DNA of 64,000 nt, taken from NCBI RefSeq assembly GCF_023806465.1, contig NZ_JAMSLS010000003.1, forward strand, positions 186,001 through 250,000. Reading direction: 5' to 3'. Of the stretch, positions 1 to 64,000 are shown piece after piece. The stretch comes from Thermomicrobium sp. CFH 73360 (GTDB taxonomy: Bacteria; Chloroflexota; Chloroflexia; Thermomicrobiales; Thermomicrobiaceae). The position numbers were made by a program, and so were the translations under genes. The notes beneath the pieces were generated by a model, which was not told the origin of the DNA, made no database searches, and saw only the letters and a program-made list of their open reading frames with translations. Position 1 is the stretch's first letter. The number at the start of each line of letters is the position of its first letter.

Positions 1-344
1 ATGCCCCGCTCAAGCACTCGTCGTTCATCCTCCTCAGAGAGATCACTCATTGTTTCATGAAGGTACCCATGGTGACCGATTTCGTGCCCCTGGTCAACAA
101 TGGCCGCAACAATGTCAGGATGATGCTCGGCAACCCATCCTGGGACGAAGAACGTTGCCCGGAGATCGAATCGTCGCAGGACGTGGAGCACAAGTGGCAC
201 ACCGACCCGCGCACCGTATGTGCCCTGCGAGAGAAGCCCGATCCGGTCGCTGTGTTGTAAGGATCCGGCCAGCCAGAGTGTCTCTGCGTCGACATCAAAG
301 GTCAACATGACGGCACACTGCGCTCCATCCTTCCACCGCCCCAT
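1..344 (-). CDS. Polysaccharide deacetylase (NodB fold), N-terminal part, cut by the window edge
   Basis: The minus strand reads open from ATG at 344 to the edge (114 codons), preceded by a G-rich ribosome site (AAGGGGGG) 5 bases upstream. The translation shows the NodB signatures of carbohydrate esterase family 4: MLTFDVD near residues 13-19 with the metal-binding aspartates, ATFFVPGWVAEHHPD in the middle, and GHEIGHHGYLHE near residues 86-97, holding the metal-binding HxxxH. Members remove acetyl or related groups from peptidoglycan, polysaccharides or ureide-like substrates. The GHEIGHHGYLHE form resembles the PgdA/allantoinase-like branch, but the substrate cannot be told. The C-terminus lies outside the window. 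It diverges from the MFS gene across a 562-base gap. Confidence 0.85.
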   Translation of the reverse strand, partial: MGRWKDGAQCAVMLTFDVDAETLWLAGSLQHSDRIGLLSQGTYGARVGVPLVLHVLRRFDLRATFFVPGWVAEHHPDIVAAIVDQGHEIGHHGYLHETMSDLSEEDERRVLERG

Positions 345-906
345 CGGTACCCCCCTTCGGATATCGGCGACCAGGGCAATCGTAGCAGGCATACCCTGAG
401 ATGTCGCTCCATCCAGGTGGATCAGCTCGGAGAGGCACTCTGCAGCACCGAGCATGCCCGTTGCGAGTGTCGAGGTCAGTGCTCTGGCAGCAGATTCGAG
501 CCTGCAGCGTGTTCCCCGCTTGGCGAAGAGGCTGCGGCTCACCCCGCACCTGGTGTTTCGCCGCGACAACAGGCACGGCGTCCTTGTGTGGGGCCAAGCC
601 GGGTGGAGGGATACCGGGTTGTGTTCATTCCTCGATTGGCCGCGACGCCTGCGTCCGTGTCGTTCTTCATGAAACGTGCTGGTTGTGTCTATTCCTCGGT
701 GAGCCGCGACATGGAGCTGCCTCTCGCGGAGGTGCCTGGGACGATGGTTGTACTTGTGTGGGGTGGAGGCCCAGTCTTTCCCCGCTAACACTAGGGGTTG
801 AGGAGCACCGCGGAGCCCATGGGATTCTGGCGCACATTCTGGCAATCACGTACAACGCCTGTTGCACATCTGGCTGCCTAGCGGTAGGGTTGCCGCGGGG
901 GACAGG
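345..906. other. Intergenic region between divergent genes
   Basis: I found no supportable gene. The long open frames here have arginine/cysteine-rich translations with no recognisable motif. Two imperfect 28-base direct copies start at 619 and 683 (23 of 28 bases identical, both ending GCCGCGAC). A shorter relative ending TTTCGCCGCGAC lies near 556. Promoters for both flanking genes must lie here, but I could not fix a convincing -35/-10 pair. Confidence 0.4.
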
Positions 907-2175
907 ATGGGAGAGCATCAGACACCGAAGACACTCTCCCGACGGTCGGCACCGGTGATCGAGACAGCGACGGGGCCTCTTCTCGACGCTCTGCTCCGGT
1001 ATCGAGCCTATCGGCTCCTCTGGACATCGAGCGTTTTGACCCAGATCGGGCAGTGGATGCTGCAGGTTGCGACCGGCTGGGCAATGCTCCAGCTGACCGA
1101 CTCAGCGTTGTGGGTCGGGATGCTGGGATTCGCGGGTGGGCTCCCCTTCCTCATTGTCGCAGCACCGGCTGGGGCGCTGGCGGAGCGCTTCGACCGACGT
1201 GATGTCTTACTCGTCTGCCAGGCCGGTGCACTGCTCCTGAGCGCCGCATTGGCACTACTGGTGTTCTCGGGACTTGCCACCCCCTTCCTGTTGCTCATGG
1301 CAACGTTCCTGAACGGTTCACTCCTTGCCGCGAACAATGCGACGCGACAGGCACTCATCCCCGGTTATGTTCCGCGCTCAGCGCTCCAGAACGCCGTTGC
1401 GCTGCTCTCGGCTGGAATGAACACAACACGTATCCTTGGGCCTTCGCTTGCTGGGCCGCTCGTTGCTACTCTTGGAGCTGGGGGCACACTCCTTTTCCAG
1501 ACAGGCTGCCTGGCGCTGGCACTGGCAAATACCGGACGCCTGCCCTCGGCACCGCCCGCTGCACAGCTGAATCTCCCGTTTCTTCGTCTCATGGCGGAAG
1601 GTCTGGCGTACGTCCGACGTGTCCCGATCGTTCTGGGATTAATCCTCCTGGCGAGCGTTCCCACGATTCTCGTCTTCCCCTACTTGCACCTTCTCCCCGT
1701 TTTTGCGCGCGATGTGCTGCATCTCGGGCCCGGAGGGCTTGGACTGCTCTACACTGTTGGGGGTGCGGGAGCGCTCATCGGGTCGCTGTTCGTGGCAAGT
1801 TTGCGGCGGGTACGCTACCGTGGGGCACTCATGGTGGGAATCATTGTCGTCTACGGAGGCGTGATTGCCGTCTTTTCCCTCACTCGCTGGCTTCCTTTGG
1901 CACTTGGTTGTCTGTTTATGGGCGGTTTCCTTGGGGCGGCCTACATGGCATTGAATAACGCGCTCCTTCACCTCGCCGTCGGCGACGAGGTGCGAGGGCG
2001 CGTGATGGGTCTTTATATGGTGACGTGGGGTTTTATGCCCCTCGGCGCATTGCCAATGGGGGCTCTGGGCGATCTCATTGGTGTGCCAGGTGCTGTCCTA
2101 AGCGGTGCCCTGGCAAGCTCACTTGCCGCTCTCCTGGTTGTCTGGCGTGTTCCGGCTCTCCTCCGACTGCAATGA
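907..2175 (+). CDS. Major facilitator superfamily exporter
   Basis: This 422-residue integral membrane protein has about 12 hydrophobic segments. Its N-terminus reads LWTSSVLTQIGQWMLQVATG, typical of the MFS_3/EntS-like exporter branch, and the loop AGALAERFDRRDVLL matches MFS motif A (DRxxRR type). An export role for a small molecule or drug is expected from the family; no substrate can be assigned. The start at 907 is preferred over the ATG at 862 because a GGGGGACAGG ribosome site lies just before it. The 3' end overlaps the convergent gene at 2119 by 57 bases, so the two messages would be antisense at their ends. Confidence 0.9.
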   Translation: MGEHQTPKTLSRRSAPVIETATGPLLDALLRYRAYRLLWTSSVLTQIGQWMLQVATGWAMLQLTDSALWVGMLGFAGGLPFLIVAAPAGALAERFDRRDVLLVCQAGALLLSAALALLVFSGLATPFLLLMATFLNGSLLAANNATRQALIPGYVPRSALQNAVALLSAGMNTTRILGPSLAGPLVATLGAGGTLLFQTGCLALALANTGRLPSAPPAAQLNLPFLRLMAEGLAYVRRVPIVLGLILLASVPTILVFPYLHLLPVFARDVLHLGPGGLGLLYTVGGAGALIGSLFVASLRRVRYRGALMVGIIVVYGGVIAVFSLTRWLPLALGCLFMGGFLGAAYMALNNALLHLAVGDEVRGRVMGLYMVTWGFMPLGALPMGALGDLIGVPGAVLSGALASSLAALLVVWRVPALLRLQ

Positions 2176-3006
2176 CGCGAGCTCAATAATCGGCCGTCCT
2201 GGTTCGCCGAGCTCCAGTCGCTCCTCAAGATAGTGGCGAAGCGCCGTCTCGTCTTGGGACGGGGCTTCCTCGGTGCGCCAAATTCCTGGTTCGATTTCGA
2301 AGGTAGCCAGTCGACCATCGATCCCGAGGAAGAGGATGCGCTCCCCGGCGAGATACTGGATGTAGTCATAGGTCCAACCAGTCAGCCGGGCGCCGGAGGC
2401 GGTGTAGAGGGGATGGTAGGCTCCATCGATCGGTTGGTCGTCGACGAAGAGTTCCCGCGCGACAATGAGGCCAGGGTAGTCCGCAATCAACTCGGCTGTC
2501 ACTCGGTAGAGAGTCGGATAGCGCTCGGCGCGTTGGTGCGCGCACTGTGCATGCTCGCCATGGCGCAGGCGTGGGGATGGAACCGCGAAGAGCAGGCGGC
2601 GAATGGCTTCTGCCGGGTCTTCCTGGCACAACTTGCCCAGTGAGAGGCGGACGCTCTGCCCAACTGTGAAGACGGGTGCATCCTCTTCGCCGAGCCAGAT
2701 CGTGCCCAGGCTATCGGCCGGCTCCGTCGCGTACAGACGACAGGTGACCCGCCGTGTCACCAGGAAACGATCCCATCCGTGCTCGGGGTGATAGACTGGC
2801 AGTACATCGATGGCCGAAGTGCGGTAACGGCTGCCAACGATTGCTGCAGCCAGTACCCAACCGACAGCGTAGGCAAGGCGGTCGGGCATCGCTAGCTCTG
2901 GCACATGTGGGTGATCGACTGGAATCGACCGTGGTTCGAGATCGCGATAGTGGGCGATCGCGCGGTGGAGAGCCATTACAAGGTGCGGATCAGCCACGAC
3001 ACTCAT
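2119..3006 (-). CDS. Conserved-looking protein of unknown function
   Basis: A 295-residue soluble protein that I do not recognise. It has no signal peptide or membrane segment. It is acidic and rich in aromatic and charged residues, with a mixed alpha/beta look. The ATG at 3006 is chosen because GGAGG lies 8 bases upstream; an in-frame ATG at 3021 is less well placed. The gene diverges from the aminotransferase across about 106 bases, where TATACT at 3052-3057 could serve as a -10 for the rightward gene. Its 3' end overlaps the MFS gene. Coding status rests on the long frame, good ribosome site and normal protein composition; function is open. Confidence 0.75.
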   Translation of the reverse strand: MSVVADPHLVMALHRAIAHYRDLEPRSIPVDHPHVPELAMPDRLAYAVGWVLAAAIVGSRYRTSAIDVLPVYHPEHGWDRFLVTRRVTCRLYATEPADSLGTIWLGEEDAPVFTVGQSVRLSLGKLCQEDPAEAIRRLLFAVPSPRLRHGEHAQCAHQRAERYPTLYRVTAELIADYPGLIVARELFVDDQPIDGAYHPLYTASGARLTGWTYDYIQYLAGERILFLGIDGRLATFEIEPGIWRTEEAPSQDETALRHYLEERLELGEPGRPIIELASLQSEESRNTPDNQESGK

Positions 3007-3112
3007 CGCCAATTCCTCCATTTCCTCGTCAGTGTTCGGGGTGCCGTCCGCTATACTGGGACGGCGGTGCGCCGCTGGGCAGCATACCACGCGCAGGGAA
3101 GGAGCCGTTGTT

Positions 3113-4330
3113 ATGGACGAACGCTGGCATGAGAGGTGGTCGAGACGAGGACGAATCGCTGCCGCTGCTGAGCGTCCTCCTCGAGTCCCGCCGGAGGGCA
3201 TGATCTCGTTTGTGTATGGAGATCCGGATTGGGACAGCCTTCCACTCGAAGATATGGCGCTGGCAGCAGAATTTCTCGCTGAGAACCAGCGGCGTGATGC
3301 ACTTGGCTACCAGAACCTGATCCGACCAGATGAGCTGAACGAGGCGCTGGCACAGAAGCTAGCCCGTGACCAGGGGATGCAGGTTTCGCCGGAACAGATT
3401 TTGGTGACGCTTGGTTCGAGCAACGGGCTTGGCATCATCTGCGATGCCCTTCTGGATCCCGGCGACGTGGTGCTCATCGATGCACCAGCTTGGATGGGTG
3501 CGACGAGTATGTTCAAGCTCGCGGGAGCGCAGCTCGTCGGCATTCCCGTTGATGAGCATGGCATCGATCCTGATGCGGTGGTGGCTGCACTCGATCACTT
3601 GGAGCGTGAGGGACGGCGACCGAAGTTCCTGTATACCTTGCCGACCTTCCAGAATCCTGCGGGTGTCGAACTCTCGCTGGAGCGACGGCGAGCCCTGGCT
3701 CGGCTTGCCGACGAACGGGGACTTCTCATCATTGAGGACGACGCCTATTACGAGCTGCGCTTCCGAGGGGACTATCCGCCGACTCTCTTCAGCTTGGCTG
3801 AACCGGGGAACGTGCTGTACTGTGGGACGCTGTCGAAAACGATCGCTGCTGGGCTGCGTCTTGGCTATGTCGTTGGTCCTGCTCCGATCGTTGCGACGCT
3901 GGCTCGGGCGCGAATCGATGCGCTGCGCAACAGTTTCACTGCAGCGCTCGCTGACTGGTATCTCCGCACTGGACGCTATCATGCGCATCTTGCCGAGCTC
4001 CGGCGGATCTATCGGGAGAAGTGCGAGCGAATGCTTGCTGCCTTGGAGCGTCAGATGCCAGAGGGGGTTCGCTGGACGCGCCCGAATGGTGGCTTCTTCA
4101 TCTGGCTCACGTTGCCCGAAGGGTTGAGCGCCACCGAACTCTTGGCCACGTGCCGCGAGCGGCGGGTTGATTTCATCCCCGGTCCAGCCTTCTATGGCGA
4201 CGGGGGTGGCGATCGGCACCTGCGTCTCTCATACAGTGCAGTGACCTTGCAGCAGATCGACGAAGGGGTGGCACGCCTCGCTGAAGTCGTACGGCAAGCA
4301 CTGGCTGGGGAACTCGCAGCGACTGGCTAG
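3113..4330 (+). CDS. PLP-dependent aminotransferase, class I/II (2-aminoadipate/aromatic type)
   Basis: This 405-residue fold-type I aminotransferase should bind pyridoxal phosphate and move amino groups between an amino acid and a 2-oxo acid in the cytosol. Visible landmarks are the TFQNPAG loop near 179-185 (conserved Asn), IIEDDAYYEL near 206-215 (Asp binding the PLP ring nitrogen), and GTLSKTIAAGLRLG near 238-251 with the Schiff-base Lys at about 242. The overall pattern is that of the LysN/MocR-like aminotransferase domain without the GntR DNA-binding domain. GGAAGGAG lies 8 bases before the ATG. Substrate is not determinable; 2-aminoadipate, aromatic or branched amino acids are all possible. 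Confidence 0.93.
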   Translation: MDERWHERWSRRGRIAAAAERPPRVPPEGMISFVYGDPDWDSLPLEDMALAAEFLAENQRRDALGYQNLIRPDELNEALAQKLARDQGMQVSPEQILVTLGSSNGLGIICDALLDPGDVVLIDAPAWMGATSMFKLAGAQLVGIPVDEHGIDPDAVVAALDHLEREGRRPKFLYTLPTFQNPAGVELSLERRRALARLADERGLLIIEDDAYYELRFRGDYPPTLFSLAEPGNVLYCGTLSKTIAAGLRLGYVVGPAPIVATLARARIDALRNSFTAALADWYLRTGRYHAHLAELRRIYREKCERMLAALERQMPEGVRWTRPNGGFFIWLTLPEGLSATELLATCRERRVDFIPGPAFYGDGGGDRHLRLSYSAVTLQQIDEGVARLAEVVRQALAGELAATG

Positions 4331-4455
4331 TACTGCTTGCTGCGAACAGGGAGAGAACGGACGCGAAGCGCCGCGGCGAGTCTGGTGTGTGTCCGGCACT
4401 TTCTTATGAGACACCGCGTGGCCGAGGCGATACAGAACGCTGGCAAGGAAAGCGT

Positions 4456-4983
4456 TCACCGTCGCGGCTGACGACGCGGAGAGCTTTTGGGTGGCGTCGT
4501 CGCGACGGCCTCGACGGCTTGCTTGAGGTAGGGCTGGATGACTTCGGCAGTGAGAGCCGGACCAAGCCGGCTCTCCAACCAGCGCACTGCGTCAGCGATC
4601 GTTCGTGCCTCGAGGGGATGCCCGGCGGCTCCAAGCGCTGCTGCGACTTCTAGGAGGACGCGATCTGGTTGTCGTTCGCCAAGGATACGGCGGACCCGTC
4701 CGAGCAGCGCCCGCTGCGCCTGAGGGTGAGCAGGCTTCCCTTCGAGTGCGAGGTAAGCACCGACCAGCCGCCAAAGATCGGCGTTCCGTCGCTGACGAGC
4801 CGAACGCTCCCCCTGTTCGAGAGCCACCACGAGCTCCGCCACTGTTTCCGGGGTGATTGGCTGATGGCGTCGCTCAAGTGCCTCCATCACTGGAGCGATC
4901 TGCCGTGGCGAGACGCGGAACCCTGCAGCCTTGCGCACTGCCTGCAGGAACGAACGGTCATTTGTCGGCTCGCCGGTGCTCAT
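4456..4983 (-). CDS. Small helical protein of unknown function
   Basis: A 175-residue protein, highly charged and predicted almost entirely helical, rich in Ala, Leu, Arg and Glu. It has no signal peptide, membrane segment or metal motif, and I recognise no family. The ATG at 4983 is supported by GAGGAG 6 bases upstream; the longer open frame to 5241 runs through the divergent promoter region and is not used. It lies back to back with the FAD oxidoreductase (122-base gap), so a shared control region is possible. Confidence 0.75.
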   Translation of the reverse strand: MSTGEPTNDRSFLQAVRKAAGFRVSPRQIAPVMEALERRHQPITPETVAELVVALEQGERSARQRRNADLWRLVGAYLALEGKPAHPQAQRALLGRVRRILGERQPDRVLLEVAAALGAAGHPLEARTIADAVRWLESRLGPALTAEVIQPYLKQAVEAVATTPPKSSPRRQPRR

Positions 4984-5104
4984 ACTGAACTCCTCGCACA
5001 AGAGGCGAGTTCCGTCACCGCCAGTGTACGAGAAGCGTTCTCGCACGACCAGGCGTGTGTTCACGAACCGGGCTATACTGCCGTTGGTATGGGAGGAGGG
5101 GGTC

Positions 5105-6511
5105 ATGGGCACATTGGCCACCAAATCGGTATATGCCCAGTACAGCTTTTGGCTGGAGACCTGCGGAGACGACTTGACGCCACGGCCGCGGCTGGAGGGG
5201 ACGATCGACGTTGATGTCGCGATTCTTGGCGCTGGCTTCACCGGGCTCTGGACTGCCTATTATCTTCTCCAGCGAGAGCCGAGTGCGAAGGTCGTCATTC
5301 TTGAGCAGAAAATCGCTGGCTTCGGTGCATCGGGACGGAACGGGGGATGGTTGTATCCGGGATTTCCGGTCTCCCTTGCAGAGTTAGCAAGTCGGTACGG
5401 TGTCGAGACGGCGCGAGCAATCCACTATGCGATGCGGGCGACTGTTGACGAGGTGGAGCGGGTACTCCATGAGGAGGGGATTGACGCCCATTTCCACCGC
5501 GGGGGCGTGCTACGGCTGGCGAGGGGGATCCATCAGGTCCCGGCACTCGAGGAGACAGCACGGACTTTGGAGCGACTGGGCATCACGGACTACGCCGAGT
5601 GGCTTTCGGCAGAGGCCGTGCGTGAGCGGGTTCGAGTGACCAACGCGGTAGCAGGGCTGTACTCTTCGCATGGCGCAGTGATCCACCCGGGTCGACTGGT
5701 ACGAGGGCTTGCCCGCGCTGTTGAATGTCGCGGTGCAACGATCTTCGAGGAAACGCCGGTCATCGACATCCGTGGAGGCATCCGGCCGGTGTTCCGAACG
5801 CCGTATGGGGATGTGCGGGCTCGGGTGCTCGTCCTGGCAGGAGAAGCGTATCTCTCACAGCTCCGTCAGTTCCATCGGGCGCTCATCCCGATCTACTCCC
5901 TAATCGTTCTCACAGAGCCGATTCCGGAGGAGCTCTGGAAGGAACTCGGATGGAGCAACCGTGAACTCCTTTCCTCTCAGCGGCTGACCGTGGATTACCT
6001 GCAGCGCACTGCTGACGGACGGATCATGTTTGGCGGACGCGGAGCACCGTACCGGTTCGGATCACGCATCGCCGACGCGTTCGACCGGCATGGCCCAACA
6101 CATGAGATGTTGCGGCAAATGTGCTACGAATGGTTCCCAATGTTGCGCCTGTATGGGATCCATTTCACCCATGCTTGGGGAGGTCCGCTCGGTGTTCCGC
6201 GTGATTGGATGCCAACTATGCGGTACGATCCACGGACCGGCATCGCCATGGCGTGTGGCTATACTGGGCAGGGTGTTGCGACCGCGAATCTGGCAGGACG
6301 CATCGTAGCTGATCTCATCACTGGACGAGACAGCGAGCTAACTCGATTCCCAATGACACAACATCAGCTGCGACCGTGGGAACCGGAGCCGCTGCGCTGG
6401 TTAGGGGTTCGCTTCGTGCAGATCGGCTACGAGCGACTCGACCGGATTGCGGAGTCGACTGGCCGTCCACCGAGCGGGAAGAGCCTGGTGGAACGCATCG
6501 CGGCGCACTGA
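5105..6511 (+). CDS. FAD-dependent amine/amino-acid oxidoreductase (DAO family)
   Basis: A 468-residue flavoprotein of the D-amino-acid oxidase (DadA/PuuB-like) superfamily. The dinucleotide-binding motif ILGAGFTG is at 40-47, followed by the acidic end of strand beta2 (VVILEQ, Glu near 67). The FAD-contacting GFGASGRNGGWL lies at 72-83, and a C-terminal GYTGQGVATANLAGR closes the FAD site. Such enzymes oxidise a C-N bond of an amino acid, sarcosine-like compound or gamma-glutamyl-amine. The ATG at 5105 sits behind a GGAGGAGG ribosome site, and TATACT near 5080 is a plausible -10. The nearby aminotransferase may act in the same nitrogen catabolism, but that link is inference. Confidence 0.92.
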   Translation: MGTLATKSVYAQYSFWLETCGDDLTPRPRLEGTIDVDVAILGAGFTGLWTAYYLLQREPSAKVVILEQKIAGFGASGRNGGWLYPGFPVSLAELASRYGVETARAIHYAMRATVDEVERVLHEEGIDAHFHRGGVLRLARGIHQVPALEETARTLERLGITDYAEWLSAEAVRERVRVTNAVAGLYSSHGAVIHPGRLVRGLARAVECRGATIFEETPVIDIRGGIRPVFRTPYGDVRARVLVLAGEAYLSQLRQFHRALIPIYSLIVLTEPIPEELWKELGWSNRELLSSQRLTVDYLQRTADGRIMFGGRGAPYRFGSRIADAFDRHGPTHEMLRQMCYEWFPMLRLYGIHFTHAWGGPLGVPRDWMPTMRYDPRTGIAMACGYTGQGVATANLAGRIVADLITGRDSELTRFPMTQHQLRPWEPEPLRWLGVRFVQIGYERLDRIAESTGRPPSGKSLVERIAAH

Positions 6512-6976
6512 CGAATCTCGCCGGGCTCTGCAGCTCTTCGCATGATCCCGGCCGTGGAGGTAGTAGCACTCGTGCGAAGACTGCGTCGGTGCACTGCAAT
6601 GGTGAGCTTCTTGTGCTTTCTCTCCCATCGTAGGTCACAGACATGGCTCGTGGGTCCACTCAGTACAAGTAGTCTGGCGATGCACCTGGGGCGTGACAGC
6701 GAATGAACTCATGCTGTGTCATCGCGAGACATGTTCCGGCACCCCTGATGGGGCTGAAGCATTTAACGTCTTGCGGAGGCTCTGACACGTGAATTGGAGG
6801 GGATCTTCGCTCGGGAAGAATGTGGCAGCGAAGGGTGTCGAATCAGGCTTGAACCAGCCTACGGTACCGGTTGTGCAAAAATACCTCGCTCACGGCTCTC
6901 CTGCAGCCCCAGGCACGTGCTACACTCTCCAAAGAGCAAGGGTTTGGGACGAGTTCACACGGATGAGACGTTCTCC
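6512..6976. other. Intergenic, nothing recognised
   Basis: No gene, tRNA or repeat could be supported in these 465 bases. The promoter of the following two-gene unit should lie near its right end; TACACT near 6930 is a possible -10 without a clear -35. Confidence 0.4.
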
Positions 6977-7597
6977 ATGACTGTAACGGCCCCGGCTCCG
7001 ACGGTTCCACAGCTTCCTGGGCCTGTGCACCGGCGTCGTGTGCGTCTCCTATTGTGGCCGTTCCTGGCCGTGGTGCAGGTGCTTCGGGTCATTCTCCGGA
7101 AGCTATTGTGGGTGACGATTCGCACCGTCCGGTTTGCGTGGCGGCATCTGCTGGTTGTGATCCTCGTGGCGCTGGGCGCTTTCTACGCCTCCCGTGCGCT
7201 TCTAACGGAGCAAGGAGGATCAGTGAATGAACCAGCGGTTCGCACCGCACCGGTGATCGCGCCGCCTCCGAGCGTGCGTGCTTATCTGGAGGCACAACGG
7301 GATTTCGATGCGGAGCGGATGTGGCAGACACTCAGTCCAGAGGCGAAAGCGAGACGACTGGCAAGTGGGGAGAGCTTAGCGACATTCCGCCAGTCAATTC
7401 AGCTTCTTCAAGAGCAGGGCTTTCGCTTTGAGGATAGCACTTATGTGGGCGGCTATCGACTCCCGGATGGGCAGGCTTACTACTTCTATGTCACTGAGGT
7501 GCGGAATGCCAACGACCAGCGTGGCATGGTTTACCAGATCTTCTGGGTCGATAGCGACGGACTGATCTTCCTCGTCGATACACCACAGCTTCAGTGA
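6977..7597 (+). CDS. Membrane-anchored protein, partner of the following FtsH-like protease
   Basis: A 206-residue protein with a basic N-terminal region, one or two hydrophobic helices (about 18-35 and 48-67), then a soluble domain of about 120 residues. That domain (VRAYLEAQRDFDAERMW, then YYFYVTEVRNANDQRGMVYQIFWVD) has the look of an NTF2/lumazine-binding-like alpha+beta fold used in small secreted domains; this is a guess from pattern, not a recognised family. The ATG at 6977 is the natural start since the coding pattern begins there. It lies 12 bases before the protease gene, almost certainly in one transcript, suggesting it is an adaptor or membrane partner of that protease. Confidence 0.8.
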   Translation: MTVTAPAPTVPQLPGPVHRRRVRLLLWPFLAVVQVLRVILRKLLWVTIRTVRFAWRHLLVVILVALGAFYASRALLTEQGGSVNEPAVRTAPVIAPPPSVRAYLEAQRDFDAERMWQTLSPEAKARRLASGESLATFRQSIQLLQEQGFRFEDSTYVGGYRLPDGQAYYFYVTEVRNANDQRGMVYQIFWVDSDGLIFLVDTPQLQ

Positions 7598-7609
7598 AGG
7601 TGGTCGGCC

Positions 7610-9502
7610 ATGAGCGGACAAACACAGACGCTTCCAACGACACGCGAACGCCGTCGCTACTGGGACGATTTGGAGCAGCAGATTGACGACATCATTGTTG
7701 GAATTGCGGATCTCATTCGAACGCATTTTCGAGGGCTTCTGACGCTGGTAGCGCTTGGGTACGCCTTTTACATCTGGGCCTGGCCGGCGCGAGCGGCGTG
7801 GGGGCCGATTGTTTTGACGGTTCTCTTTGCTCTCTTGCAGATTGCCTTCGCAATCGTGTTCGTCATCATCCAGTTTGCTGCGATCTTCTGGTTCCTGGGT
7901 CGGGGGCGCACCTACTGGATCAAGCCGGGAGAAACGGGGGTCAGCTTCGCGGATTACAAGGGTAATCCGGAGGTGCTGGAGAGCGCGCGGCGGATCGTCA
8001 CTCTGCTTAAGGGGATCAAGGAATTCAAAGAGATGGGTGGTGAGGCGATCCGTGGCCTGCTGCTGGTCGGACCACCCGGGACAGGGAAGTCGTATCTGGC
8101 GCAGTGCATCTCTACGGAGGCAAACGTGCCGTTCGGCTATGCGAGTGCGCCCTCGTTTCAGAACATGTTTTTCGGCGTGAGCAACCTGCGGATCATGATG
8201 TTGTACCGCAAAGCACGCAAGCTGGCGAAAAAGTACGGGGCTTGTATTCTGTTCATTGACGAAATCGACGCAATTGCACAAGCGCGGGGCGGGCGATACG
8301 CCGGCCAAGGATTTTTGGGGCCGCTCTTCGGGTGGGGCGCCAATGCGATGCTGAATGAGCTCCTGCTGCAGCTCGATCCGCCGCCACAGGAAGTGACGCT
8401 CATTGGTCGTCTCTTGCGACTCCTCGGCTTACGGCGGGGACGAGCAGAACTTCCACCGGTTCTGACGATTGCGGCGACGAACATGCCGGATGCGCTGGAT
8501 CCGGCGCTGCTGCGGCCGGGTCGATTTGACCGGAAAATCGTGGTTGATTTGCCGAGTGCCGATGGCCGCCGAGAGATCATCGAGTACTACCTCAGTAAGG
8601 TCAAGCATGATCCCAACATTCCCATCGACTTCATGGTGCACGACACGATTGGGTATACGCCAGCGGCAATTCGCTACGTCATCAACGAGGCAGTTATCCA
8701 TGCACACTTCGAGGGACGGAACTACATTACGTACGAGGATTTCACCGCCGCGCGAGAAACGCACGAACTGGGGTTGAGGCAACCGATCCGCACGATGTCA
8801 GCCGAGGAACGACGGCGGATCGCCTATCACGAAGCTGGCCACGCGCTGGCACAGTACCTGCTCCAACCCAAGGAACGGGTGGTGAAGGTTTCGATCATCC
8901 GGCGCGGCGAAGCGCTCGGGTTTTCGGCGACGAAACCGACGGAGGAGCGTTTCACGAAGACACGGGAGGAACTTCTGGCAGATATCCAGGTGGCGCTGGC
9001 CGCTCGTGCGGCAGAGGAGCTCTTCCTGGGTACGCAAATGACTGGGGCAACGAGCGATCTCGCACAAGCGACACATCTTGCGAACCTGATGGTCTCAGCA
9101 TGGGGTATGGATGGATCGCTCTACAGCGGATTGACCTACAACCAGCTTGTTCCGGATCTCTATCGCAAGCAGCGTATCGAGCAACTCCTGCAACGGCAGT
9201 TCGAAAATGTGAAGCGACTCTTGCAAGCAAACCGCGAGGCGGTGGAGGCGATCGCCCAGGGATTGCTCGAGCGCGATGAGCTGAACGAACAGCAATTGCG
9301 AGAGATCTTGTCTTGTTTCCAACTAGTTGTTCCGCCGCCAGTGGAGGAACAACCGGAGTCGCTGGAGATAAGGCAGGCGCAGGAGCGGGCGATTCTGGCT
9401 GCTGGGGTTGACGGAGCGAGCGAGTCACTGGGGAGCGAACCGGTGCTCGTCGGCGAGAGTGATTCATCGGAGCGCGAGCAACAGCGATCGGATCTTACAT
9501 GA
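7610..9502 (+). CDS. FtsH-like ATP-dependent zinc metalloprotease without an extracytoplasmic domain
   Basis: A 630-residue AAA+ protease of the FtsH/M41 family. Two hydrophobic stretches (about 43-63 and 66-96) follow each other with almost no loop, so the usual periplasmic domain of about 70 residues is missing. The pattern continues with Walker A GPPGTGKS (154-161), pore motif FQNMFFGV (183-190), Walker B ILFIDE (213-218), the second region of homology AATNMPDALDPALLRPGRFD (288-307), zinc site HEAGH (407-411) and the third zinc ligand Asp in TGATSDLAQ (about 483). A segment of roughly 25 extra residues with a basic LLRLLGLRRGR stretch sits between Walker B and the second region of homology. 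It should unfold and degrade membrane or cytosolic proteins. Confidence 0.93.
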   Translation: MSGQTQTLPTTRERRRYWDDLEQQIDDIIVGIADLIRTHFRGLLTLVALGYAFYIWAWPARAAWGPIVLTVLFALLQIAFAIVFVIIQFAAIFWFLGRGRTYWIKPGETGVSFADYKGNPEVLESARRIVTLLKGIKEFKEMGGEAIRGLLLVGPPGTGKSYLAQCISTEANVPFGYASAPSFQNMFFGVSNLRIMMLYRKARKLAKKYGACILFIDEIDAIAQARGGRYAGQGFLGPLFGWGANAMLNELLLQLDPPPQEVTLIGRLLRLLGLRRGRAELPPVLTIAATNMPDALDPALLRPGRFDRKIVVDLPSADGRREIIEYYLSKVKHDPNIPIDFMVHDTIGYTPAAIRYVINEAVIHAHFEGRNYITYEDFTAARETHELGLRQPIRTMSAEERRRIAYHEAGHALAQYLLQPKERVVKVSIIRRGEALGFSATKPTEERFTKTREELLADIQVALAARAAEELFLGTQMTGATSDLAQATHLANLMVSAWGMDGSLYSGLTYNQLVPDLYRKQRIEQLLQRQFENVKRLLQANREAVEAIAQGLLERDELNEQQLREILSCFQLVVPPPVEEQPESLEIRQAQERAILAAGVDGASESLGSEPVLVGESDSSEREQQRSDLT

Positions 9503-10625
9503 GGGTAGCGGCGAGCCAGGTCGCGGCCAGTGCTGTCCACTGCTCAAGATGCGTAAACGCGACGTGATTCGCCCGCTCGTAGAAGGCAAGGTGCTTCGGC
9601 CCACCGGCAGCGCGGTAGAGCCGAATTGACTCCTGGGGTGGGACGACGAGATCGTTCCCTGCACCGACAACCAGAAGCGGTGTTTGGAGGTGGGGTGCGA
9701 TACCGTCGAGCGCAAGTGCTGGCGCGAGGCGAGTCAGGTCGCCCGGGGTGACACCGGTGGCGAACGCCACGTCGCGGCGGACGAACTCGCCAAGGAGGTC
9801 AAGATACGGGCGCGGATCATAGGGCGCGGTCACCGAGACCACCGCAGCGATCTCCGGGACAGCGTGAGCGAGTTGAACGGCGTAGGCTCCCCGGAGGCTA
9901 ATGCCCAGCAGGGCAATCCGCTTCGGATCAACCTCGGGGAGATGACGTGCCGTCTCGATGATTGCCCAACCGACATCTTCCTGGCCAGGTGCCGCTGGGA
10001 TAAGGTCGGCGACTTCACCACTACCTGGCGTGTCGAGCGCAAGGACGGCGAGTCCACGGCGTAAGAACGGGGTGACCCAGGTCACCATTTCTTCCTTCGC
10101 TGTGCTGGCGCCATTCAAGAAGACGACGAGTGGGGAGGGGCGGTCGCCGGGCACACAGAGGTAGCCGGGGAGGGCCAAACCGCGCCAGGGGACTTCGATT
10201 GGCCGAATTGCAGGGTCCAGGTGGGGGGCAGCAGCACGGAATAAGCGGGCTGCTGCGGTGTAGAGGGCTCGGCGCCGGGCGAGATCGTCAAGTACCATGA
10301 CGTGCCCGAAGTGATAACAGAGGGCGGCGACACGCTGCAGTTCGGCCGCAGCGCGCAGTTCGCCGGCAGCGGCTCGCTCGTGCGCAGCTAGGAGGTAGGA
10401 ATGAGCGGCACGAACCCACGCGCGGGGCCAGTCTTGGAGCCGACGGATCCGGCGTAGCGTCGCTTTGAGCGTACGAGGATGAATGCCAGCAAGGAGGAAG
10501 CGGTGGCGTCCAGCTGGCGAGAGCAAAGCAGCGCTCGCCAAGCGGAGAGCGACATCGAAGGCGGAGAGCGGAATGCGATTGACGAGCAAGAAGCGCAGAC
10601 CAACTGCACGAACGCGAGCAAGCAC
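9495..10625 (-). CDS. Alpha/beta hydrolase with N-terminal helical cap (FrsA/DHPON-hydrolase-like)
   Basis: A 376-residue protein. Residues 1-140 are helical (cap); 140-376 are the alpha/beta hydrolase core. The predicted triad is Ser 243 in LLGISLRGAY, Asp 325 in VVGAGNDLVVPP and His 354 in YERANHVAF. The nucleophile elbow reads GISLRG rather than canonical GxSxG, so the second Gly is shifted by one residue, as in some members of this branch. It probably cleaves an ester, amide or C-C bond of an unknown small molecule. GTG at 10625 is chosen since GAGGAG lies 6 bases upstream; GTG at 10631 abuts that site. The 3' end overlaps the protease gene by 8 bases, convergent. Confidence 0.85.
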   Translation of the reverse strand: MLARVRAVGLRFLLVNRIPLSAFDVALRLASAALLSPAGRHRFLLAGIHPRTLKATLRRIRRLQDWPRAWVRAAHSYLLAAHERAAAGELRAAAELQRVAALCYHFGHVMVLDDLARRRALYTAAARLFRAAAPHLDPAIRPIEVPWRGLALPGYLCVPGDRPSPLVVFLNGASTAKEEMVTWVTPFLRRGLAVLALDTPGSGEVADLIPAAPGQEDVGWAIIETARHLPEVDPKRIALLGISLRGAYAVQLAHAVPEIAAVVSVTAPYDPRPYLDLLGEFVRRDVAFATGVTPGDLTRLAPALALDGIAPHLQTPLLVVGAGNDLVVPPQESIRLYRAAGGPKHLAFYERANHVAFTHLEQWTALAATWLAATLM

Positions 10626-11080
10626 CTCCACCTCCTCGCGATCGTCAAGGATACCCTCTCGCTCACCATCTGACTGCGATTGTCGTGGAAGCGTGTTTCT
10701 GGGCTTCCGGGGCTGCAGCGAGTTCTCGAGACATCTTGCCGAGAGCAGCGCGAACTCATGGGTGGTTCACACCAACTCGGCTCTCCGTGGAGGTCACGAA
10801 CTTCGAATCCTGTTGCGCAACAGCGGGAATAACCTGGTGTTGTCCCCCCGCAAGGGTGCTTCCGTCAGAAGACTAGCGATGAAGGTCCGCTGCATCTGTT
10901 TCCCTCCTTTTTGGTTGTTTCTTGACGAGCGCTTCAAGCACGCCTGAGGTGTACACCGGAGCCCAGTCTCGCGAACAAATCAGGTGACTCAACTGCCGCT
11001 CAGGGGCGAACCAGCGCATCGAGGGGATTGGTTGGGACGAGGGCGAGACACCGCTGCGGAATGACGGGGGAAGTAGCCAA

Positions 11081-11107
11081 CGAGTACTGGTTGTCTCCCA
11101 GTACTCG
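11081..11107. promoter_or_regulatory. Perfect 10-base inverted repeat (operator or hairpin)
   Basis: CGAGTACTGG at 11081-11090 and its exact complement CCAGTACTCG at 11098-11107 flank a 7-base loop (TTGTCTC). It lies 34 bases upstream of the TACAAT -10 candidate, the place for an activator or repressor site. No T-run follows, so it is not a simple terminator. Confidence 0.55.
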
Positions 11108-11165
11108 GATCGGCGAAACCACAGCGGGCATTCTGTCGTTTACAATAGTGCAGAGGTTCCGCACG

Positions 11166-11231
11166 TTCGACAGTGGGGTTCCAATTGGGCGGTATCGGTT
11201 GATGCTGCGCCAGGGGACCGCCACTGTCGAA
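11166..11231. promoter_or_regulatory. Perfect 11-base inverted repeat with 44-base spacing
   Basis: TTCGACAGTGG at 11166-11176 and its exact complement CCACTGTCGAA at 11221-11231. Downstream of the putative -10, so if transcribed it could close a long-range stem in the prkA leader RNA. Confidence 0.45.
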
Positions 11232-11240
11232 TGGAGGGTT

Positions 11241-11261
11241 GTCAGGCTTCTGGGGCCTGAC
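11241..11261. promoter_or_regulatory. Perfect 7-base hairpin in prkA leader
   Basis: GTCAGGC at 11241-11247 pairs with GCCTGAC at 11255-11261 around a 7-base loop. Flanking GGT and ACC extend the stem after one mismatch. No T-run follows. Confidence 0.45.
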
Positions 11262-11443
11262 CACCGTCTCGTCCAACCGCGTGGGGCGGTGTTCTTCCAC
11301 CTTTCCCAAGGTAGGTTCTCAACTGCGCTCGCGCGCTGTGTGGAGCGTGTCGCTGTCACTCAGGCACGGAAGGGGGCACAGGCGAAACGATGCATGAAGA
11401 ACGCGGCCTTGCGGGATGCGAGGGGAAGGAGCGACGAGCCGTC

Positions 11444-13381
11444 ATGGATCTTCTCGAGCGACTGGAAGCCTATCGTGCAGAGGAAGCCGAGCTTAAGTGG
11501 GAAGGGACGTTTAGTGACTACTTGGAGCTCGTAGTGAAAAATCCGCACATTGCACAACTGGCGCACGCCCGAATCTACAACATGATCATGGATGCTGGGG
11601 TGGAGCAGCTACCCGATGGACGGGTGCGGTACAACTTCTTTGCCGACGAGATCTTTGGTCTCGAGAAACCGTTGGAGCAGATTGTGGAGTACTTCCGCTC
11701 GGCTGCACAGCGCCTGGAAGTCCGCAAACGGATTTTGCTCTTGATGGGACCGGTAGGCGGAGGCAAATCGACAATTGTCGCGAAGCTGAAGCGGGGACTG
11801 GAGCGGTACACGCGGACGGCACGAGGAGCGGTGTACGCGATCAAAGGTTGTCCGATGCACGAGGAACCGCTGCACCTGGTGCCGGAACCGCTCCGCGAAG
11901 ACTTCTACCGGGAATACGGTGTCTATATCGAAGGCGAACTGTGTCCGTGGTGCCGATATCATCTGGAAGAAGCACCGCGAGACCCGACACACCCCTGGAG
12001 CCGACCCGGACAGCCTTTTAGTGGGCGGCAGGAGGATGTCCCGGTTGTGCGGATCGTCTTCTCGGAGAAGCACCGAGTAGGAATCGGCACGTTCACGCCG
12101 TCTGATCCGAAGAGCCAGGACGTTGCAGAACTGGTGGGGAGTATTGATCTCTCGACCATCGGGGAAGTCGGTGCGGAATCAGATCCGCGAGCCTATCGGT
12201 TTGATGGGGAACTGAACATCGCCAATCGCGGATTGGTTGAGTTCATTGAGATGTTGAAAGTGGATGAGCGTTTCCTCTACGTGCTGTTGACGTTGACACA
12301 GGAGCAGAGCATCAAGACGGGCCGCTTCCCGATGATCTACGCGGACGAGGTGGTGATCAGTCACACCAATGAGCACGAGTACAACGCATTTGTGGGGAAC
12401 AAGCGGAGTGAGGCGCTCCAGGACCGGATCATCTTAGTGAAAGTGCCGTACAACCTGCGCGTATCGGACGAGGTGAAGATCTACCAGAAGCTCTTAAAGC
12501 AGAGCGGCATTCGTGATGTTCACATTGCGCCAGGAACCCTGGAAACAGCGGCGACCTTCGCGGTGCTCTCTCGGCTGGAGGAAAGCCGTAAAGCGGGCAT
12601 GACATTGATGAAGAAGCTGAAGCTCTACGATGGGCAGACGGTTGAGGGGTACACACCGCAAGATGTAAAGGAACTCCAGGAGGAAGCAACGCGGGAAGGG
12701 ATGGATGGTGTCTCGCCGCGGTATGTGATCAACCGGATCTCGGCGGCGATCGTGCGTGAGGGGACGCGCTGCATCAACGCGATCGATGTCCTGCGAAGCC
12801 TGAAAGACGGGCTCGAGCAGCATACGAGCATCACGCCCAAAGAGCGTGAGCGGCTGCTCAACCTGATTGCTGAGGCGCGAAAAGAGTACGACGAGTGGGC
12901 AAAGCGAGAAGTGCAGAGGGCGTTCGTCTACTCGTTCGAGGAGTCGGCGCGGACACTCTTCAATAACTATCTCGACAATGTCGAGGCGTATGTGCATCGG
13001 ACGAAGGTGATCGATCCAATCACCGAGGAGGAGCTCGAGCCAGATGAACGACTGATGCGGTCGATCGAGGAACAGATCGGGATTCCGGAGAGCCAGAAGC
13101 GGCAGTTCCGGGAGGAACTGCTGATCAAGATGTCGTCGATGGCACGAAGAGGGCAGAAGTTCGACTACACGTCGCACGACCGGTTGCGGGAGGCAATTGA
13201 GCGGAAGTTGTTCGCCGATCTCAAGGATGTGGTGAAGATCACAACGTCATCGAAGACGCCGGATCCAGAGCAGTTACGCCGGATCAACGAAGTGGTCGAC
13301 CGGCTGGTGCAGCATCACGGGTACTGCCCGATTTGTGCGAACGAACTGCTGAAGTACGTTGGAGCCTTGTTAAGTCGCTGA
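11444..13381 (+). CDS. prkA: PrkA family serine protein kinase (YeaG-like)
   Basis: This 645-residue protein carries an AAA+-like N-terminal domain with Walker A GPVGGGKST at about 102-110, and a C-terminal PrkA kinase domain. Family hallmarks are visible: LERLEAYRAEEAELKWEGTF at the N-terminus, GCPMHEEPLHLVP, LCPWCRYHLE with paired Cys, and ANRGLVEFIEMLKVDERFL. PrkA/YeaG proteins respond to nutrient or stationary-phase stress; protease as well as kinase activity has been reported for members. The ATG at 11444 matches the usual start (an upstream GGGGAAGGAG is rather far); the in-frame ATG at 11390 is the alternative. It heads an operon with the DUF444 and SpoVR genes, the standard genomic trio. 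Confidence 0.95.
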   Translation: MDLLERLEAYRAEEAELKWEGTFSDYLELVVKNPHIAQLAHARIYNMIMDAGVEQLPDGRVRYNFFADEIFGLEKPLEQIVEYFRSAAQRLEVRKRILLLMGPVGGGKSTIVAKLKRGLERYTRTARGAVYAIKGCPMHEEPLHLVPEPLREDFYREYGVYIEGELCPWCRYHLEEAPRDPTHPWSRPGQPFSGRQEDVPVVRIVFSEKHRVGIGTFTPSDPKSQDVAELVGSIDLSTIGEVGAESDPRAYRFDGELNIANRGLVEFIEMLKVDERFLYVLLTLTQEQSIKTGRFPMIYADEVVISHTNEHEYNAFVGNKRSEALQDRIILVKVPYNLRVSDEVKIYQKLLKQSGIRDVHIAPGTLETAATFAVLSRLEESRKAGMTLMKKLKLYDGQTVEGYTPQDVKELQEEATREGMDGVSPRYVINRISAAIVREGTRCINAIDVLRSLKDGLEQHTSITPKERERLLNLIAEARKEYDEWAKREVQRAFVYSFEESARTLFNNYLDNVEAYVHRTKVIDPITEEELEPDERLMRSIEEQIGIPESQKRQFREELLIKMSSMARRGQKFDYTSHDRLREAIERKLFADLKDVVKITTSSKTPDPEQLRRINEVVDRLVQHHGYCPICANELLKYVGALLSR

Positions 13382-13401
13382 GCCAATTGGGGGTGCAGGT
13401 C

Positions 13402-14562
13402 ATGTTCACGCTGGCGATCCGACGTGACGACTGGTCGCTGCACCGGAAGGGAGCGATCGACCAGGCGCGGCACATGGAAAAGGTGAAGGAGGCGATTAAG
13501 CGGAACCTGGCGGACATCGTCAGCGAGCAATCGATCATTACCTCCGATGGGAAGCGACTCGTGCGGGTACCCATCCGTGTGCTGGAGGAGTATCGCTTCC
13601 GCTTTGATCCCGAGGCGGGGCGGCAGGTGGGGCAGGGCAGTGGTGGAACGCAGGTTGGAGATGTTATCGGGCGAGTTGGGAATGGCCGGGGGCCGGGAGT
13701 GGGACCGCACGCCGGCGATGAGCCAGGGATAGACTACTACGAGGCTGAACTCACAGTGGACGAGCTTGGCGAACTCATCTTCGAAGATCTGGAATTGCCC
13801 AATTTGGAAGAGAAACGGTTGCGTGAACTTGAGTCGGAGGCGGTGCGGTTCACCGACATACGCAAGCATGGGCCGTTTGCCAATCTGGATAAACGGCGGA
13901 CACTGCGCGAGAACCTGCGGCGCAATGCATGGAGGGGGCGGGCGCGCATTGGTGATTTCAGCAACGAGGACCTGCGCTTCAAGACCTGGGAGCGAGACAT
14001 CAAGCGTGAGTCGAACGCGGTTGTCATTGCAATGATGGATGTTTCAGGGTCAATGGGGACGTTTGAGAAGTACATCTCGCGCGCGTTCTATTACTGGATG
14101 GTGCGATTCTTACGAACGAAATATGACCGCGTAGAGATCCGATTTATTGCGCACCATGCGGAGGCGAAAGAGGTCACTGAGGAGGAGTTTTTCACTCGTG
14201 GGGAGAGTGGTGGAACGCGCGCAAGTACGGCCTACGAATTGGCATTCCAGCTGATTCGAGAGCACTATCCGCCGGATGCATGGAACATTTATCCGTTCCA
14301 TTTTTCAGACGGTGACAACTGGCCTTCGGACAATGAGCGGTGCCGCGAGTTGGCGGAGGAACTTTTGCGCTGCGTGAACCTCTTCGGATACGGGGAAATC
14401 CGGCAGGGTCGCTACACCTATCACAGCACATTGATGCATACGCTGCAGCGCATCGGTAGTCCGAAGCTTGTGACGGTGACGATCAGCGAGAAAGCGGACG
14501 TCTACCAGGCATTGCGGCGGTTTTTTGGGCCAGAAGTAGGGCGGGAGGTGGCCCGTGCGTGA
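13402..14562 (+). CDS. YeaH/YhbH family protein (DUF444, von Willebrand A-like)
   Basis: A 386-residue protein of the YeaH/YhbH (DUF444) family that always travels with PrkA. A glycine-rich stretch near 75-110 is typical. The C-terminal half is a von Willebrand A-like domain with the MIDAS metal motif DVSGSMG starting near 213. Later elements are TRASTAYELAFQLI and the downstream SDGDNW. Its biochemical role is unknown; in the family it is required with PrkA and SpoVR for stress or sporulation phenotypes. The start lies 20 bases after the prkA stop. Confidence 0.93.
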   Translation: MFTLAIRRDDWSLHRKGAIDQARHMEKVKEAIKRNLADIVSEQSIITSDGKRLVRVPIRVLEEYRFRFDPEAGRQVGQGSGGTQVGDVIGRVGNGRGPGVGPHAGDEPGIDYYEAELTVDELGELIFEDLELPNLEEKRLRELESEAVRFTDIRKHGPFANLDKRRTLRENLRRNAWRGRARIGDFSNEDLRFKTWERDIKRESNAVVIAMMDVSGSMGTFEKYISRAFYYWMVRFLRTKYDRVEIRFIAHHAEAKEVTEEEFFTRGESGGTRASTAYELAFQLIREHYPPDAWNIYPFHFSDGDNWPSDNERCRELAEELLRCVNLFGYGEIRQGRYTYHSTLMHTLQRIGSPKLVTVTISEKADVYQALRRFFGPEVGREVARA

Positions 14563-15925
14563 GGGGATGCCAAGCGCAATCGCCGAGTTGGAACGCCGTA
14601 TCGGTGAGATCTGGGGGGTGGGCGAACGACTCGGGTTGCGGCCGCTTCCGGTCCACTTTGAGGTCGTGCCAGCGACAGTGATGTACGAGATTGGGGCATA
14701 TGGCCTTCCAGGGCGATTCTCGCACTGGACGCACGGGAAGGCGTATCAGGTACAGAAGACGCTCTACGACTATGGGCTTAGCAAGATCTATGAACTCGTG
14801 ATCAACAGTGATCCATGCTATGCCTTCCTGTTAGAGACGAACACGTTGTTGCAGAACACGCTCGTTGCAGCACACGTCATGGCACATGCGGACTTCTTCG
14901 CGAACAACGCCTATTTCGCTGAGACGCGGCGAGACATGGTCGACATTGCATCGCTTCACGCCGAGCGGATCGAGAAGTACGAATTCACCCATGGGAAAGG
15001 GGAGGTCGAGCAGCTCCTGGATGCGGTGCTCTCGATTCAGGAGCATGTCGATCCAGCTGCCTCGGAGACGTCGACGCGTCGGCGGGCTGAGCAACCACGA
15101 CGGCCGTCGACGCCGTACGATGACCTTTGGAGGCTCGAGGAACGTAGCCGAGGGGATAAGAGTGGAGGGGAGGAACGGCAGGCAGCGACGACGCCAGCCG
15201 AACCGATGCGTGACCTGCTGTTGTTCATTCACGACCACTCACCGATCCTGGAGGACTGGGAGCGGGACGTGGTCGCAATCGTGCGTACGGAGATGTTGTA
15301 TTTCTTGCCGCAGATCAAGACCAAGGTCCTCAATGAGGGATGGGCAACGCTGTGGCACGCCCGGATCATACGGTCGTTGGATCTCTCGCCCGAAGAACAT
15401 GTCGAGTTCGCGCGGTTACACGCGAGCGTGCTACAGCCTGCAGGACGAAGGTTGAATCCCTACGCGCTGGGGTATGAGTTACTCTGCGACATTGAGCAGC
15501 GGTACGGAACAGAGCATCTCTTCCTGGTGCGGGAAGTTGAGTCGGACGTTTCACTGGTGCGGAACTACCTCACCGAGGAGTTGGTGGAACGGCTGGATCT
15601 CTATCTCTACGAGCGGCGCGGAGACGAACTCGTGGTGGTTGACAAGGACTGGAAAGCAGTTCGTGATCGGTTGGCGAATGAGCTCGGCGGAAACCATATT
15701 CCGGTGATTGTGGTTGTGGACGGCGACTATCGTGGGAACCGCGAACTCTATCTCCGGCATGTTTGGGATGGACGGAAACTCGACCTGCCGTGGGCGGAGA
15801 AGACGCTGGAAAACGTGTATCGATTGTGGGGACGACGCGTCTGGCTGGAGACCCGTTCGGACGATGGCACCGACCCCCTCATCCTGAGCTATCACCCGCG
15901 TGAAGGCCATCGGCAGCAGCGGTAA
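14555..15925 (+). CDS. SpoVR family protein
   Basis: A 456-residue soluble protein of the SpoVR family, named after Bacillus subtilis stage V sporulation protein R (cortex formation) but widespread in non-sporulating bacteria together with PrkA. Family signatures include YEIGAYGLPGRFSHWTHGKA near 45-64, INSDPCYAFLLETNT near 88-102, AHVMAHADFFANN, and a LNEGWATLWHARI segment with conserved His/Glu residues. The GTG start has GGGAGG about 7 bases upstream and overlaps the preceding stop by 8 bases, indicating coupling. An Arg/Asp/Glu-rich linker near 170-215 is likely disordered. Confidence 0.94.
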   Translation: MREGMPSAIAELERRIGEIWGVGERLGLRPLPVHFEVVPATVMYEIGAYGLPGRFSHWTHGKAYQVQKTLYDYGLSKIYELVINSDPCYAFLLETNTLLQNTLVAAHVMAHADFFANNAYFAETRRDMVDIASLHAERIEKYEFTHGKGEVEQLLDAVLSIQEHVDPAASETSTRRRAEQPRRPSTPYDDLWRLEERSRGDKSGGEERQAATTPAEPMRDLLLFIHDHSPILEDWERDVVAIVRTEMLYFLPQIKTKVLNEGWATLWHARIIRSLDLSPEEHVEFARLHASVLQPAGRRLNPYALGYELLCDIEQRYGTEHLFLVREVESDVSLVRNYLTEELVERLDLYLYERRGDELVVVDKDWKAVRDRLANELGGNHIPVIVVVDGDYRGNRELYLRHVWDGRKLDLPWAEKTLENVYRLWGRRVWLETRSDDGTDPLILSYHPREGHRQQR

Positions 15926-16765
15926 ACGATGAGTGCTGTCAACGCCGGGTCATTTGGCGGTGAGGGAGGGTAGGCAGTGCTGTTTCACCGCCGTGACGGT
16001 TCCTTTTGTCGAGATCCCCTCTGCCCCTTTTCCCGCGCAGTGCGCGACAAGGTGAAATTCTGATAGGGACCCATGAGGGACGTTTGGGAGTGCTGAAGGA
16101 TTCCGAACTACTGCTCCGAGTTCCCTCGAGATATGTCGTCAGTGAAGCTCGGGGGACTCTGTTTGGCAGTTTGGACACGCTGCATTGCGTTCTCCGTGGT
16201 GGGTGGGCTCGTCCGACGCAGGCGCCCAGATCGGACGGAGCGGACGTGTGATGCAACAGAGTCATTGGGGGCGTACTGGATCTTCCGCCTCTGCCCTGTG
16301 CTTCGTCTCGTGTGCTGTTGCTGAGTGAGCCTCGAGTGAGTGAGGTTTGGGTGGGCTGATCGTTGGCACGTGTGGGCCGAGAAGGACAGCTGTGAGTAGG
16401 GCCCACTGCCGACGCCTCCTCGCGACGGGATACCCAAGGACGGGTAGGGGTGCGGTTGGTTGTTGTGCACACGAGACTGGCGCGCCATCCGACATTGCCG
16501 AGCCGGGAGTAGGCCTGTGAGAGTTGTATAACGTTAGGTCGTTCGAACACACTGGGGAAAAGCACATCGTTGTACCTGGCCGGTGAGTCGGGAGAGCGGA
16601 GTGCAGCCTCAATCCCACGCGCAAGGGGAAGGGAGCAACTGCGCAACGAGCGCCTGGCCACCAGTAACTCGATCCCACGCGCAAGGGGAAGGGAGCGTAG
16701 GCGTGTGCTGCGCGGCTCCATGTGTACTGCTTCGGGCCCACGCCGTGTCGTGGGAATGCGGAGGA
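15926..16765. other. Intergenic region holding a two-repeat CRISPR-like element
   Basis: No gene could be supported in these 840 bases; the open frames are low-complexity Arg/Ser/Pro translations. The one organised feature is the pair of 29-base repeats at 16608-16696. No cas gene or A+T-rich leader was seen nearby. Confidence 0.5.
16608..16696 (-). CRISPR. Minimal or relic CRISPR array: two repeats, one 31-base spacer
   Basis: Two 29-base copies lie at 16608-16636 and 16668-16696 and differ at one base (the fourth). They are separated by a unique 31-base stretch. Read on the minus strand the repeat begins GCTCCCTTCCCCTTGCGC and ends GTGGGATTGAG, close to the GGATTGAAAC ending of many CRISPR repeats, with TCCC/GGGA able to pair. 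Repeat and spacer lengths are right, but there are only two units and no cas genes in the window, so a chance or other tandem duplication is possible. Confidence 0.45.
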
Positions 16766-17494
16766 TCAGGCAGGTCCCCAGAGGAGGAGACCGGTTACTG
16801 CACCTGCAGCGAGGAATGAACCGTACGGGAGATAGGTAAGGCGGCTGGCGCTCCGGTAGGCGAGGAGCCACAGTGCGGCGATCGCTGCAGCGGCCATACC
16901 GAGCAAAAGGGTCGGAAGGAACCGATTGATGCCGAGCATTGCGCCAATGAGTGCGGCGAGGAAGATGTCACCGCTTCCCAGGGCTGGGCGCCGATAGAGA
17001 AGCCTGCCGAGACCGTAGAAGATGAGGAAAAGCAGGGTTGCGGCCGCACTCCCAGCAAGTGACAAGAGGAGCGCACGAGGCGAGGCCAAGAGTGCAAGGA
17101 TGGTGGCGAGCAGTAGGGTTGGAACGACGGTCACCAGATAGATGAGGTGGTGTGTCCAGTCGATGCGGGCGATGAGCCAGAGGAAGAGCGTGAAGAGGGA
17201 GACACGGAAGGCATCCAGCGGCGCAGAGAGGAAACGGAACCAGGCGGCAGCGAGGGTGCCAGCGGCCAACAGCTGGAGCACAAGCTGTGAGCGAGGGAAG
17301 AAACGGCAGGCGGCACAGCGGCGAGGGAAGAGCCAGCTCCAGTGGGAAGCTGGTGCGCCACAAGCTGGGCAGGCCGGTTGTCCGAGGAGGGGCTCCCCGG
17401 AGGGAAGTCGCAGAGCAGTGAGCTCGATGAGGCCGCCGAGCGCGAATCCGACAGCGGCAGCGATCGGAAGGGAAGCGACGGTCAAATCGAACAT
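16766..17494 (-). CDS. Prepilin peptidase (A24 family, PilD-like)
   Basis: A 242-residue polytopic membrane protease that cleaves (and in bifunctional members methylates) type IV prepilin leader peptides. The N-terminal zinc module is present: CPAC near 42-45 and CAAC near 60-63. The two catalytic aspartates are in LIARIDWTHHL (about 111) and the diagnostic GSGDIFLAALIGAMLG motif (GxGD, about 177). The usual PilD length is 250-290, so it is slightly short but complete. GAGGGA precedes the ATG. No pilin gene is in the window; it sits next to aroE as in many bacteria. Confidence 0.93.
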   Translation of the reverse strand: MFDLTVASLPIAAAVGFALGGLIELTALRLPSGEPLLGQPACPACGAPASHWSWLFPRRCAACRFFPRSQLVLQLLAAGTLAAAWFRFLSAPLDAFRVSLFTLFLWLIARIDWTHHLIYLVTVVPTLLLATILALLASPRALLLSLAGSAAATLLFLIFYGLGRLLYRRPALGSGDIFLAALIGAMLGINRFLPTLLLGMAAAAIAALWLLAYRSASRLTYLPYGSFLAAGAVTGLLLWGPA

Positions 17495-17578
17495 CCGGGC
17501 ATTCCCTCGGCCCTGTGACCAAAACCCTCCCGTCGTCGTTTCGCAACGGAGCGTAGCAAATGGGGGCCGAAACGTCTC

Positions 17579-18418
17579 TCACCCGTTCGTCCCGAACCGG
17601 CGAGCGCGAGCGTCTATGGCCGCGCGCAGCATGAGGTCGTATGGGGGATCCGTCTGGAACCAGAGGCGGAATGACTCAGCTCCCTGGGCAACGAGCATTT
17701 CGAGGCCGTCGAGCGTTGCAAGGCCACGGGTGTGAGCGGCGGCAAGCAAAGGAGTCTGGCGATAGGTCAGGTCGTAGACGAGTGCATGCGAGGGCAACGC
17801 CTCGACCCACTCAGGCGGGATTGGGGAGGAGTGGCCATCCCAACCGACGCTGGTGGCATTGACGAGGAGATCGGCAGTGGCCAATTCTGGGAGCAATTCT
17901 GTCCCAAGGGGTAATGCCCGACCAAGGCCAAACTCGGCGACCAGGGCCTGGGCGCGGGTCAGAGAACGGTTTGCGATCACGAGTGAGCGGCAACGGTGAT
18001 CAGCGAAAGCGACGACAACTGCGCGTGCTGCGCCGCCGGCTCCGAGCAAGACGACACGAAGATCGCCGATGGGAAAACCGCGGCGGGTGAGCGGGAAGAG
18101 AAACCCCGGGATGTCGGTGTTGTCACCATGGAGACCGTTGCTGCGCACGACGATGGTGTTGACCGCCCCGGCGCGAAGGGCGCGAGGCGCCAGAGAATCG
18201 ACGAAGCGGGTGACAGCCTCCTTGTGGGGGACCGTGACGTTGGCACCAACAACGTTGGGCTCTCGGAGTGCGGCGATGCGAGTGGGCAGCTCCGCCGGTG
18301 GGGTTGGCCAGAGTTCGTAGTGGACGGGAATGCCGAGGGCATCAAGGGCAGCCTGCTGGAATGCAGGAGAGAGGCTGTGCTCAACCGGGTAGCCGATGAG
18401 TCCGAGGCGCTTCGTCAT
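17579..18418 (-). CDS. aroE: Shikimate dehydrogenase
   Basis: A 279-residue enzyme that reduces 3-dehydroshikimate to shikimate with NADPH in aromatic amino-acid synthesis. Visible signatures are GYPVEHSLSPAFQQ (9-22, shikimate binding), NVTVPHKEAV with catalytic Lys 66, GDNTDIPGF with catalytic Asp 102, and the nucleotide motif LLGAGGAARA at about 124-133. The start overlaps the mltG stop by 4 bases (ATGA), indicating coupled translation in an mltG-aroE-prepilin peptidase run. Confidence 0.96.
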   Translation of the reverse strand: MTKRLGLIGYPVEHSLSPAFQQAALDALGIPVHYELWPTPPAELPTRIAALREPNVVGANVTVPHKEAVTRFVDSLAPRALRAGAVNTIVVRSNGLHGDNTDIPGFLFPLTRRGFPIGDLRVVLLGAGGAARAVVVAFADHRCRSLVIANRSLTRAQALVAEFGLGRALPLGTELLPELATADLLVNATSVGWDGHSSPIPPEWVEALPSHALVYDLTYRQTPLLAAAHTRGLATLDGLEMLVAQGAESFRLWFQTDPPYDLMLRAAIDARARRFGTNG

Positions 18419-19467
18419 CCGCCGTGCTGCTCCCGAATATTATGAACATGCTCCTCATAGGTGCGAGCGAAGACATGGGCGCCGCTGCCGTCGCCACGCG
18501 TCACGAAGTAGAGATAGTCCGTCTGGGTTGGTGAGAGGGCTGCTTCGATCGAGGCACGACTCGGATTACAGATTGGTCCGGGCGGGAACCCTGCATAGCG
18601 ATACGTGTTATAAAGACTATCAACGGTTGCCAGATCGGGGAGATTGTCGAGAGATGGCCACCAATCTTGTGGTGTACCGAGAGCATACTGCACCGTCGGA
18701 TCGGCCTGGAGCGGCATGTTCTCACGCAGACGATTGTAAAAAACGGACGCGATGATCGGGCGTTCTTCGGGAATAACGGCCTCGCGTTCGACGATCGAGG
18801 CGATGATGAGCACCTGGTAGAACGTGCGGTCGAGTTCCTGGGCGCGGGCACGATCTTCCGCTGGCACACGGCGGTCGAAGTTTTGGAGGAGTGTTTCGAC
18901 GATCTCTTCGGGTGTCGCATCGATGCGAAACTCATAGGTGTCAGGGAAAAGGAACCCCTCGATGGTCGCTGTGGAGGGGACGTCGGCGAGGAAGGGAAAC
19001 CGTGTCTGCCAGCGGCTGGCCTGAAGAACATCAAGGAATTGCTGAGGGCTGGAGAGGATCCCCACCCGGACGAGTTCGTCGGCGTACTGTTCCGCACGCC
19101 ATCCTTCCTGGAAGCGGACCCGGACAACCTGGACGCCAGGTGCGGTCGTCAACGTGCGAATGATCTGATCGACCGACATGCCGGTGTAGAGAGTGAACCG
19201 ACCGGCGCGGATGCGCGTATCGGCGTTACTGAGGCGAATGCGCAGTTTGAAGTAGGCTGGTGAACGGATAAGGCCAGCCTCGTGGAGACGCTCCGCGATT
19301 GAGTCAATCGACTCATCCTGCTGAACTTGAAAGACGACGGGGGTTCCTGCCGGTTGACTCGTCGCCTCGAGCCGAGCGACGAGCGCTCGTTGTGCCGCGA
19401 TGACGATAACGGCGGCAAGAACGAGTACGGCAGCGAGCTTGAGAGCCTGTACCATGACCCGGAGCAC
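18415..19467 (-). CDS. mltG: Endolytic murein transglycosylase MltG (YceG-like)
   Basis: A membrane-anchored lytic transglycosylase that cuts nascent glycan strands and so sets their length. After a short basic N-terminus there is one hydrophobic helix (VQALKLAAVLVLAAVIVIAA), then a LysM-like region, then the YceG domain. The catalytic Glu sits in IIASIVEREAVIPEE (about residue 227 from this start). The GTG at 19467 follows GGGAGG by 9 bases; an in-frame TTG at 19530 and an ATG at 19458 are alternatives. It is divergent from miaA. Confidence 0.92.
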   Translation of the reverse strand: MLRVMVQALKLAAVLVLAAVIVIAAQRALVARLEATSQPAGTPVVFQVQQDESIDSIAERLHEAGLIRSPAYFKLRIRLSNADTRIRAGRFTLYTGMSVDQIIRTLTTAPGVQVVRVRFQEGWRAEQYADELVRVGILSSPQQFLDVLQASRWQTRFPFLADVPSTATIEGFLFPDTYEFRIDATPEEIVETLLQNFDRRVPAEDRARAQELDRTFYQVLIIASIVEREAVIPEERPIIASVFYNRLRENMPLQADPTVQYALGTPQDWWPSLDNLPDLATVDSLYNTYRYAGFPPGPICNPSRASIEAALSPTQTDYLYFVTRGDGSGAHVFARTYEEHVHNIREQHGG

Positions 19468-19542
19468 GAACCGTGGCCTCCCGTCGGCGCTGAACGTAAC
19501 GGGGCGCGCGACCGGCGGTGAGTCTACCAAGGGGCGATTGGG

Positions 19543-20532
19543 ATGGGCAAGCGGAAACCGGTGATCGCGTTGGTTGGGCCGACCTCGGTGGGGAAGACGG
19601 CGACGGCGATCCGGCTGGCGCTGGAGTTTGGCGGTGAGGTGGTCTCGGCGGATTCGCGGTACTTATACCGCGGAATGGACATTGGTACAGACAAGCCTTC
19701 TCTCGAGGAGCGCAAGGGTGTGCCACACCATCTGATCGATATCGTGGATCCGCGTGACGACTACTCGCTGGCGCTTTACCAGCGGGATGCTCGTGCGGCG
19801 ATTGAGGCGATCCATGCCCGTGGCAGGTTGCCGATTGTTGCGGGTGGGACACCACTGTATCTTCGAGCCTTGCTCGAAGGGTGGCGGATTCCACCGGCAC
19901 CGCCGAACCCGGAGCTCCGAGCGCACTTGGAACTCCGAGCGCGTGTTGAAGGGCCTGAGGTGTTGCACCGTGAGTTGGAACGAGTTGACCCACTGGCTGC
20001 GGCGCGGATCCCACCGGAAAACGTACGGCGGGTGATCCGCGCGCTGGAGATTTTTCACGCGACCGGGCGACGCATGACCGAACTCGAGGGGAAGGAGTCA
20101 CCGCCATGGCGGGTCTTATGGCTTGGGCTGACCATGCCGCGCGAGGAGCTCTACCGGCGGATCGACGAGCGGGTAGAACGGCAGATTGCGCGTGGCCTGG
20201 TGGATGAGGTGCGGCAGCTGCTCCGGGAAGGTGTTCCGCCAGACGCGCCGGCGATGACTGCGCTGGGGTACCGCCAAATCGTGCTGTATCTTGAGGGGAA
20301 GCTCACGCTGGAAGAAGCGGTCGCACGAATCAAGTACGACACGCATCGGTACGCGCGACACCAGCTGACTTGGCTGCGACGGATGAAGCAAGTGGAGTGG
20401 TACGACGTCACACAGCCTTCGTGGTACGAGGCGATGCGGGAGCGAGTGCGAATGTTTCTGGCGGACGAAACCGATGAGGGGGATGCCGCCGTACACCAGA
20501 ACGGAGGAGGAAAGAGAACGCCTCGCGCGTGA
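19543..20532 (+). CDS. miaA: tRNA dimethylallyltransferase
   Basis: A 329-residue enzyme that transfers a dimethylallyl group to N6 of A37 in tRNAs reading codons that start with U. The P-loop GPTSVGKT is at 12-19, SADSRYLYRGMDIGTDKP near 35-52, and VAGGTPLYLRALLEG near 101-115. The C-terminal MTALGYRQI and RYARHQLTWLRR motifs are typical. The length is normal for the family. AAGGGG precedes the ATG. A GC-rich hairpin just downstream may end transcription. Confidence 0.96.
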   Translation: MGKRKPVIALVGPTSVGKTATAIRLALEFGGEVVSADSRYLYRGMDIGTDKPSLEERKGVPHHLIDIVDPRDDYSLALYQRDARAAIEAIHARGRLPIVAGGTPLYLRALLEGWRIPPAPPNPELRAHLELRARVEGPEVLHRELERVDPLAAARIPPENVRRVIRALEIFHATGRRMTELEGKESPPWRVLWLGLTMPREELYRRIDERVERQIARGLVDEVRQLLREGVPPDAPAMTALGYRQIVLYLEGKLTLEEAVARIKYDTHRYARHQLTWLRRMKQVEWYDVTQPSWYEAMRERVRMFLADETDEGDAAVHQNGGGKRTPRA

Positions 20533-20868
20533 GGAGGAGGCACGGAGGGCGGCCTAACGTGGCCGCCTTCGTGTTGTCTTGGTTCAGTGGGGCTCGTCGC
20601 CGAAGGCGGCGAGCCCTGGCGGCGCGAGACCGTCCTTGCGTGAAGAGCGGGTATGTGTTGGCGCGGACACAGTGGTCAAGGGGAACTGTAAGAGAACATG
20701 CCAGTGTGTGGCGGTCGTTTGTCGTAAGAGGCTGGAAGAGGATGAGAGTTTTGACACGCTTGAACGGGTGGGTGAGCTGATGCGGGACTGAGCACAAGGA
20801 GTTAGAGCGTGGGAAGGCAGGTAGAGTTGGGGTAGGATGCTCCTGCGTGCTATGGGGGAGCAAGGGCG
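20533..20868. other. Intergenic region with two hairpins
   Basis: No gene is supported. Besides the miaA terminator candidate there is a second strong hairpin: GGGCTCGTCGCC at 20590-20601 pairs with GGCGGCGAGCCC at 20605-20616 (one G-T pair) around GAA. The remaining sequence is unremarkable and leads into mutY. Confidence 0.45.
20546..20569 (+). terminator. Candidate terminator after miaA
   Basis: GGCGGCC at 20548-20554 pairs exactly with GGCCGCC at 20561-20567 around TAACGT, extendable by two weaker pairs. The following TTCGTGTTGTCTT is only partly T-rich, so its efficiency is uncertain. Confidence 0.5.
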
Positions 20869-21819
20869 GTGATCGCGGAGGTTCAGGAGTGGCTCATTGA
20901 ATGGTACCGCAGGGAGGCACGGGATTTGCCTTGGCGCCGAACGCACGATCCGTATCACATCTTAGTAAGCGAGGTCATGTTGCAGCAGACCCAGGTCGAG
21001 CGAGTGATCCCGTACTACGAACGTTTTCTTGCGCGCTTTCCTACGATTGAGTCGCTTGCGCAAGCGTCACCCGCAGAAGTGATTCGCCTCTGGGGTGGTC
21101 TTGGTTACAACCGCCGTGCAGTGTATCTGTGGCGAGCGGCACGCGCAGTGATGGAGCAGTATGGTGGGTCGATACCGAAGGATCGGCGGGAACTTCAGCG
21201 CCTGCCGGGAATCGGACGCTACACCGCCGGTGCGGTGCTGTGCTTTGGCTTTGGGGAACCGGTCGCGTTTTGGGACACGAACATTGCGCGTGTTCTGACG
21301 CGGATCTTCCTTGGCCCTAATGCGCGACCGACTTCCCAGGAACTGGATCAACTTGCCGAGAGAGTGTTGCCGGTCGATCGCGCGTATGAGTGGAACCAGG
21401 CGCTGATGGAGTTGGGTGCGCGGGTTTGTCTGGCGCGTCGGCCACGCTGTGGTGATTGTCCGGTGCATGAGTTGTGCCGCTCAGTTGGAACAATCGGCAA
21501 GCCTCGACGCCGGAGTGAGCAGTTCACGGGGTCGCGCCGGTACTACCGAGGGCGGATCATCGAGGCGTTGCGTGGACGATGGGGTGGCATGCGGCTTGAC
21601 GAGCTTGGGTGGGCGGTCCGGGAAGACTACACGCCCGCGCATCGTGCATGGTTGGAACGTCTGGTGACGGACTTGGCCCGTGAGGGGTTGGTTGAGGCGG
21701 CGGAGGAGCGGGGTGAATATGTGGTGCGGCTGCCGGGTGGTGGGGAGACCGGTGACAGCTGCGGGGAGTGGGACGAGCGAGCAGCCGGTGGGGTTAAGGT
21801 AGGGCCTCACTCTGCGTGA
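20869..21819 (+). CDS. mutY: A/G-specific adenine glycosylase
   Basis: A 316-residue DNA repair enzyme that removes adenine paired with 8-oxoguanine. The catalytic Glu is in SEVMLQQTQVE (about 35), the helix-hairpin-helix is LPGIGRYTAGAV (112-123), the catalytic Asp is in FWDTN (136), and a [4Fe-4S] cluster is bound by Cys 187, 194, 197 and 203 (C-x6-C-x2-C-x5-C). After the cluster only about 110 residues follow, with a winged-helix-like pattern (RIIEALRGRWGGM, then LVTDLAREGLVEAAE), not the NUDIX-like 8-oxoG recognition domain of classic MutY. The GTG start follows a GGGGGAG site. Confidence 0.93.
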   Translation: MIAEVQEWLIEWYRREARDLPWRRTHDPYHILVSEVMLQQTQVERVIPYYERFLARFPTIESLAQASPAEVIRLWGGLGYNRRAVYLWRAARAVMEQYGGSIPKDRRELQRLPGIGRYTAGAVLCFGFGEPVAFWDTNIARVLTRIFLGPNARPTSQELDQLAERVLPVDRAYEWNQALMELGARVCLARRPRCGDCPVHELCRSVGTIGKPRRRSEQFTGSRRYYRGRIIEALRGRWGGMRLDELGWAVREDYTPAHRAWLERLVTDLAREGLVEAAEERGEYVVRLPGGGETGDSCGEWDERAAGGVKVGPHSA

Positions 21820-22053
21820 TACGGCGCGAGGCGGTCTCCCAAGGTGGCAGAATGGTGCCTCACGTCTGCAGGGGCAAGTTCACAGGTGGGGCACCGCGCC
21901 GGAGGCGGCAGCCGCGGGAAGGATACAGTAGTCGTCGAAGGGGACGGAAAGCGAACACGTGATTGGCTCGTGAATGGTTTCGCAAAGTCGTGGGCGCGTG
22001 GTAGGATAAGCGATGACAATTGGTCAAGCATCCTGGCACGAGAGGAGTGAAGC

Positions 22054-22248
22054 GTGGCCAAGGGACAGACAAGCCAAGTGGTCGAGGAGCGGGTGGAGGT
22101 CGTGGCGGCGCAGCAGCCGCTCTTCGGGTACGAATTTCGGTACGGGTGGGGATTCTTGGCATTCGTGACATTCGTTGGGCTTAACGTCCTTGGGCTGATT
22201 ATCTGGATGATCATTGCCATCAACTCGCCGACGATCCATCCCTGGTGA
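22054..22248 (+). CDS. Small single-pass membrane protein
   Basis: A 64-residue protein with a charged 28-residue N-terminus and one strong hydrophobic helix (about 34-57, ending in IIWMIIAI), closing with SPTIHPW. It has a GTG start with GAGAGGAG 6 bases upstream and a textbook terminator downstream, so it is a genuine short gene with its own transcript. I recognise no family. A structural or regulatory role at the membrane (small respiratory subunit, anchor or stress peptide) is possible but not shown. Confidence 0.75.
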   Translation: MAKGQTSQVVEERVEVVAAQQPLFGYEFRYGWGFLAFVTFVGLNVLGLIIWMIIAINSPTIHPW

Positions 22249-22276
22249 TAAGTTGAAGAAAGCGACACGGGTAAAC

Positions 22277-22302
22277 GGGGGTGCCTTTGGCACCCCCATT
22301 TT
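22277..22302 (+). terminator. Rho-independent terminator
   Basis: GGGGGTGCC at 22277-22285 pairs perfectly with GGCACCCCC at 22289-22297 around TTT, followed by ATTTT. It ends the small membrane protein transcript and may also act weakly on argG from the other side. Confidence 0.85.
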
Positions 22303-22326
22303 GTCACCTCGAAGTTGAGCCGCATG

Positions 22327-23547
22327 TCAAGAGTTCGGGCTCCGCTGCCGGAGCAGCGCGGCGACCTTCAGCGGGAGCCCGAACAAATTGATGAAGCCTT
22401 CGGCATCGCGTTGGTCATAGATGGCATCCGCGCCAAAGGTCGCCAGCTCGATGCTATAGAGGCTCTGTGGCGAGCGACGACCGGTGGGGATGCAGTTGCC
22501 CTTGTAGAGGACAAGGCGGACCTCACCGGTGACGGGGCGTTGGGTGACGTCCACAAAAGCATCGAGCGCTTCGCGTAGCGGGGTATACCAGAGGCCGTAA
22601 TACACGAGTTCGGCGTATTTTAAGGCGAGCATGTCTTTGAAGTGCATCGTCTCGCGGTCGAGGGTGAGTGACTCGAGCTCCTTATGGGCGACGGAAAGGA
22701 TGGTTGCGCCGGGCTGCTCATAGACGCCACGAGACTTCATACCAACGAGGCGATTCTCGACAAGATCGATGCGGCCGATGCCATGGCGTCCGCCAATTTC
22801 GTTGAGGCGCTGCAGGAGAGAGACGGGCGGGAGTCGCTCGCCATTCAGACTGACGGGGTAGCCCTGTTCGAAGCCGAGAACGATCTCCTCGGGCTGATCA
22901 GGGGCAGCCTGAGGGCTCGCGGTGATCTGGTAGACACGCTCATTGGGGGCCTGCCAGGGATCTTCCAGTTCGCCGCCCTCGTGGGAGAGGTGCCAAAGAT
23001 TCTGGTCACGGCTGTAAATGTTCTCTCTGGACTGCGAGACGGGAATGCCGCGTGAGGCGGCGTACTCGAGCAGTGCTTCGCGACCAGAGAGATCCCACTC
23101 ACGCCAGGGGGCGATGACGGTGAGTTCCGGGGCGAGCGCCTTATAGGTGAGTTCGAAGCGGACTTGATCATTCCCCTTGCCGGTGCAACCGTGGGCGACG
23201 GCGTCAGCTCCCTCACGCTTGGCGATCTCGACCTGATATTTGGCGATGAGCGGTCGAGCGAAGCTCGTGCCGAGCAAGTATTTGCGCTCGTAAACGGCGC
23301 CGGAACGAAGGACGGGGAAGGCGTAGTGCGTAAGGAATTCCTCGCGGAGATCGAGGACGTAGGCCTTCGAGGCACCGGTAGCGAGGGCCTTGGCCTCGAT
23401 GCCGGAGAGATCATCACCTTGGCCGACGTCGGCAGTGACAGTGATGACCTCGCAGTCGTAGGTTTCTTTCATCCATTTGAGAATGACCGAAGTATCAAGC
23501 CCGCCGGAATAGGCGAGGACGACCTTCTGAACTTTCTTCTTGGGCAC
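22327..23547 (-). CDS. argG: Argininosuccinate synthase
   Basis: A 406-residue enzyme joining citrulline and aspartate with ATP in arginine synthesis. The N-type ATP pyrophosphatase loop [10 protein letters not shown] lies near 12-21. Other family blocks are [35 protein letters not shown] and [18 protein letters not shown], and the C-terminus has YKGNC. GTG at 23547 is chosen because GAGAGGAG lies 6 bases upstream; GTG at 23565 is in frame but lacks a site. A sigma-70-type promoter lies about 140 bases upstream, giving a leader of roughly 130 bases. Confidence 0.97.
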
Positions 23548-24196
23548 GCCGTGCTCCTCTCGCACTCAAAAACCCTGATTGCTCGATCTCACGAATTGAC
23601 GGAAGGAATGACTCGGCGTCACCTGGAACGACCGGGCATGCGGACGAGCACAGCGCTCCCTCCCCCACAACACATTTACCGCGGCGAGGGTAGCAGGGTG
23701 CACGATGTGCGTCAAGGGGCTACGGAAGAGGAAGACTGGCAGGAATATCCGAGGGGCAAAACATCCTTCGTTGTCTCCACCCGCTTCCGCAATGAGCAGC
23801 GGTGGAAATCGGGCGAGCTTAGCCACGGAATAACGACGTTCTGGGGATCGGCTCATGCCGAGACATAGCGAGAGAGCACACCGCGGGCCTGCCGGATCAA
23901 GAGCGAAGTCGGTGCTCGGACAGGCCCGCACATCGTGCCGCACTGGCAGCATGTAGATAACGATCGATTGTTCTTCGTGTTCAGCCGTGAAGGATCCTAA
24001 GACATCAGGGCCAAGCGGGTCGCGGGGATTTCTACGAGCTGCACCGTCGCAGTGCCGGGAAAGACGAAACCGTGGGCGGTCTTCACTGGTACAAGGGGAA
24101 CCAACCTGCCTAGGAGAAATAGGCGGTGTAAAGGGGTCAGTGATGCTGCGTTGTTCAGGATGACGACAGATCGGACGCAGAGCGAAGGAGAACGCA
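23548..24196. other. Divergent control region between argG and the repeat protein
   Basis: About 650 bases with no gene. The argG promoter (entered separately) and its leader occupy the left part. The long open frame on the minus strand from 24801 is antisense to the repeats of the next gene and is not counted. I see no clear T-box or riboswitch in the argG leader. Confidence 0.45.
23687..23715 (-). promoter_or_regulatory. Sigma-70-type promoter of argG
   Basis: On the minus strand TTGACG (23715-23710) and TACCCT (23692-23687) are separated by exactly 17 bases, the ideal spacing. Transcription would start near 23680, about 130 bases before the argG GTG. Confidence 0.7.
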
Positions 24197-25063
24197 ATGT
24201 CGGAGCAGTACGGTGCTGAACATGAGCAGGTTTGGGAAGCGCTCGCTCCCTCGGTGGACCGGCTTGATGCGGATTCCTGCTCGCGACCGAGCTCGGCGTT
24301 CCCGATGGCAGGGAGGCACTCTCGCTGGCCAGGCCGTGCTTGGTTCGGCCGACGGTGGGCGGTGGCAGTGACTGCGCTCGCGTTCCTCTTCGCAGGGATG
24401 CCAGCACTCGCGGGGCCAGGTGGCCTGCGTGGCACAGTGACGGAGAGCGTACGGCATATGTTTGCCGCCGCCTCAGAGGATGATCGAGTCATTGTCCTGC
24501 AAGAAGGAACGCCGGGGCCAAGTGAAACGGTCGAGCCATCGGTGTCGGTTGAGCCTACAGAGACGGTGGAACCCACAGCGACGGTGGAGCCAACCCAGAC
24601 AGTCGAGCCGTCTCCGACCGTAGAACCCACCGAGACAGTGGAGCCATCGCTAACCGTAGCGCCAACGGAAACGGTTGAACCAACGGAGACGGTTGAACCG
24701 ACACCGACGTTTGAGCCGACCGAGACGGTGGAACCGACGCCGGAACCGACAGAGACGGCCGAGCCCACACCAGCTCCGGTGCGGGACGTGGCTCGCGACA
24801 ATCACGGTCGTGCAGTGTCGGAGGTTGCCAAGTCAAACGATGGTGAGGGAAACCACGGCCAAGAGGTGCGCGAGGTGGCACGGGACAATCACGGTCGCGA
24901 GGTCTCCGGGGCAGCGAAGGGAAGCGACGAGAGCGAAGAATCTTCCGAAGCGGTCTCTGATGTCGCGCGTGACAACCACGGGGCACAAGTTCGCGAGGTC
25001 GCACACTCGCACGAGCATGGGAGAGGCGTTGGCGGCGGACGGCGCGGGATTGGCGGGCGATGA
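24197..25063 (+). CDS. Exported Thr/Glu/Pro-repeat protein with DNHG motifs
   Basis: A 288-residue protein of unknown function. A 50-residue N-terminus precedes a hydrophobic segment (about 53-71, ending GMPALAG) that could be a signal or anchor. Residues about 105-195 are a hexapeptide-based repeat of the type ETVEPT/TVEPTE, about 15 units, likely an extended wall-spanning stalk. The C-terminal 90 residues carry three copies of VARDNHGxxV plus one degenerate NHGQEV copy, rich in His, Asp and Glu, a potential metal-binding tail. GAAGGAG lies 6 bases before the ATG. The repeated DNA is prone to copy-number change. No neighbour explains its role. Confidence 0.8.
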   Translation: MSEQYGAEHEQVWEALAPSVDRLDADSCSRPSSAFPMAGRHSRWPGRAWFGRRWAVAVTALAFLFAGMPALAGPGGLRGTVTESVRHMFAAASEDDRVIVLQEGTPGPSETVEPSVSVEPTETVEPTATVEPTQTVEPSPTVEPTETVEPSLTVAPTETVEPTETVEPTPTFEPTETVEPTPEPTETAEPTPAPVRDVARDNHGRAVSEVAKSNDGEGNHGQEVREVARDNHGREVSGAAKGSDESEESSEAVSDVARDNHGAQVREVAHSHEHGRGVGGGRRGIGGR

Positions 25064-25993
25064 GAGCTGGTCGAGTAGTGTGGTTAGGCGGTGGACAGCT
25101 CCAGAGCCTGTGTGAAGGTGGGGATCATTGGGAGAACGATCGCACTACCCTGCTCCCTGATGCGTTACCGAAGCAGAAGCTGGTGAGGGTAACAGTTGGT
25201 TGGAGAAGGGGTTCTCCGCCAGGGGGTTGGAGGGGGCGTCGTTTGGATCGACAAGGCGAAATCACGTCTGGACAAGCTGGTGTTCGGCCGCGGAGTCGGT
25301 GTTCCGGGGGCGTTTCGGTGCGCCGATTGTGCCATACGGCTCGGCCGCATGCCGAACAAACGGTTTCTGGTGAGGTGCGTGATCAGCGATTGCGTGGTGG
25401 TGAGTCGGGAGTGCAAGGCGCTTTGGTTGATCGCGCGGGGTAAACCGGTTCAGGACAGGTGGAGCGCAAGGGCACCCGAGTGCTCATGCTCGACCGAAAG
25501 GCCTGCGACAACGCGGGGGAGCATTGGCGGCATTCCAGATGAAAGCAGCTATTGGAGTGGAGGGTCGAGAGGCTGTCACCCGCGGAGGTCACAGCGGCCC
25601 TCGGTACCGGTGAGTTGGCGGGGATCACATTGTAGCCCGAGTGTTGATTCGCCCGTGGCGCGGGGTTGGTGCGGAACTGCTGTCACAAGAGCTGGCGCTC
25701 TGGAGTGTTCGGCGCGTCAGGATAGGCAGGGGCGCGGTACTTCGGACATCTGGAGTGCTGTGGTCGCTCGTGGGGGTGCGTATCTGGGACCTCTTCGTGT
25801 GGGGAGGAAAGGTCACAAGCGATGGCGCAAATGCTGCAAGAGTCATTGTTCTCGCGGCTGTCCATGGCCGTCGGTCTCGCTCACCGGGGGATGATAGGTG
25901 GCTCGCGTGCGGACTCGGCCGCTCTTCGCAGTGCTCAGGTGGCTAATTCTCGGTGAGTTGCGAGAACTCCGACGCCAGAGCGGTGGCGCGGGG
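25064..25993. other. Non-coding or fully decayed stretch
   Basis: About 930 bases in which no frame gives a credible protein. The longest frame (25196-25894, plus strand) is an Arg/Gly/Cys/Ser-rich translation without motifs or a convincing ribosome site. It lies just beyond the 3' end of a decayed permease gene, so it may be old gene debris. Confidence 0.4.
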
Positions 25994-26833
25994 TCAGGCT
26001 GTCGGAGGACGTACCTTTCGGAGTCGGGCGAGGATGATTGCCCTCACCGCGGCTGACCATTCACGCGGGAGGTGCCCCGGGTTACCCCGCTGCGAGCGGA
26101 AGTGCCTGGCTGCGATGGCACCCGCGAGCGAGGACCAGAGGGCCAGGGCGAGCAGCGTCTTTCGCTCAGTGTGCTATCAGGGCTGCGCGATTCAGGCGTC
26201 GCGAAACAGGGTGACCAAGAGGCTAGGAGGCAGCTTTACAGGGGGGTCACCAAGGCGAGCGGGCAGGAGTTCACGTGGCCGCATCGTACCAGTGAGGAAC
26301 AAGGTGAAATAGCTCACGACCAGTGCGATGACCAGCGCGGTGCGCGCGGTCGGGACAAGCGCAGTGATGGCGAAGCCGAGGGCGGAAAAGGGAAGGGAGG
26401 CGAGGAGTAGGGCGACCAGTGCACTGCTGAGGAAGGAGCCGGGGAAGCAGAGACCATCAAAAAGTTTTGCGAGAAGGAGGAGCGTGAGGATGTCCACGCT
26501 GACCAGGGGCCGAAGGCGACGCGTGGTACTGAGGACAGCTCCTGAGGATACCGGCGTGACCGTGAGGCGACGGAGGGCGCCGCGTGCTCAGTAGGCAGCG
26601 ATAGTGATAGGCGAATTGGACAGGGCGAGCGTGGTGGTGATCAGCGTGATGTAGCTGGGAGTGGAAAGATCGATGGTGCCGAGACGGCTGGATTGAGGAG
26701 GCGCACCGTCGTCGAAGATGCTCCCGCAAATCAAAACGAGCAACGGTGGGAAAACAAGGGTAAAGAAGGCGGCGAATAGCTCACGGAGCTGCAGTAGGAA
26801 TTCTCGCCAGGTGAGGCAAACCAGGCTACGCAT
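25994..26833 (-). pseudogene. ABC-2 type permease gene with four in-frame stop codons
   Basis: From ATG at 26833 one frame runs 280 codons to the stop at 25996-25994, matching the normal length of an ABC-2 drug/daunorubicin-type permease. Familiar parts are all in that frame: LTWREFLLQLRELFAAFFTL, ARGALRRLTVTPVSSGAV, FLSSALVALLLASLPFSALG and the last membrane helix LLALALWSSLAGAIAARHFR. The frame is broken by TGA at 26590-26588, TGA at 26194-26192, TGA at 26179-26177 and TAG at 26176-26174, with no frameshift. The gene starts 3 bases after the ABC ATPase and was surely its partner. TAG among the stops argues against UGA recoding. Confidence 0.85.
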
Positions 26834-26836
26834 GAC

Positions 26837-27760
26837 TCACTGTTCCGGTCGTGACAGTGCGGACCCAGTGAGGACAAGGTAGGCATCTTCCAGTCGACCG
26901 CTCGAAACCCGAAGTTCCCGCAATGGGATGCCGTGTTGGACGAGGGCTTGGACGACAGCAGCGACGACCCGATCGTCGTCGGCGCGGACGAGGAGTGTTT
27001 GATCGAGGATCTCGACACTGCGAACGCCAGGAAGCTGGCCGAGCGGTGGCAAGGGAGTGCCGTCCGGGATACGCAGGGCGATGCGCAGGCCACCGACGAC
27101 GCGGGCGATGAGGCGCGATGGAGTATCAAGGGCGACAATTCGCCCCTGGTGGACGACGGCGATGCGGTCACAGAGTTCCTCGGCCTCTTCCATAAGGTGG
27201 GTGCTGAGGAGGATAGTCTTGCCACGGGCGCGGACAAAGCGAATGAGATCCCAGACAGTGCGACGAGCGTGGGGATCGAGCCCAGTGGTGAGCTCATCAA
27301 GGAAGAGGAGACGCGGATCATGGACGAGGGCGAGGGCGAGAAAAAGGCGCTGCTTTTGACCGCCGCTAAGGGCCGCGAAGGGGGTGTGTACCTGGTCGAT
27401 CAGTCCAAGCTGCGCCAGGAGCTGGTATGGATCGAGGGAATTGGGATAGAGGGCGGCAAAAAGAGAGATAGCCTCGCCCACTCGGAGCCGGTCGGGAAGT
27501 GCGCTCTCCTGCAGCTGGACACCGATGTCAGCCGCGAGGCGGCGGCGCTGCCGCCAGGGGTCCAGACCGAAGACGCGAACGGTGCCGGCATCGGGCCGAC
27601 GGAGTCCCTCCAGGCACTCGATGGTGGTAGTTTTGCCGGCACCGTTGGGACCGACAATACCGAAGATTTCACCTTCCTCGACTGTGAAACTCACGTTGTC
27701 GACGGCGACAACTGAGCCATAGGTCTTGCGGAGTTCGCTGACCTCGATGATGACACTCAT
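26837..27760 (-). CDS. ABC transporter ATP-binding protein (ABC-2/drug-export type)
   Basis: A 307-residue ATPase with Walker A GPNGAGKTT (37-45), signature LSGGQKQR (131-138), Walker B LLFLDE (151-156) followed by LTTGLDP, and the H-loop STHLMEEAEEL (His 187). The C-terminal 80 residues form the extra domain seen in DrrA/CcmA-like ATPases that pair with ABC-2 permeases. It should power export of a lipid, drug or polysaccharide precursor. The gene is intact, but its permease downstream is broken, so it is either orphaned or serves a permease elsewhere. GAGGAGGGAG precedes the ATG at 27760. Confidence 0.93.
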   Translation of the reverse strand: MSVIIEVSELRKTYGSVVAVDNVSFTVEEGEIFGIVGPNGAGKTTTIECLEGLRRPDAGTVRVFGLDPWRQRRRLAADIGVQLQESALPDRLRVGEAISLFAALYPNSLDPYQLLAQLGLIDQVHTPFAALSGGQKQRLFLALALVHDPRLLFLDELTTGLDPHARRTVWDLIRFVRARGKTILLSTHLMEEAEELCDRIAVVHQGRIVALDTPSRLIARVVGGLRIALRIPDGTPLPPLGQLPGVRSVEILDQTLLVRADDDRVVAAVVQALVQHGIPLRELRVSSGRLEDAYLVLTGSALSRPEQ

Positions 27761-29031
27761 GCGCTCCCTCCTCTGGTATCGGTCGTGTCCTGATGGCCAT
27801 TGGTCTCCGTCACCCTGTGCGCGTGGTAGAGGTTCTGGGGGAGCCACTGGCCGGAGAAGATCCATTCCGAGGCGGTGCAATGGTCGGTCATGGCAAGACG
27901 GCCAAAGGTGGTCAGCGGGACATCGGCGCGGGGTTTGCGGTCGGTGAACATCCTGCAAACCATGATGGAGCCGGTCTCCTCCAACCTTGCCCAGTCTGTG
28001 GGAAAGGTTTCTTGAGCCTGTGCGAGACGCGTGCGATGGTTGGTGAAGACGACCTCAGAACTCAGGGGAAGCACAGCGGGTGTGGCCTTACAACGCAAGC
28101 AAGTGGGTAGAGGGATGAGTCCGCTGGGCGTCATACTCTGAACTCCGCCAAAACCCAGGTCTGTTGGCGACGAGTGTACCGCCACCGCGACGACCTCTTC
28201 GGAGTGTGATGCCGTACGGGCCTCTGAGCATGTGAGGGCCCTACCGCGGTGATCGAGAGACCGATGGTTACGGGCGCTGGTGTGAGCCACATGCCCACCA
28301 GGGCATCGGTCGCCAGAAAGGCGATGACGAGGACGAAACTGGCACGGGTGAGGTCCTGCCAGGGAGCTCCAGAAGGGGACATAGCCAGCTGCAGCGACCC
28401 AGAAAAGATCAAGCCGTCGCCCAAACGGTCCGTGGACTCACTGGGGGTCGAGAAGATGGGGGCCGAAAGGCACTACTGTACTGAGCACGAGGAGTCGAAG
28501 CCACGGGGAGTGAGCAACTCTGGTTGACCCCCAGGTGTGCCGAGGAAACCGATTCGCCAAACGATCCTCCGAAATGGAGCGGAAGTGCGGGTTTCCTGCG
28601 GACGGTGGAGCAACGACTGGCGCGAGCAGTGGCGGCGATCGTGTTGAGGGAGAGAGCAACATCTTGTGGTTGCTGGTTTGTGTCTTCACTCTTCTTGTTG
28701 GTTCTTCGGACGCATACTTTATGCTCTCGGGTATGCTCCGGTCAGGTAATCGTTCCACATGGGCTTGCAGTGCGAGCCGACCAGAAAGCAACTGCCGTGG
28801 ACTGGTGGAACGTGTTGCCGTGGGGCGAAGCACGCGATGCAGAGAAACTCGGAACCCAGAGAGGTGCGGTTCCTCGGTTGGAATGTGGGCGCTGCACGGT
28901 AGCGCGTTGCGGGGCGAAACAGATTTGGGAACTTGCCCGGGGGTATTCGGGGCAGGGACGAAGGCTGAAGGGACGGCTGAGTGCTTCAGCAGATGAGTAT
29001 CAATGGTATTCTTGAGTGCGGAGGGGCCGGA
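27761..29031. other. Long stretch without a supportable gene
   Basis: On the minus strand an open frame (28290-27757) ends in TGA overlapping the ATPase ATG (ATGA). Its part from about 28130 on (with LPTCLRCKATPAVLPL and ETFPTDWARLEETG) could be a real but unknown upstream gene or a remnant. A hydrophobic minus-strand piece (ASFVLVIAFLATDALVGMWL, about 28270-28350) suggests a decayed membrane protein. Neither reaches the standard for a gene call. Confidence 0.35.
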
Positions 29032-29958
29032 ATGCCTTTCACGATCGAGGATTTTGAGGATCTGCTACGTCTTTTGGAACTCCACCCGGAGTGGCGGGGA
29101 CAGCTCCGGCGCTTGCTGCTGACAGAAGAGTTGTTGACTGTGCCTGAGCGCCTGTCTCGGCTGGAACAGTTCTTGGTGGAGCGAGCGCGTCAAGACGATG
29201 AGCGGGGGGCCCAACTCGGTGCCCTCATCGAGGCAGTGCGCGATAACTCGCGCCAGATACGGGAACTGCGGGCGACGGTTGCGGAGCACAGTCGGCAGAT
29301 TCAGGAGTTGCGGGAGATTGTTGCGGCGCACACGGAGCAGATACGGGAACTGCGGGAGACGGTTGCGGAGCATAGTCGGCAGATTCATGAGCTGCGGGAA
29401 ACGGTCACCGAGCACACACGGCAGCTCCGGGAGCTGACCCAGCAGGTACAGGCGCTGACGAGAACGGTCCAGATTCTGGCTGACCGATTGGACAAAGTGG
29501 CGGAACGCGGTGATCGGACATTGGGGATGGTTCTTGAACTTCGGGCTGAGCAGCGACTTAGTTCCTGGCTTGGGCGGCTGATGCGAGGATTGCGCGTGCG
29601 ACCGCCCGGACAATGGGACCGTGACCTGGTGCAGGTGGTGGGACGAGATGCGTTCGACCGCTTGCTGGATGCCGACCTCATCGGGCGCGGGCGACTGAAT
29701 GGTGACGAAGAAGGCCGAGTCTGGATCGTCGTCGAAGTTTCGTACGTCATCGATGATCGGGATGTTGAGCGGGCCTGGCAGTGGGCGCGACTGATGCAGG
29801 GTGCAGGGTTGAAGGTGATCCCAGTCGTGCTCGGGGCAGCAGTCGCCGCGGAGGCGCGCGAACAAGCGCTCCGTGCGGGTGTCTTGATTGTGGAGGCGGA
29901 CCTCCAGACGGTGCGTACCGAAGGGTGGGAGCAGGCTCGTACCCGCTGGGTCGTGTGA
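29032..29958 (+). CDS. Coiled-coil protein with PD-(D/E)XK nuclease-like C-terminus (DUF3782-like)
   Basis: A 308-residue protein. Residues about 30-165 form a long coiled coil including four 14-residue repeats of the type TVAEHSRQIxELRE (42 bases each). Residues about 185-308 look like the nuclease-fold domain found in similar archaeal, cyanobacterial and Chloroflexota proteins: VQVVGRDAFDRLLDADLIG, then VWIVVEVSYVIDDRDVERA, with the Glu of an ExS/ExK-type motif, then GLKVIPVVLG. A Ser replaces the usual Lys (EVS), so catalysis is doubtful. GGAGG lies 7 bases before the ATG. The family is often multi-copy and of unknown role; DNA binding or structural roles are possible. Confidence 0.85.
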   Translation: MPFTIEDFEDLLRLLELHPEWRGQLRRLLLTEELLTVPERLSRLEQFLVERARQDDERGAQLGALIEAVRDNSRQIRELRATVAEHSRQIQELREIVAAHTEQIRELRETVAEHSRQIHELRETVTEHTRQLRELTQQVQALTRTVQILADRLDKVAERGDRTLGMVLELRAEQRLSSWLGRLMRGLRVRPPGQWDRDLVQVVGRDAFDRLLDADLIGRGRLNGDEEGRVWIVVEVSYVIDDRDVERAWQWARLMQGAGLKVIPVVLGAAVAAEAREQALRAGVLIVEADLQTVRTEGWEQARTRWVV

Positions 29959-30630
29959 GGCGCTCTTCCTCTCGGCTATGGATTTTCCCCTAAAACTGCG
30001 ATGAATGAGCGAACTGGCTTGCTCCCGAATCCGGGCAGTGGTCCTTGCCGAAGACAGGAGATTGCCAAGGGGGTGACCCTCCTGGCCTACTGGACCTGGA
30101 TCAGTGTTCCTGTTGAATGCAGCAGATTGCCGCGGTGGGCGTTTGGGAGTGTTTTCCCTCCATCACGCGAAGGAGTCCACAGCAGTGCTACATAGGGACG
30201 GCTGACGCCTGCGGTCGGGAATTTCGGTTGCCAAAGGGTAGGGGACCCCGACCGGGCTCAGTCGGTGTATCACGCCATGCGAGGTCGCAGGCCAACGGGG
30301 TAGGAAGTCCGCGTCTCCAGGTGGCGGGCTGGGTGCTGTTATGTAGAAACGGCAGTGCGGTTTGTGTTGGAGCCTTGTTTTTCGTGTTGCGTAGCCGCGG
30401 AACGTCTCTTGACACGAGCCGTGCCGTCGGGTTCTGCAACCGCTCATTGGTGGTTGTGCTTGACCGTATGGGATCAGTCTGTGGGGCCGTCCAGAAGTGA
30501 CCAGCCGGAATAGACGGCATGGCAGGGGTTGTCTTGAGGCGAGACGGCGCGTGACGATGCTGTTCGCGTGTACGAGCGGCGTTAGAATGGGGGCAAAGGA
30601 AAGGTATGAGGCACGTAAGGGAGACACACG
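29959..30630. other. Intergenic, no gene seen
   Basis: About 670 bases with only short, motif-free frames. TAGAAT near 30585, 45 bases before the citrate synthase gene, could be its -10, but I see no matching -35. Confidence 0.4.
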
Positions 30631-31752
30631 ATGGGTGCGATAGAGTACCGCCCTGGGCTCGAGGGGATCATTGCCACTGAAACCAGTATCTCCTATCTAG
30701 ATGTCGATCACGAGGAAATCGTCGTTCGCGGCTACAACCTCCTGGACCTGGCTCGTCAGCGCACGTACGTTGATGTGGTTGGTCTTTTGGTGCAGGGTGC
30801 CCTGCCGGACGAGAGGGGACGAGCTGAGCTCGAGCATCAGTTGCTGGCTGCTGCTGACGTTCCAGCGGAACTCTGGCAAATGCTCCGTCTTCTCCCGCGG
30901 CAGATGGACGCTATGGATCGGTTGCGGACGGCGATTTCTGCGCTTGGCGGCTGGGATCAGGCGGCGAACTCGGCTGATCCGGAACAGGACCGTGCCAGCG
31001 GGTTACGCGTCATTGCGCAGTCAGCGACGATTGTGGCGAACCTGATTCGAGTGGCTGAGGGGAAGGAGCCACTGCTGCCCGACCAGCGGCGCTCCTATCC
31101 GGAGAACTTCCTCTGGATGATCACTGGTCGCGAGCCAAGTGCGGCTGAGGTGCGGGCGTTTGATCAGACGCTGATTGCGTATAGCGAGCATGAGCTCCCC
31201 AACTCAACGTTTGCGGCGCGGGTTATTGCGTCGACGCTCGCTGACCTGTATGGGGCACTGACTGGGGCGGTTGCTTCACTCAAGGGGCCGTTGCACGGTG
31301 GGGCGAACGAAGCGGTGATGGAGATGTTATTGGAAGCGGGCGATGAGGAGGGTCTGGAGCGGTTGATTCGTGCCAAGCTGGCCCGCAAGGAACGGATCAT
31401 GGGCTTTGGGCACCGGGTCTATATGCGGCGGATGGATCCGCGGGCGCAGCTGCTGAAAGAGACATTGGCCCAACTGGTTGCCGAGCGGGGTGATCCGGAA
31501 GGGGAGAAGTTACTCCGGATGTGCCAGCGTGGTGAAGATGTGATGCGGAGTGAGAAGGGGCTGTTCCCGAACCTTGATTACTACGCTGCCCCAGTGTACT
31601 GGGTACTCGGTATCCCGATTGATCTCTATACACCGATCTTCTTCGCCGCACGGACCGCAGGGCTGGTCGCGCATGTGATCGAGCAGCATGCGCATAATCG
31701 TCTCTTCCGGCCCCGGGTGCTCTACACCGGGCCGCGTGGACTCAAGCCATGA
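30631..31752 (+). CDS. Citrate synthase / 2-methylcitrate synthase
   Basis: A 373-residue member of the short citrate synthase family, condensing oxaloacetate with acetyl-CoA or propionyl-CoA. Active-site residues are His 187 in EHELPNST, His 222 in GPLHGGANE, His 261 in GFGHRVY and the catalytic Asp 316 in NLDYYAAPV. Being first in an operon with PrpD and PrpB, it is most likely the methylcitrate synthase (PrpC), though short synthases can use both substrates. AAGGGAG lies 7 bases before the ATG; the next gene starts 38 bases after the stop. Confidence 0.94.
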   Translation: MGAIEYRPGLEGIIATETSISYLDVDHEEIVVRGYNLLDLARQRTYVDVVGLLVQGALPDERGRAELEHQLLAAADVPAELWQMLRLLPRQMDAMDRLRTAISALGGWDQAANSADPEQDRASGLRVIAQSATIVANLIRVAEGKEPLLPDQRRSYPENFLWMITGREPSAAEVRAFDQTLIAYSEHELPNSTFAARVIASTLADLYGALTGAVASLKGPLHGGANEAVMEMLLEAGDEEGLERLIRAKLARKERIMGFGHRVYMRRMDPRAQLLKETLAQLVAERGDPEGEKLLRMCQRGEDVMRSEKGLFPNLDYYAAPVYWVLGIPIDLYTPIFFAARTAGLVAHVIEQHAHNRLFRPRVLYTGPRGLKP

Positions 31753-31790
31753 CGGTGAGTAGTGGGACTATGTGAAGAGGAGGGGCGAGC

Positions 31791-33236
31791 GTGGGCCAAG
31801 GAGGTAACGGCGTGCGTCCAGCGCCGGATGCGGTTCTGGTGGAGCTGGTGCGCTATGTCGTGGAGACAGAGATTACGAGCGAGAAGGCTTACGAGACGGC
31901 GCGGCTCGCTCTGGCGGATTCGCTGGCCTGCGCTTGTGAGGCATTGACGCACCCGGACTGTACCGAACTCATCGGCCCTGTTGTAGCGGGTATGCAGGTG
32001 CCACAGGGAGTGAAGGTTCCGGGAACTGATCTGGTCCTGGATCCAGTCCAAGGGGCGTTTGCCATCAGTGCGCTCATCCGCTGGCTGGACTACAACGACA
32101 CCTGGCTGGCCAAGGAGTGGGGGCACCCTTCGGATAATTTTGGCGCGATTCTTGCCGTGGCTGACTTTGTCAGCCGGCAGCGGCGGGCACGTGGCGAGGA
32201 GCCGTATCGGGTCCGTGACGTCCTGACGGCAGCGATCAAGGCCTATGAGATTCAGGGCGTTCTTGCGCTCGAGAACAGCCTGAATCGCGTTGGGTTCGAC
32301 CATGTGCAGTTTGTCAAGGTGGCGTCAGCGGCAGTGGCGGCTGCGCTGTGGGGCGGTGGGTTCGACGAGGTACTCAGCGCGGTGTCGAACGCCTGGATCG
32401 ATGGGCCGGCCTTGCGCACGTACCGGCATTTCCCCAACACCGGGCCGCGCAAGTCATGGGCGGCAGCTGACGCAACGAGTCGGGCGGTACGTCTGGCGTG
32501 GTTGGCGCTGCGTGGAGAGCCTGGATATCCGACGGCACTCAGTGCGCCGCAGTGGGGATTCCAGGACGTGGTGCTGCGTGGGCAGCCGGTTGTCTTAGCA
32601 CGGCCGTTGGGGAGCTACGTGATGGAACACGTGCTGTTTAAGATCGCTTTCCCGGCGGAGTTCCACGGGCAAACGGCCGTCGAGGCAGCACTGCGACTCC
32701 ACCCCGAGGTGCGTGAACGGTGGGAGGAGATTGAGGAAATCGTTCTTGAGACTCAGGAGTCAGCGAAGCGGATTATCGATAAGCCGGGTCCCTTTGCGAA
32801 TCCGGCAGATCGCGACCACTCGCTGCAGTATATGACGGCCGTCGCGCTGCTGTATGGCGAATTGCGCTATGAGCACTATTTGGAACCGGTGGCCTCCGAT
32901 CCGCGCATTCCGGCACTCATTGCCAAGATGCGCGTGGTGGAGCGCCCGGAGTTCAGTCGCGACTACTTGGATCCGGAAAAGCGGTCGATCGCCAATGCGG
33001 TACAGGTGAAATTCCGCGACGGGAGCCAAACGGAGCGGGTGGTGGTCGAGTATCCGATGGGGCATCCGCGGCGTCGGGCGGAGGGATTGCCGCTTCTGCG
33101 CCAGAAGCTTGCCCGGGCGCTGCGGCTGGTCTATCCGGAGCGACGTGCCGAGAGGCTTGAGGCTCTGCTCCTGGATGATCCGACTCTGCCAGATTGGGCG
33201 ATTGACCGCTTCATGGACGTGCTGCACCGGGGGTAA
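31791..33236 (+). CDS. prpD: 2-methylcitrate dehydratase (MmgE/PrpD family)
   Basis: A 481-residue MmgE/PrpD protein that dehydrates 2-methylcitrate in propionate degradation. Typical blocks are RLALADSLACACEAL, AFAISALIRWLDYNDTWL, EWGHPSDNFGAILAVADF, LSAVSNAWIDG and RTYRHFPNTGPRKSWAAADA. It belongs to the iron-sulfur-independent type. The GTG start has GAGGAGGGG 5 bases upstream. It is followed by prpB after only 4 bases, so it sits in one operon with both neighbours. Confidence 0.95.
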   Translation: MGQGGNGVRPAPDAVLVELVRYVVETEITSEKAYETARLALADSLACACEALTHPDCTELIGPVVAGMQVPQGVKVPGTDLVLDPVQGAFAISALIRWLDYNDTWLAKEWGHPSDNFGAILAVADFVSRQRRARGEEPYRVRDVLTAAIKAYEIQGVLALENSLNRVGFDHVQFVKVASAAVAAALWGGGFDEVLSAVSNAWIDGPALRTYRHFPNTGPRKSWAAADATSRAVRLAWLALRGEPGYPTALSAPQWGFQDVVLRGQPVVLARPLGSYVMEHVLFKIAFPAEFHGQTAVEAALRLHPEVRERWEEIEEIVLETQESAKRIIDKPGPFANPADRDHSLQYMTAVALLYGELRYEHYLEPVASDPRIPALIAKMRVVERPEFSRDYLDPEKRSIANAVQVKFRDGSQTERVVVEYPMGHPRRRAEGLPLLRQKLARALRLVYPERRAERLEALLLDDPTLPDWAIDRFMDVLHRG

Positions 33237-33240
33237 AACG

Positions 33241-34152
33241 ATGAGTTGGCTCACCGCGCAACCGCGGTCTCAGGCGGAGCAGGCGCAGACATTCCGTGCG
33301 TGCGTGGCTGCTGGGCTGGTGGTGCTCCCTGGGGTGTGGGATGGACTTTCGGCGCTGCTGGCGCGGGCCGCGGGTTTCCGGGCCGTGTATCTCTCGGGGG
33401 CGGCATACACGGCGAGTCGAGGGCTCCCCGATCTGGGAATTGTTGGTCTGGAGGAGGTGGTTGAGCGGGCGCGAGAGATTGTGCGGGTCAGCGAGCTCCC
33501 GCTGATCGTGGATATCGACACGGGGTATGGGGGTGTGCTCAATGCGGCCCGTGCTGCGCGGGAGCTGGCTGAGGCGCGGGTCGCGGGTGTGCAGATTGAG
33601 GACCAGCAGCAGCCGAAGAAGTGTGGACACCTTTCAGCGAAGCTGCTGGCACCTCCGGAGGAGCTCGAGCAAAAAGTGCGGGCGATCAAACAGGTGGCAC
33701 CGGACCTGTATGTCATTGCGCGGACCGATGCGTATGAGCGGGAGGGGATTGAGGGGGTCGTGGCGCGGGCACGGCGATATCTTGCGGCTGGTGCCGATGC
33801 GATTTTCCCGGAGGCGCTGCCGAGTGAGGAGGCGTTTCGGGCGGTGGCCGCGGCGCTGCCTGGTGTGACGCTGCTCGCGAACTTAACGGAATTTGGGAAG
33901 ACACCAGCCTTTTCGGCGGCAGAGGTGGGCGCGTGGGGGTACCGGATTGCGCTGTTCCCGGTTTCAGCATTGCGGGTGGCTGCCAAGGCGATGGAGCGGT
34001 TGTACCGGACCTTGGCCGCGGAGGGGACGACGCGGAGCCTGATAGGCGAGATGCAGACGCGGGCGGAGCTGTACGAGCTCCTCGGCTACTTTGCGTATGA
34101 GGAGTTTGATACCACGTTGGCGAAGTCGACGTTGCCTGAGTGGCAGGGGTAG
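33241..34152 (+). CDS. prpB: 2-methylisocitrate lyase (PEP mutase/ICL family)
   Basis: A 303-residue lyase of the isocitrate lyase/PEP mutase superfamily, splitting 2-methylisocitrate into pyruvate and succinate. Seen are SGAAYTASRGLPDLG (52-66), metal-binding DIDTGYGG (91-98), QIEDQQQPKKCGH with catalytic Cys near 128 (KKCGH in place of KRCGH), and ARTDA. It completes the methylcitrate cycle set with the two preceding genes; the methylisocitrate-forming step would use an aconitase elsewhere. Confidence 0.94.
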   Translation: MSWLTAQPRSQAEQAQTFRACVAAGLVVLPGVWDGLSALLARAAGFRAVYLSGAAYTASRGLPDLGIVGLEEVVERAREIVRVSELPLIVDIDTGYGGVLNAARAARELAEARVAGVQIEDQQQPKKCGHLSAKLLAPPEELEQKVRAIKQVAPDLYVIARTDAYEREGIEGVVARARRYLAAGADAIFPEALPSEEAFRAVAAALPGVTLLANLTEFGKTPAFSAAEVGAWGYRIALFPVSALRVAAKAMERLYRTLAAEGTTRSLIGEMQTRAELYELLGYFAYEEFDTTLAKSTLPEWQG

Positions 34153-35443
34153 GGTCTGCGCCGGGCTGGTCAGGATGCCGTGGGAGTTGCCCATGGCGTG
34201 GGCGTTCTGGGAGGAGCGAGGACTGGACGAGGTGGGGAGTATTGGGGGTGAGGAACTCTTTCGTGATTACCGGCCCGTGCGTATTCCGCATTGAGTTCCA
34301 CGGCCCCTGCGCAACCTTCTCAGGTGCCACGATGGGACTTTGAGAAGGGAACCGAGGTGCGGCGTTTGGAAGTGGGCTATGGAAGTGCTTGGCCCGACCT
34401 GCTGGGTGAAGTCGGCAGTTGACGGATGTACTGCATGCTGTGCGGTTCCCGAGGTGAAAAGATCACTCTGGTGTTCCATGCGACCACAGGAAACAGTTCA
34501 CGGCCTGGTCTGAGATTAGGACGAAAACTCTGAGTATTGCGGAGATACGGGTCATAGTCATAGCTGTGTAGCTCTCGGGGTAAAACGGTCAAGTATCGAC
34601 TGGCTCGAATGGTGCAGTGACAATGAACGGGATCTTCCACGATGCCGCGGTTGTGACGTAGATCCCAAAACTGCCGGTTAGCTCCGTGTCTCATCCTGCG
34701 AAGGTCGACCGAATAGCGTCCTCCAGATTGATGCTCACCACTACGAGAATGTCGGGCACGGGATTTTGTGCTCCCGGGGTGACATGGGGGCAGACCTGAC
34801 TCTGACGCTATGTTTCCCGCTTTTTGTGGCTGACGCAGTTTCCCGTCGCAGTGAAACCTATTGGTCAGTTGTGCAGGTGGTGCTGTGCAGCACGCGTTTG
34901 CTCTATTGATGCTGGTGAGTCCTTCTGTGTCCGAGCGGATGCGTTTTTCGGGGAGCTGCGTTGACTGAGCCAATTCCGTTGCCGGGTGGGAGGCGAGGGT
35001 AGATCTGTCGGTCACAGCAGCGGTTGCTATGACGGACAAGGGTTGCAGGCTCCGCGGCTACGGTGTCGCACGCGTAGTGCGGGCGATGCCGGTGGCGAGG
35101 CTGCCCGAATGGGGTCGTGCAGCGTGAGAAGGAAGAGTGCCCGTGGAGTTGGCAGAAGATAGCAGTCAGGAATGTCGAGGATTTTGGCAATATCTGCCTG
35201 CAGGGGATCCACGAACTGGCTGTGGTCCCGAGGGGTAACAGGATCATGTGTGGTGTGCTCTTCTGGTGGTTCTTAGGGATTCTGTGAAGAATCGTCGTGG
35301 AAAAGGGGTTACTTGACCGCACGTGTTTCGGGGATGAGCTGTGCACTGCCTTTCGTTGTGGACAACACGGGAGGCGAGCTAAAGACTGTCTGAGGATGGT
35401 TAACAAGAGATAGTTTGCTGAGAGCATGCCGTTATCTAATGAT
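34153..35443. other. Gene-free, probably decayed DNA at the left side of the accessory region
   Basis: About 1.3 kb where no frame gives a credible protein; short frames are interrupted every few dozen codons. A piece near 34200-34290 (plus strand, DEVGSIGGEELFRDYRPVRI) looks protein-like but unidentified. Because the next gene is a heavily damaged pseudogene, this tract is probably remains of its neighbours, possibly sugar uptake genes; that is inference. Confidence 0.4.
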
Positions 35444-36814
35444 ATGCTGAAGCTTGCAATCATTCGTGCGGGAAGTGCGGTCTGCGCGCGGGCACTTCTC
35501 GGGGATTCGTTTCTGTTCCCGGGATTTCAGTGGGATTACAGCCGCACCCGGTGGACATTGATGAAGCGCGGCTCCTTGACACGGAACGCGTCGCCTTTCG
35601 GTTGGTGGACGGTTCGGAGCGCGAGCGAGGATTGAGGATTTCAGCAGCGACTGACCGACAGCGGGCAGTCGATAGGGCTGATTCGGTACGAACGCCCCTC
35701 CACGTGGGTATCGACCAGCCGCTACTGTGGACTTCGAGATTCCCAAGCCCTATAGGCTACGGTCGACGATGAGGGACACGGTAGGGATCGGTGGGATTCT
35801 GCGCGGCTTGCGCACGGTGCCCGTCTCTCTGGAGATTGTGGGGAGATGGAGAAGCTGTGTCCGGCCGCGCTGCTTTTGAACCACAGTGAGCCTGGCGAGT
35901 CGGATCCGCATCGTTGATCTTTTCCCTAGAGTGTGCAGGGGACGACGGCGTACTTGGCGCTGCTGGGACTGGATTCTGAGGCTGGAGCCGAGCGAGATGA
36001 ATTATCTGTGTACGGGAATCAATCTCGTTGCGTTTTACGTGCAGCTCAAGTGCCGGCGGGGTGATCTCTAACCAGTGTTACGAGAGCTGGTGCGCGAAGG
36101 CCGCGATCCAGTCTACGGCCGGGTGCGGTTTGCGGTGTTGGAGTTCCTCGGTTACTTTGGAATTGAATCCAGTGAGCACTTTGCGGATTATGTGCCGTGG
36201 TTCATCAAGTGCGATCGGTCGGACCTGATCGAGTAGTTTGGCATTCTCCTGGACGACTATCCGCGGTGGGCAAGGCACAGATGGCGGAATGGGCACAGAT
36301 GCGCGTTGCGCTGCTCGATCCGGATGTGGCAGCACTGAAACGCTATGAAGAAGCTCGTCGGGAGAAGGAGTTGGGTCGGCTGCAGGCGCTGAGATGCGGG
36401 CGTCATGCGGACTGGCTTCGCCAGCGGGGACGAGGAGAAAAAGATAGGTCGTCCACTACACTCGGTGAATATGCGGCAATGATTCTGCATACGTGGAAGA
36501 TGGGGCAGCGGCGGGTGGTCTCGAGGAATGTCATGAACAAGGGGTTGATCGAGAATCTTCCCGACGACTGTTGTATCGAGGTGCTGTGCCTGGTTGGTGG
36601 GAATGAGGTGCAGCCAGTCCGGGTCGGGTCGCCTCAGCTGGTGGCAATCATGCAGACAAAGATTAACAGGCAGCAACTGAAGGGGAAGGCGGCACTGACA
36701 GGACGGCCGGAGCATAGGTACGACGCGGCGCTCATGGATCCCCATACTGCGGCGGAGCTGGATCCGGAAGAGATTGTGAAGCTACGCGATGGCTTGTTGG
36801 CAGCGCATCACTAG
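35444..36814 (+). pseudogene. Glycoside hydrolase family 4 (alpha-galactosidase/glucosidase-like) gene, heavily decayed
   Basis: Fragments in all three forward frames line up in order with an NAD- and metal-dependent GH4 enzyme. They are MLKLAIIRAGSAVCARALLG (from 35444), DIDEARLLDTERVAF, GYRPATVDFEIPKPYRLRST (from 35706), TVGIGGILRGLRTVP, EMEKLCPAALLLNHSEP (from 35843), SVQGTTAYLALLGL, EMNYLCTGINLVAFY, SSEHFADYVPWFIK, then GLIENLPDDCCIEVLCLVGG and HTAAELDPEEIVKLRD to the end. There are at least five frameshifts plus stops at 35915 (TGA), 35927 (TAG), 36069 (TAA) and 36234 (TAG). The metal-binding Cys-His before SVQGT is lost. Overall length (457 codons) is normal, so decay was by small changes, not deletion. 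Confidence 0.9.
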
Positions 36815-37016
36815 TGGCTGCCAGCGAGGTGGGGATGAGGTGCTGGACGCAAGAAAGAGTTATTCTCGACAAATGAGGAGTAGAAATCGGTAACTTCCGG
36901 AGGGCCTGGAAACCCGTCTGCACCGGTTCTCTTGTCCTTCATGTAGCACCTATGTGGTAGAATCGTCCTGCATCTGATCAGGTAAGAGGCGGCACAGAAA
37001 TCTGTGGGGGAACCTG

Positions 37017-39464
37017 GTGCGGCGGGAAAAGCCTGGGCTGGCGCTGCCCTATGCCGTTTTGGGATTGTTAGCTCTGATTGTGATGATAGCCCTTTGGGCA
37101 CGCGAGTATCGGCGGCGTGAACGCCAGGTCGGGGCTGGCGAGGGGAGGAATAGAACGTTGCCGGAACCCGAGCACGCTGCTGCGAAACCAGCTCAGTCAC
37201 TCCTCAGGGATAAGAGCTCTCACATGGAAATGGCAACAGTTAATGCCAAAGAGTTAAGAGTAGAGGATTCTCATTTAGACCACCATCAGAGACTCGTTCA
37301 CATTGGAGATACTACTTCTTATGGTAACAGCACGGTATTTCCTCTAGTGGTCACGAATGAAGATGTCGCTCCACGTAACAGCATTTCTCAGATACGGTAC
37401 GCGGCGGAAAATACCGAGGAGCAGCCGGTGGAGGCGGAGGAAAGATCGGATGACGGGGCGAGCGGAGATTTGAGCGCGGGGTTATCAGCTGGGTCAAGGA
37501 GTAGAGAGGCACTGCCTCCTGCATCTGAGGAGGAAGAGGGAACGAGTCCAGGTGGTGCCGAGCGGGTTATTGGTGGCCATCATGCACCGAATGTTCGCAG
37601 AAGAGCTCCGGAGCGTCGAGGTGGCCGTCATCATCAGGAAGTCGTGAAGGCCAGGACCCCAAAAAGGGTTTACCATTCACGGAATACGTCGTTGAGTGAG
37701 CCTTTTGTGCTCAAATGCCGACTTGAGGGTATGCGGTGGATTCTTGGTTTGGAGTCTCTCCAGGAGGGCATCGAATTCTGGCAGGGTGGAAACCGGCTAA
37801 ATCCGGAGCGTGTCGTTGACACTTTCTATCCGATTCGTGTGCTGGATGATGTACTCGTGCGGTTCCCCTCGGGGCAGGAGGAGCTCTACTCGCTCGCACC
37901 GAACTCGCTTCTGCTCTTCCAGCTGCACGATTTGACGGAAGGAACGTTCACACTTCGAGCGCCTGTTAGAGGACGTCACTACCTGATCATTGCCCCTGCA
38001 CACTCTCTAGCTGAAATGCAAAAAGCGTTCACTTCGGAAGTAGTGGATTTAGAGGATTGGATTGCGTATGTAGTACTCTGGGACCCGGGACAGATTCCTT
38101 CTAGTATCTGGAATAGGCTACACCTTCTGCATGGTTCTGATCGTGTGACCATACAGTTTGAGGGGGAGTGGATAAAAGGTGTTGACCACCGGTATCGGGC
38201 TCTTCGCTCGCCCCCACGGATTCGATGGGATGGGCAAACCACTGTCACCAAACTAGTGCTTCGTCTTGAGGAGCGACGTGCTGGGCGTGTGTGGACGAGG
38301 AGCTTTTCTGTCGAAGGGAACGAGGTGGAGATTCCACCCGCCATTCGGGAAGAGATGATAGACCTTGAAGTCGGAAGGTTTAGTGTTCGCTGTTATGACG
38401 CAGAGGATCAACTCCTTGGAAGCGATGACTTTCGATTGATTGTAGGTCTGCACGAAGTTCGGCGGGAACTGCTCGAGGACAATCTGGTCAGAGTGCAGTT
38501 CATCCTCGCGGATGAATATCATGTTGAACCGGATCAGCTCGAAATATGCCCCGAAGGTGGGAGTCGCGGGTCGAGTTTCATCGTGGATCCGACGCAACGA
38601 CAACGCGACCCGGCGCAGTGGGATCTTCTCCAGTGGAGGGTGATTGCGCCCACTGGTGCGACACTGCCTGTCGGCGTTAACCTGGAGCGGTTCTTTTGGG
38701 TGGTCGAAGACGATTTTGGTCAGGTGCCGCCGGGCGAGCGTTGGGGCAGTCGCCCGACAGGACTTTCACGTCGGGATTTCCAGGCAACTTCATCGAAGAT
38801 TCTTTGGCTGTGGATTCCGCCATCAGTGTCAAGAGAAAGGGCAGCCGTACTCGAGATAGTAGAGAAACGGGAGAAGTTGCAGAACACTTCATTGCGAGTT
38901 GGTAAAAAACCATTCATGAAGATACCTTTACGCGACTTAGGACATCTTGTTCCAGAGAGGGCGGGAGAATATGATCTCCTCTTGCGTATCGCTTCGGTAT
39001 CGCTTCATATTGCAACCATTGAGATTCGTGCCACATGTCGGCGGTGTGGATATGGTGCTGCTGATGAGAAGTTATTGTGGCATCACATTCACAGAGAGCA
39101 CAGCAATGAGTTCTTTAGTGAGATAGATCCTGAAGAGTATTGGTTGAGACAAGGCAAGAAGCTTCCTGAGCGTGTTTGTCAGTGCATGTACTGTGGTATG
39201 GGGTTTGCAGAGGATGGTTGTGACAATGCGAATACACTTGTCGGTCTGCATCAGAGAAAGGAATGCCGTGAGGCTCGTCGGCGATTTCGGGATGGGCCTG
39301 TGACGGAAAGCTTTCGTGTGCTCACGCGTGATCAGCCGAGAGAGATGATCCGCGCGTTGATAGGACAGAAATGGCAGTGTCGGTGTGGCGTGGTTGTTTC
39401 TCTGGAGGAGCAAAAGGAGCATCTGCAGAGGCATCATGCACCGGAACTGCTCGAATATTCTTGA
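37017..39464 (+). CDS. Membrane-anchored protein with C-terminal zinc-finger-like motifs, partner of the DUF1998 helicase
   Basis: An 815-residue protein that I do not recognise. One N-terminal membrane helix (about 9-28) is followed by a polar, probably disordered linker (about 30-225). A large beta-rich region (about 230-660) contains Ig-like strands such as VTKLVLRLEERRAGR. Three metal-binding candidates end the protein: Cys 674/677 with downstream His (CRRCGYG, then HHIHREH), Cys 721/723/726 with LHQRKEC, and Cys 788/790 with HLQRHH. The GTG start follows GGGGGAA. The stop is 11 bases before the helicase gene. Codon use is A+T-richer than the flanks, pointing to transfer. The topology suggests a sensor or scaffold tethering the helicase to the membrane; that is inference. 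Confidence 0.85.
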   Translation: MRREKPGLALPYAVLGLLALIVMIALWAREYRRRERQVGAGEGRNRTLPEPEHAAAKPAQSLLRDKSSHMEMATVNAKELRVEDSHLDHHQRLVHIGDTTSYGNSTVFPLVVTNEDVAPRNSISQIRYAAENTEEQPVEAEERSDDGASGDLSAGLSAGSRSREALPPASEEEEGTSPGGAERVIGGHHAPNVRRRAPERRGGRHHQEVVKARTPKRVYHSRNTSLSEPFVLKCRLEGMRWILGLESLQEGIEFWQGGNRLNPERVVDTFYPIRVLDDVLVRFPSGQEELYSLAPNSLLLFQLHDLTEGTFTLRAPVRGRHYLIIAPAHSLAEMQKAFTSEVVDLEDWIAYVVLWDPGQIPSSIWNRLHLLHGSDRVTIQFEGEWIKGVDHRYRALRSPPRIRWDGQTTVTKLVLRLEERRAGRVWTRSFSVEGNEVEIPPAIREEMIDLEVGRFSVRCYDAEDQLLGSDDFRLIVGLHEVRRELLEDNLVRVQFILADEYHVEPDQLEICPEGGSRGSSFIVDPTQRQRDPAQWDLLQWRVIAPTGATLPVGVNLERFFWVVEDDFGQVPPGERWGSRPTGLSRRDFQATSSKILWLWIPPSVSRERAAVLEIVEKREKLQNTSLRVGKKPFMKIPLRDLGHLVPERAGEYDLLLRIASVSLHIATIEIRATCRRCGYGAADEKLLWHHIHREHSNEFFSEIDPEEYWLRQGKKLPERVCQCMYCGMGFAEDGCDNANTLVGLHQRKECREARRRFRDGPVTESFRVLTRDQPREMIRALIGQKWQCRCGVVVSLEEQKEHLQRHHAPELLEYS

Positions 39465-39475
39465 AGGAGTGCCGA

Positions 39476-42400
39476 ATGAATGAGTCACTGATACTCGTGA
39501 GTGAACGGCTTCGAGCGGTGTATCGGAATTTCCTTTTGACAGAGTTTTGGTTTCGTGAGCCGCTGCTTCGCGATTCGTTCACTGAGGCACTAGGTAGACT
39601 GGAACTTGTACGGGAACCGTATCTCGAACTTGTACCGCGTTACCGCCCAGGAGGCACTCCCCGTGAGATCCTTCGTGAGCTCCTGCGGGAGGAGCCGCTA
39701 GATGCGTTCCTGAATGCGATGCATGGCGATCGTCCGCTCTATCAACACCAGGAAGAGGCACTACGGAGAAGTTGGTTGGGAAGGAATGTCGTTGTAGCAA
39801 CAGGTACTGGTAGTGGGAAGACTGAAGCATTTCTGCTTCCTATACTGTTATACCTTTACCAGGAATGGTTGCAGGGGAAGCTTGGGCCTGGAGTGCGTGC
39901 GCTTATTCTCTACCCAATGAACGCACTCGCCTTTGATCAACGTGCACGCCTAGCAGAGATCGCGCGGGTGCTGAAGGAGCAGGACTCGCCCTTCCACTTT
40001 ACCTTTGGGCAATATACAGGCAATACCCCGGAAAATTGGAAGGATACGAAAAGGGGAGCAGCCGAGTGGGAAGAGTGGCGGGGAGCGCACACGATTTGCG
40101 AAGATGGTCGAGTGATGCATGGCGAACTGATTTACCGAGAAGAGATGCGCAGCGCGCCACCGCACATTTTGATCACGAACTACTCAATGCTCGAGTATCT
40201 ACTGATCCGCCCAAATGATAGTCCATTTTTTGATAACGGTGCCGGGCGGTCTTGGCGCTTTTTGGTCGTGGACGAAGCACATACCTATTCTGGGATTCGG
40301 GGTCAGGAACTCGGGCTGCTACTCAGGAGACTTAAAGAACGTTTGCGACAAGGCGGCAGCGACGGGAACTTCCGTTGTATTGCGACCAGCGCGACGCTTT
40401 TCGCTGGCGACGATGCCCGAAGTCGGGCGGCTGATTTCGCGAATCGACTCTTCGGTGAGTCTTTTTCTTTAGAGGATGTCATTGTTGGTGAGCGGGGACG
40501 ATTAGTTGATTCCCTTCCACCGACGGTGGAGTCAGAACTACGGGAACGGGTGACCCGCCTCGAGGAGGTTTTGCGAGATGGGCCGCGGCCTCTTGATGAG
40601 ATAGCAGGGAACGTATTCCCCGACGAAGAGATGGAACAGCGGAATGAGCGGCTGCTTTCGTTGCTTGATCTGCTGAGTAAATTGGGAGATGCGCCGTTCG
40701 CTCGTCTGCGATTTCACATTTTCGTGCGTGGGCTCGACGGTGCATATATCCGGTTTTCGCCGAGCACGAAAATTGTGTTGTCAAACGAAAACGATGAAAC
40801 GGGGAAGGTTTTTGAGATCGCGCTTTGTCGGGAGTGCGGACAACATTATCTTGTGGGGCAGGTAAAAGGGGATTATTTTGGGATAGCTAATCGAGACTAC
40901 TCGAGTATAGATTTCCGTATAGATTACTTGCTGCCTGTGGAAAGGAGTGAGGAGGCGACACATCGCCTTTGTCCTGTTTGCGGCCGTCTTGTCTCTGTGA
41001 GTAGTTCTTGTTGTGTAGAATCCGAACGCATGATTTCTGTTCGATATGAGCGTGAGGCGCACGACTATGAAAAGGGGGAGCTACGGTATTGCGTGGTCTG
41101 TGGCTCGAGGGGTACAGATCCCGTTAGGGAAATCGTGTATGGGCCGGAATGGCCGCAGGCTGTAATTACGACGAGTCTTCTGGAGATGCTGCCACCAGAC
41201 CGACAGAAATTGTTGGCCTTCGCTGATGGGCGGCAGGATGCGGCCTACTTTGCCGTGCGTCTTGATGTCTGGGCCAGAGATCTGGCAGAGCGTCGTGCTA
41301 TTGTCGCTGCGCTCGAACACGCATCGGAGGAGGAGTGTCGAGACGGGTTTTCGCTGGATGATCTTCACCGGAGACTCTTGGTGGTTGCGCCGCAAATCTT
41401 TCGCGACTCGGCTGCTGCGTCCCCGGGTGAAGTCCGGCGAGCTGCTTGGGTGGCGGTGATTCGGGAGCTCACTGCGACTGAAGACAGCCGATCAATCACT
41501 TCGGCGGGACTTGGCTACTGGCGACTCGCTTGGCCGGGGCTACAGGAGATCCCGCCAGAGATTTTCGGGAACCGACTTCCTCCATCTGCGCGAGTCGGTG
41601 ATGTCGTTGAGGTCCTGCTGTTAACGCTTGTACCAGTTCAGGCTGTGGCGCTTGAACGAGTTTGCTTCGACATGGAGAGATCACAACTAAAATATGTAAA
41701 AATTGGAGCACCTGCTTCGGATAGTACAGTGGTCAGTTGGGACGGTGTCGAGGGAAGGACATTGAACCGGCGCGTCGATTATTTGGTTCGCGTCTTCAAG
41801 AGTCAGAACAACAACTGTGATGAAGCAGAGTTGCGGTCTCAGGCACGGGAATGTCTACGGCGAGTTTGGGAGTGGCTCTTACGGTCGGAACAAGGGCTCC
41901 CAGAGCAGGATCGGTTATTGGTTCCGCATTCTGGGAAGGGGTTCCAGCTTAATCCGCGTTGGTTGCGGTTGATCCCATTTCGGGAGGGGCAGACGGCGCT
42001 GCAATGCACTTGCTGCGGCCGAATAAGTGTGCAACAGGGCTGTGCTTGTCCTAGGTATCGTTGCCCTGGGGTCCTGGAACCGGTGCCGGACCCCTTCAGT
42101 GGTGGTCAGTTCTATCGCGAAGTCTATCGCAATACAGGTAGCTTGCAGAGATTTCTGGTTGAAGAGCATACGGCGCAACTCACGAATATGAAAGCCTATG
42201 AGTACCAGACGAGATTTAGTAAGGGCAATCTTCATGTTCTTAGTTGTTCAACGACATTTGAGCTAGGAGTAGACCTTGGCAGTATCGATGTTGTCTTTAT
42301 GCGCAATGTGCCTCCAGAGCCATTTAACTATGCGCAGCGTGCTGGGCGCGTGGGGCGCCGACAGCGAGCGGGTCTTGTCGTAACCTACTGTCGGAACCGT

Positions 42401-43951
42401 CCTCATGATCTATATCACTTTATGAATCCGCAGCGGTTGCTCAACGGTCATGCGCAGACCATGGTGCCTCGTGCCTGGAGTGATCGGGTCATCGAGCGAC
42501 ACGTGACGGCATTGGTCTTTTCCTGGTATTTCCGGTGCTACCCTACCCGGTTCGGCGATGTCGAGCAGTTAATCGGGGGCGATTGGAAGCAGCCGGCACT
42601 GCTGCAGATATTGAAAGAATTTATTCAAAAACATCGCAGCATCTTGGAAGAAGAGATTGCTGCGGTTTTGGGTGAGACAGAGGCAATTAGAGAAGATTGG
42701 CTCAATAAGATTGTAAGTAGCGATGGAGTACTGGCCCGAGCACTCGCTGAAGTAGGCGAAGATTACCTTGCTGTTCTCAGCTTTGAAGAGGTGTCGCGTA
42801 ACGCTCGCCGATATTCTGACGCCGATTGGGCAAGGCGTCGTGCTGAGACGATAGCGCGAGAAGATGTCTTGTCTTTCTTATCTCGGAAAGCTGTTATTCC
42901 GAAGTATGGTTTTCCCGTTGACGTGGTCGAGTTGATGGTGCCCGACAGTTCGAAGGAGGTTGAGCTGACCCGTGACTTGAGGCTTGCCATCGCGGAATAC
43001 GCGCCTGGGCAAACCGTGATCGCAAACAAGTACGAATGGCGTTCTGGCGGCCTGAAGGTAGTGGCGAGTCGTGCTCTGCCCAGGCGGCAGTATCGAGCCT
43101 GTTTTTGGCATGGTAGTTATGTTGAAGCCGAGTACAGTGGGCCGAATTTGGAATTGTCCTTACCGTGTGGCTGTCGAGGAGAGGTAGGAGAATATGTGCA
43201 GCCGCTCTTTGGTTTCTTTGTACCGAGAGGCGAGAAATGGCAAAAGCGTTCATCTTTCCGTCCACGTGTATCTTTGGCAACCTTGTACTTTGTAGACCAG
43301 GGGCATGAACGGGATCCTTTACCGTCGTTTTCTGAGTATGGACGGCCACCCTGCCTCCGCGTTTCAGCAGTAACGCGACGTACAGTGGTTGTCCTGACGA
43401 AAGGGGAACGAGGCCGTGGGTTCCTCATTTGTCTAGAGTGCGGGACGTGGTTAGAGGGTAATCAGGCCAGAAGGCACGAACATAGCGGGCGTAACGGCCG
43501 GCCATGTGGCGGACAACCAATGCGCGTTGCCTTGGGCCACTCCTTTGTGACGGATGTCGTGCGCCTCGATTTTCTGCTTCCGGTACCTGGTCGCGACGTC
43601 TTCGCCTTAAGTCATGGGTTAGTTGCGGCCATTGTTGCAGGTGTGAGCCTTGTGCTGGAAATTCCTCATACAGAGGTAGGTGGGACGCCGGTTTATGGTG
43701 ATAGTTGCCCTGCAATTGTCCTGTTTGACGACGTTCCGGCTGGTGGCGGTGTCGTGGCACGGCTAGAGAAGGCGACGGTCCTGCGCAGTGTTCTGGAACA
43801 GGCACGTGACCGCCTCAATGGAAGCTGCGGATGCGGGCCCGACGGAAGCTGCTACGCGTGTCTCCGAACATACCGCAATCAGTCGCTGCATAGCGACCTG
43901 CGGCGAGGACTCGTGTACGAGTATCTCAACAGGGTCCTTGAGCACTGGTGA
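39476..43951 (+). CDS. Large DEAH-box helicase with DUF1998-type C-terminus
   Basis: A 1491-residue superfamily 2 helicase. Motifs in order: PLYQHQEEALRRS, Walker A TGTGSGKTE (109-117), DEAH (266-269) in VVDEAHTYSG, ATSAT (303-307), CxxC zinc pairs near 451 (CREC) and 512 (CPVC), a Cys-rich knuckle (CTCCGR, then CPRYRCPG), motif V STTFELGVDLG and motif VI QRAGRVGR (from 954). A C-terminal DUF1998 module has PAIVLFDDVPAGGGVV and a four-Cys site at 1451/1453/1459/1462 with YACLRTYRNQ. DUF1998 helicases occur in MrfA repair and in DISARM (DrmA/B) and Druantia (DruE) phage defence. GAAGGAGT lies 5 bases before the ATG. The gene is strikingly A+T-rich in places (23 of 60 bases G+C in 40861-40920). 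Confidence 0.93.
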   Translation: MNESLILVSERLRAVYRNFLLTEFWFREPLLRDSFTEALGRLELVREPYLELVPRYRPGGTPREILRELLREEPLDAFLNAMHGDRPLYQHQEEALRRSWLGRNVVVATGTGSGKTEAFLLPILLYLYQEWLQGKLGPGVRALILYPMNALAFDQRARLAEIARVLKEQDSPFHFTFGQYTGNTPENWKDTKRGAAEWEEWRGAHTICEDGRVMHGELIYREEMRSAPPHILITNYSMLEYLLIRPNDSPFFDNGAGRSWRFLVVDEAHTYSGIRGQELGLLLRRLKERLRQGGSDGNFRCIATSATLFAGDDARSRAADFANRLFGESFSLEDVIVGERGRLVDSLPPTVESELRERVTRLEEVLRDGPRPLDEIAGNVFPDEEMEQRNERLLSLLDLLSKLGDAPFARLRFHIFVRGLDGAYIRFSPSTKIVLSNENDETGKVFEIALCRECGQHYLVGQVKGDYFGIANRDYSSIDFRIDYLLPVERSEEATHRLCPVCGRLVSVSSSCCVESERMISVRYEREAHDYEKGELRYCVVCGSRGTDPVREIVYGPEWPQAVITTSLLEMLPPDRQKLLAFADGRQDAAYFAVRLDVWARDLAERRAIVAALEHASEEECRDGFSLDDLHRRLLVVAPQIFRDSAAASPGEVRRAAWVAVIRELTATEDSRSITSAGLGYWRLAWPGLQEIPPEIFGNRLPPSARVGDVVEVLLLTLVPVQAVALERVCFDMERSQLKYVKIGAPASDSTVVSWDGVEGRTLNRRVDYLVRVFKSQNNNCDEAELRSQARECLRRVWEWLLRSEQGLPEQDRLLVPHSGKGFQLNPRWLRLIPFREGQTALQCTCCGRISVQQGCACPRYRCPGVLEPVPDPFSGGQFYREVYRNTGSLQRFLVEEHTAQLTNMKAYEYQTRFSKGNLHVLSCSTTFELGVDLGSIDVVFMRNVPPEPFNYAQRAGRVGRRQRAGLVVTYCRNRPHDLYHFMNPQRLLNGHAQTMVPRAWSDRVIERHVTALVFSWYFRCYPTRFGDVEQLIGGDWKQPALLQILKEFIQKHRSILEEEIAAVLGETEAIREDWLNKIVSSDGVLARALAEVGEDYLAVLSFEEVSRNARRYSDADWARRRAETIAREDVLSFLSRKAVIPKYGFPVDVVELMVPDSSKEVELTRDLRLAIAEYAPGQTVIANKYEWRSGGLKVVASRALPRRQYRACFWHGSYVEAEYSGPNLELSLPCGCRGEVGEYVQPLFGFFVPRGEKWQKRSSFRPRVSLATLYFVDQGHERDPLPSFSEYGRPPCLRVSAVTRRTVVVLTKGERGRGFLICLECGTWLEGNQARRHEHSGRNGRPCGGQPMRVALGHSFVTDVVRLDFLLPVPGRDVFALSHGLVAAIVAGVSLVLEIPHTEVGGTPVYGDSCPAIVLFDDVPAGGGVVARLEKATVLRSVLEQARDRLNGSCGCGPDGSCYACLRTYRNQSLHSDLRRGLVYEYLNRVLEHW

Positions 43952-44017
43952 GCCCTGCGCCGCTGGGTATCTCCCAGTCTGTCTAGCTGAACGGGGCATT
44001 CAGGATCCGGAGAGAAC

Positions 44018-44713
44018 TCATCGCTTCCTACGACGGGCCGTGACCGCGTCCACAGAGAGGCGGACCGCGTCCTCGGTGATCTCGGCGATCCATTGGGCTG
44101 GGATATGCAGGTGCTCACCTCCAAAGAGTCCCGGGTCAACGGCGAGGCTCACGATTTCGCCATCCTCGTTGAGGTGCACATGCTCGACCTTGCCAAGCCG
44201 TTCGCCGTCACTGGCGATGACAGCAGTTCCGCGGTCGATGCGAACAGCCTCTTGAGGAAGATTACTCTCGACCTCAACAGGTGGAGTGATTGGGGGAACC
44301 GAGCTCGGCAGAGTGCCGCCGCCAGGCTCGTAGGGCGCAGCACCGAGGTCGGGAACGACGGGTTCGCGAGCCGGGGTGCCCCACAACAGCGGGATCGGGC
44401 CAAACCCGCCCCCACTGGGCCAGACATAGGGGAGGCTGGCGGCTTCTTCCGCCGTGAGGCGCACGAACTCGGCCTCAACAAAAAGCGGGAGTTCTCCGGT
44501 TCGTTCGACATCGAGGGTAAGCCACACCGTTCCGTCTGGTGCAACTGCGTCGATCAGCGCGCGGTCGACGATCCGGTCTTCGCTGAGGAGCCAGCCGCGG
44601 TGCACGATGATCGCTTGCACCTCAAGGGAATTGGGGTCGAGCACCAGCTGGTCCACTGTGCCGATCCGTTTGCCGTCGCGACTCATCACTGGCCGCCCGA
44701 GTTCGATATGCAT
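44018..44713 (-). CDS. Protein with two PRC-barrel domains
   Basis: A 231-residue protein made of two PRC-barrel units joined by a Pro/Gly-rich linker (about 95-145). The first is MHIELGRPVMSRDGKRIGTV, then DPNSLEVQAIIVHRGWLL; the second is IDRGTAVIASDGERLGKVEH, then DGEIVSLAVDPGLFGG. PRC barrels are small beta domains of ribosome maturation factor RimM and photosynthetic H subunits; stand-alone ones bind proteins or ligands and are linked to stress. No signal or membrane segment is visible. AAGGGGG lies 6 bases before the ATG. It is convergent with the helicase gene. Confidence 0.88.
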   Translation of the reverse strand: MHIELGRPVMSRDGKRIGTVDQLVLDPNSLEVQAIIVHRGWLLSEDRIVDRALIDAVAPDGTVWLTLDVERTGELPLFVEAEFVRLTAEEAASLPYVWPSGGGFGPIPLLWGTPAREPVVPDLGAAPYEPGGGTLPSSVPPITPPVEVESNLPQEAVRIDRGTAVIASDGERLGKVEHVHLNEDGEIVSLAVDPGLFGGEHLHIPAQWIAEITEDAVRLSVDAVTARRRKR

Positions 44714-45418
44714 GGCGCGCCCCCTTGTCCGCTATCCGTCCGCTCTCGAGGATAGCGGGCTTGCTGCCGACCGGGAAGGGGGTGACGATCTGCCCTGGGT
44801 CCGTGCGAATAGGTGATCTGGCCGGTGCTGACCCTGTGGAGGTGGCGATTACCCGAGTTTCGTGCGCCAGGGGGAAGAGACTGGGGTGAGAAACAATTAA
44901 CAGCTTTCGCTAGTCACCGGTGTTTTGGTTAGAAACGATACACGAGAGAAGTTGGGCAACAAACACCCAGTCATTCTTTATCTGCCTACCCGCGGACCGA
45001 CGGTTTTCCATTCTGGAGGAGCTCGCTTGTTGGGAAACTGCGAGGGCGAATTTGCTCGCCCAGCTACGCGCCCGTGCCTGACCATGCCTCCTTCGTACGT
45101 GTCCGATTCGGAAGAAGACAACGATATCGATGGTGGGGGAGCGAGGGCTGATAAAGGGGACGCTTTGATTTCGATTTCAGAACGCTGAGAGAAGGAGAGT
45201 CCGGACTGCGTTCGTAGCGCCGGAGAGATAGTCGATATGCCGTACCGGCAGGAGCGGCGTACAATAACGGGCAGCGCGGAGCGGCAATATGTTTCTTGTT
45301 GCTCGTGTCGGGACACGTGGCGAGCAGTAAGCACAGTGAACCGCGTGCCGCTCGTTGACACGAGCAACGCGAGGACATGGTCGAGGGGACAGGTATACTG
45401 AAGCCGGTGAGGTCGGTC
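44714..45418. other. Divergent control region between the PRC-barrel gene and the Fur-family gene
   Basis: About 700 bases with no supportable gene. It holds a 12-base inverted repeat (45298-45368, entered separately) and TATACT at 45394-45399, a good -10 placed 20 bases before the regulator start. A shorter hairpin GGGCGA/TCGCCC occurs near 45050. The minus-strand frame 45955-44978 crosses the regulator and has no protein features. Confidence 0.45.
45298..45368. promoter_or_regulatory. Separated 12-base inverted repeat upstream of the Fur-family gene
   Basis: GTTGCTCGTGTC at 45298-45309 and its exact complement GACACGAGCAAC at 45357-45368, 47 bases apart. The right copy lies close to the -35 position for TATACT at 45394. 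GCTCGTTGACACGAGC inside the right copy is itself palindromic (6-base arms). Could be an autoregulatory operator. Confidence 0.5.
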
Positions 45419-45862
45419 ATGCGAACGGTAGAGGCGATTCTCGAGGCGATGCACGAACGTGGCTGTCGGGTGACCGGGCCGCGACGCGTGATTGTGGAGT
45501 TCGTTTTGGAACAGTGCGAACCGTTCTCGGCCGAGGACGTCTTCCGAGCGCTGCGCCGCGTGCAGCAGACGATCGGCCGGGCAACGGTGTTTCGTACGCT
45601 TGACCTTCTGGCTGAGCTGGGCGTCGTCGAGCGGGTGCATCATCCATCCGGAACACACCGGTATGTTGTGTCGAGTGATGGGCACCGCCATCATGTTGTC
45701 TGTATCCGCTGTGGCCGGGTCGCCGAATTCTCTGGGTGCAACTTGGAGCCGATCCTCGCCTCCATTGCTGATCAGACGCGTTTCCGAATCCTCGATCACT
45801 GGCTGGAACTGAGCGGTCTCTGCCAGACGTGTCAAGGAGAGACGATGGCGGTGAGCCGCTGA
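45419..45862 (+). CDS. Fur-family metalloregulator (Zur/Fur-like)
   Basis: A 147-residue repressor with an N-terminal winged helix (about 1-80: CRVTGPRRVIVEFVLEQ, AEDVFRALRR, RATVFRTLDLLAELGVVERV) and a C-terminal dimerisation domain. Metal sites include HRYVVSSDGHRHHVVC, CIRCGRV and a final CQTC pair (structural zinc). Whether it senses zinc, iron or manganese is not decided by sequence alone; the Zn/Mn importer 430 bases downstream favours Zur-like function. The ATG at 45419 is preferred because TATACT (45394) would be inside the gene if the ATG at 45377 were used. Confidence 0.92.
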   Translation: MRTVEAILEAMHERGCRVTGPRRVIVEFVLEQCEPFSAEDVFRALRRVQQTIGRATVFRTLDLLAELGVVERVHHPSGTHRYVVSSDGHRHHVVCIRCGRVAEFSGCNLEPILASIADQTRFRILDHWLELSGLCQTCQGETMAVSR

Positions 45863-46294
45863 GCTTGTTCCCCTGCTGAGAACAGCGATGCGCAAAAAGA
45901 TGAATCGCGCCACGGGGGTACTCCCCGGAGAAAGCGGGATGCTGCGTCGATCCATTTGCCTGGAAGGACCTGTAAGTGCCCTCTGGGACGCTGTCGCATG
46001 CGGGCGCTCGTGCGTTCTTGTGGGCCAGTCGGCGTGGCGGGTCGAGGTGGGTGGACGGGGCAGGAATCCAACAGGGTAAGGATGAAGAGGGGCGTGCAGG
46101 TGAGTCGACGGCCATAACTCAGCGATTTGCAGTCGCCTCTAGTGGTCCTCGGGGCAGTAGGAAACGCAGTGTCTCCACGCGATTCCGTTGCCTGATTAGT
46201 TGATACTGAGTATCATAAGGAGCGTGCAGTCGGTGTGGCAGTCGCGTCACTGATGAGTGAGACGGCGTATCATACAGCCAACAGGGAGGGGACG
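45863..46294. other. Intergenic region before the metal importer operon
   Basis: About 430 bases with no supportable gene. The palindromic operator at 46201-46215 lies in its right part. GTATCATAC near 46267 is a related partial element. Confidence 0.45.
46201..46215. promoter_or_regulatory. Palindromic operator TGATACT-G-AGTATCA
   Basis: A perfect 7-1-7 inverted repeat 80 bases before the metal-binding lipoprotein gene, of the size and A+T content of Fur/Zur/MntR boxes. It is the obvious target for the neighbouring Fur-family protein. GAGTATCAT recurs at 49113-49121 before the DsrE-like gene. Confidence 0.7.
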
Positions 46295-47263
46295 ATGCGG
46301 CGATGGCTCGTGACGATCGTCGTGCTGGTCGGGCTCGTCATGACAGCTTGTGGGCGGGCTTCACAGCCAACGGTGCAACCGCCGGTCGGTGGAGAGACTG
46401 TGACGGGAGTGGCAGCGAGCCGCTTGGTTGTGGTGGCGAGTCTGCCGATCCTTGCCAGTATGGTCAAGGCGGTGGGCGGGGAGCTCGTCGAGGTGAGCGC
46501 GGTGATGCCGGGAGGAGCTGACCCGCATACTTACCAGCCGACACCGCGAGATGTTGCCACGCTTGCCGAGGCGCAGGTGGTGGTGTACAACGGCGGCGAA
46601 CTCGATCCGTGGATGGAACGCCAACTGGAGGCAGTTAGGAGCAAGGCGAAGGTCATCGTCCTTTCTGAGGGCCTAAAGCCGCCGGAGGGCGTGGCTGTTG
46701 AGGAAGAGCGCGTGCTGGGGACACCTGAGCCGGAGCATGACGAGGAGCATGGCATTAATCCGCACTTTTGGCTTGATCCCGACTTTGCGGTGATCTATAT
46801 CGATCGCATCACGGCAGGGCTTGTGGAGGCTGATCCAGCCCATGCCGAGCTTTATCGGGCCAACGCCGCACGCTACATTGACGAGATCCGGAACTTTGAT
46901 ACCTGGGCAAAGGAGCAGATTGCAACGATTCCGCCCGAGCGACGAAAGTTGGTGACCTTCCATAATGCCTTCCCGTACTTTGCGGCACACTATGGGCTCG
47001 AGCTCGTCGGTGTTGTCGTGCTGAGTCCGGGCCGTGAGCCCTCACCACAGGAGGTTGCGCAACTGGTGGCGCGGATTCGGGCCGAGGGGGTACCAGCGAT
47101 CTTCGTCGAACCGCAGTTTAATCCGAAACTCGCGCAGACGATCGCACAGGAAGCGGGGGTGCGGGTATTGGAACTCTATAGTGATGCAGCGCCGGCCGGA
47201 ATGGACTACCTTGCGATGATGCGGCAGAACGTGACCAATGTGGTCGAGGGGTTGCGTGGGTAA
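46295..47263 (+). CDS. Metal-binding lipoprotein of a Zn/Mn ABC importer (ZnuA/TroA-like)
   Basis: A 322-residue cluster A-I solute-binding protein. The lipoprotein signal ends in LVMTAC (Cys 19), so it is anchored outside the membrane. Metal ligands by family pattern are His 78 (GGADPHTYQPTP), His 157 (INPHFWLDP), His 223 (TFHNAFPYFA) and an acidic residue near 297 (LYSDAAP). The His/Asp/Glu loop typical of zinc-specific members is short (EPEHDEEHG, 145-153), leaving zinc or manganese open. GGGAGG precedes the ATG. It is first of three overlapping importer genes, downstream of a palindromic operator. Confidence 0.93.
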   Translation: MRRWLVTIVVLVGLVMTACGRASQPTVQPPVGGETVTGVAASRLVVVASLPILASMVKAVGGELVEVSAVMPGGADPHTYQPTPRDVATLAEAQVVVYNGGELDPWMERQLEAVRSKAKVIVLSEGLKPPEGVAVEEERVLGTPEPEHDEEHGINPHFWLDPDFAVIYIDRITAGLVEADPAHAELYRANAARYIDEIRNFDTWAKEQIATIPPERRKLVTFHNAFPYFAAHYGLELVGVVVLSPGREPSPQEVAQLVARIRAEGVPAIFVEPQFNPKLAQTIAQEAGVRVLELYSDAAPAGMDYLAMMRQNVTNVVEGLRG

Positions 47264-48087
47264 TGCGCAGCGGAGCGGTCGCGGTTGAGCGAGCGGCGCG
47301 AGCGACGACGATGCCGGTGATCCAGGTTGAAGAGCTAACGACGGGTTACCGGCGCCGTGAGCCAGTGCTTCGGAACGTGCGTTTCACGGTCGAGCGCGGC
47401 GCACTGGTTGGGGTTCTTGGACCGAATGGCAGTGGGAAGTCAACGCTCTTCCGTGCGCTCCTCGGGCTTCTCCCTCCCTGGGAAGGGAGCGTCTTGGTTG
47501 AGGGACAGCCGGCACGGCCGAACCCCGACATCGCCTACATCCCGCAGCGGGAGACAATCGACTGGGACTTTCCCGTCACGGTGTTCGACGTCGCACTGAT
47601 GGGACGCTATCCGCGGCTGGGGCTGTTCCGGCGCCCGGGCAAGGCTGATCGGGAGCTGGCGCTCTGGGCGCTGGAGCAGGTGGGATTGGTTGACCAGCGG
47701 GATCGGCTCATCGCTGAGCTTTCCGGGGGTCAGCGACAGAGGGTCTTTTTGGCGCGTGCGCTTGCGCAGGAGCCAGAGTTATTTCTGCTCGATGAACCGG
47801 TGAGTGGGGTCGATGCACCGACGCAGCACTTTGTCTTTGAGCTTCTCGAGCGCCTCTGCCGGCAAGGGAAGACGGCGCTGGTTGCCACGCATGATCTCTC
47901 GTGTGTCGCGCAACGGTTCGACCGGGTGCTGCTCCTGAACCGCGAAGTGATTGCCTATGGTCCCCCGCAGGAGGTGTTCACCGAGGCACTGCTCCACCGT
48001 ACTTTCCAGTCGCACCTTTTGCTGCTGCGGTACGGTGACCGGGTTATTGTGGTTGAGGGCGAGGATGGGGATGAACGGAGCTGTTGA
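47263..48087 (+). CDS. ATP-binding protein of the Zn/Mn ABC importer
   Basis: A 274-residue ATPase: Walker A GPNGSGKST (about 53-61), IPQRETIDWDFPVTVFDV (Q-loop region typical of MntB/ZnuC), signature LSGGQRQRV, Walker B LFLLDEPVSGVD, and H-loop ATHDLSCVAQRF. The ATG overlaps the stop of the lipoprotein gene by one base (TAATG). A later in-frame ATG at 47311 could be the true start since the conserved domain begins there. It energises metal uptake with the membrane protein that follows. Confidence 0.94.
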   Translation: MRSGAVAVERAARATTMPVIQVEELTTGYRRREPVLRNVRFTVERGALVGVLGPNGSGKSTLFRALLGLLPPWEGSVLVEGQPARPNPDIAYIPQRETIDWDFPVTVFDVALMGRYPRLGLFRRPGKADRELALWALEQVGLVDQRDRLIAELSGGQRQRVFLARALAQEPELFLLDEPVSGVDAPTQHFVFELLERLCRQGKTALVATHDLSCVAQRFDRVLLLNREVIAYGPPQEVFTEALLHRTFQSHLLLLRYGDRVIVVEGEDGDERSC

Positions 48088-48928
48088 ATTGCTTCTCGAA
48101 CCGTTGCGGTATGGCTTTCTCCTCCGGGCGCTTGTCGCTGCTGTCCTGGTGGGGGCGATCTGCGCGATGGTTGGGAGCTACGTCGTGCTTAAGGGGTTGG
48201 CGTTTATTGGGGATGCGCTTGCGCATGTCGCCTTTACCGGGATCGTGGTGGCCTTTCTCGCCGGATTCAGTTTCTACGTCGGTGCGTTGGCGGCGGCGAT
48301 CGCGGCGGGGCTAGGGATTGGCTGGGTAACACGCCGGGTGGGCTTGAGCACGGATACGGCGATCGGCATCGTGTTTAGTGGGGTCTTTGCCCTGGGTGTG
48401 GTGCTGATGGCGATCGGCATCCGGACATACACGGTTGATCTCTTTAGCTACGTTTTTGGCGATATTCTGGCGGTGCGCTCACGTGATCTCTGGGCGATTG
48501 CCCTGGCAGGGCTGCTTGTTGTGGGAACAATGGTGGCGCTCTACAAAGAGCTCCTCTTTGCGCACTTCGACCCTGTGGTGGCCGAGGCAGCGGGGCTTCC
48601 AGTGGGGGCACTGCAGCTGCTCTTACTGCTCTTGCTCTCGGTGACGGTCGTGGTTTCCGTGCAGGCGGTGGGGGTGGTCCTGGTGCTGGCGATGCTGGTG
48701 ACGCCCGCGGCAACGGCTGCATTGGTGGCGCGGCGGCTGCCAGCGATGATGATCCTTGCAGTGCTCTTTGGGACATTGGCAGCGCTGGTGGGGTTCTATC
48801 TCAGCTACTACGCGAGTGTCCCCTCGGGAGGCGCCATCGTGCTCGTGGCGACGGCGCTGTTTGTGTTGGTGGCAGCGCTGGTCCGCGGGCGGGGCGCGTG
48901 GCGACGGCTGATGGCGGCGCGAGGGTGA
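48071..48928 (+). CDS. Membrane permease of the Zn/Mn ABC importer (ABC-3 family)
   Basis: A 285-residue polytopic protein of the ABC-3 (ZnuB/MntC-like) family with 8-9 hydrophobic helices. Signatures: VGSYVVLKGLAFIGDALAHV near the N-terminus, SYVFGDILAV, FDPVVAEAAGLPVG, and VQAVGVVLVLAMLVTPAATA. ATG at 48071 (GAGG 6 bases upstream) overlaps the ATPase gene by 17 bases; ATG at 48065 is an alternative. With the two previous genes it forms a complete importer. Confidence 0.94.
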   Translation: MNGAVELLLEPLRYGFLLRALVAAVLVGAICAMVGSYVVLKGLAFIGDALAHVAFTGIVVAFLAGFSFYVGALAAAIAAGLGIGWVTRRVGLSTDTAIGIVFSGVFALGVVLMAIGIRTYTVDLFSYVFGDILAVRSRDLWAIALAGLLVVGTMVALYKELLFAHFDPVVAEAAGLPVGALQLLLLLLLSVTVVVSVQAVGVVLVLAMLVTPAATAALVARRLPAMMILAVLFGTLAALVGFYLSYYASVPSGGAIVLVATALFVLVAALVRGRGAWRRLMAARG

Positions 48929-49273
48929 GGGAGCTAGTTTACCACCAGGTGATGACAACCTGCGTGTCGCCGTCACCCGCAACTCGACCTACCCCTGCGG
49001 TGGCGAAACTCGCTCAATTGGCGCACTCTGGCTGCTGATTACACGGACGGTAGGTGCCAACGCAGGATGGGACCTCCGGGGCGATTCCTTGGTAAACCGA
49101 ATACATGAGATAGAGTATCATTAGCGATAAGGTAGAAGTGGAGGGTCCACACCGGGGCATGTGGGTCTATGGTGCTTTGTTGGTGTCAGGAGAGAGAGCG
49201 AACGGAGGGTATCTGGCAGGAGAACGGTCGACGGTAACGGTTCGGGGCATGAGTGAGATGAAGGGGCGCAAGC
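48929..49273. other. Intergenic region before the DsrE-like gene
   Basis: No gene. GAGTATCATTAG at 49113-49124 matches the right half of the importer operator (GAGTATCATAAG) at 11 of 12 bases, with a degenerate left half, so the following gene may answer to the same regulator. Confidence 0.4.
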
Positions 49274-49678
49274 ATGAAAGTTGCGTATGTGTTTGCCACG
49301 CCGCGAGCTGCGAGCTACAAGTTGGGGCAAATGATCCTGCCGCAACTTGAGGCGGGGACGCATGGGGTTGAGGTCGTCGGCATGTTCTTTTTCGATGACA
49401 ACGTCTTTGTCCTGCGGAAGGGCGACCCGATCGGCGAGCGGCTGGCGCGCATCGCGAAGGAGCAGGGAATCCTGCTCATGATGTGTGACATGTGTGCGCT
49501 GGAGCGGAACCTCGCGCAGGGGCAGCCGCGCTGGTGCGATCCGGTGACCGGGCTTGGGCGGCGAGAGCCGGCCGAAGTTCAGCCGGTGGACACGGTTGAG
49601 GGCGTACAGGTTGGCTGCTTCCCGGATCTCTACGCGGAGTTGGCGCAGAACCCGCCGGATCAGGTGATCACGCTCTGA
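49274..49678 (+). CDS. DsrE-family protein (SaoD-like)
   Basis: A 134-residue DsrE/TusD-fold protein. The N-terminus MKVAYVFATPRAASYKLG, the mid segment VVGMFFFDDNVFVLRKGDPI and the Cys pair in LLMMCDMCALER (about 75-78) fit DsrE-type sulfur-relay or redox proteins; I believe the closest named group is SaoD, but that rests on memory of the pattern. It may carry sulfur, or selenium/arsenic species, on cysteine. AAGGGG lies 7 bases before the ATG. A strong symmetrical hairpin follows the gene. Confidence 0.82.
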   Translation: MKVAYVFATPRAASYKLGQMILPQLEAGTHGVEVVGMFFFDDNVFVLRKGDPIGERLARIAKEQGILLMMCDMCALERNLAQGQPRWCDPVTGLGRREPAEVQPVDTVEGVQVGCFPDLYAELAQNPPDQVITL

Positions 49679-49747
49679 AGAACGGGAATACACCTCTCTT
49701 TGGTGGCCAGAGCTTGGTGAGCATTGTGGATGGCGCGCGGGTCGGTG

Positions 49748-49781
49748 GAAGAGACGGGGGCGAGATCGTCCCCGTCTCTTC
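49748..49781. terminator. Bidirectional terminator-like hairpin between convergent genes
   Basis: GAAGAGACGGGG (49748-49759) pairs perfectly with CCCCGTCTCTTC (49770-49781), and the inner bases can pair further. It lies between the stops of the DsrE-like gene and the minus-strand membrane protein. No long T-run follows on either strand. Confidence 0.65.
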
Positions 49782-49787
49782 TATGGT

Positions 49788-50183
49788 CTATGGCCGCGCG
49801 CGCTGAAGCTCCGCGCGATATAGCCCTGCTAAGAGGGCAGCGGTTGCAACGACGTGCATCAAGATGAGCACAAAGCGCGTGCCAGCGCGCTCCGTCGCTG
49901 CAAAGGGTGGGACGAGCAGCACGGCGAAGATCAAGAGTGCAAGGATGAGGAAGATGAGGAAGGGGCGACGTGTCCAGCGCCGTAAGACTGTATAGAAGGC
50001 GGTGCCGAAAAGCAGCGGGACAACAGTCAAGAGCAGAACCTGCGGTAGGCCAATTGTTGTCTCCGGTTGGCCTGGTGGCTGCACCACGAGAGAGACTCCA
50101 ACTGCCCGAGCGAGTCCCCACAACGCAGCGTTCAAGATCGCGGCGACGGCCGTCGCCAGGACACCATAGCGCCAAAACACCAT
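49788..50183 (-). CDS. Small four-helix membrane protein (DUF6069-like)
   Basis: A 131-residue protein with four hydrophobic helices (about 7-27, 46-64, 73-91, 100-121) separated by short loops (QPPGQPETTIGLPQ, RRWTRRP, PPFAATERAG). This layout fits the DUF6069 family of small membrane proteins, whose function is unknown. GGAAGGGAG lies 7 bases before the ATG. It is a single-gene unit. Confidence 0.8.
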   Translation of the reverse strand: MVFWRYGVLATAVAAILNAALWGLARAVGVSLVVQPPGQPETTIGLPQVLLLTVVPLLFGTAFYTVLRRWTRRPFLIFLILALLIFAVLLVPPFAATERAGTRFVLILMHVVATAALLAGLYRAELQRARP

Positions 50184-50802
50184 ACGCGTGCTCCCTTCCC
50201 CATCCCGTCACTGTCGGTGTTGCCGGAGCGAAGGTCCAGGTGTTGACGCGTTGCCTGGTCGTGGGCGAATCGCACGAGTGCGAATACCGTAGCGGCGGAT
50301 GCCCAAACGAAGAGGCCACAGAAGTTCACCTTTGAGCATCCTTCCTCTGCTGACTCCCCTCGGCAATTTGCGGGGGTGGGGCGTCACTCCCGCACGACCC
50401 CGGTGAAGGATTTGGCCAGATTGTAGTATGGGTGTACAGCTGTTGCAACGCTCTGTGGTGCCAGAAGTTTCGTGAATGCCCGGTTCCCCAGTCTTCCCAA
50501 GGAAGAGGCTCGCGAGGGCTGGTGTGCGGCATTCACGGTGTGTCGAACCACCAAATATGGTTCGCGGTGGTCTCGTGCGGAGGGTGATGCGGGGGCGAGT
50601 AAACCGGAAGGACTTGTTTGGTCCTAGTGTCGCGAAGAGAGAGGCAAGCAGCGTACGGCCAGCATGCCCGTGACCTCTCGTGGAGTTTGCTGGATGCACC
50701 GTGAGTCTGACACCCTGCGACCGCTCTCCGCATCGGCCGGATCTCCCAGTAACACGCTACGGCGCGCATCGTCATGGAGGATTCTTGCCATTGGCCAATC
50801 CG
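50184..50802. other. Intergenic, no gene seen
   Basis: About 620 bases downstream of nosL and upstream of the small membrane protein. A minus-strand frame 50329-50132 (GLFVWASAATVFALVRFAHD) begins with a GTG and a hydrophobic stretch, but it runs into the next gene and is not called. Confidence 0.4.
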
Positions 50803-51261
50803 TCAATGCTGTCGCGGCCGCGCTGGTGGGCGAGCAAGCAATTCGTTCCACGGCAAGAGGTCACCTCCAAGTTCCGCCTGGCGCCGCTGTGCAGCGTCTT
50901 GGCCAGCAAAGGCGGCGATGCCGTAGCCCATTGGTGAACGGATGCTGGGACTCACGAGATACCAGGCGTTCTCGGCCTGGAGCCAGGCCTGCGTGTCAAG
51001 ATCATGAATCCATATGGCTGCCCAGGAGGGGCTGTGCTTCTGCCGGTAGGCGAGGAGACACCCGATATCGTCGAAGAGCACAGTCTCACCGTCGGCTGTG
51101 GTCGCTGCTGCGGCGAAGCGGGGGTCGGAAAGGATCATCCCGCACTCGGCGCAAGTATCGCGGCCGTAGCGGATCTGGGGCGGGGAAAGCTCGCGCTTCC
51201 GCTGGCAGGCGGCAAGCGGGATGGTGACGAGGAGTACAACAAGAAGCTGACGGCGCGTCAT
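50803..51261 (-). CDS. nosL: NosL copper-binding lipoprotein
   Basis: A 152-residue lipoprotein (lipobox LAAC, Cys 19) that delivers Cu(I) for assembly of nitrous-oxide reductase centres. The copper motif CAECGM is at 37-42, followed by FDDIGCLLAY and WIHDLDTQAWL, typical of NosL. The start overlaps nosY by 4 bases (ATGA); GGGAGG lies 7 bases upstream. It is the last gene of the nos run. Confidence 0.94.
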   Translation of the reverse strand: MTRRQLLVVLLVTIPLAACQRKRELSPPQIRYGRDTCAECGMILSDPRFAAAATTADGETVLFDDIGCLLAYRQKHSPSWAAIWIHDLDTQAWLQAENAWYLVSPSIRSPMGYGIAAFAGQDAAQRRQAELGGDLLPWNELLARPPARPRQH

Positions 51262-52085
51262 CGCAAGACCTCCCGGCGCAGAATGGCGTAGGTGGCGAAG
51301 CCACCAACAAGACTCCAGAGAAGGAGCATGCTCGCGAGGAGATGTGGCAGCGTCGCACCGAAGCGCTCGTCAGCATAGAGACCGGCAGGCCCGAGGAGTT
51401 CCAGCGTGCCAGCCAGGAGGCGTAAGGCAGCGATGCGATAAGCCTCGGTGGGATTCACGAGTGCGATTCCAAGGAGCCAAGAGGGGGGTAGGCGTACCGC
51501 GAGCGCGGTGCCCATCAGTCCGAGATTGCCGAGGAGCACAAGCACAAGCCAGAGACCGAGTGCCAAGCTGACAGCGGTACTGGTCCGACTGCAGCGACTG
51601 GAGAGGAGAAGACCGAGCGTGAGAGAAGTCCAGGCTAGCAGGATGGTCAGGCCGGTGAGGGCAAGGAAAGCAAGCGGGTCGGTTGCGCCGACGAAGAGCA
51701 AGAAAACCGCGCTCGCTCCGAAGCCGAGCGTGACTGCGGCGGCGAGTGCAAGGCCAATGCCAAGCGCCTTGCTGAGAAAGTACGCGCCGGTTCCGACCGG
51801 CTGGGCTAGCCAGAACTCAAGGGCACTGCGTTCACGGTCGCTCGCCAGCGCGAGAGCTCCGAGTGTCAGCCCCATTAGTGGGACGAGGAGGAGCATAAGG
51901 TTCACCAGGCTTGCTGCGGTACGTCCGAAGCCGCTGACCGGACTCGTGGCACCGGTGAGAAAAACCAAGAGCGAGAGCGCACTGCTCAGGACGAGGAGCG
52001 CGACGGCATCGGCCAGGAACCAGCGATTGCGCAGCGCGTCGCGGAGCTCCTTTTGGGCGAGAACGAGGACGGTGTTACCAGCCAT
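51258..52085 (-). CDS. nosY: NosY, ABC-type permease for NosZ maturation
   Basis: A 275-residue membrane protein with six main helices. The N-terminus VLAQKELRDALRNRWFLAD and the mid region LASDRERSALEFWLAQPVG match the ABC-2/NosY family. With NosF and NosD it forms the complex needed for sulfur/copper maturation of the CuZ site. The ATG overlaps the end of the NosD-NosF gene by 11 bases, and the 3' end overlaps nosL by 4. Confidence 0.93.
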   Translation of the reverse strand: MAGNTVLVLAQKELRDALRNRWFLADAVALLVLSSALSLLVFLTGATSPVSGFGRTAASLVNLMLLLVPLMGLTLGALALASDRERSALEFWLAQPVGTGAYFLSKALGIGLALAAAVTLGFGASAVFLLFVGATDPLAFLALTGLTILLAWTSLTLGLLLSSRCSRTSTAVSLALGLWLVLVLLGNLGLMGTALAVRLPPSWLLGIALVNPTEAYRIAALRLLAGTLELLGPAGLYADERFGATLPHLLASMLLLWSLVGGFATYAILRREVLR

Positions 52086-54429
52086 CGGTGACCTCCAACT
52101 GGAAATCTCGAACTTGGATACCCAGCCGGGCAAGCAGGAAAAACGGCTCTGCCTTCCGCTGGGGTGGAACGAGGACGCGGAGTCGCTGGTCCTCGCGATA
52201 GACAGCGAAGCCGTGCGCAGTGAGGAGATGTGTGGCTGGCTGGAGGGCATCGGCATCGAGTTCGAGGATGAGTGATTGGTGGATGTCGTGGCGCACCGGC
52301 AGGGCTGCTGCGCGTGACTCAGCGACGACGCGGCCTGCCTCGAGTCGCAAGACGCGCGTGGCGAGACGCCAGACGTCATCGGGACGATGCGAAGCGAAGA
52401 TGATCGTGCGTCCCGCCTCGCGAAGTTGTTGGAGGGCGGCCATAAGTTCCTCGCGTGCGGTCGTGTCCAGGTTCGCTGTTGGCTCGTCGAGCAGAAGTAG
52501 TGGTGGATCGCCAATTGTAGCCAAGGCGAGGGCGAGTCGCTGCTGCATGCCGCCCGAGAGTGTGCGTACTGGCTGATGCCACGTGTGCTGCAGGCCAAAG
52601 ACACCAAGTCGTTCCCATGCGCGCTCGAGTGGCTCGCCACGCAGGCGCGCAACGGTCGTCAAGAGCTCACCAACTGTCAGGTCAAGAAGTGGCAGTTGCT
52701 GTGGCACATACCCGACATGCGCTCGTACAGCTGGACCGTCCTGGAGCGGTGAATGGCCGAAGACAGTGACTGTACCACTGTAGGCAGTTCGGCCAAGTAA
52801 GCAGCGGAGGATGGTGGTCTTGCCAACACCGTTTGGTCCCCAGAGGGCGACTGCCTCGCCTGGTCGAACGCTGAAGCTCACATGATCGAGAACAAGGCGG
52901 CTCCCGAAACGCTTGGTGAGCCCATATACCTGCACAACGGCTGCGTCCGTGACGGTACACACAGCGGTTGCTGCGGAGGGGGCCACAGAAGCGAGTACCA
53001 CTGGCGCAGGTGGGCGGGGAGCCTTGGCCGCTTCTGCGAGCGCGAGCCGCGGCGATCTTCGGAGGGCAAAGAGGAAAGGCAAAGCGGCGGCAGGAAGCAA
53101 GGCCAGCGAGAGGAATGCGTCGGTACGGGATGGTGGAGAGACGCTCCATGGGAGCTCTGGCAACGGCGTTGGCTGAATGAGTGGAGCGGGATCGGTGAAG
53201 CGCGGTGCTGGCTGGAAGAGTGGAACAGCACGCGCAGCTAGATCGAGCGCGGAGGCGACAAGGCTGAAGCGGAAAAAGGCGAGCAACGGGGAGCGATCGG
53301 TGAGAACACTCGAAAGTGCACGGTTCTGGTACGGGAGATCGCCGATGCCGTTGCGGTCGGCATCATAGCCAGCGTAATCGCTCCAGAAGTTACCACGCCC
53401 GGAATCGGCCCAGGTGAGGTGGTCGAGCGTCCCGCCGCCTTGCGGTGCAGCTTGCTCCAGATTTTCCAGGAGTGTGTTCTCGAGGATGCGATTGGAACGG
53501 GTCGCTGGGCTGATCAGGAGGCCAACGTCGTTATAGGCGATCCAATTGCCTGTGATGTGGTTGATGACTCCCTGAGAGATCGGGGAATTATCGATGTAGA
53601 GTCCGACACGGTTGCGCAAAATGAGGTTTGCCTCAGTCACGACCCCGTCAGTTTCTTTGATGGCTAGCCCATATCCGGACGGCCCACGGTTGTGGAAAAA
53701 GACGTTGTTGCGGACGATCTGGCGGGCTCCGTACATCAAGTAGATGCCAACCGAATTGTCGCGGAGCACGTTCTGCTCGACAAGGCTGTCGCTCGAGTAC
53801 ATGAAGTGCAGGCCGTAACGCCCGCGCTCAACGACATTTCCTTGGAGGAGTGTTTGATCGGAGTACCAGACGATCACATCACGGCTGTCGCGTACGTGGT
53901 TATTGAGTATTTGGGCACGTGGACTATACCAGAGCTTAATGCCGTCACCACGTTGTGGTTCGGGGAGCGGCTTCCCGGCCACGAGGTTCCCTTTGACAAG
54001 TCCATCGGGGGCGTTCAGGAGCTGGATGCCGAAGAGACTGTCAAGAACCTGGTTGCCGACGATCTGGGCCCGTGGTGCGGTGACAAGGATGCCGGTGTCC
54101 TCGCGGTCGTGATTGGTGCCGCTGCCGCGGACGATGAATCCCTCGACACGGACATCGGGTGCGGCGACATGAAGGACGGTACCTTGCCCGCCGCCATCGA
54201 TTGCCGGCCAGTTCTCGCCGTACAGCGTCAGTGGGCGGTCGACGACGACCGGGCCGGCATAGACGCCGCCACGGACACGGATCGTTGCGCCGACCGGTGC
54301 GGTGGCGATGGCTTGCTGGACGTCACGCAGCGGGCACTCCGGGCAGACGAGGAGTTCGTTAGCGCGGACCTGGGGCGGCGTGACGAGCAAAAGCATCGTC
54401 AGCGTTGCGGCGAGAATCAGCCGGTGCAT
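52075..54429 (-). CDS. NosD-NosF fusion: extracytoplasmic beta-helix joined to ABC ATPase
   Basis: A 784-residue protein combining two normally separate NosZ maturation factors. Residues 1-24 are a Sec signal (MHRLILAATLTMLLLVTPPQ). About 25-375 is NosD: a parallel beta-helix with CASH repeats (GIQLLNAP, GRYGLHFMYSSDSLVEQN, NFWSDYAGYDADRNGIGDLP). A linker and one membrane helix (about 436-456) lead to NosF at about 500-784: Walker A GPNGVGKTT near 528, signature LSGGMQQRLALAL, Walker B LLLLDEPTANLD, H-loop ASHRPDDV. So beta-helix outside and ATPase inside are held by one polypeptide. The frame is continuous with no stop at the junction. The ATG at 54429 follows GGGGGTGACGCC. Confidence 0.92.
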   Translation of the reverse strand: MHRLILAATLTMLLLVTPPQVRANELLVCPECPLRDVQQAIATAPVGATIRVRGGVYAGPVVVDRPLTLYGENWPAIDGGGQGTVLHVAAPDVRVEGFIVRGSGTNHDREDTGILVTAPRAQIVGNQVLDSLFGIQLLNAPDGLVKGNLVAGKPLPEPQRGDGIKLWYSPRAQILNNHVRDSRDVIVWYSDQTLLQGNVVERGRYGLHFMYSSDSLVEQNVLRDNSVGIYLMYGARQIVRNNVFFHNRGPSGYGLAIKETDGVVTEANLILRNRVGLYIDNSPISQGVINHITGNWIAYNDVGLLISPATRSNRILENTLLENLEQAAPQGGGTLDHLTWADSGRGNFWSDYAGYDADRNGIGDLPYQNRALSSVLTDRSPLLAFFRFSLVASALDLAARAVPLFQPAPRFTDPAPLIQPTPLPELPWSVSPPSRTDAFLSLALLPAAALPFLFALRRSPRLALAEAAKAPRPPAPVVLASVAPSAATAVCTVTDAAVVQVYGLTKRFGSRLVLDHVSFSVRPGEAVALWGPNGVGKTTILRCLLGRTAYSGTVTVFGHSPLQDGPAVRAHVGYVPQQLPLLDLTVGELLTTVARLRGEPLERAWERLGVFGLQHTWHQPVRTLSGGMQQRLALALATIGDPPLLLLDEPTANLDTTAREELMAALQQLREAGRTIIFASHRPDDVWRLATRVLRLEAGRVVAESRAAALPVRHDIHQSLILELDADALQPATHLLTAHGFAVYREDQRLRVLVPPQRKAEPFFLLARLGIQVRDFQLEVTDGW

Positions 54430-54433
54430 GGCG

Positions 54434-55069
54434 TCACCCCCGTTCGGCGGAGCCGCGCAGACGCGCGGTGATGCCGACGAGTGCACTCAGAGCGGCGAGG
54501 ATGGCGAGGTAAAGGCCGCTGCCGAAACGCGTCTCGACCACGAATTGTCCAACGCGTCCTGTACCGAGCACGGGCGGTGTAAAGGGCTTAATCGCGCTTG
54601 AGAGTGCAGCGTGTGGATCGAGGTTATGGCCGAAGTACCAGAGCCAGTACTGGAGGTCAGCGACGAAGATCATTGGGAAGAGAACAACAAGCGTGGCGAG
54701 AAGTGCAGTCCACCGTCGCCGCAGTAGCCCAGCGAGAAGAGCGAGGAGTGCCAGAGCGGCGACGCCGTAGGGGGCGATGGCGCGCTCGAAGGTCGCTGCC
54801 TCTTCGAGCTTCATCATCCCGATGTAGTGATTGAGCCCGTTCACTTCTTGCACGTCACCAGCGAGCTTCGTGAGGTAGATCACGACACGGAGCCCGCCCG
54901 GGTATTGCGGGGCAAGCAGTGTCATGTGCCAGTACGGAAGCGCCAGTGAAGCTGCAAGCATGATGGCAGCGAGGAGAAAAGGAACGCGGTCACCGATGCG
55001 AGCGAGCACTGCGGCGAGTGGCCGCATGATGCCGGATCTGGTTGGTGTTCGGACAGCGGTGGTTGCCAT
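54434..55069 (-). CDS. Four-helix membrane protein of the nos cluster (NosB-like)
   Basis: A 211-residue protein with hydrophobic helices at about 29-47, 100-116, 121-140 and 184-202. Between the first two lies LNHYIGMMKLEEAATFERAI, and DLQYWLWYFGHNLDPHAAL sits after the third; His residues there could bind metal or heme. Clade II nos clusters typically carry a membrane protein (NosB) right after nosZ, and position and size fit; I infer but cannot prove identity. AAAGGA precedes the ATG at 55069. It lies 91 bases after nosZ and 4 bases before the NosD-NosF gene. Confidence 0.82.
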   Translation of the reverse strand: MATTAVRTPTRSGIMRPLAAVLARIGDRVPFLLAAIMLAASLALPYWHMTLLAPQYPGGLRVVIYLTKLAGDVQEVNGLNHYIGMMKLEEAATFERAIAPYGVAALALLALLAGLLRRRWTALLATLVVLFPMIFVADLQYWLWYFGHNLDPHAALSSAIKPFTPPVLGTGRVGQFVVETRFGSGLYLAILAALSALVGITARLRGSAERG

Positions 55070-55160
55070 GGTCACAATCCTTTCTCGACTCCGAAGGTAG
55101 CCAATTCTCGGGTCGAAGGGCCGGTGAGGAGATCTCCCCACTGGCCCTTCTGCTGCGGGA

Positions 55161-57188
55161 TCAGGTCGGCTTCACCAGGAAGTAGCCCATCATCTCGAGG
55201 TGCAGGGCGGAGCAGAATTCCGTGCAGTAGAACGGGAAGGTGCCTGGAATGTCCGCGACGAAGCGGATCGTCTGCGTTTCGCCCGGCTCGAGGCTCAAGT
55301 TGATGTTGTAGCCCCCGAGGGCGAAGCCGTGTGTTGCATCCTTGGCGCGCTCGATGTTGGTGAGGTGCCAGATGACCTCGTCGCCCTGCTCAACCTCGAT
55401 GAGATCCGGGCGAATCTGGCTGCGCAGCAGGACGGCCCAGATCTCCACGGTCTTGCCACGTCGCTCAATCCGCTCCTCACCGACCTTGAGGACAGCGTTG
55501 GGATCGACACTCTGGGTATGCGGGTTCCAACCCACCTCAGGATAAATCTCCCAAGCCTTGATCCGTTCGCGCTTGATGATCTGCGCGTAGTGTGGCTCGC
55601 CGATCCCGATCGGGCTGTCATAAAGCACGCGCATCGGTTGATTGGGTGCAATGGAGATCAGCTGTGCGTTCTGCGGCAGTAGTGGTCCAAGGCTGGCATA
55701 CCGGTCGACCGACCACTTGTTGTGCGCGACGAGGAAACGGCCGGCCGGCTTTGTAGTATCCCCCTCGGCAGCAGCCAGGTGGCCGATGTTGTACTGGACT
55801 GGCAGTTTCTCAACCAGCTTCCAACCGTCCTCGCGGTATGGCTTGCCGAGTGACCACTTGGCGACCGCACTATCCAGGAACAAGCTGGTGTAGGCGTAGC
55901 CCTGGTCGTCAAACTGGGTGTGCAAGGGACCCAGCCCCAGCTCGACCTGTGCCTCGACACACTGTTCAAATGGGAGTACTGGGATGCCATACTCATCGGT
56001 ATCCCAGTTGCCAGCCTGGATGGCCTGCTGGATCTTGGCAAAGCTGTACACGGTCACGTGCGGGTCGAGCTTCCCTGCCACAACAATGTAGTCCCCACCG
56101 GGTGTCACATCCACACCGTGCGGGCTCTTCGGCTCTGGGATCAGGAAGAGGACCCCCTCCTTTGCTGCGACATCCATGCGGATGACCTTGAAGCCGTTGA
56201 TGGTCTCATATTTGCCCGCTGCGATGAGTTCTTCGGCCTTCTTCCAATGGACGACATGGAGATAGTCCATATCGCGCTGGGTCGTGGCGATCTCCATTGC
56301 CGGTCGACCCTCTTGCAAACCAGGAATGGCGAGTTCGGTGTTGATCGAGTTCCAGAAAGCCCAGCCGTGAGATGGCCCCTTGCCCGCGTCGGCCAAGTCG
56401 TGCCAATACGGCGGTGTCTCAATGGCGAACGACTCCTCCGGGATGATGCGTCCTTTCTGGCGATCGAACTTCCAGAAGGTCAGGACGCCGCGATACTTCT
56501 CCTTGTACTCCGTGATCGGCGCGTAGACGCCGCCGAGCGGCACTGAGTACTGGTCAGCCTCGAGCACGTACTCGGTGTTGGGTGTCACGAAGCAGCCACC
56601 GTGCTCGTTGACCAGGAGGGGATTCTTGACGATTTGCTTGGTCTCGAAGTCGCGGAGGTCGATGACTGCGATGCGCCCATTGGCCTTATCGTTGATGAAC
56701 AGGAACTCGCCGTCATATTCGCCATTCGTCTCGCTCAAGGCTGGGTGGTGCGTATCGCCCCACAGGATCGGCTTGCCCTGAAAGTAGCCGCCCTCGAGGA
56801 CTTCGTTGGTGTAACCACCATAGCCATAGCCCTGCCACGGCTCGGGGCTGAAGACGGCGATGACCTTGAGAAGGCGCATCGACGGCAGACCATGAACTAA
56901 CACCTGGCCGCCGTGGCCGGTTGAGGAGAACATGACAAACTCGTCGTATTTGCCCGATGGCACGTAGGTCATCAGGGCTGCTGTGACATCTTCGGGCGTC
57001 AGCTGGCGCTGCTTGATGATCTCGTCAGCTGTGGCACCCAGCTTTGGTGTCTCCTCTTTGCGCTGTAGGACGCTGCAGCTCGCCAACAGCGCACCAGCGG
57101 AAAGTCCAGCCGCTGCACCCAGGAGCCCCCGCCGACTCACCTTTTGCTGACTGATCTGGAACGGTGGTCGCTCACGGTTCTCGGCCAT
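55161..57188 (-). CDS. nosZ: Nitrous-oxide reductase, clade II type
   Basis: A 675-residue copper enzyme reducing N2O to N2 outside the membrane. The CuA motif near the C-terminus is complete: Cys 655, Cys 659, His 663, Met 666 in CTEFCSALHLEMMGY. CuZ His candidates occur in GDTHHPAL, VNEHGGC, SPHGVDVTP, LGPLHTQF, AHNKWS and GEPHYAQ. The leader (residues 15-38) has twin arginines in VSRRGLLG and a lipobox-like LLASC, suggesting a Tat-exported, lipid-anchored protein; most clade II NosZ use Sec. Sequence order and nos gene order indicate clade II. AGGAGG lies 8 bases before the ATG. First gene of nosZ-nosB-like-nosDF-nosY-nosL. Confidence 0.96.
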   Translation of the reverse strand: MAENRERPPFQISQQKVSRRGLLGAAAGLSAGALLASCSVLQRKEETPKLGATADEIIKQRQLTPEDVTAALMTYVPSGKYDEFVMFSSTGHGGQVLVHGLPSMRLLKVIAVFSPEPWQGYGYGGYTNEVLEGGYFQGKPILWGDTHHPALSETNGEYDGEFLFINDKANGRIAVIDLRDFETKQIVKNPLLVNEHGGCFVTPNTEYVLEADQYSVPLGGVYAPITEYKEKYRGVLTFWKFDRQKGRIIPEESFAIETPPYWHDLADAGKGPSHGWAFWNSINTELAIPGLQEGRPAMEIATTQRDMDYLHVVHWKKAEELIAAGKYETINGFKVIRMDVAAKEGVLFLIPEPKSPHGVDVTPGGDYIVVAGKLDPHVTVYSFAKIQQAIQAGNWDTDEYGIPVLPFEQCVEAQVELGLGPLHTQFDDQGYAYTSLFLDSAVAKWSLGKPYREDGWKLVEKLPVQYNIGHLAAAEGDTTKPAGRFLVAHNKWSVDRYASLGPLLPQNAQLISIAPNQPMRVLYDSPIGIGEPHYAQIIKRERIKAWEIYPEVGWNPHTQSVDPNAVLKVGEERIERRGKTVEIWAVLLRSQIRPDLIEVEQGDEVIWHLTNIERAKDATHGFALGGYNINLSLEPGETQTIRFVADIPGTFPFYCTEFCSALHLEMMGYFLVKPT

Positions 57189-58040
57189 GATCCGTTCCTC
57201 CTTCTTGTCTCCTTGCGGGGCCTGCCCTATCCGTTGTCCTACTCGCAGTTTCTGTGCGAGCCGGCGTAGCGAACACGACCGATGGGGTAGTTTCGCGACT
57301 ATCCGCTGGGGTGGTTTGTCGACCTACCCGCACGGGTGGGGGTACGGGGATATCATCTCCTCCCCATATGGGGAGGCGCAGCACCCCCCTGTACTGGTAG
57401 GGAGTAGGGGGAACCTTTCCTGGTGTGGGGCGTGTGGACGAGAGCGCAACACGACTCGGTGGCAGCGGAGCAAGTGAGAACCTGGTCCGGAGATCTTGGC
57501 GTCATCCGGTGTGGTTCGGGGCACTCGCGGCGATGACGACAGCCAACAGTGGCGATCCTACGGTTCCGGGTAGAGAAGATCTTCACTTGCCGCTCCGATT
57601 GCCTGTCGCTCCCGCTTGTGGCAGGAACGGGAGAACGGGGAGTCGAAGCGGCGGCAGGGGATAGGGGCACTAAATGAGCGCGGATCCGGCATGAAGCCGA
57701 CGAAAGACGACTCTTGCTGAGTGGCGCTGCTACCAACCGGTGCGACCCGTCGTCGGAGACCTCCCGTGCGGTAATGGCTTTCAGGACAACTCAGTATGCG
57801 TGGGATGTTGCGATCTCTGTGCGCCAGAACGAGCCGCGAGTGCTTGGGAAAAGTACTTGTGCCGCGTGAGGGATCGGCACGCGAGCGTTCTGCCGGTTAG
57901 GGTGCCGTCGCGATGGGTGGGATGAGGCAGAGCGGACGTGTCGCTGGACTGCGGTAGGTGGATGTCGCCGCAAAAGGATCTGTTCTCGACGGTGGTGTAG
58001 GAGCTTCAAGTGTCGAGCAGAAGCTGTCACGCCGTCCGGT
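57189..58040. other. Control region upstream of nosZ
   Basis: About 850 bases with no supportable gene. Close to nosZ there are two palindromes, CCTCCCCATATGGGGAGG (57359-57376) and ACCCGCACGGGT (57326-57337), within a run of C-rich tracts. No FNR-type TTGAT-N4-ATCAA box was seen. Confidence 0.5.
57359..57376. promoter_or_regulatory. Perfect 18-base palindrome upstream of nosZ
   Basis: CCTCCCCATATGGGGAGG is fully self-complementary and lies 171 bases before the nosZ ATG. Its C-tract/AT-centre/G-tract form resembles CsoR-type copper operators, which would suit a copper enzyme; this is inference. Confidence 0.55.
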
Positions 58041-58856
58041 TTAGCCTGCTTCGCAGGCGATGCCGTCGCGGTCGGCATCGAGGCGGTGTGAGTCGGGTGG
58101 CAAGACGCGAAAGCGGCGGTAGGGGATGTCGCGGCAGTCAAGGTCCGGTGGTGGGGGTGGGAGGCAGATGTCTGGGTAGCTGGGATCGCAGTTGGATCGA
58201 GGAAAGGGAATTCGGTCGGGTGGTGCTGGTGCCGTGGGAGTGGCACTGGTGCAGGCGCCCCAGAGGCCGACCTGCGCGCGCTCGGCGTCGCGCTGTGCAA
58301 CGGCGAGCCGTTCGGCATGACGGAGATCAGGAGGGTACTGGCGTGCGATCGCAGCTCCTTGGCGGACAAGCTCCTCATTCACCAAGAGCCAAGATCCTGC
58401 CCGCTCGACCCAGACGTAACGGAGCAGTCGACCGTAACGATCGGTCTCGCTGACATCGCGTTCGAGGTAAACGGTCCTACCGGGTGGTGTGAGCTGGGCC
58501 AGCGCGGCGGTTGAAGCCTCGAAGAAACACTCGGCAGGCCGATCCTGATTTCCCCGCTCAGGGGCATCGATGCCGATAAGACGGACGATCGCTTCGCCGT
58601 GCGCAGTGCGGACGGTGAGCGTATCGCCGTCAATCACATTCACGACGAGCGCCGGTTCTGCTTGGACAGGAATCTCTGGAAGCGCAGAAGGTGTGGGCAA
58701 ATGCGCCGCCGGCGGTAGTGTGGTAACCGGTGGGTCAGGGGACACAATTGTTTCAGTGGGCTGGATGGGCGCACTGAACTGGTTTCCGTCAGAGGAGGGC
58801 GGAGCGACACAACCAACGGTGAGCAAGACGATGAGCAAGAGGAGCCAGCGGGTCAT
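58041..58856 (-). CDS. Secreted thermonuclease-like lipoprotein with excalibur domain
   Basis: A 271-residue lipoprotein (LLTVGC lipobox) with a Thr/Pro-rich linker, then a staphylococcal-nuclease domain. Motifs are VIDGDTLTV, RLIGIDAPE (catalytic Arg/Asp region) and DRYGRLLRYVWV. The C-terminal 40 residues, with CRDIPYRRF and LDADRDGIACE, form an excalibur calcium-binding module. It should cut extracellular DNA or RNA. The ATG at 58856 has TGGGAG 5 bases upstream and lies 2 bases after the nitroreductase gene, so it is cotranscribed with the F420 genes although no functional link is obvious. Confidence 0.92.
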   Translation of the reverse strand: MTRWLLLLIVLLTVGCVAPPSSDGNQFSAPIQPTETIVSPDPPVTTLPPAAHLPTPSALPEIPVQAEPALVVNVIDGDTLTVRTAHGEAIVRLIGIDAPERGNQDRPAECFFEASTAALAQLTPPGRTVYLERDVSETDRYGRLLRYVWVERAGSWLLVNEELVRQGAAIARQYPPDLRHAERLAVAQRDAERAQVGLWGACTSATPTAPAPPDRIPFPRSNCDPSYPDICLPPPPPDLDCRDIPYRRFRVLPPDSHRLDADRDGIACEAG

Positions 58857-58858
58857 CG

Positions 58859-59536
58859 TCACTCCCAGGCAACAATTAACGTTTCCAACGGTCTTCGTGG
58901 ACGCCGCTGGGGGTCGGCAGCAGCATAACCGACCGTGATGAGCGCCTGTGGTTCGAGATGGGACGGAAGATTGAGCGTCCGGCGAACGATATCCGGGCAG
59001 AAGAGTGGAGCGCACATCCAGCCGGTATCGAGACCGAGGCGATAGGCCATGAGGAGGGCGTTTTGCACGGCGGCGCCGAGACTCTGGATGGCCATTGTCC
59101 GCTCGGCGGCCTGACGGTCAGGATCGGGGTAACGATCGAGGTTGCTTGGGTCGAGGCAGACGAGGATGAGTACGGGGGCCTCAAGGAGACGTCGCTGTGA
59201 TCCGGCGAGCCGCCGTGCAATCGTCTCCTCGTCCTCGCCGTCCATCGCGAGGTGATGGCGCCAGGCGTCGGCCATGGCCTCAGCGAGTGCGCGCTTGCGT
59301 TCTGGGTGGGTAAGAACAACAAAGCGCCACGGCTGCGTACCGTGTGGCGAGGGAGCCCACGCGGCAGCTTCGAGGATTGTAGTGACGAGCTCGGGTGGTA
59401 CAGGGTCGGGACGCAGACGACGCACCGAGCGGCGCCCGCGGACAAGTTCTGGGAGGTCAAAAGGGCGAGCACCGGAGATTCCGGTGATATCCGGGAGAGG
59501 AGTGAGTGGTGGAGGGACAGGCGATGTCACTCGCAT
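58859..59536 (-). CDS. Nitroreductase-family protein, FbiB C-terminal-domain-like
   Basis: A 225-residue FMN-dependent nitroreductase-fold protein. RGRRSVRRLRPDPVP (about 33-47) and AAAWAPSPHGTQPWRFVVLT (about 57-76) are close to the C-terminal domain of the F420 enzyme FbiB, which reduces dehydro-F420-0. DTGWMCAPLFCPDIVRR near the C-terminus completes the fold. Lying downstream of cofD and cofC, it may be a stand-alone form of that reductase; other nitroreductases are the alternative. No gamma-glutamyl ligase domain is fused. GAGGAG lies 6 bases before the ATG. Confidence 0.88.
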   Translation of the reverse strand: MRVTSPVPPPLTPLPDITGISGARPFDLPELVRGRRSVRRLRPDPVPPELVTTILEAAAWAPSPHGTQPWRFVVLTHPERKRALAEAMADAWRHHLAMDGEDEETIARRLAGSQRRLLEAPVLILVCLDPSNLDRYPDPDRQAAERTMAIQSLGAAVQNALLMAYRLGLDTGWMCAPLFCPDIVRRTLNLPSHLEPQALITVGYAAADPQRRPRRPLETLIVAWE

Positions 59537-59546
59537 GGCGGGCTCC

Positions 59547-60503
59547 TCACGATGCCGGGGTTGCAGGACGGGTCGCAGGGACGGATGCAGGCGCCGGTAT
59601 CCAGCTGAGCGTGGTGATTGCGCCCCAGAGCAGGACAAAGCCGGCGAGCTGCCAGGCGTCGATGGTTGTGCCGAGCGTCAACCAGTTGACAACGATCGCC
59701 AGAGCGGGGAAAGCGAGCTCGGCGAGCGTCGCGTAAGAGGCGCGCGTTTGCCGAAGGCCGGCATAGTACACGAGCATGGCCAGGAGGCCGGGCACAAGGG
59801 CAAGGAGGAAGAGGCGCGGTGCCTCCTGGGCGAGCCCAACCGCCCAGGTACGAGCGAAGGTGCCCTCTAGGAGAGCGAGCACGGCCAGGAAAGGTAACGC
59901 AAGGAGAAAGCGGGCCGCGGCGAGCGTCGGGAAGGGAAGAGCACCAAGCATGTAGCGGCCGAGGACCGTGGCGCTGCCCCAGAGTGCTGCAGCAGCAAGG
60001 GCGAGCAGTGCGGTGAGGATCCGTTCTTGGGGGAGGAGCCAGATCGGCTCGAACGCGGCGCGGCCGAAGGAGACAAGATAAGCTCCGGCGAGTGCGACCA
60101 CAAAACAGGGCCAGTAGAGTCGAGGTAACCGTTCCCGCAGCAGGAAAGCGGCGAGAAGTACAGCGACGAGCGGCTGGACCTTTTGGAGCAGAATGACGGT
60201 GGTTGGGTTGCCGATACGGAAGGCGGTGGTGAACAGTACCGTAGCCAGGCCGGAAGCTCCCCAGGCGATAGCGACGAGTGCGAGCCAGGAGCGGAGAGAA
60301 AGCGCGGCGAAGGCACGACGCTGCCAGAGGAGGACCGGCAGTGCGTAAAGAGCCAAGAAGAGGTGCTCGGCGAGCACGATCGACGTTGCCGGGAGCGTCT
60401 CGGTGAGTGGCTTACGGATTGGCGCGTCGATAGCCCAGAGTGAAGCCCCCAATGCGACGACGAATACTCCCCACCGTGTCACAGTGGTTCGTCGGTTCGC
60501 CAC
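59547..60503 (-). CDS. EamA-family (DMT) transporter
   Basis: A 318-residue membrane protein with ten hydrophobic helices in two EamA repeats. The first begins [20 protein letters not shown]; the second [20 protein letters not shown]. Other features are [20 protein letters not shown] and [13 protein letters not shown]. Such transporters export or exchange amino acids, nucleotides or other metabolites; the substrate here is unknown. GTG at 60503 has AGGGGG upstream and overlaps cofC by 25 bases, so it is part of the F420 operon. Confidence 0.9.
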
Positions 60504-61108
60504 TTGTCCCCCTCTCCCCCCGTCACCAGACGAACATCGGCGAGGTCGTCCGGCGTGTCGAGGTCGAACGCGAGCGGCAAAGCCCATAGCTCCCGAAGGG
60601 TACACCGAGCGCGGGCTGCTGCGAGGCGGTGGTGACGGCGACTCTCCGAGCCGAAAGCCGGCGCGATGACATTTGGGGGCGCGAGGGCAAGCAGGTTCGT
60701 ACCAGTGCCGCGCCGATCGGGCGCGAGTACGATACCGCGCGGTTCGAGGAGGGCGAGCGCAGTCTGCACATGCTGGGCGGCAAGGAGGGGAAGATCCCCG
60801 AGGACAACCAACAGTGCTGCATAGCCCGCATGCAGCGCAACGCTCTGTGCGGAACAAACCGCGCGGTTGAGCCCTGGCTGGGCTTGGAGCAGGGGGCGTG
60901 CTCCCCACCTGGCAACTGCGGAGGCGACTTGGGCATCAGGTGTCACGACGAGCACCTCTGCGACCTCGGGAACGCTCCGGAGCACCTCGATGGTCCGCCG
61001 CGCCAGCTTCAAGACCAGCGACTGCCGCTTCGTGGGATTGAGGGCTGGGGCGAGACGGCTCTTGGCATGCTCGAGCTGCTGGATAGGGATCACTGCGAGC
61101 GTGCGCAT
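60479..61108 (-). CDS. cofC: 2-phospho-L-lactate (or PEP) guanylyltransferase CofC
   Basis: A 209-residue nucleotidyltransferase of F420 synthesis, activating 2-phospholactate or phosphoenolpyruvate with GTP. Seen are [20 protein letters not shown] (5-24), [35 protein letters not shown] (metal-binding Asp) and [18 protein letters not shown]. The ATG overlaps the cofD stop by one base (TAATG), a coupled pair. Confidence 0.94.
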
Positions 61109-62061
61109 TAGCGGCTGGCTCCACGGAGGTCGAGGGCAAAAGCCAGTGTCTCGCGAGCAAGGCGAGCGCGATCGGCCTCGTCGCGCATGATCGTATCGGT
61201 GACGAACGGACGGATACCAAGTTCAGCGATTGCAGGAGCGAGCTGAGTATCGGCCTGGTCGATAACTAAACCGTCGAGGAAGTCCTGGTAGAGACGGGCG
61301 ATACCGAGCGGTGACACCTCGTGACCAAGACTGGCCAACATGCGATCGGCGGGCCCTTTGAGGGCACGACCGGCGACGATCGGGCTGACCGCGACAACAG
61401 GAGCGGCCAGTTGTTGCAGCAGCTGACGCATGCCAGGGAGGGACAGAATCGGACCGAGGCTCACGATCGGGTTCGACGGGGCGAGGATGACGGCATTGGC
61501 ATGCAGGAGTGCTTGCTCGACTTCGGGAGAGGGGTGGGCCTGCATGATTCCCTCGAAACGAACGGCAAGGACTGTGTCCTGCTGGCGGCGCCGAACAAAG
61601 TATTCCTGGAACGGCAGAGGGCCATGGGGCGTTTCGACGATGGTGCGGACTGGTTCATCGCACATAGGGAGGATCCGTGCGGTGACGCCAAGCGCAGCGG
61701 CGAGTTCAGCGGTGACCTCGGTGAGGCGGGCACCCTGCCGGAGGCGTTCGGTGCGGAGAATGTGTGTCGCAAGGTCGCGATCGCCGAGCCAGAACCAGGT
61801 CGGGCGACCGTATCGGCCGAGCATACCGAGTGTGTGGGCGGTGTCGCCAAGAATACCCCATCCGGTCACTGGATTTGCGATGCCAGCAAGCGTGTAAAGA
61901 ACCGTATCCAGGTCGGGCGAAATGGTGAGACCGTAGAGTTCGAAGTCGTCGGCGGTGTTGACAACGACGCAGAGCCGGTCGCCGAGTCCGAGGAGAGCGA
62001 GGCCGTGGGCGAGCTTGGCCCCGCCGACGCCGCCGGCAAGAACAACAACGAAGGCGGTCAT
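61108..62061 (-). CDS. cofD: 2-phospho-L-lactate transferase CofD (FbiA)
   Basis: A 317-residue enzyme joining the phospholactyl (or enolpyruvyl) group to the deazaflavin Fo. Family marks: [17 protein letters not shown] (5-21), [20 protein letters not shown] (34-53), [34 protein letters not shown] and [20 protein letters not shown] at 62061 (AGGA 7 bases upstream, conserved block just after) is preferred over ATG at 62094, which lacks a site. First gene of cofD-cofC-eamA-nitroreductase-nuclease; Fo synthase and the glutamyl ligase are not in the window. Confidence 0.95.
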
Positions 62062-62591
62062 CCCGGATTCCTGGGTCAAGAGGTGCTCCTCCATGTTTGT
62101 GTCTTCGCCGTGTGCCTGCCTGGAACCGCACGTGTTTCTGCGGTTCTCGCGGGCGCTGTAACGGATGCTACCGGGTAACGAGGGTGGACGACAATGGGTG
62201 CACGTGTTCGATGGTAGTGTGGCTCCAACAGAAGCGCAGCGATGTGCACGGGAGCACTGTCTTGCGCGACAGCTTGTGGGGACTGACGACGGCAGAGGAT
62301 TGGTAGCTGCACTGCCCTCTCAAGACAACGCGGGTTGCTTCTCAGCGCGAGTTCTTTCCTCTTCCAATTCGAAATTGGGCTCTGGCAAAGAACGGATGAG
62401 ACGGCAGATGACAAGAGAGCTCAGACGCGAACGAGGGTCTCTGAAAGAAGCTGAAGCGGCAGTCCGTGGTTGGGTGGGCGCGGCGGCGCGAGAAGATTGC
62501 GACGGGAGCCTATCGGATCGCAGTTGACGGTGTGATGCAACACTGGGAAAATAGTGCTATATCCAAAATCCTCCACCGAGGAGGTACCACG
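62062..62591. other. Divergent intergenic region
   Basis: About 530 bases without a supportable gene, between the F420 operon (leftward) and a small zinc-binding protein (rightward). Confidence 0.4.
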
Positions 62592-62849
62592 ATGGACGCT
62601 CGCCAGGTCGAGCGGGTGCTCGCCCATCTTTGCAGCAAGGGGCTTTTTGGCGACGTTCGGCAGTGGTGCGAATCGCGCTACGACTGCGTGTACGTCGTGA
62701 CCTGTCCGGACTGTGGCTGCTGCTTCGTCTTGAGCGAGGCTGAGTTTCAGGAACTTGTGGAACGGAGCACCGCACTGCAGGTGTGCGGCGTTCCACCGGA
62801 TCGGCTCGAGGTACGCGAGCCTTATCCGCTACCACCGTTTGCCCGCTGA
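62592..62849 (+). CDS. Small protein with a cysteine-rich zinc motif
   Basis: An 85-residue protein with GAGGAGG 7 bases before the ATG. The first half is helical (MDARQVERVLAHLCSKGLFG); the centre has VTCPDCGCCFVLS, a likely zinc-ribbon or redox Cys cluster, with more Cys at about 17, 32 and 64. No family is recognised. The 3' end overlaps the convergent unknown gene by 28 bases. Confidence 0.72.
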   Translation: MDARQVERVLAHLCSKGLFGDVRQWCESRYDCVYVVTCPDCGCCFVLSEAEFQELVERSTALQVCGVPPDRLEVREPYPLPPFAR

Positions 62850-63493
62850 GAGGGTGCTGGTCCGCTGCCGTTCTCCTCTGTCGATATTCCTTGGAGGCCC
62901 TCGGCGGCCTGCAAAAGCGCAGCGATCGCGGCCTCGGCAATGGCGGCGGCAAGCCGTTCCGGAGGGCCATCAACCACAACGATACGGCGTGCCGAGGTCC
63001 GGCCGCGGTAGGTAGGGACGTTCATTGGGTGACAGATCACCGCAGTGAAGGGGGAAGGGTCGAGCCGGCGTCGGAGGGCCTCGAGTTCGGGAACGTTCGG
63101 GAGGAGATCGACGAGTATGGTGTGCAAGTGTGGACGTGTGAGCTGCCCGACCCAGTACGCGAGGTTTTCGTCGACGCCCAGCTCAACCAGCGCGAGGTCG
63201 GCGGTGGCGAGGGTGCGGCCGAGCCACTCGACGAGATCGGCGCCGATGCGATGCTCGACGGTGTGGTAGCGGAGCTCGGGCCAGGCAGTAGCCAGCTCGC
63301 GGAGGGCGGCTGCCCCGCGGCGACGCAGCGCCTGAACAGTCAGAGGATTCCCGCGTTCCTCCAGGAAGACAGCCTCCTGATCATGCAGGGCGAGAAAGCG
63401 GCCGAGGAGGCGGAAAACCTGAGCGGGTGGGTGTTCCTCAACGGCGACGAGTGAACGGACGAAGAGAACCCAGCGGAGACGGGGGAACGTCAC
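62822..63493 (-). CDS. Unknown protein next to a glucosidase gene
   Basis: A 223-residue protein not recognised. The N-terminal half is helical (FRLLGRFLALHDQEAVFLEE, ALRRRGAAALRELATAWPEL); the second half is alpha/beta (LALVELGVDENLAYWVGQLT, HTILVDLLPNVPELEALRRR, FTAVICHPMNVPTYRG). GTG at 63493 has GGAGG 6 bases upstream; a TTG one codon earlier is also possible. It starts 4 bases after the glucosidase stop, so the two are cotranscribed. A role in polysaccharide metabolism is only a guess from position. Confidence 0.7.
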   Translation of the reverse strand: MTFPRLRWVLFVRSLVAVEEHPPAQVFRLLGRFLALHDQEAVFLEERGNPLTVQALRRRGAAALRELATAWPELRYHTVEHRIGADLVEWLGRTLATADLALVELGVDENLAYWVGQLTRPHLHTILVDLLPNVPELEALRRRLDPSPFTAVICHPMNVPTYRGRTSARRIVVVDGPPERLAAAIAEAAIAALLQAAEGLQGISTEENGSGPAPSQRANGGSG

Positions 63494-63496
63494 CAA

Positions 63497-64000
63497 TCAC
63501 CTCCGAGGTTCAGCGGATGCTGCTGCGAGGACGACGGTGATATCTGGGTCGCACTCGACCTCAAGCAGATAGCGTCCGTTGTGGCGGCGAACCGCAAGGT
63601 CGATTCGCGAGCCAGCGAATGACACGCCCTCCAACTCGACTTCGTTGAGCCATTGTGGGAAGGCAGGACGCAGGGTAAGCCGGCGGTCGGCAGCGCGGGC
63701 CTCTGCGCCAAGGACGATGCGGAGGAGGAAAGGTACGGTACCGGCTGCCCACGCCTGGGGACTACAGCTGACAGGATAGGAGATGGGCACCATACACTCG
63801 GCTTCATCACGACCGAAACCGCAGAACAATTCGGGGAGCCGATAGGAGGGGAAGCTCGTTGCCACCTCGAGCAGATCGCTGACCAGCTGAAGAGCCTGAC
63901 GGTCAAAGCCATAGCGGCGTAAACCGGCGACGATGAGTGCGTTGTCGTGGGGCCAGATGCTGCCATTGTGGTAGCTCATGGGATTGTAATGGGGCATCCC
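63497..64000 (-). CDS. Amylo-alpha-1,6-glucosidase / glycogen-debranching-like protein, C-terminal part
   Basis: The frame is open to the right edge; at least 167 codons of the C-terminus are present. The sequence YNPMSYHNGSIWPHDNALIV near its visible start is the hallmark of the (alpha/alpha)6 glucosidase domain of debranching-type enzymes, followed by RLPELFCGFGRDEAECMVPI and PVSCSPQAWAAGTVPFLL. The end is a small beta domain (FAGSRIDLAVRRHNGRYLLE). It would act on glycogen or related alpha-glucans. The N-terminal part lies outside the window. Confidence 0.88.
   Translation of the reverse strand, partial: GMPHYNPMSYHNGSIWPHDNALIVAGLRRYGFDRQALQLVSDLLEVATSFPSYRLPELFCGFGRDEAECMVPISYPVSCSPQAWAAGTVPFLLRIVLGAEARAADRRLTLRPAFPQWLNEVELEGVSFAGSRIDLAVRRHNGRYLLEVECDPDITVVLAAASAEPRR

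What the first reader, a model, noticed from the sequence alone, without database searches (positions are those of the whole stretch)
37017..43951. Two-gene module: membrane-anchored zinc-finger protein plus DUF1998 DEAH helicase, candidate undescribed defence system
Seen: two coupled genes (11-base gap), an 815-residue protein with one membrane helix and three Cys/His clusters, and a 1491-residue helicase with complete motifs and a four-Cys DUF1998 end. The pair is A+T-richer than its surroundings (23/60 G+C at 40861 against 37/60 in a prkA line) and sits beside gene debris. Known: DUF1998 helicases mark DISARM, Druantia and MrfA. Here there is no methyltransferase, no phospholipase-D nuclease and no recognisable Dru partner, and the helicase is of intermediate size. 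Inference: a new two-component DNA defence or repair system tethered to the membrane.
Basis: partly seen in the sequence, partly recalled or inferred. Interest (0 to 1): 0.82.

Follow-up and report, generated by a model that had tools for sequence, protein, structure and literature searches.

The report
Druantia-like two-gene anti-phage module variant
Two neighbouring genes in a heat-loving bacterium most likely form a two-part anti-virus system, a membrane-anchored sensor plus a DNA-unwinding motor, belonging to a widespread but so far unlabelled branch related to the known Druantia defence systems.

Summary
In detail: an 815-aa protein ("P1") and a 1491-aa DEAH/MZB (DUF1998) helicase, 11 bases apart, are AT-richer than their flanks. 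The host is a Thermomicrobiaceae bacterium.

The helicase is DruE-like (YprA family), but its tree clade is separate from Druantia I and III and its whole clade lacks a C-terminal nuclease. P1 matches no Pfam, NCBIfam, PHROGs or PADLOC model, including the DruH models. In 32 of 33 scorable loci from many phyla, including archaea, a P1-type gene sits directly upstream of this helicase. Pairwise distances of the two proteins correlate (r=0.905), and P1 always diverges faster.

AlphaFold gives P1 a membrane helix, a disordered tether, an Ig/FnIII/macroglobulin-like array and three zinc fingers. The array is homologous to that of the DruH-like partner in the sister helicase clade; the link to true DruH is suggestive only. 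The membrane helix and zinc fingers are swappable: relatives carry ribosomal S9, L13e-like or whole sigma-70 modules.

Best reading: a new variant of Druantia-III-like two-component defence, with P1 as sensor/adaptor and the helicase as effector on phage DNA. Anti-phage activity is untested.

The parts
37017..39464 (+). P1: sensor/adaptor candidate, 815 aa, first gene of the module
   Evidence: ORF; P1-type gene directly upstream of the helicase in 32 of 33 scorable clade loci; no hit in Pfam/PADLOC/NCBIfam/PHROGs above cut-off
37038..37109 (+). P1 residues 8-31: single membrane helix, body predicted cytoplasmic
   Evidence: KD19 2.62; helix 9-40 pLDDT ~90; C-flank more positive than N-flank in 10 of 13 TM-bearing relatives, tied in the window protein itself
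37137..37694 (+). P1 residues 41-226: disordered, poorly conserved tether
   Evidence: pLDDT <50 over 41-226; alignment A3
37698..39026 (+). P1 residues 228-670: array of about four Ig/FnIII/macroglobulin-like beta-sandwich domains, the family core
   Evidence: AF2 pLDDT mostly 80-96; Foldseek/VIA matches to complement C5, FnIII arrays and E. coli alpha-2-macroglobulin; homologous to the DruH-like partner of the sister clade
39036..39101 (+). P1 zinc finger 1 (C674-H695)
   Evidence: motif and conservation; weak C2H2 Pfam hits in relatives
39183..39266 (+). P1 zinc finger 2 (C723-C750)
39378..39437 (+). P1 zinc finger 3 (C788-H807; CxC spacing here, CxxC in relatives)
39476..43951 (+). DruE-like YprA-family SF2 helicase, 1491 aa, second gene, 11 bases after P1
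   Evidence: PADLOC DruE1 E 2.3e-152, DruE3 7.6e-133; PDB match 9tu7 DEAD/DEAH helicase
39743..40399 (+). RecA1 domain (residues 90-308) with Walker A TGTGSGKT and DEAH box (D266-H269)
   Evidence: Pfam DEAD 8.2e-20; motifs
42152..42361 (+). RecA2/Helicase_C (residues 893-962), motif VI QRAGRVGRR
   Evidence: Pfam Helicase_C 1.5e-9
43625..43864 (+). MZB / DUF1998 zinc module (residues 1384-1463); the protein ends 29 aa after its last Cys, so no C-terminal nuclease
   Evidence: Pfam MZB 1.2e-8; clade-wide tail of 25-54 aa
35444..36845 (+). Flank: decayed family-4 glycosidase gene (debris), not part of the module
   Evidence: 73% DNA match to the intact gene in G004; Glyco_hydro_4C 4.7e-24
44018..44713 (-). 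Flank: PRC-barrel gene, conserved right boundary of the locus in the genus
   Evidence: Pfam PRC 2.7e-16; found in all 7 genus genomes, with the locus ortholog (78-100% identity) in 6 of them

Best explanation
A two-component anti-phage (or anti-mobile-DNA) module, a new variant of the Druantia-III-like kind. P1 is the infection sensor/adaptor. It is held at the inner membrane by one N-terminal helix with its body in the cytoplasm, reaches out on a long disordered tether, recognises an invader protein or protein-DNA assembly with its fast-evolving Ig/FnIII-like array, and contacts nucleic acid (or the helicase) through its C-terminal zinc fingers. It then licenses the DruE-like 3'-5' SF2 helicase, which loads on single-stranded parts of the entering or replicating phage genome and unwinds it, so that the genome cannot circularise or replicate. 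Neither protein has a recognisable nuclease, so any DNA destruction would be by host nucleases or by a cryptic activity such as the one reported for DruH. Shown here: the pair, its domain anatomy, its co-inheritance, the faster divergence of P1, repeated loss in the genus, and the kinship with the Druantia-III-like partner. Inferred: defence function, sensing role, helicase polarity and substrate (from the families), membrane topology, and the sequence of events.
For: The helicase belongs to the defence branch of the YprA family: PADLOC DruE1 2e-152; a 39-row clade (SH-aLRT 100) groups (99) with the nuclease-less helicases that carry a DruH-like partner. The pair is fixed: 32 of 33 clade loci with enough upstream sequence have P1 directly upstream, gaps -107 to +90 bp, and the 33rd has a P1 fragment. 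The six Chloroflexota genomes found by searching with P1 all have the helicase beside it, though P1 is frameshifted in one, G008. Mirror-tree r = 0.905, 0 of 2000 permutations reach it; helicase identity exceeds P1-core identity in 435 of 435 pairs, as reported for DruH versus DruE (PMC13192584). P1 core versus sister-clade partner: hhalign prob 97.7, E 2.4e-12, reversed control prob 0.5; L029 joins a sister-type N-terminus (E 1e-44) to a P1 core (E 2.5e-82). Turnover: same locus intact in G001 and G003, only a 3' helicase stub in G006 and G004, clean prpB-PRC junction in G005; patchy, 4-5 of 101-400 related genomes. Neighbours elsewhere include Cmr/Cas6/Csx1/CARF, ZorA, DrmD, R-M methylases and AbiEi. 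A related nuclease-less DruH-DruE (1132 + 1667 aa) defends M. smegmatis, is triggered by a phage minor tail protein and blocks phage DNA circularisation (PMC13316683).
Against: No phage assay of any member of this clade was found in the papers searched. PADLOC's DruH models do not see P1, and direct P1-DruH profile comparison is negative. The defence-gene neighbourhood count has no matched control, and many neighbours are housekeeping genes. The module's own flanks here are metabolic genes, not a defence island. Foldseek matches to Ig/FnIII arrays are generic (Z below 8).
Confidence: 0.72

Rival explanations
1. Roles reversed: the helicase is the DNA-damage or DNA-structure sensor and P1 is the effector, as in Hachiman (HamB sensor, HamA effector nuclease); P1 would carry a cryptic nuclease or membrane-damaging activity.
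For: DruH is reported to have dimer-dependent nuclease activity without a recognised nuclease domain (PMC13192584); Hachiman has helicase-sensor logic (PMC12278908 abstract); 13 of 27 P1 relatives have the N-terminal membrane helix.
Against: P1's conserved core is a beta-sandwich array typical of protein recognition, and no nuclease family was found in it. P1 diverges fastest, which fits a sensor. The accessory modules are nucleic-acid or host-machine binders, not enzymes.
Confidence: 0.17
2. A housekeeping or DNA-repair helicase (MrfA/YprA-like) with a membrane-anchored partner that places it at the replisome or nucleoid edge.
For: The MZB domain is shared with the repair helicase MrfA; no defence island in this window.
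Against: Best models are DruE. Patchy occurrence and repeated loss within one genus. Low-GC insertion between unrelated genes. Scattered distribution across phyla with long branches.
Confidence: 0.08
3. An anti-plasmid or anti-transformation barrier: membrane-tethered P1 catches single-stranded DNA entering by natural uptake or conjugation and hands it to the 3'-5' helicase.
For: Membrane helix with a probably cytoplasmic body, zinc fingers and an ssDNA-loading helicase family (DruE polarity from PMC13192584).
Against: Half of the family lacks the helix, so membrane DNA entry cannot be the general function. The only tested relatives act on phage and, in E. coli Druantia III, late in infection.
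Confidence: 0.12
4. It is simply Druantia type III (DruH-DruE) that has diverged.
For: Two genes, same order, DruE-like helicase; P1 core homologous to DruH-like partners, which weakly match DruH (prob 83, E 8e-6); last P1 domain aligns with DruH's third Ig-like domain (prob 49, E 1.8e-4).
Against: Outside the Druantia III helicase clade; no tandem PLD domains; DruH models negative while the E. coli DruH control scores 2539 bits; P1 lacks the DruH-type N-terminal region and has zinc fingers instead.
Confidence: 0.2

Closest known systems
Druantia type III, canonical (DruH-DruE; E. coli, PLD-containing DruE ~2000-2100 aa)
   Same: Two genes, partner first and helicase second, overlapping or a few bases apart; YprA-family DEAH helicase with zinc modules; partner with Ig-like domains that diverges faster than the helicase (PMC13192584).
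   Different: Helicase is 1491 aa with no PLD domains and falls in another clade. P1 is unseen by DruH models and has a membrane helix and zinc fingers instead of the DruH-type (STY4851/YjiT-family) terminal regions.
Nuclease-less Druantia-III-like systems (M. smegmatis MSMEG_1253/1254, DruE 1667 aa; Bell et al. 'Druantia Type III-like' / III-B branch)
   Same: No C-terminal nuclease; two genes; the helicases of my sister clade (mostly 1616-1678 aa, partner 991-1350 aa in most members) match these sizes; partner core is homologous to P1.
   Different: Window helicase is only ~31% identical over its length to that clade, and P1 has different terminal modules. Whether Bell's branch includes the P1 clade could not be checked (supplement not readable here), and the M. 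smegmatis sequences were not at hand, so their place in the sister clade is inferred from size.
Druantia types I, II, IV (DruABCDE; DruMFGE; DruE+DruF+DruL, PMC8565338)
   Same: DruE-type helicase; DruE1 is the best PADLOC model.
   Different: None of the other Dru proteins is present; helicase outside the type I clade.
ARMADA, TALON, DISARM, Dpd
   Same: YprA-family helicase at the core.
   Different: No BrxHII-like helicase, PglX-like methylase, NERD nuclease, RNase H tail, separate DrmB or PLD protein next to the module; no third conserved gene in the clade.
MrfA/YprA repair helicase
   Same: MZB (DUF1998) zinc module, SF2 core.
   Different: Much larger, partner is not an exonuclease, patchy accessory distribution.

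Membership tests
Druantia (any type) | DruE-type YprA-family DEAH helicase with MZB/DUF1998 | tested here: met
   PADLOC DruE1 2.3e-152, DruE3 7.6e-133; Pfam DEAD, Helicase_C, MZB. An ARMADA helicase also hits DruE models (DruE1 4.8e-130), so this shows the lineage, not the type.
Druantia type III | DruH recognised by family models | tested here: not met
   No DruH model is listed for any of 26 P1 relatives (25 of 27 matched families shown), nor for the window P1 alone; positive control E. coli DruH 2539 bits
Druantia type III | Helicase within the type III DruE clade | tested here: not met
   Six type III DruE form their own clade (SH-aLRT 100); the P1-clade helicases form another (100) (quick LG+G4 tree, few references)
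Druantia type III | Two C-terminal PLD domains on DruE | tested here: not met
   Only 25-54 residues follow the last MZB cysteine in 29 clade helicases
Druantia type III | Two-gene druH-druE order, partner upstream and coupled | tested here: met
   11-bp gap here; -107 to +90 bp in 32 loci
Druantia type III | Partner homologous to DruH | tested here: inconclusive
   Homology to the sister-clade DruH-like partner is strong (E 2.4e-12); to true DruH only transitive or weak
Druantia type III-like, nuclease-less branch (III-B of Bell et al.) | Helicase nests in that branch | tested here: inconclusive
DISARM | Separate DrmA/DrmB, DrmC PLD nuclease, methyltransferase | tested here: not met
   Helicase core and MZB in one protein; flanks are the prp operon and a PRC-barrel gene; DrmA models score only E 5e-16 at best
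[quoted passage not shown]
   No such gene adjacent here; no recurrent third gene in the clade
TALON | C-terminal RNase H fold plus NERD nuclease, TPR-CSD, TBP genes | tested here: not met
   No residues left for a C-terminal domain; none of these families recurs among clade neighbours
Anti-phage defence system | Demonstrated protection against phage or plasmid | not testable with these tools
   Needs plating assays

The most novel reading that the evidence does not exclude
The P1 family is a modular sensor platform: a shared Ig/FnIII-like core onto which different lineages have grafted interchangeable host-machine or nucleic-acid binding parts (membrane helix, triple zinc finger, ribosomal protein S9 domain, L13e-like domain, complete sigma-70 factor). 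These grafts act as integrated baits or docking modules that let one helicase effector guard different steps hijacked by phages (membrane entry, transcription, translation), comparable to integrated-decoy domains of plant NLR receptors.
Probability: 0.25. Interest if true: 0.85.

Novelty: new variant of a known kind. Interest (0 to 1): 0.6.

Why it matters
It adds a coherent helicase-plus-sensor clade, found in about ten phyla including archaea and missed by PADLOC because the partner has no model, to the Druantia/ARMADA lineage. It links the DruH-type partner to a wider family of Ig-core sensors with swappable modules. That makes a concrete question testable: does the variable module (zinc fingers, sigma-70, S9) decide what the system senses, with the helicase as a common effector? 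The window system comes from a thermophile, which may help structural work.

Tried and rejected
P1 against Pfam, PADLOC, NCBIfam, PHROGs, PDB sequences, plasmids and phages: nothing above cut-off. Foldseek of the P1 model against PDB and BFVD gave only generic Ig/FnIII/macroglobulin and phage-tail arrays; DruH (9tud, found by sequence) is not among the matches listed, and whether the structure library holds it is not known, so its absence means nothing. Direct P1-DruH profile comparison failed; a combined P1 + sister-partner core aligned with DruH's third Ig-like domain with prob 49 in one direction and only 2-3 in the other. Considered and rejected: canonical Druantia III, DISARM, ARMADA, TALON (membership table). 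A P1 profile scan of viral contigs could not be made (too few conserved stretches); a helicase scan of viral contigs gave one remote hit. Integrated decoy as the general rule was weakened because S9 and L13e-like modules may simply be RNA/DNA-binding parts, and the L13e match passes Pfam's cut-off in only one protein. GIH50614.1 and MSMEG_1253/1254 could not be found with the collections at hand.

Full report
OBSERVATION. P1 is 37017-39464 (GTG, 815 aa); the helicase starts at an ATG at 39476 (1491 aa), 11 bases after P1, behind an AAGGAG ribosome-binding site. The stretch has 52-57% G+C against 58-66% around it. The helicase has DEAD, Helicase_C and MZB (DUF1998) domains. P1 has one N-terminal hydrophobic helix and three Cys/His clusters. 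The upstream debris is a decayed glycosidase-4 gene, intact in relative G004. The nearest named genome is a Thermomicrobiaceae MAG holding the orthologous pair.

HELICASE. Its best PADLOC models are DruE1 (2e-152) and DruE3 (8e-133). In a tree of 73 YprA-family helicases, including reference DruE of types I and III and an archaeal ARMADA-like helicase, it falls in a 39-member clade (SH-aLRT 100). That clade sits next to a 21-member clade of ~1630-aa helicases (the two and one small lineage join at 99), and both are apart from the Druantia I and III references (a quick LG+G4 tree with long-branch warnings, so deep joins are provisional). It is ~31-32% identical over its full length to the sister clade, and 25-37% over partial stretches to the references. 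In 29 clade members only 25-54 residues follow the last MZB cysteine, so no C-terminal nuclease was found in this clade, unlike the two PLD domains of canonical DruE (PMC13192584, PMC12458937).

THE PAIR IS A UNIT. A scan of 85,000 species genomes for the helicase gave 80 loci. Of 38 non-redundant clade loci, 33 have at least 900 bp upstream, and 32 carry a P1-core gene directly upstream, gaps -107 to +90 bp; the 33rd has a P1 fragment. Hosts span Chloroflexota/Thermomicrobiota, Bacillota, Acidobacteriota, Bacteroidota/Rhodothermota, Planctomycetota, Pseudomonadota, Thermodesulfobacteriota, Bipolaricaulota and a Methanophagales archaeon. Searching Chloroflexota genomes from the P1 side gave six genomes with P1 (frameshifted in one, G008), all with the helicase beside it, plus one fragment. 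Pairwise distances of the two proteins correlate at r = 0.905 (0 of 2000 permutations), and the helicase is the more conserved in 435 of 435 pairs, mean identity 48% against 27%. No third gene recurs.

P1 ANATOMY. AlphaFold2 with 26 relatives gives a helix 9-40, a disordered stretch 41-226, a confident beta-sandwich array 228-670 and a zinc-finger region 671-815. The array resembles macroglobulin, FnIII and Ig chains (complement C5, fibronectin, E. coli alpha-2-macroglobulin; Z up to 7.5), which identifies the kind of fold, not a function. In 13 of 27 relatives an N-terminal membrane helix is present; in 10 of these the C-terminal flank is the more positive (in the window protein itself it is tied), which suggests a cytoplasmic body.

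KINSHIP WITH DruH. The sister clade's partner (A4) shares the array: hhalign prob 97.7, E 2.4e-12 over P1 269-680, against prob 0.5 for a reversed control. L029 (Desulforudis) joins an A4-type N-terminus (E 1e-44) to a P1-type core (E 2.5e-82). A4 in turn aligns with DruH from six annotated type III loci (prob 83, E 8e-6; control 0.1). P1 and DruH do not match directly, though a combined core aligns with DruH 624-746, its third Ig-like domain (prob 49, E 1.8e-4), in one direction. PADLOC DruH models miss both P1 and A4 while the E. coli control scores 2539 bits. So P1 is most simply a DruH-like protein whose terminal parts were replaced; the last link is suggestive, not proven.

SWAPPABLE MODULES. 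Around the core, relatives carry different ends: triple zinc fingers (in the window and most relatives), Ribosomal_S9 domains in three members (E 2.7e-14; sequences), L13e-like tails (Pfam 1.6e-5 in L056; related tail in L024, phmmer 9e-14; weaker in others), and complete sigma-70 regions 2-3-4 in five proteins: four Acidobacteriota members with sigma in the N-terminal half, and the isolate Ktedonobacter racemifer with it at the C-terminus (the assignment of the five to these loci rests on the sequences of L060 and L099 and the close similarity of L058, L068 and L050 to L060). This pattern argues for an adaptor/sensor with variable docking or bait parts.

TURNOVER. In the genus the module lies between prpB and a PRC-barrel gene. 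It is intact in the window genome, G001 and G003 (G003 has two P1 genes, each 37-38% identical to the window's P1, before one helicase). It is reduced to a 3' helicase stub in G006 (flanks 91% identical to the window) and in G004. In G005 prpB meets the PRC gene with nothing between. Such repeated loss suits an accessory defence module. Neighbours in other genomes include type III CRISPR parts, CARF, ZorA, DrmD, R-M methylases and AbiEi among 115 flanking ORFs, but no matched control was run.

MECHANISM. From the literature: canonical DruE loads on 3' ssDNA and DruH is the likely phage sensor, with Ig-like domains, faster divergence and a dimer-dependent nuclease activity (PMC13192584). In M. 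smegmatis a nuclease-less DruH (1132 aa)-DruE (1667 aa) pair, close in size to my sister clade, is triggered by a minor tail protein and blocks phage DNA circularisation (PMC13316683). By analogy, P1 senses and licenses; the helicase acts on phage DNA. Defence, sensing, polarity and topology are inferences; no assay of this clade was found.

NOVELTY. Bell et al. (PMC12458937) describe a distinct Druantia-III-like branch that mostly lacks nucleases. The passages read do not mention P1 or its modules, and the supplement could not be read, so the helicase clade may already be counted there. The P1 family, its homology to the DruH-like partner and the modular ends were not found in the papers searched. 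Verdict: new variant of a known kind.

Noticed in passing
L060, L058, L068, L050 (partner genes upstream of the helicase) and L099 (1916-5938): Complete RpoD-like sigma-70 regions fused in frame to the Ig-core partner protein; in L060 the order is r2-r3-r4 with r1.2 after r4, and in Ktedonobacter racemifer (isolate) sigma is C-terminal. Apparently two separate acquisitions.
   Followed up: partly
L021:3714-6026, L026:3325-5748, L027:1171-3261: Ribosomal protein S9-like domain at the C-terminus of the P1 relative in Bacteroidota, an archaeon and Acidobacteriota.
   Followed up: partly
L029:2326-5916: Desulforudis partner protein combining the sister clade's DruH-like N-terminus with the P1-type core: an evolutionary bridge.
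   Followed up: yes
L015:1-4460: Relative G003 has two P1 genes in tandem (each 37-38% identical to the window's P1) before one helicase, as if two sensors share one effector.
   Followed up: partly
L132:3528-3974 and L133:6379-6800: Two relatives (G006, G004) keep only the last part of the helicase gene, with stubs that start at nearly the same place (window ~43508-43524); why the two deletions end so close together is unexplained.
   Followed up: partly
own genome C2:40.2-45.1 kb and C35 (L018, L019): A second YprA-family helicase (1687 aa, closest here to an archaeal ARMADA-like helicase) lies in a 15.5-kb segment that is 100% identical on two contigs; its partner genes were not identified.
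   Followed up: partly
window 35444-36845: Decayed family-4 glycosidase gene next to the module; intact in G004.
   Followed up: yes
L040:2807-5941, L044:2759-5935: Two Bacillota P1 relatives with long N-terminal extensions probably account for the two DUF3427 matches (best E 1.8e-7) in the Pfam scan; not checked one by one.
   Followed up: no

Follow-up and report, generated by a model that had tools for sequence, protein, structure and literature searches.

The minus strand of the window (the whole stretch of 64,000 nucleotides from Thermomicrobium sp. CFH 73360 that was analysed) carries a compact clade II nos operon in the order nosZ-nosB-nosDF-nosY-nosL, in which the nosD and nosF parts share one open reading frame. 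Its genes are listed in order of transcription:

55161..57188, minus strand: nosZ, clade II nitrous oxide reductase (TIGR04246, 928.5 bits, cut-off 625)
54434..55141, minus strand: membrane protein at the nosB position (true start maybe ATG 55069)
52075..54429, minus strand: nosDF, one frame of 784 amino acids (ATG at 54429, stop at 52075-52077)
51258..52085, minus strand: nosY, permease (sole PDB match NosY, 7o0y_D)
50803..51261, minus strand: nosL, copper chaperone (PF05573, 50.9 bits)

Against TIGR04244, the TAT-dependent type, nosZ scored 390.7 bits, below the cut-off of 625. The membrane protein at 54434..55141 (minus strand) had no Pfam or NCBIfam match and is presumably NosB. A transmembrane NosB is mentioned in an excerpt of PMC13274427. 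nosY begins within the last 11 bp of nosDF, behind a strong Shine-Dalgarno sequence; nosL overlaps nosY by 4 bp, and Shine-Dalgarno pairing at the starts of nosZ, nosDF, nosY and nosL ranged from -9.9 to -11.7 kcal/mol. By eye, the N-terminus of NosZ (57040-57188, minus strand) looks twin-arginine (SRRGLLG) and is followed by a lipobox-like LASC; clade II NosZ is by name the Sec type. A SaoD/DsrE family protein (49274-49678, plus strand; NF040913, 209.9 bits, cut-off 152) adjoins the operon on the opposite strand.

The nosDF gene comprises 784 codons without an internal stop. In the list of open reading frames it appears as 52075..54486 (minus strand), 803 amino acids from a GTG; ATG 54429 is the better start because Shine-Dalgarno pairing there reaches -9.9 kcal/mol and a signal peptide follows directly. 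No second NosD was found elsewhere in the genome, and outside nosDF the strongest match to its NosF part was an ABC ATPase with 38% identity (141.6 versus 1765.4 bits). The following parts were assigned along the chain:

54361..54429, minus strand: signal peptide of the Sec type, residues ~1-23 (judged by eye)
54334..54345, minus strand: CPEC, a CxxC motif at the N-terminus of mature NosD (residues 29-32)
53173..54318, minus strand: NosD beta-helix, residues 38-419 (TIGR04247)
53065..53127, minus strand: membrane helix, residues 435-455 (hydropathy and AlphaFold2 helix)
52942..53064, minus strand: Pro/Ala-rich flexible linker of ~40 residues, residues 456-496 (pLDDT mostly <50)
52078..52941, minus strand: NosF ABC ATPase, residues 497-784 (ABC_tran match)

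The NosD part scored 403.1 bits with TIGR04247 (curated cut-off 300) and 145 bits with Pfam NosD; AlphaFold2 modelled it as a right-handed beta-helix with strands over residues 25-329, preceded by low pLDDT at residues 1-21, and Foldseek aligned it to 7o0y_A with a TM-score of 0.81 by target length. Residues following the membrane helix carry a net positive charge, which by the positive-inside rule marks the cytoplasmic side, and AlphaFold2 gave disorder at residues 454-494. In the NosF part, ABC_tran matched residues 514-652 with 102.8 bits, and the motifs Walker A (GPNGVGKTT in the window), LSGGM, Walker B (LLLLDEP) and the H-loop (SHR) are all intact in the alignment columns. Foldseek placed the NosF chains 7osf_B and 7o0y_B at ranks 1 and 3 and the NosD chain of the NosDFY structure at rank 8. 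When the NosF part was searched against the PDB by sequence, NosF was matched at 3e-34 and two-domain ABCA chains scored higher; among the NCBIfam models listed for the NosDF product (25 of 194), none except NosD exceeded its own cut-off. The ATPase is named NosF because of its place beside nosD, nosY and nosL. An earlier note on this DNA had described a continuous frame running from NosD through one membrane helix into NosF, and this description holds for all three parts (TIGR04247 and ABC_tran matches, hydropathy and AlphaFold2). Its proposal that NosD is secreted and covalently linked to NosF across the membrane agrees with the predicted topology, in which NosF is cytoplasmic.

In 20/20 Thermomicrobiales rows, whether fused or separate, mature NosD carries CxxC near its N-terminus, as it does in 25/113 rows of the alignment overall; the motif was not found in the proteobacterial rows of the same 113-row alignment. 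It could possibly be a copper or disulfide site.

Conservation of the frame was examined at increasing distance from the window. The closest genome (G119) encodes a protein 95% identical to NosDF and a further one (G124) a protein 84% identical; in these three species of the genus the gene has an equal length of 2352 nt without the stop. A class-wide search yielded a NosD match in 25/158 genomes. The whole fused frame was found at nine loci (G000, G119, G122, G124, G117, G118, G114, G112 and G103), and two more were fused with a contig end inside NosF (G123 and G116). At a further two the contig ends before NosF, in the linker past the membrane helix (G120) or inside NosD (G140), and two were scored as uncertain because the reading frame changes within NosD or the linker (G102 and G127). 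Separate nosD and nosF genes were present at nine (G146, G100, G150, G154, G147, G155, G156, G030 and G021), and one genome had a NosD-like match without NosF (G008). Within the window's family, where 11 genomes from three genera with the genes had a NosD match, eight loci were whole and fused, two were cut inside NosF and one in the linker; none of the 11 had separate genes, and wherever the nos locus reaches NosF the frame is fused (10/10). The earlier note had named a frameshift or missing stop at the junction, or homologues all having two genes, as grounds for rejecting the fusion; neither holds. Frame changes in the nosDF gene do occur in the relatives L022 and L026, and in L065, but the same open frame is common to the nine whole class loci and to unrelated assemblies, and its length is equal in three species of the genus; an artefact of sequencing or assembly was rejected on this conservation and is given practically no weight. 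The fusion of NosD and NosF in one frame is confirmed as an observation.

The same fusion, for which a search in the class and in other nos clusters had been proposed, reaches well beyond Thermomicrobia. In a sample of 400 Chloroflexota genomes searched with TIGR04247 at E <= 1e-30, 25 were NosD-positive and 11 of these 25 had NosD and NosF in one frame; this sample alone gives an unbiased share of fused loci, for Chloroflexota. A scan of GTDB species genomes was queried with fused proteins and the best 80 of 546 loci were kept, so that fused loci are over-represented. From the 130 loci L009-L138, four incomplete ones (L013, L032, L033 and L100) and 13 duplicates were removed, leaving 113, of which 44 have a fused frame in this set enriched by the scan query. 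Named fused loci belong to Chloroflexota (14), Planctomycetota (6), Armatimonadota (2) and Tectimicrobiota, Omnitrophota and Bipolaricaulota (1 each), and the remaining 19 of the 44 to coded or nameless phyla; fused frames thus occur in five phyla besides Chloroflexota, mostly in metagenome bins, whose individual phylum labels may be mistaken. Where there was room to see it, nosY adjoins the fused gene in 22/22 loci (in L058, one of the 22, both share a frame that has an ambiguous codon at the junction).

Trees of both parts were built by quick searches without bootstrap. On the NosD tree (112 rows, three not counted; L065 dropped for a NosD spread over two frames) the fused or separate state changes at least 16 times, at least six of them forced by well-supported branches, and shuffled states averaged 33 changes; on the NosF tree (108 rows, four not counted; five more left out for a short NosF match) it changes 10 times, at least four of them forced. 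L022 and L026 were uncertain and not counted, L061 was scored as fused on the NosD tree and uncertain on the NosF tree, and L058 was left out of the change counts and of the internal-start scan described below. The fused genes of the window's family take two places, one with the window's genus and its sister genus g5 and one with two g4 genomes (G112 and G114), which fall among genes of other families on the NosD tree. Because 16 changes are needed on the NosD tree, the phylogenies argue that the state has changed repeatedly in evolution. Separate NosD proteins have a C-terminal hydrophobic or membrane segment in 55/69 rows, and in many loci with two genes the nosD frame overlaps that of nosF; among fused linkers, 37/44 attain a mean hydropathy of 1.6 over 19 residues, and of those below it (L035, L039, L044, L061, L120, L124 and L126) only L061 is without anything like a membrane helix. 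Since most separate NosD proteins are already anchored at the C-terminus, joining would need little: an anchored NosD that lost the stop before nosF, by a lost stop or a small deletion, would become one chain with the correct topology, and such a loss may have happened, or been undone, several times. The change counts do not tell gain from loss, and a single ancient fusion followed by many splits would produce a similar pattern, the more readily where an internal NosF start had been kept; with proteobacterial genes as outgroup, however, the deep branches are all separate, and each split would require both a new stop and a new start, which makes this history rather unlikely.

Between the window and G119 the linker shows two synonymous and eight non-synonymous codon changes in 39 codons; it drifts freely: no selection was seen on its sequence, and what stays constant is the open frame with its length. 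A possible second product, free NosF initiated inside the linker, was assessed by scanning for a start codon with Shine-Dalgarno pairing and ranking the linker's best start against same-length stretches of the same frame. The linker start was in the top 10% for 13/43 fused frames with any start and for 21/43 with ATG, compared with 34/67 and 41/67 for separate nosF genes; the 43 fused rows are not independent, and the control stretches often have no ATG, which favours the ATG count. Sister species share the linker ATG and a purine stretch (L021/L026, L018/L019 and L015-L017), although in L018/L019 the purine stretch also encodes Gly-Gly. In the window the same scan found no ATG in the linker, and the best start codon was a GTG at -3.2 kcal/mol, far weaker than the -9.9 to -11.7 of the operon's gene starts; within the genus 0/5 rows were in the top 10% (ranks 0.31-0.96), 4/5 had no usable ATG, and the strongest internal start was a GTG at -6.1 in L012, inside the membrane helix. 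Part of the fused genes thus seem to keep a NosF start, but those of the window's genus do not.

These data bear on the composition of the complex. The sole solved NosDFY complex is D1F2Y2, as follows from PDB chain counts: NosD is present as 16 chains in 16 entries, NosF (commonest sequence) as 30 chains in 15 entries and NosY as 34 chains in 17 entries, and 7o0y holds one NosD (chain A) and two NosF (chains B and C). The window shares with this complex (PDB 7o0y series) the NosD beta-helix, the NosF ATPase and NosY, by sequence and fold; there, NosD and NosF come as distinct chains at 1:2 with two NosY, whereas here one chain gives 1:1, with a helix and linker between the parts. The earlier note is right that well-studied clusters have nosD and nosF as separate genes. 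Its suggestion that a covalent link sets the stoichiometry of NosDFY is contradicted, for the known complex, by the 1:1 ratio of the fused chain, and fixed geometry does not agree with the predicted disorder after the membrane helix; a linker that is disordered and freely drifting tethers NosF but does not position it. A machine built from the fused chain must therefore differ, with two NosD per NosY dimer, or the chain must be processed. Three solutions can be envisaged: a complex with two NosD, a cut in the chain, and additional NosF that is initiated internally.

We favour, with a probability of roughly 0.55, the reading that the single nosDF chain supplies the NosD and NosF parts of NosDFY, likely as D2F2Y2, and matures CuZ of NosZ. 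NosDF would be exported by Sec and its beta-helix would fold outside; the single membrane helix would stop transfer and leave NosF in the cytoplasm, where two NosF would dimerise beneath the NosY dimer, and the operon context suggests that the assembly serves CuZ in NosZ, which is encoded close by. With no recognisable internal start in the window's genus, the single chain should be the sole product here; no separate NosF is apparently made in this lineage, and the complex would most likely be D2F2Y2 with two tethered NosD. Set against this reading are the D1F2Y2 composition of the only solved complex, from which two NosD on one NosY dimer would have to depart, the freely drifting linker, the many fused relatives that are metagenome bins, and the fused frame of L061 without a membrane segment. 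Proteolysis in the exposed linker would release NosF from an anchored NosD and restore an ordinary D1F2Y2, the fusion then coupling synthesis only. The disordered, unconstrained linker and the 1:2:2 ratio of the solved complex would suit such a cut, but 1:1 synthesis alone does not yield 1:2, no site was seen by eye in the linker and the frame stays open in all readable family members, so that we regard cleavage as improbable. Internal initiation would give NosDF and free NosF from one gene, and NosDF with NosF and two NosY would make 1:2:2; the top-ranked linker starts and the ATG and purine stretches kept between sister species speak for it in other lineages, yet the weak GTG, the missing ATG and the ranks in the window's genus leave it quite improbable here. 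For the window's lineage D2F2Y2 is hence our first choice and cleavage the second. A wider proposal is that evolution repeatedly arrived at a symmetric D2F2Y2 whose pair of tethered NosD serves the two CuZ sites of a NosZ dimer, and that lineages with an internal start mix to 1:2:2 instead; it is possible though doubtful.

Among the known biological sinks of the greenhouse gas nitrous oxide NosZ is the principal one, and its copper site needs NosDFY. The fused chains make it testable whether one NosD per NosF pair is required, as they must either work as D2F2Y2 or be processed; if the former is true, the architecture would be different from the asymmetric D1F2Y2 machine. For structural studies NosDF also offers one chain in place of two, from an organism presumed to be thermophilic. 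The solved NosDFY structure is from Pseudomonas stutzeri. That origin fits a passage of PMC13068155. According to an excerpt of PMC3475470, all five NosD of Bacillus azotoformans end in a membrane segment; these tail-anchored proteins and the separate Chloroflexota genes have the same C-terminal membrane helix, but unlike in the window their NosF (and NosY) are encoded by separate genes. Searches of open-licence PMC papers turned up no report of a NosD-NosF fusion. The parts and the pathway are known; by those searches the fusion appears to be new, and as an observation it is solid, recurs across lineages and sits uneasily with the established subunit ratio.

Further frame arrangements were seen among the 113 loci. 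L061 (130-2202, plus strand) has a fused frame with a 26-residue linker without a membrane segment, which would put NosD and NosF on one membrane side and is perhaps an artefact of assembly or a deletion. In L058 (3278-7051, plus strand) NosB, NosD, NosF and NosY appear to share a single frame of 1258 codons, which contains ambiguous bases; the four-gene frame was not accepted, as a TNN codon between NosF and NosY may hide a stop. A relative of the window's nosB-place protein lies in one frame with NosD in 12/113 loci (L050, L057, L058, L080, L084, L085, L102, L103, L129, L135, L137 and L138), and NosB, NosD and NosF share one frame in L050 and L057 (no ambiguous bases) and probably in L058. 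These frames likewise join operon neighbours, the partner being the upstream membrane protein that is separate in the window, and the recurrence of such joins, with nosB, nosD and nosF in one constant order, gives an indication of which parts are near each other.
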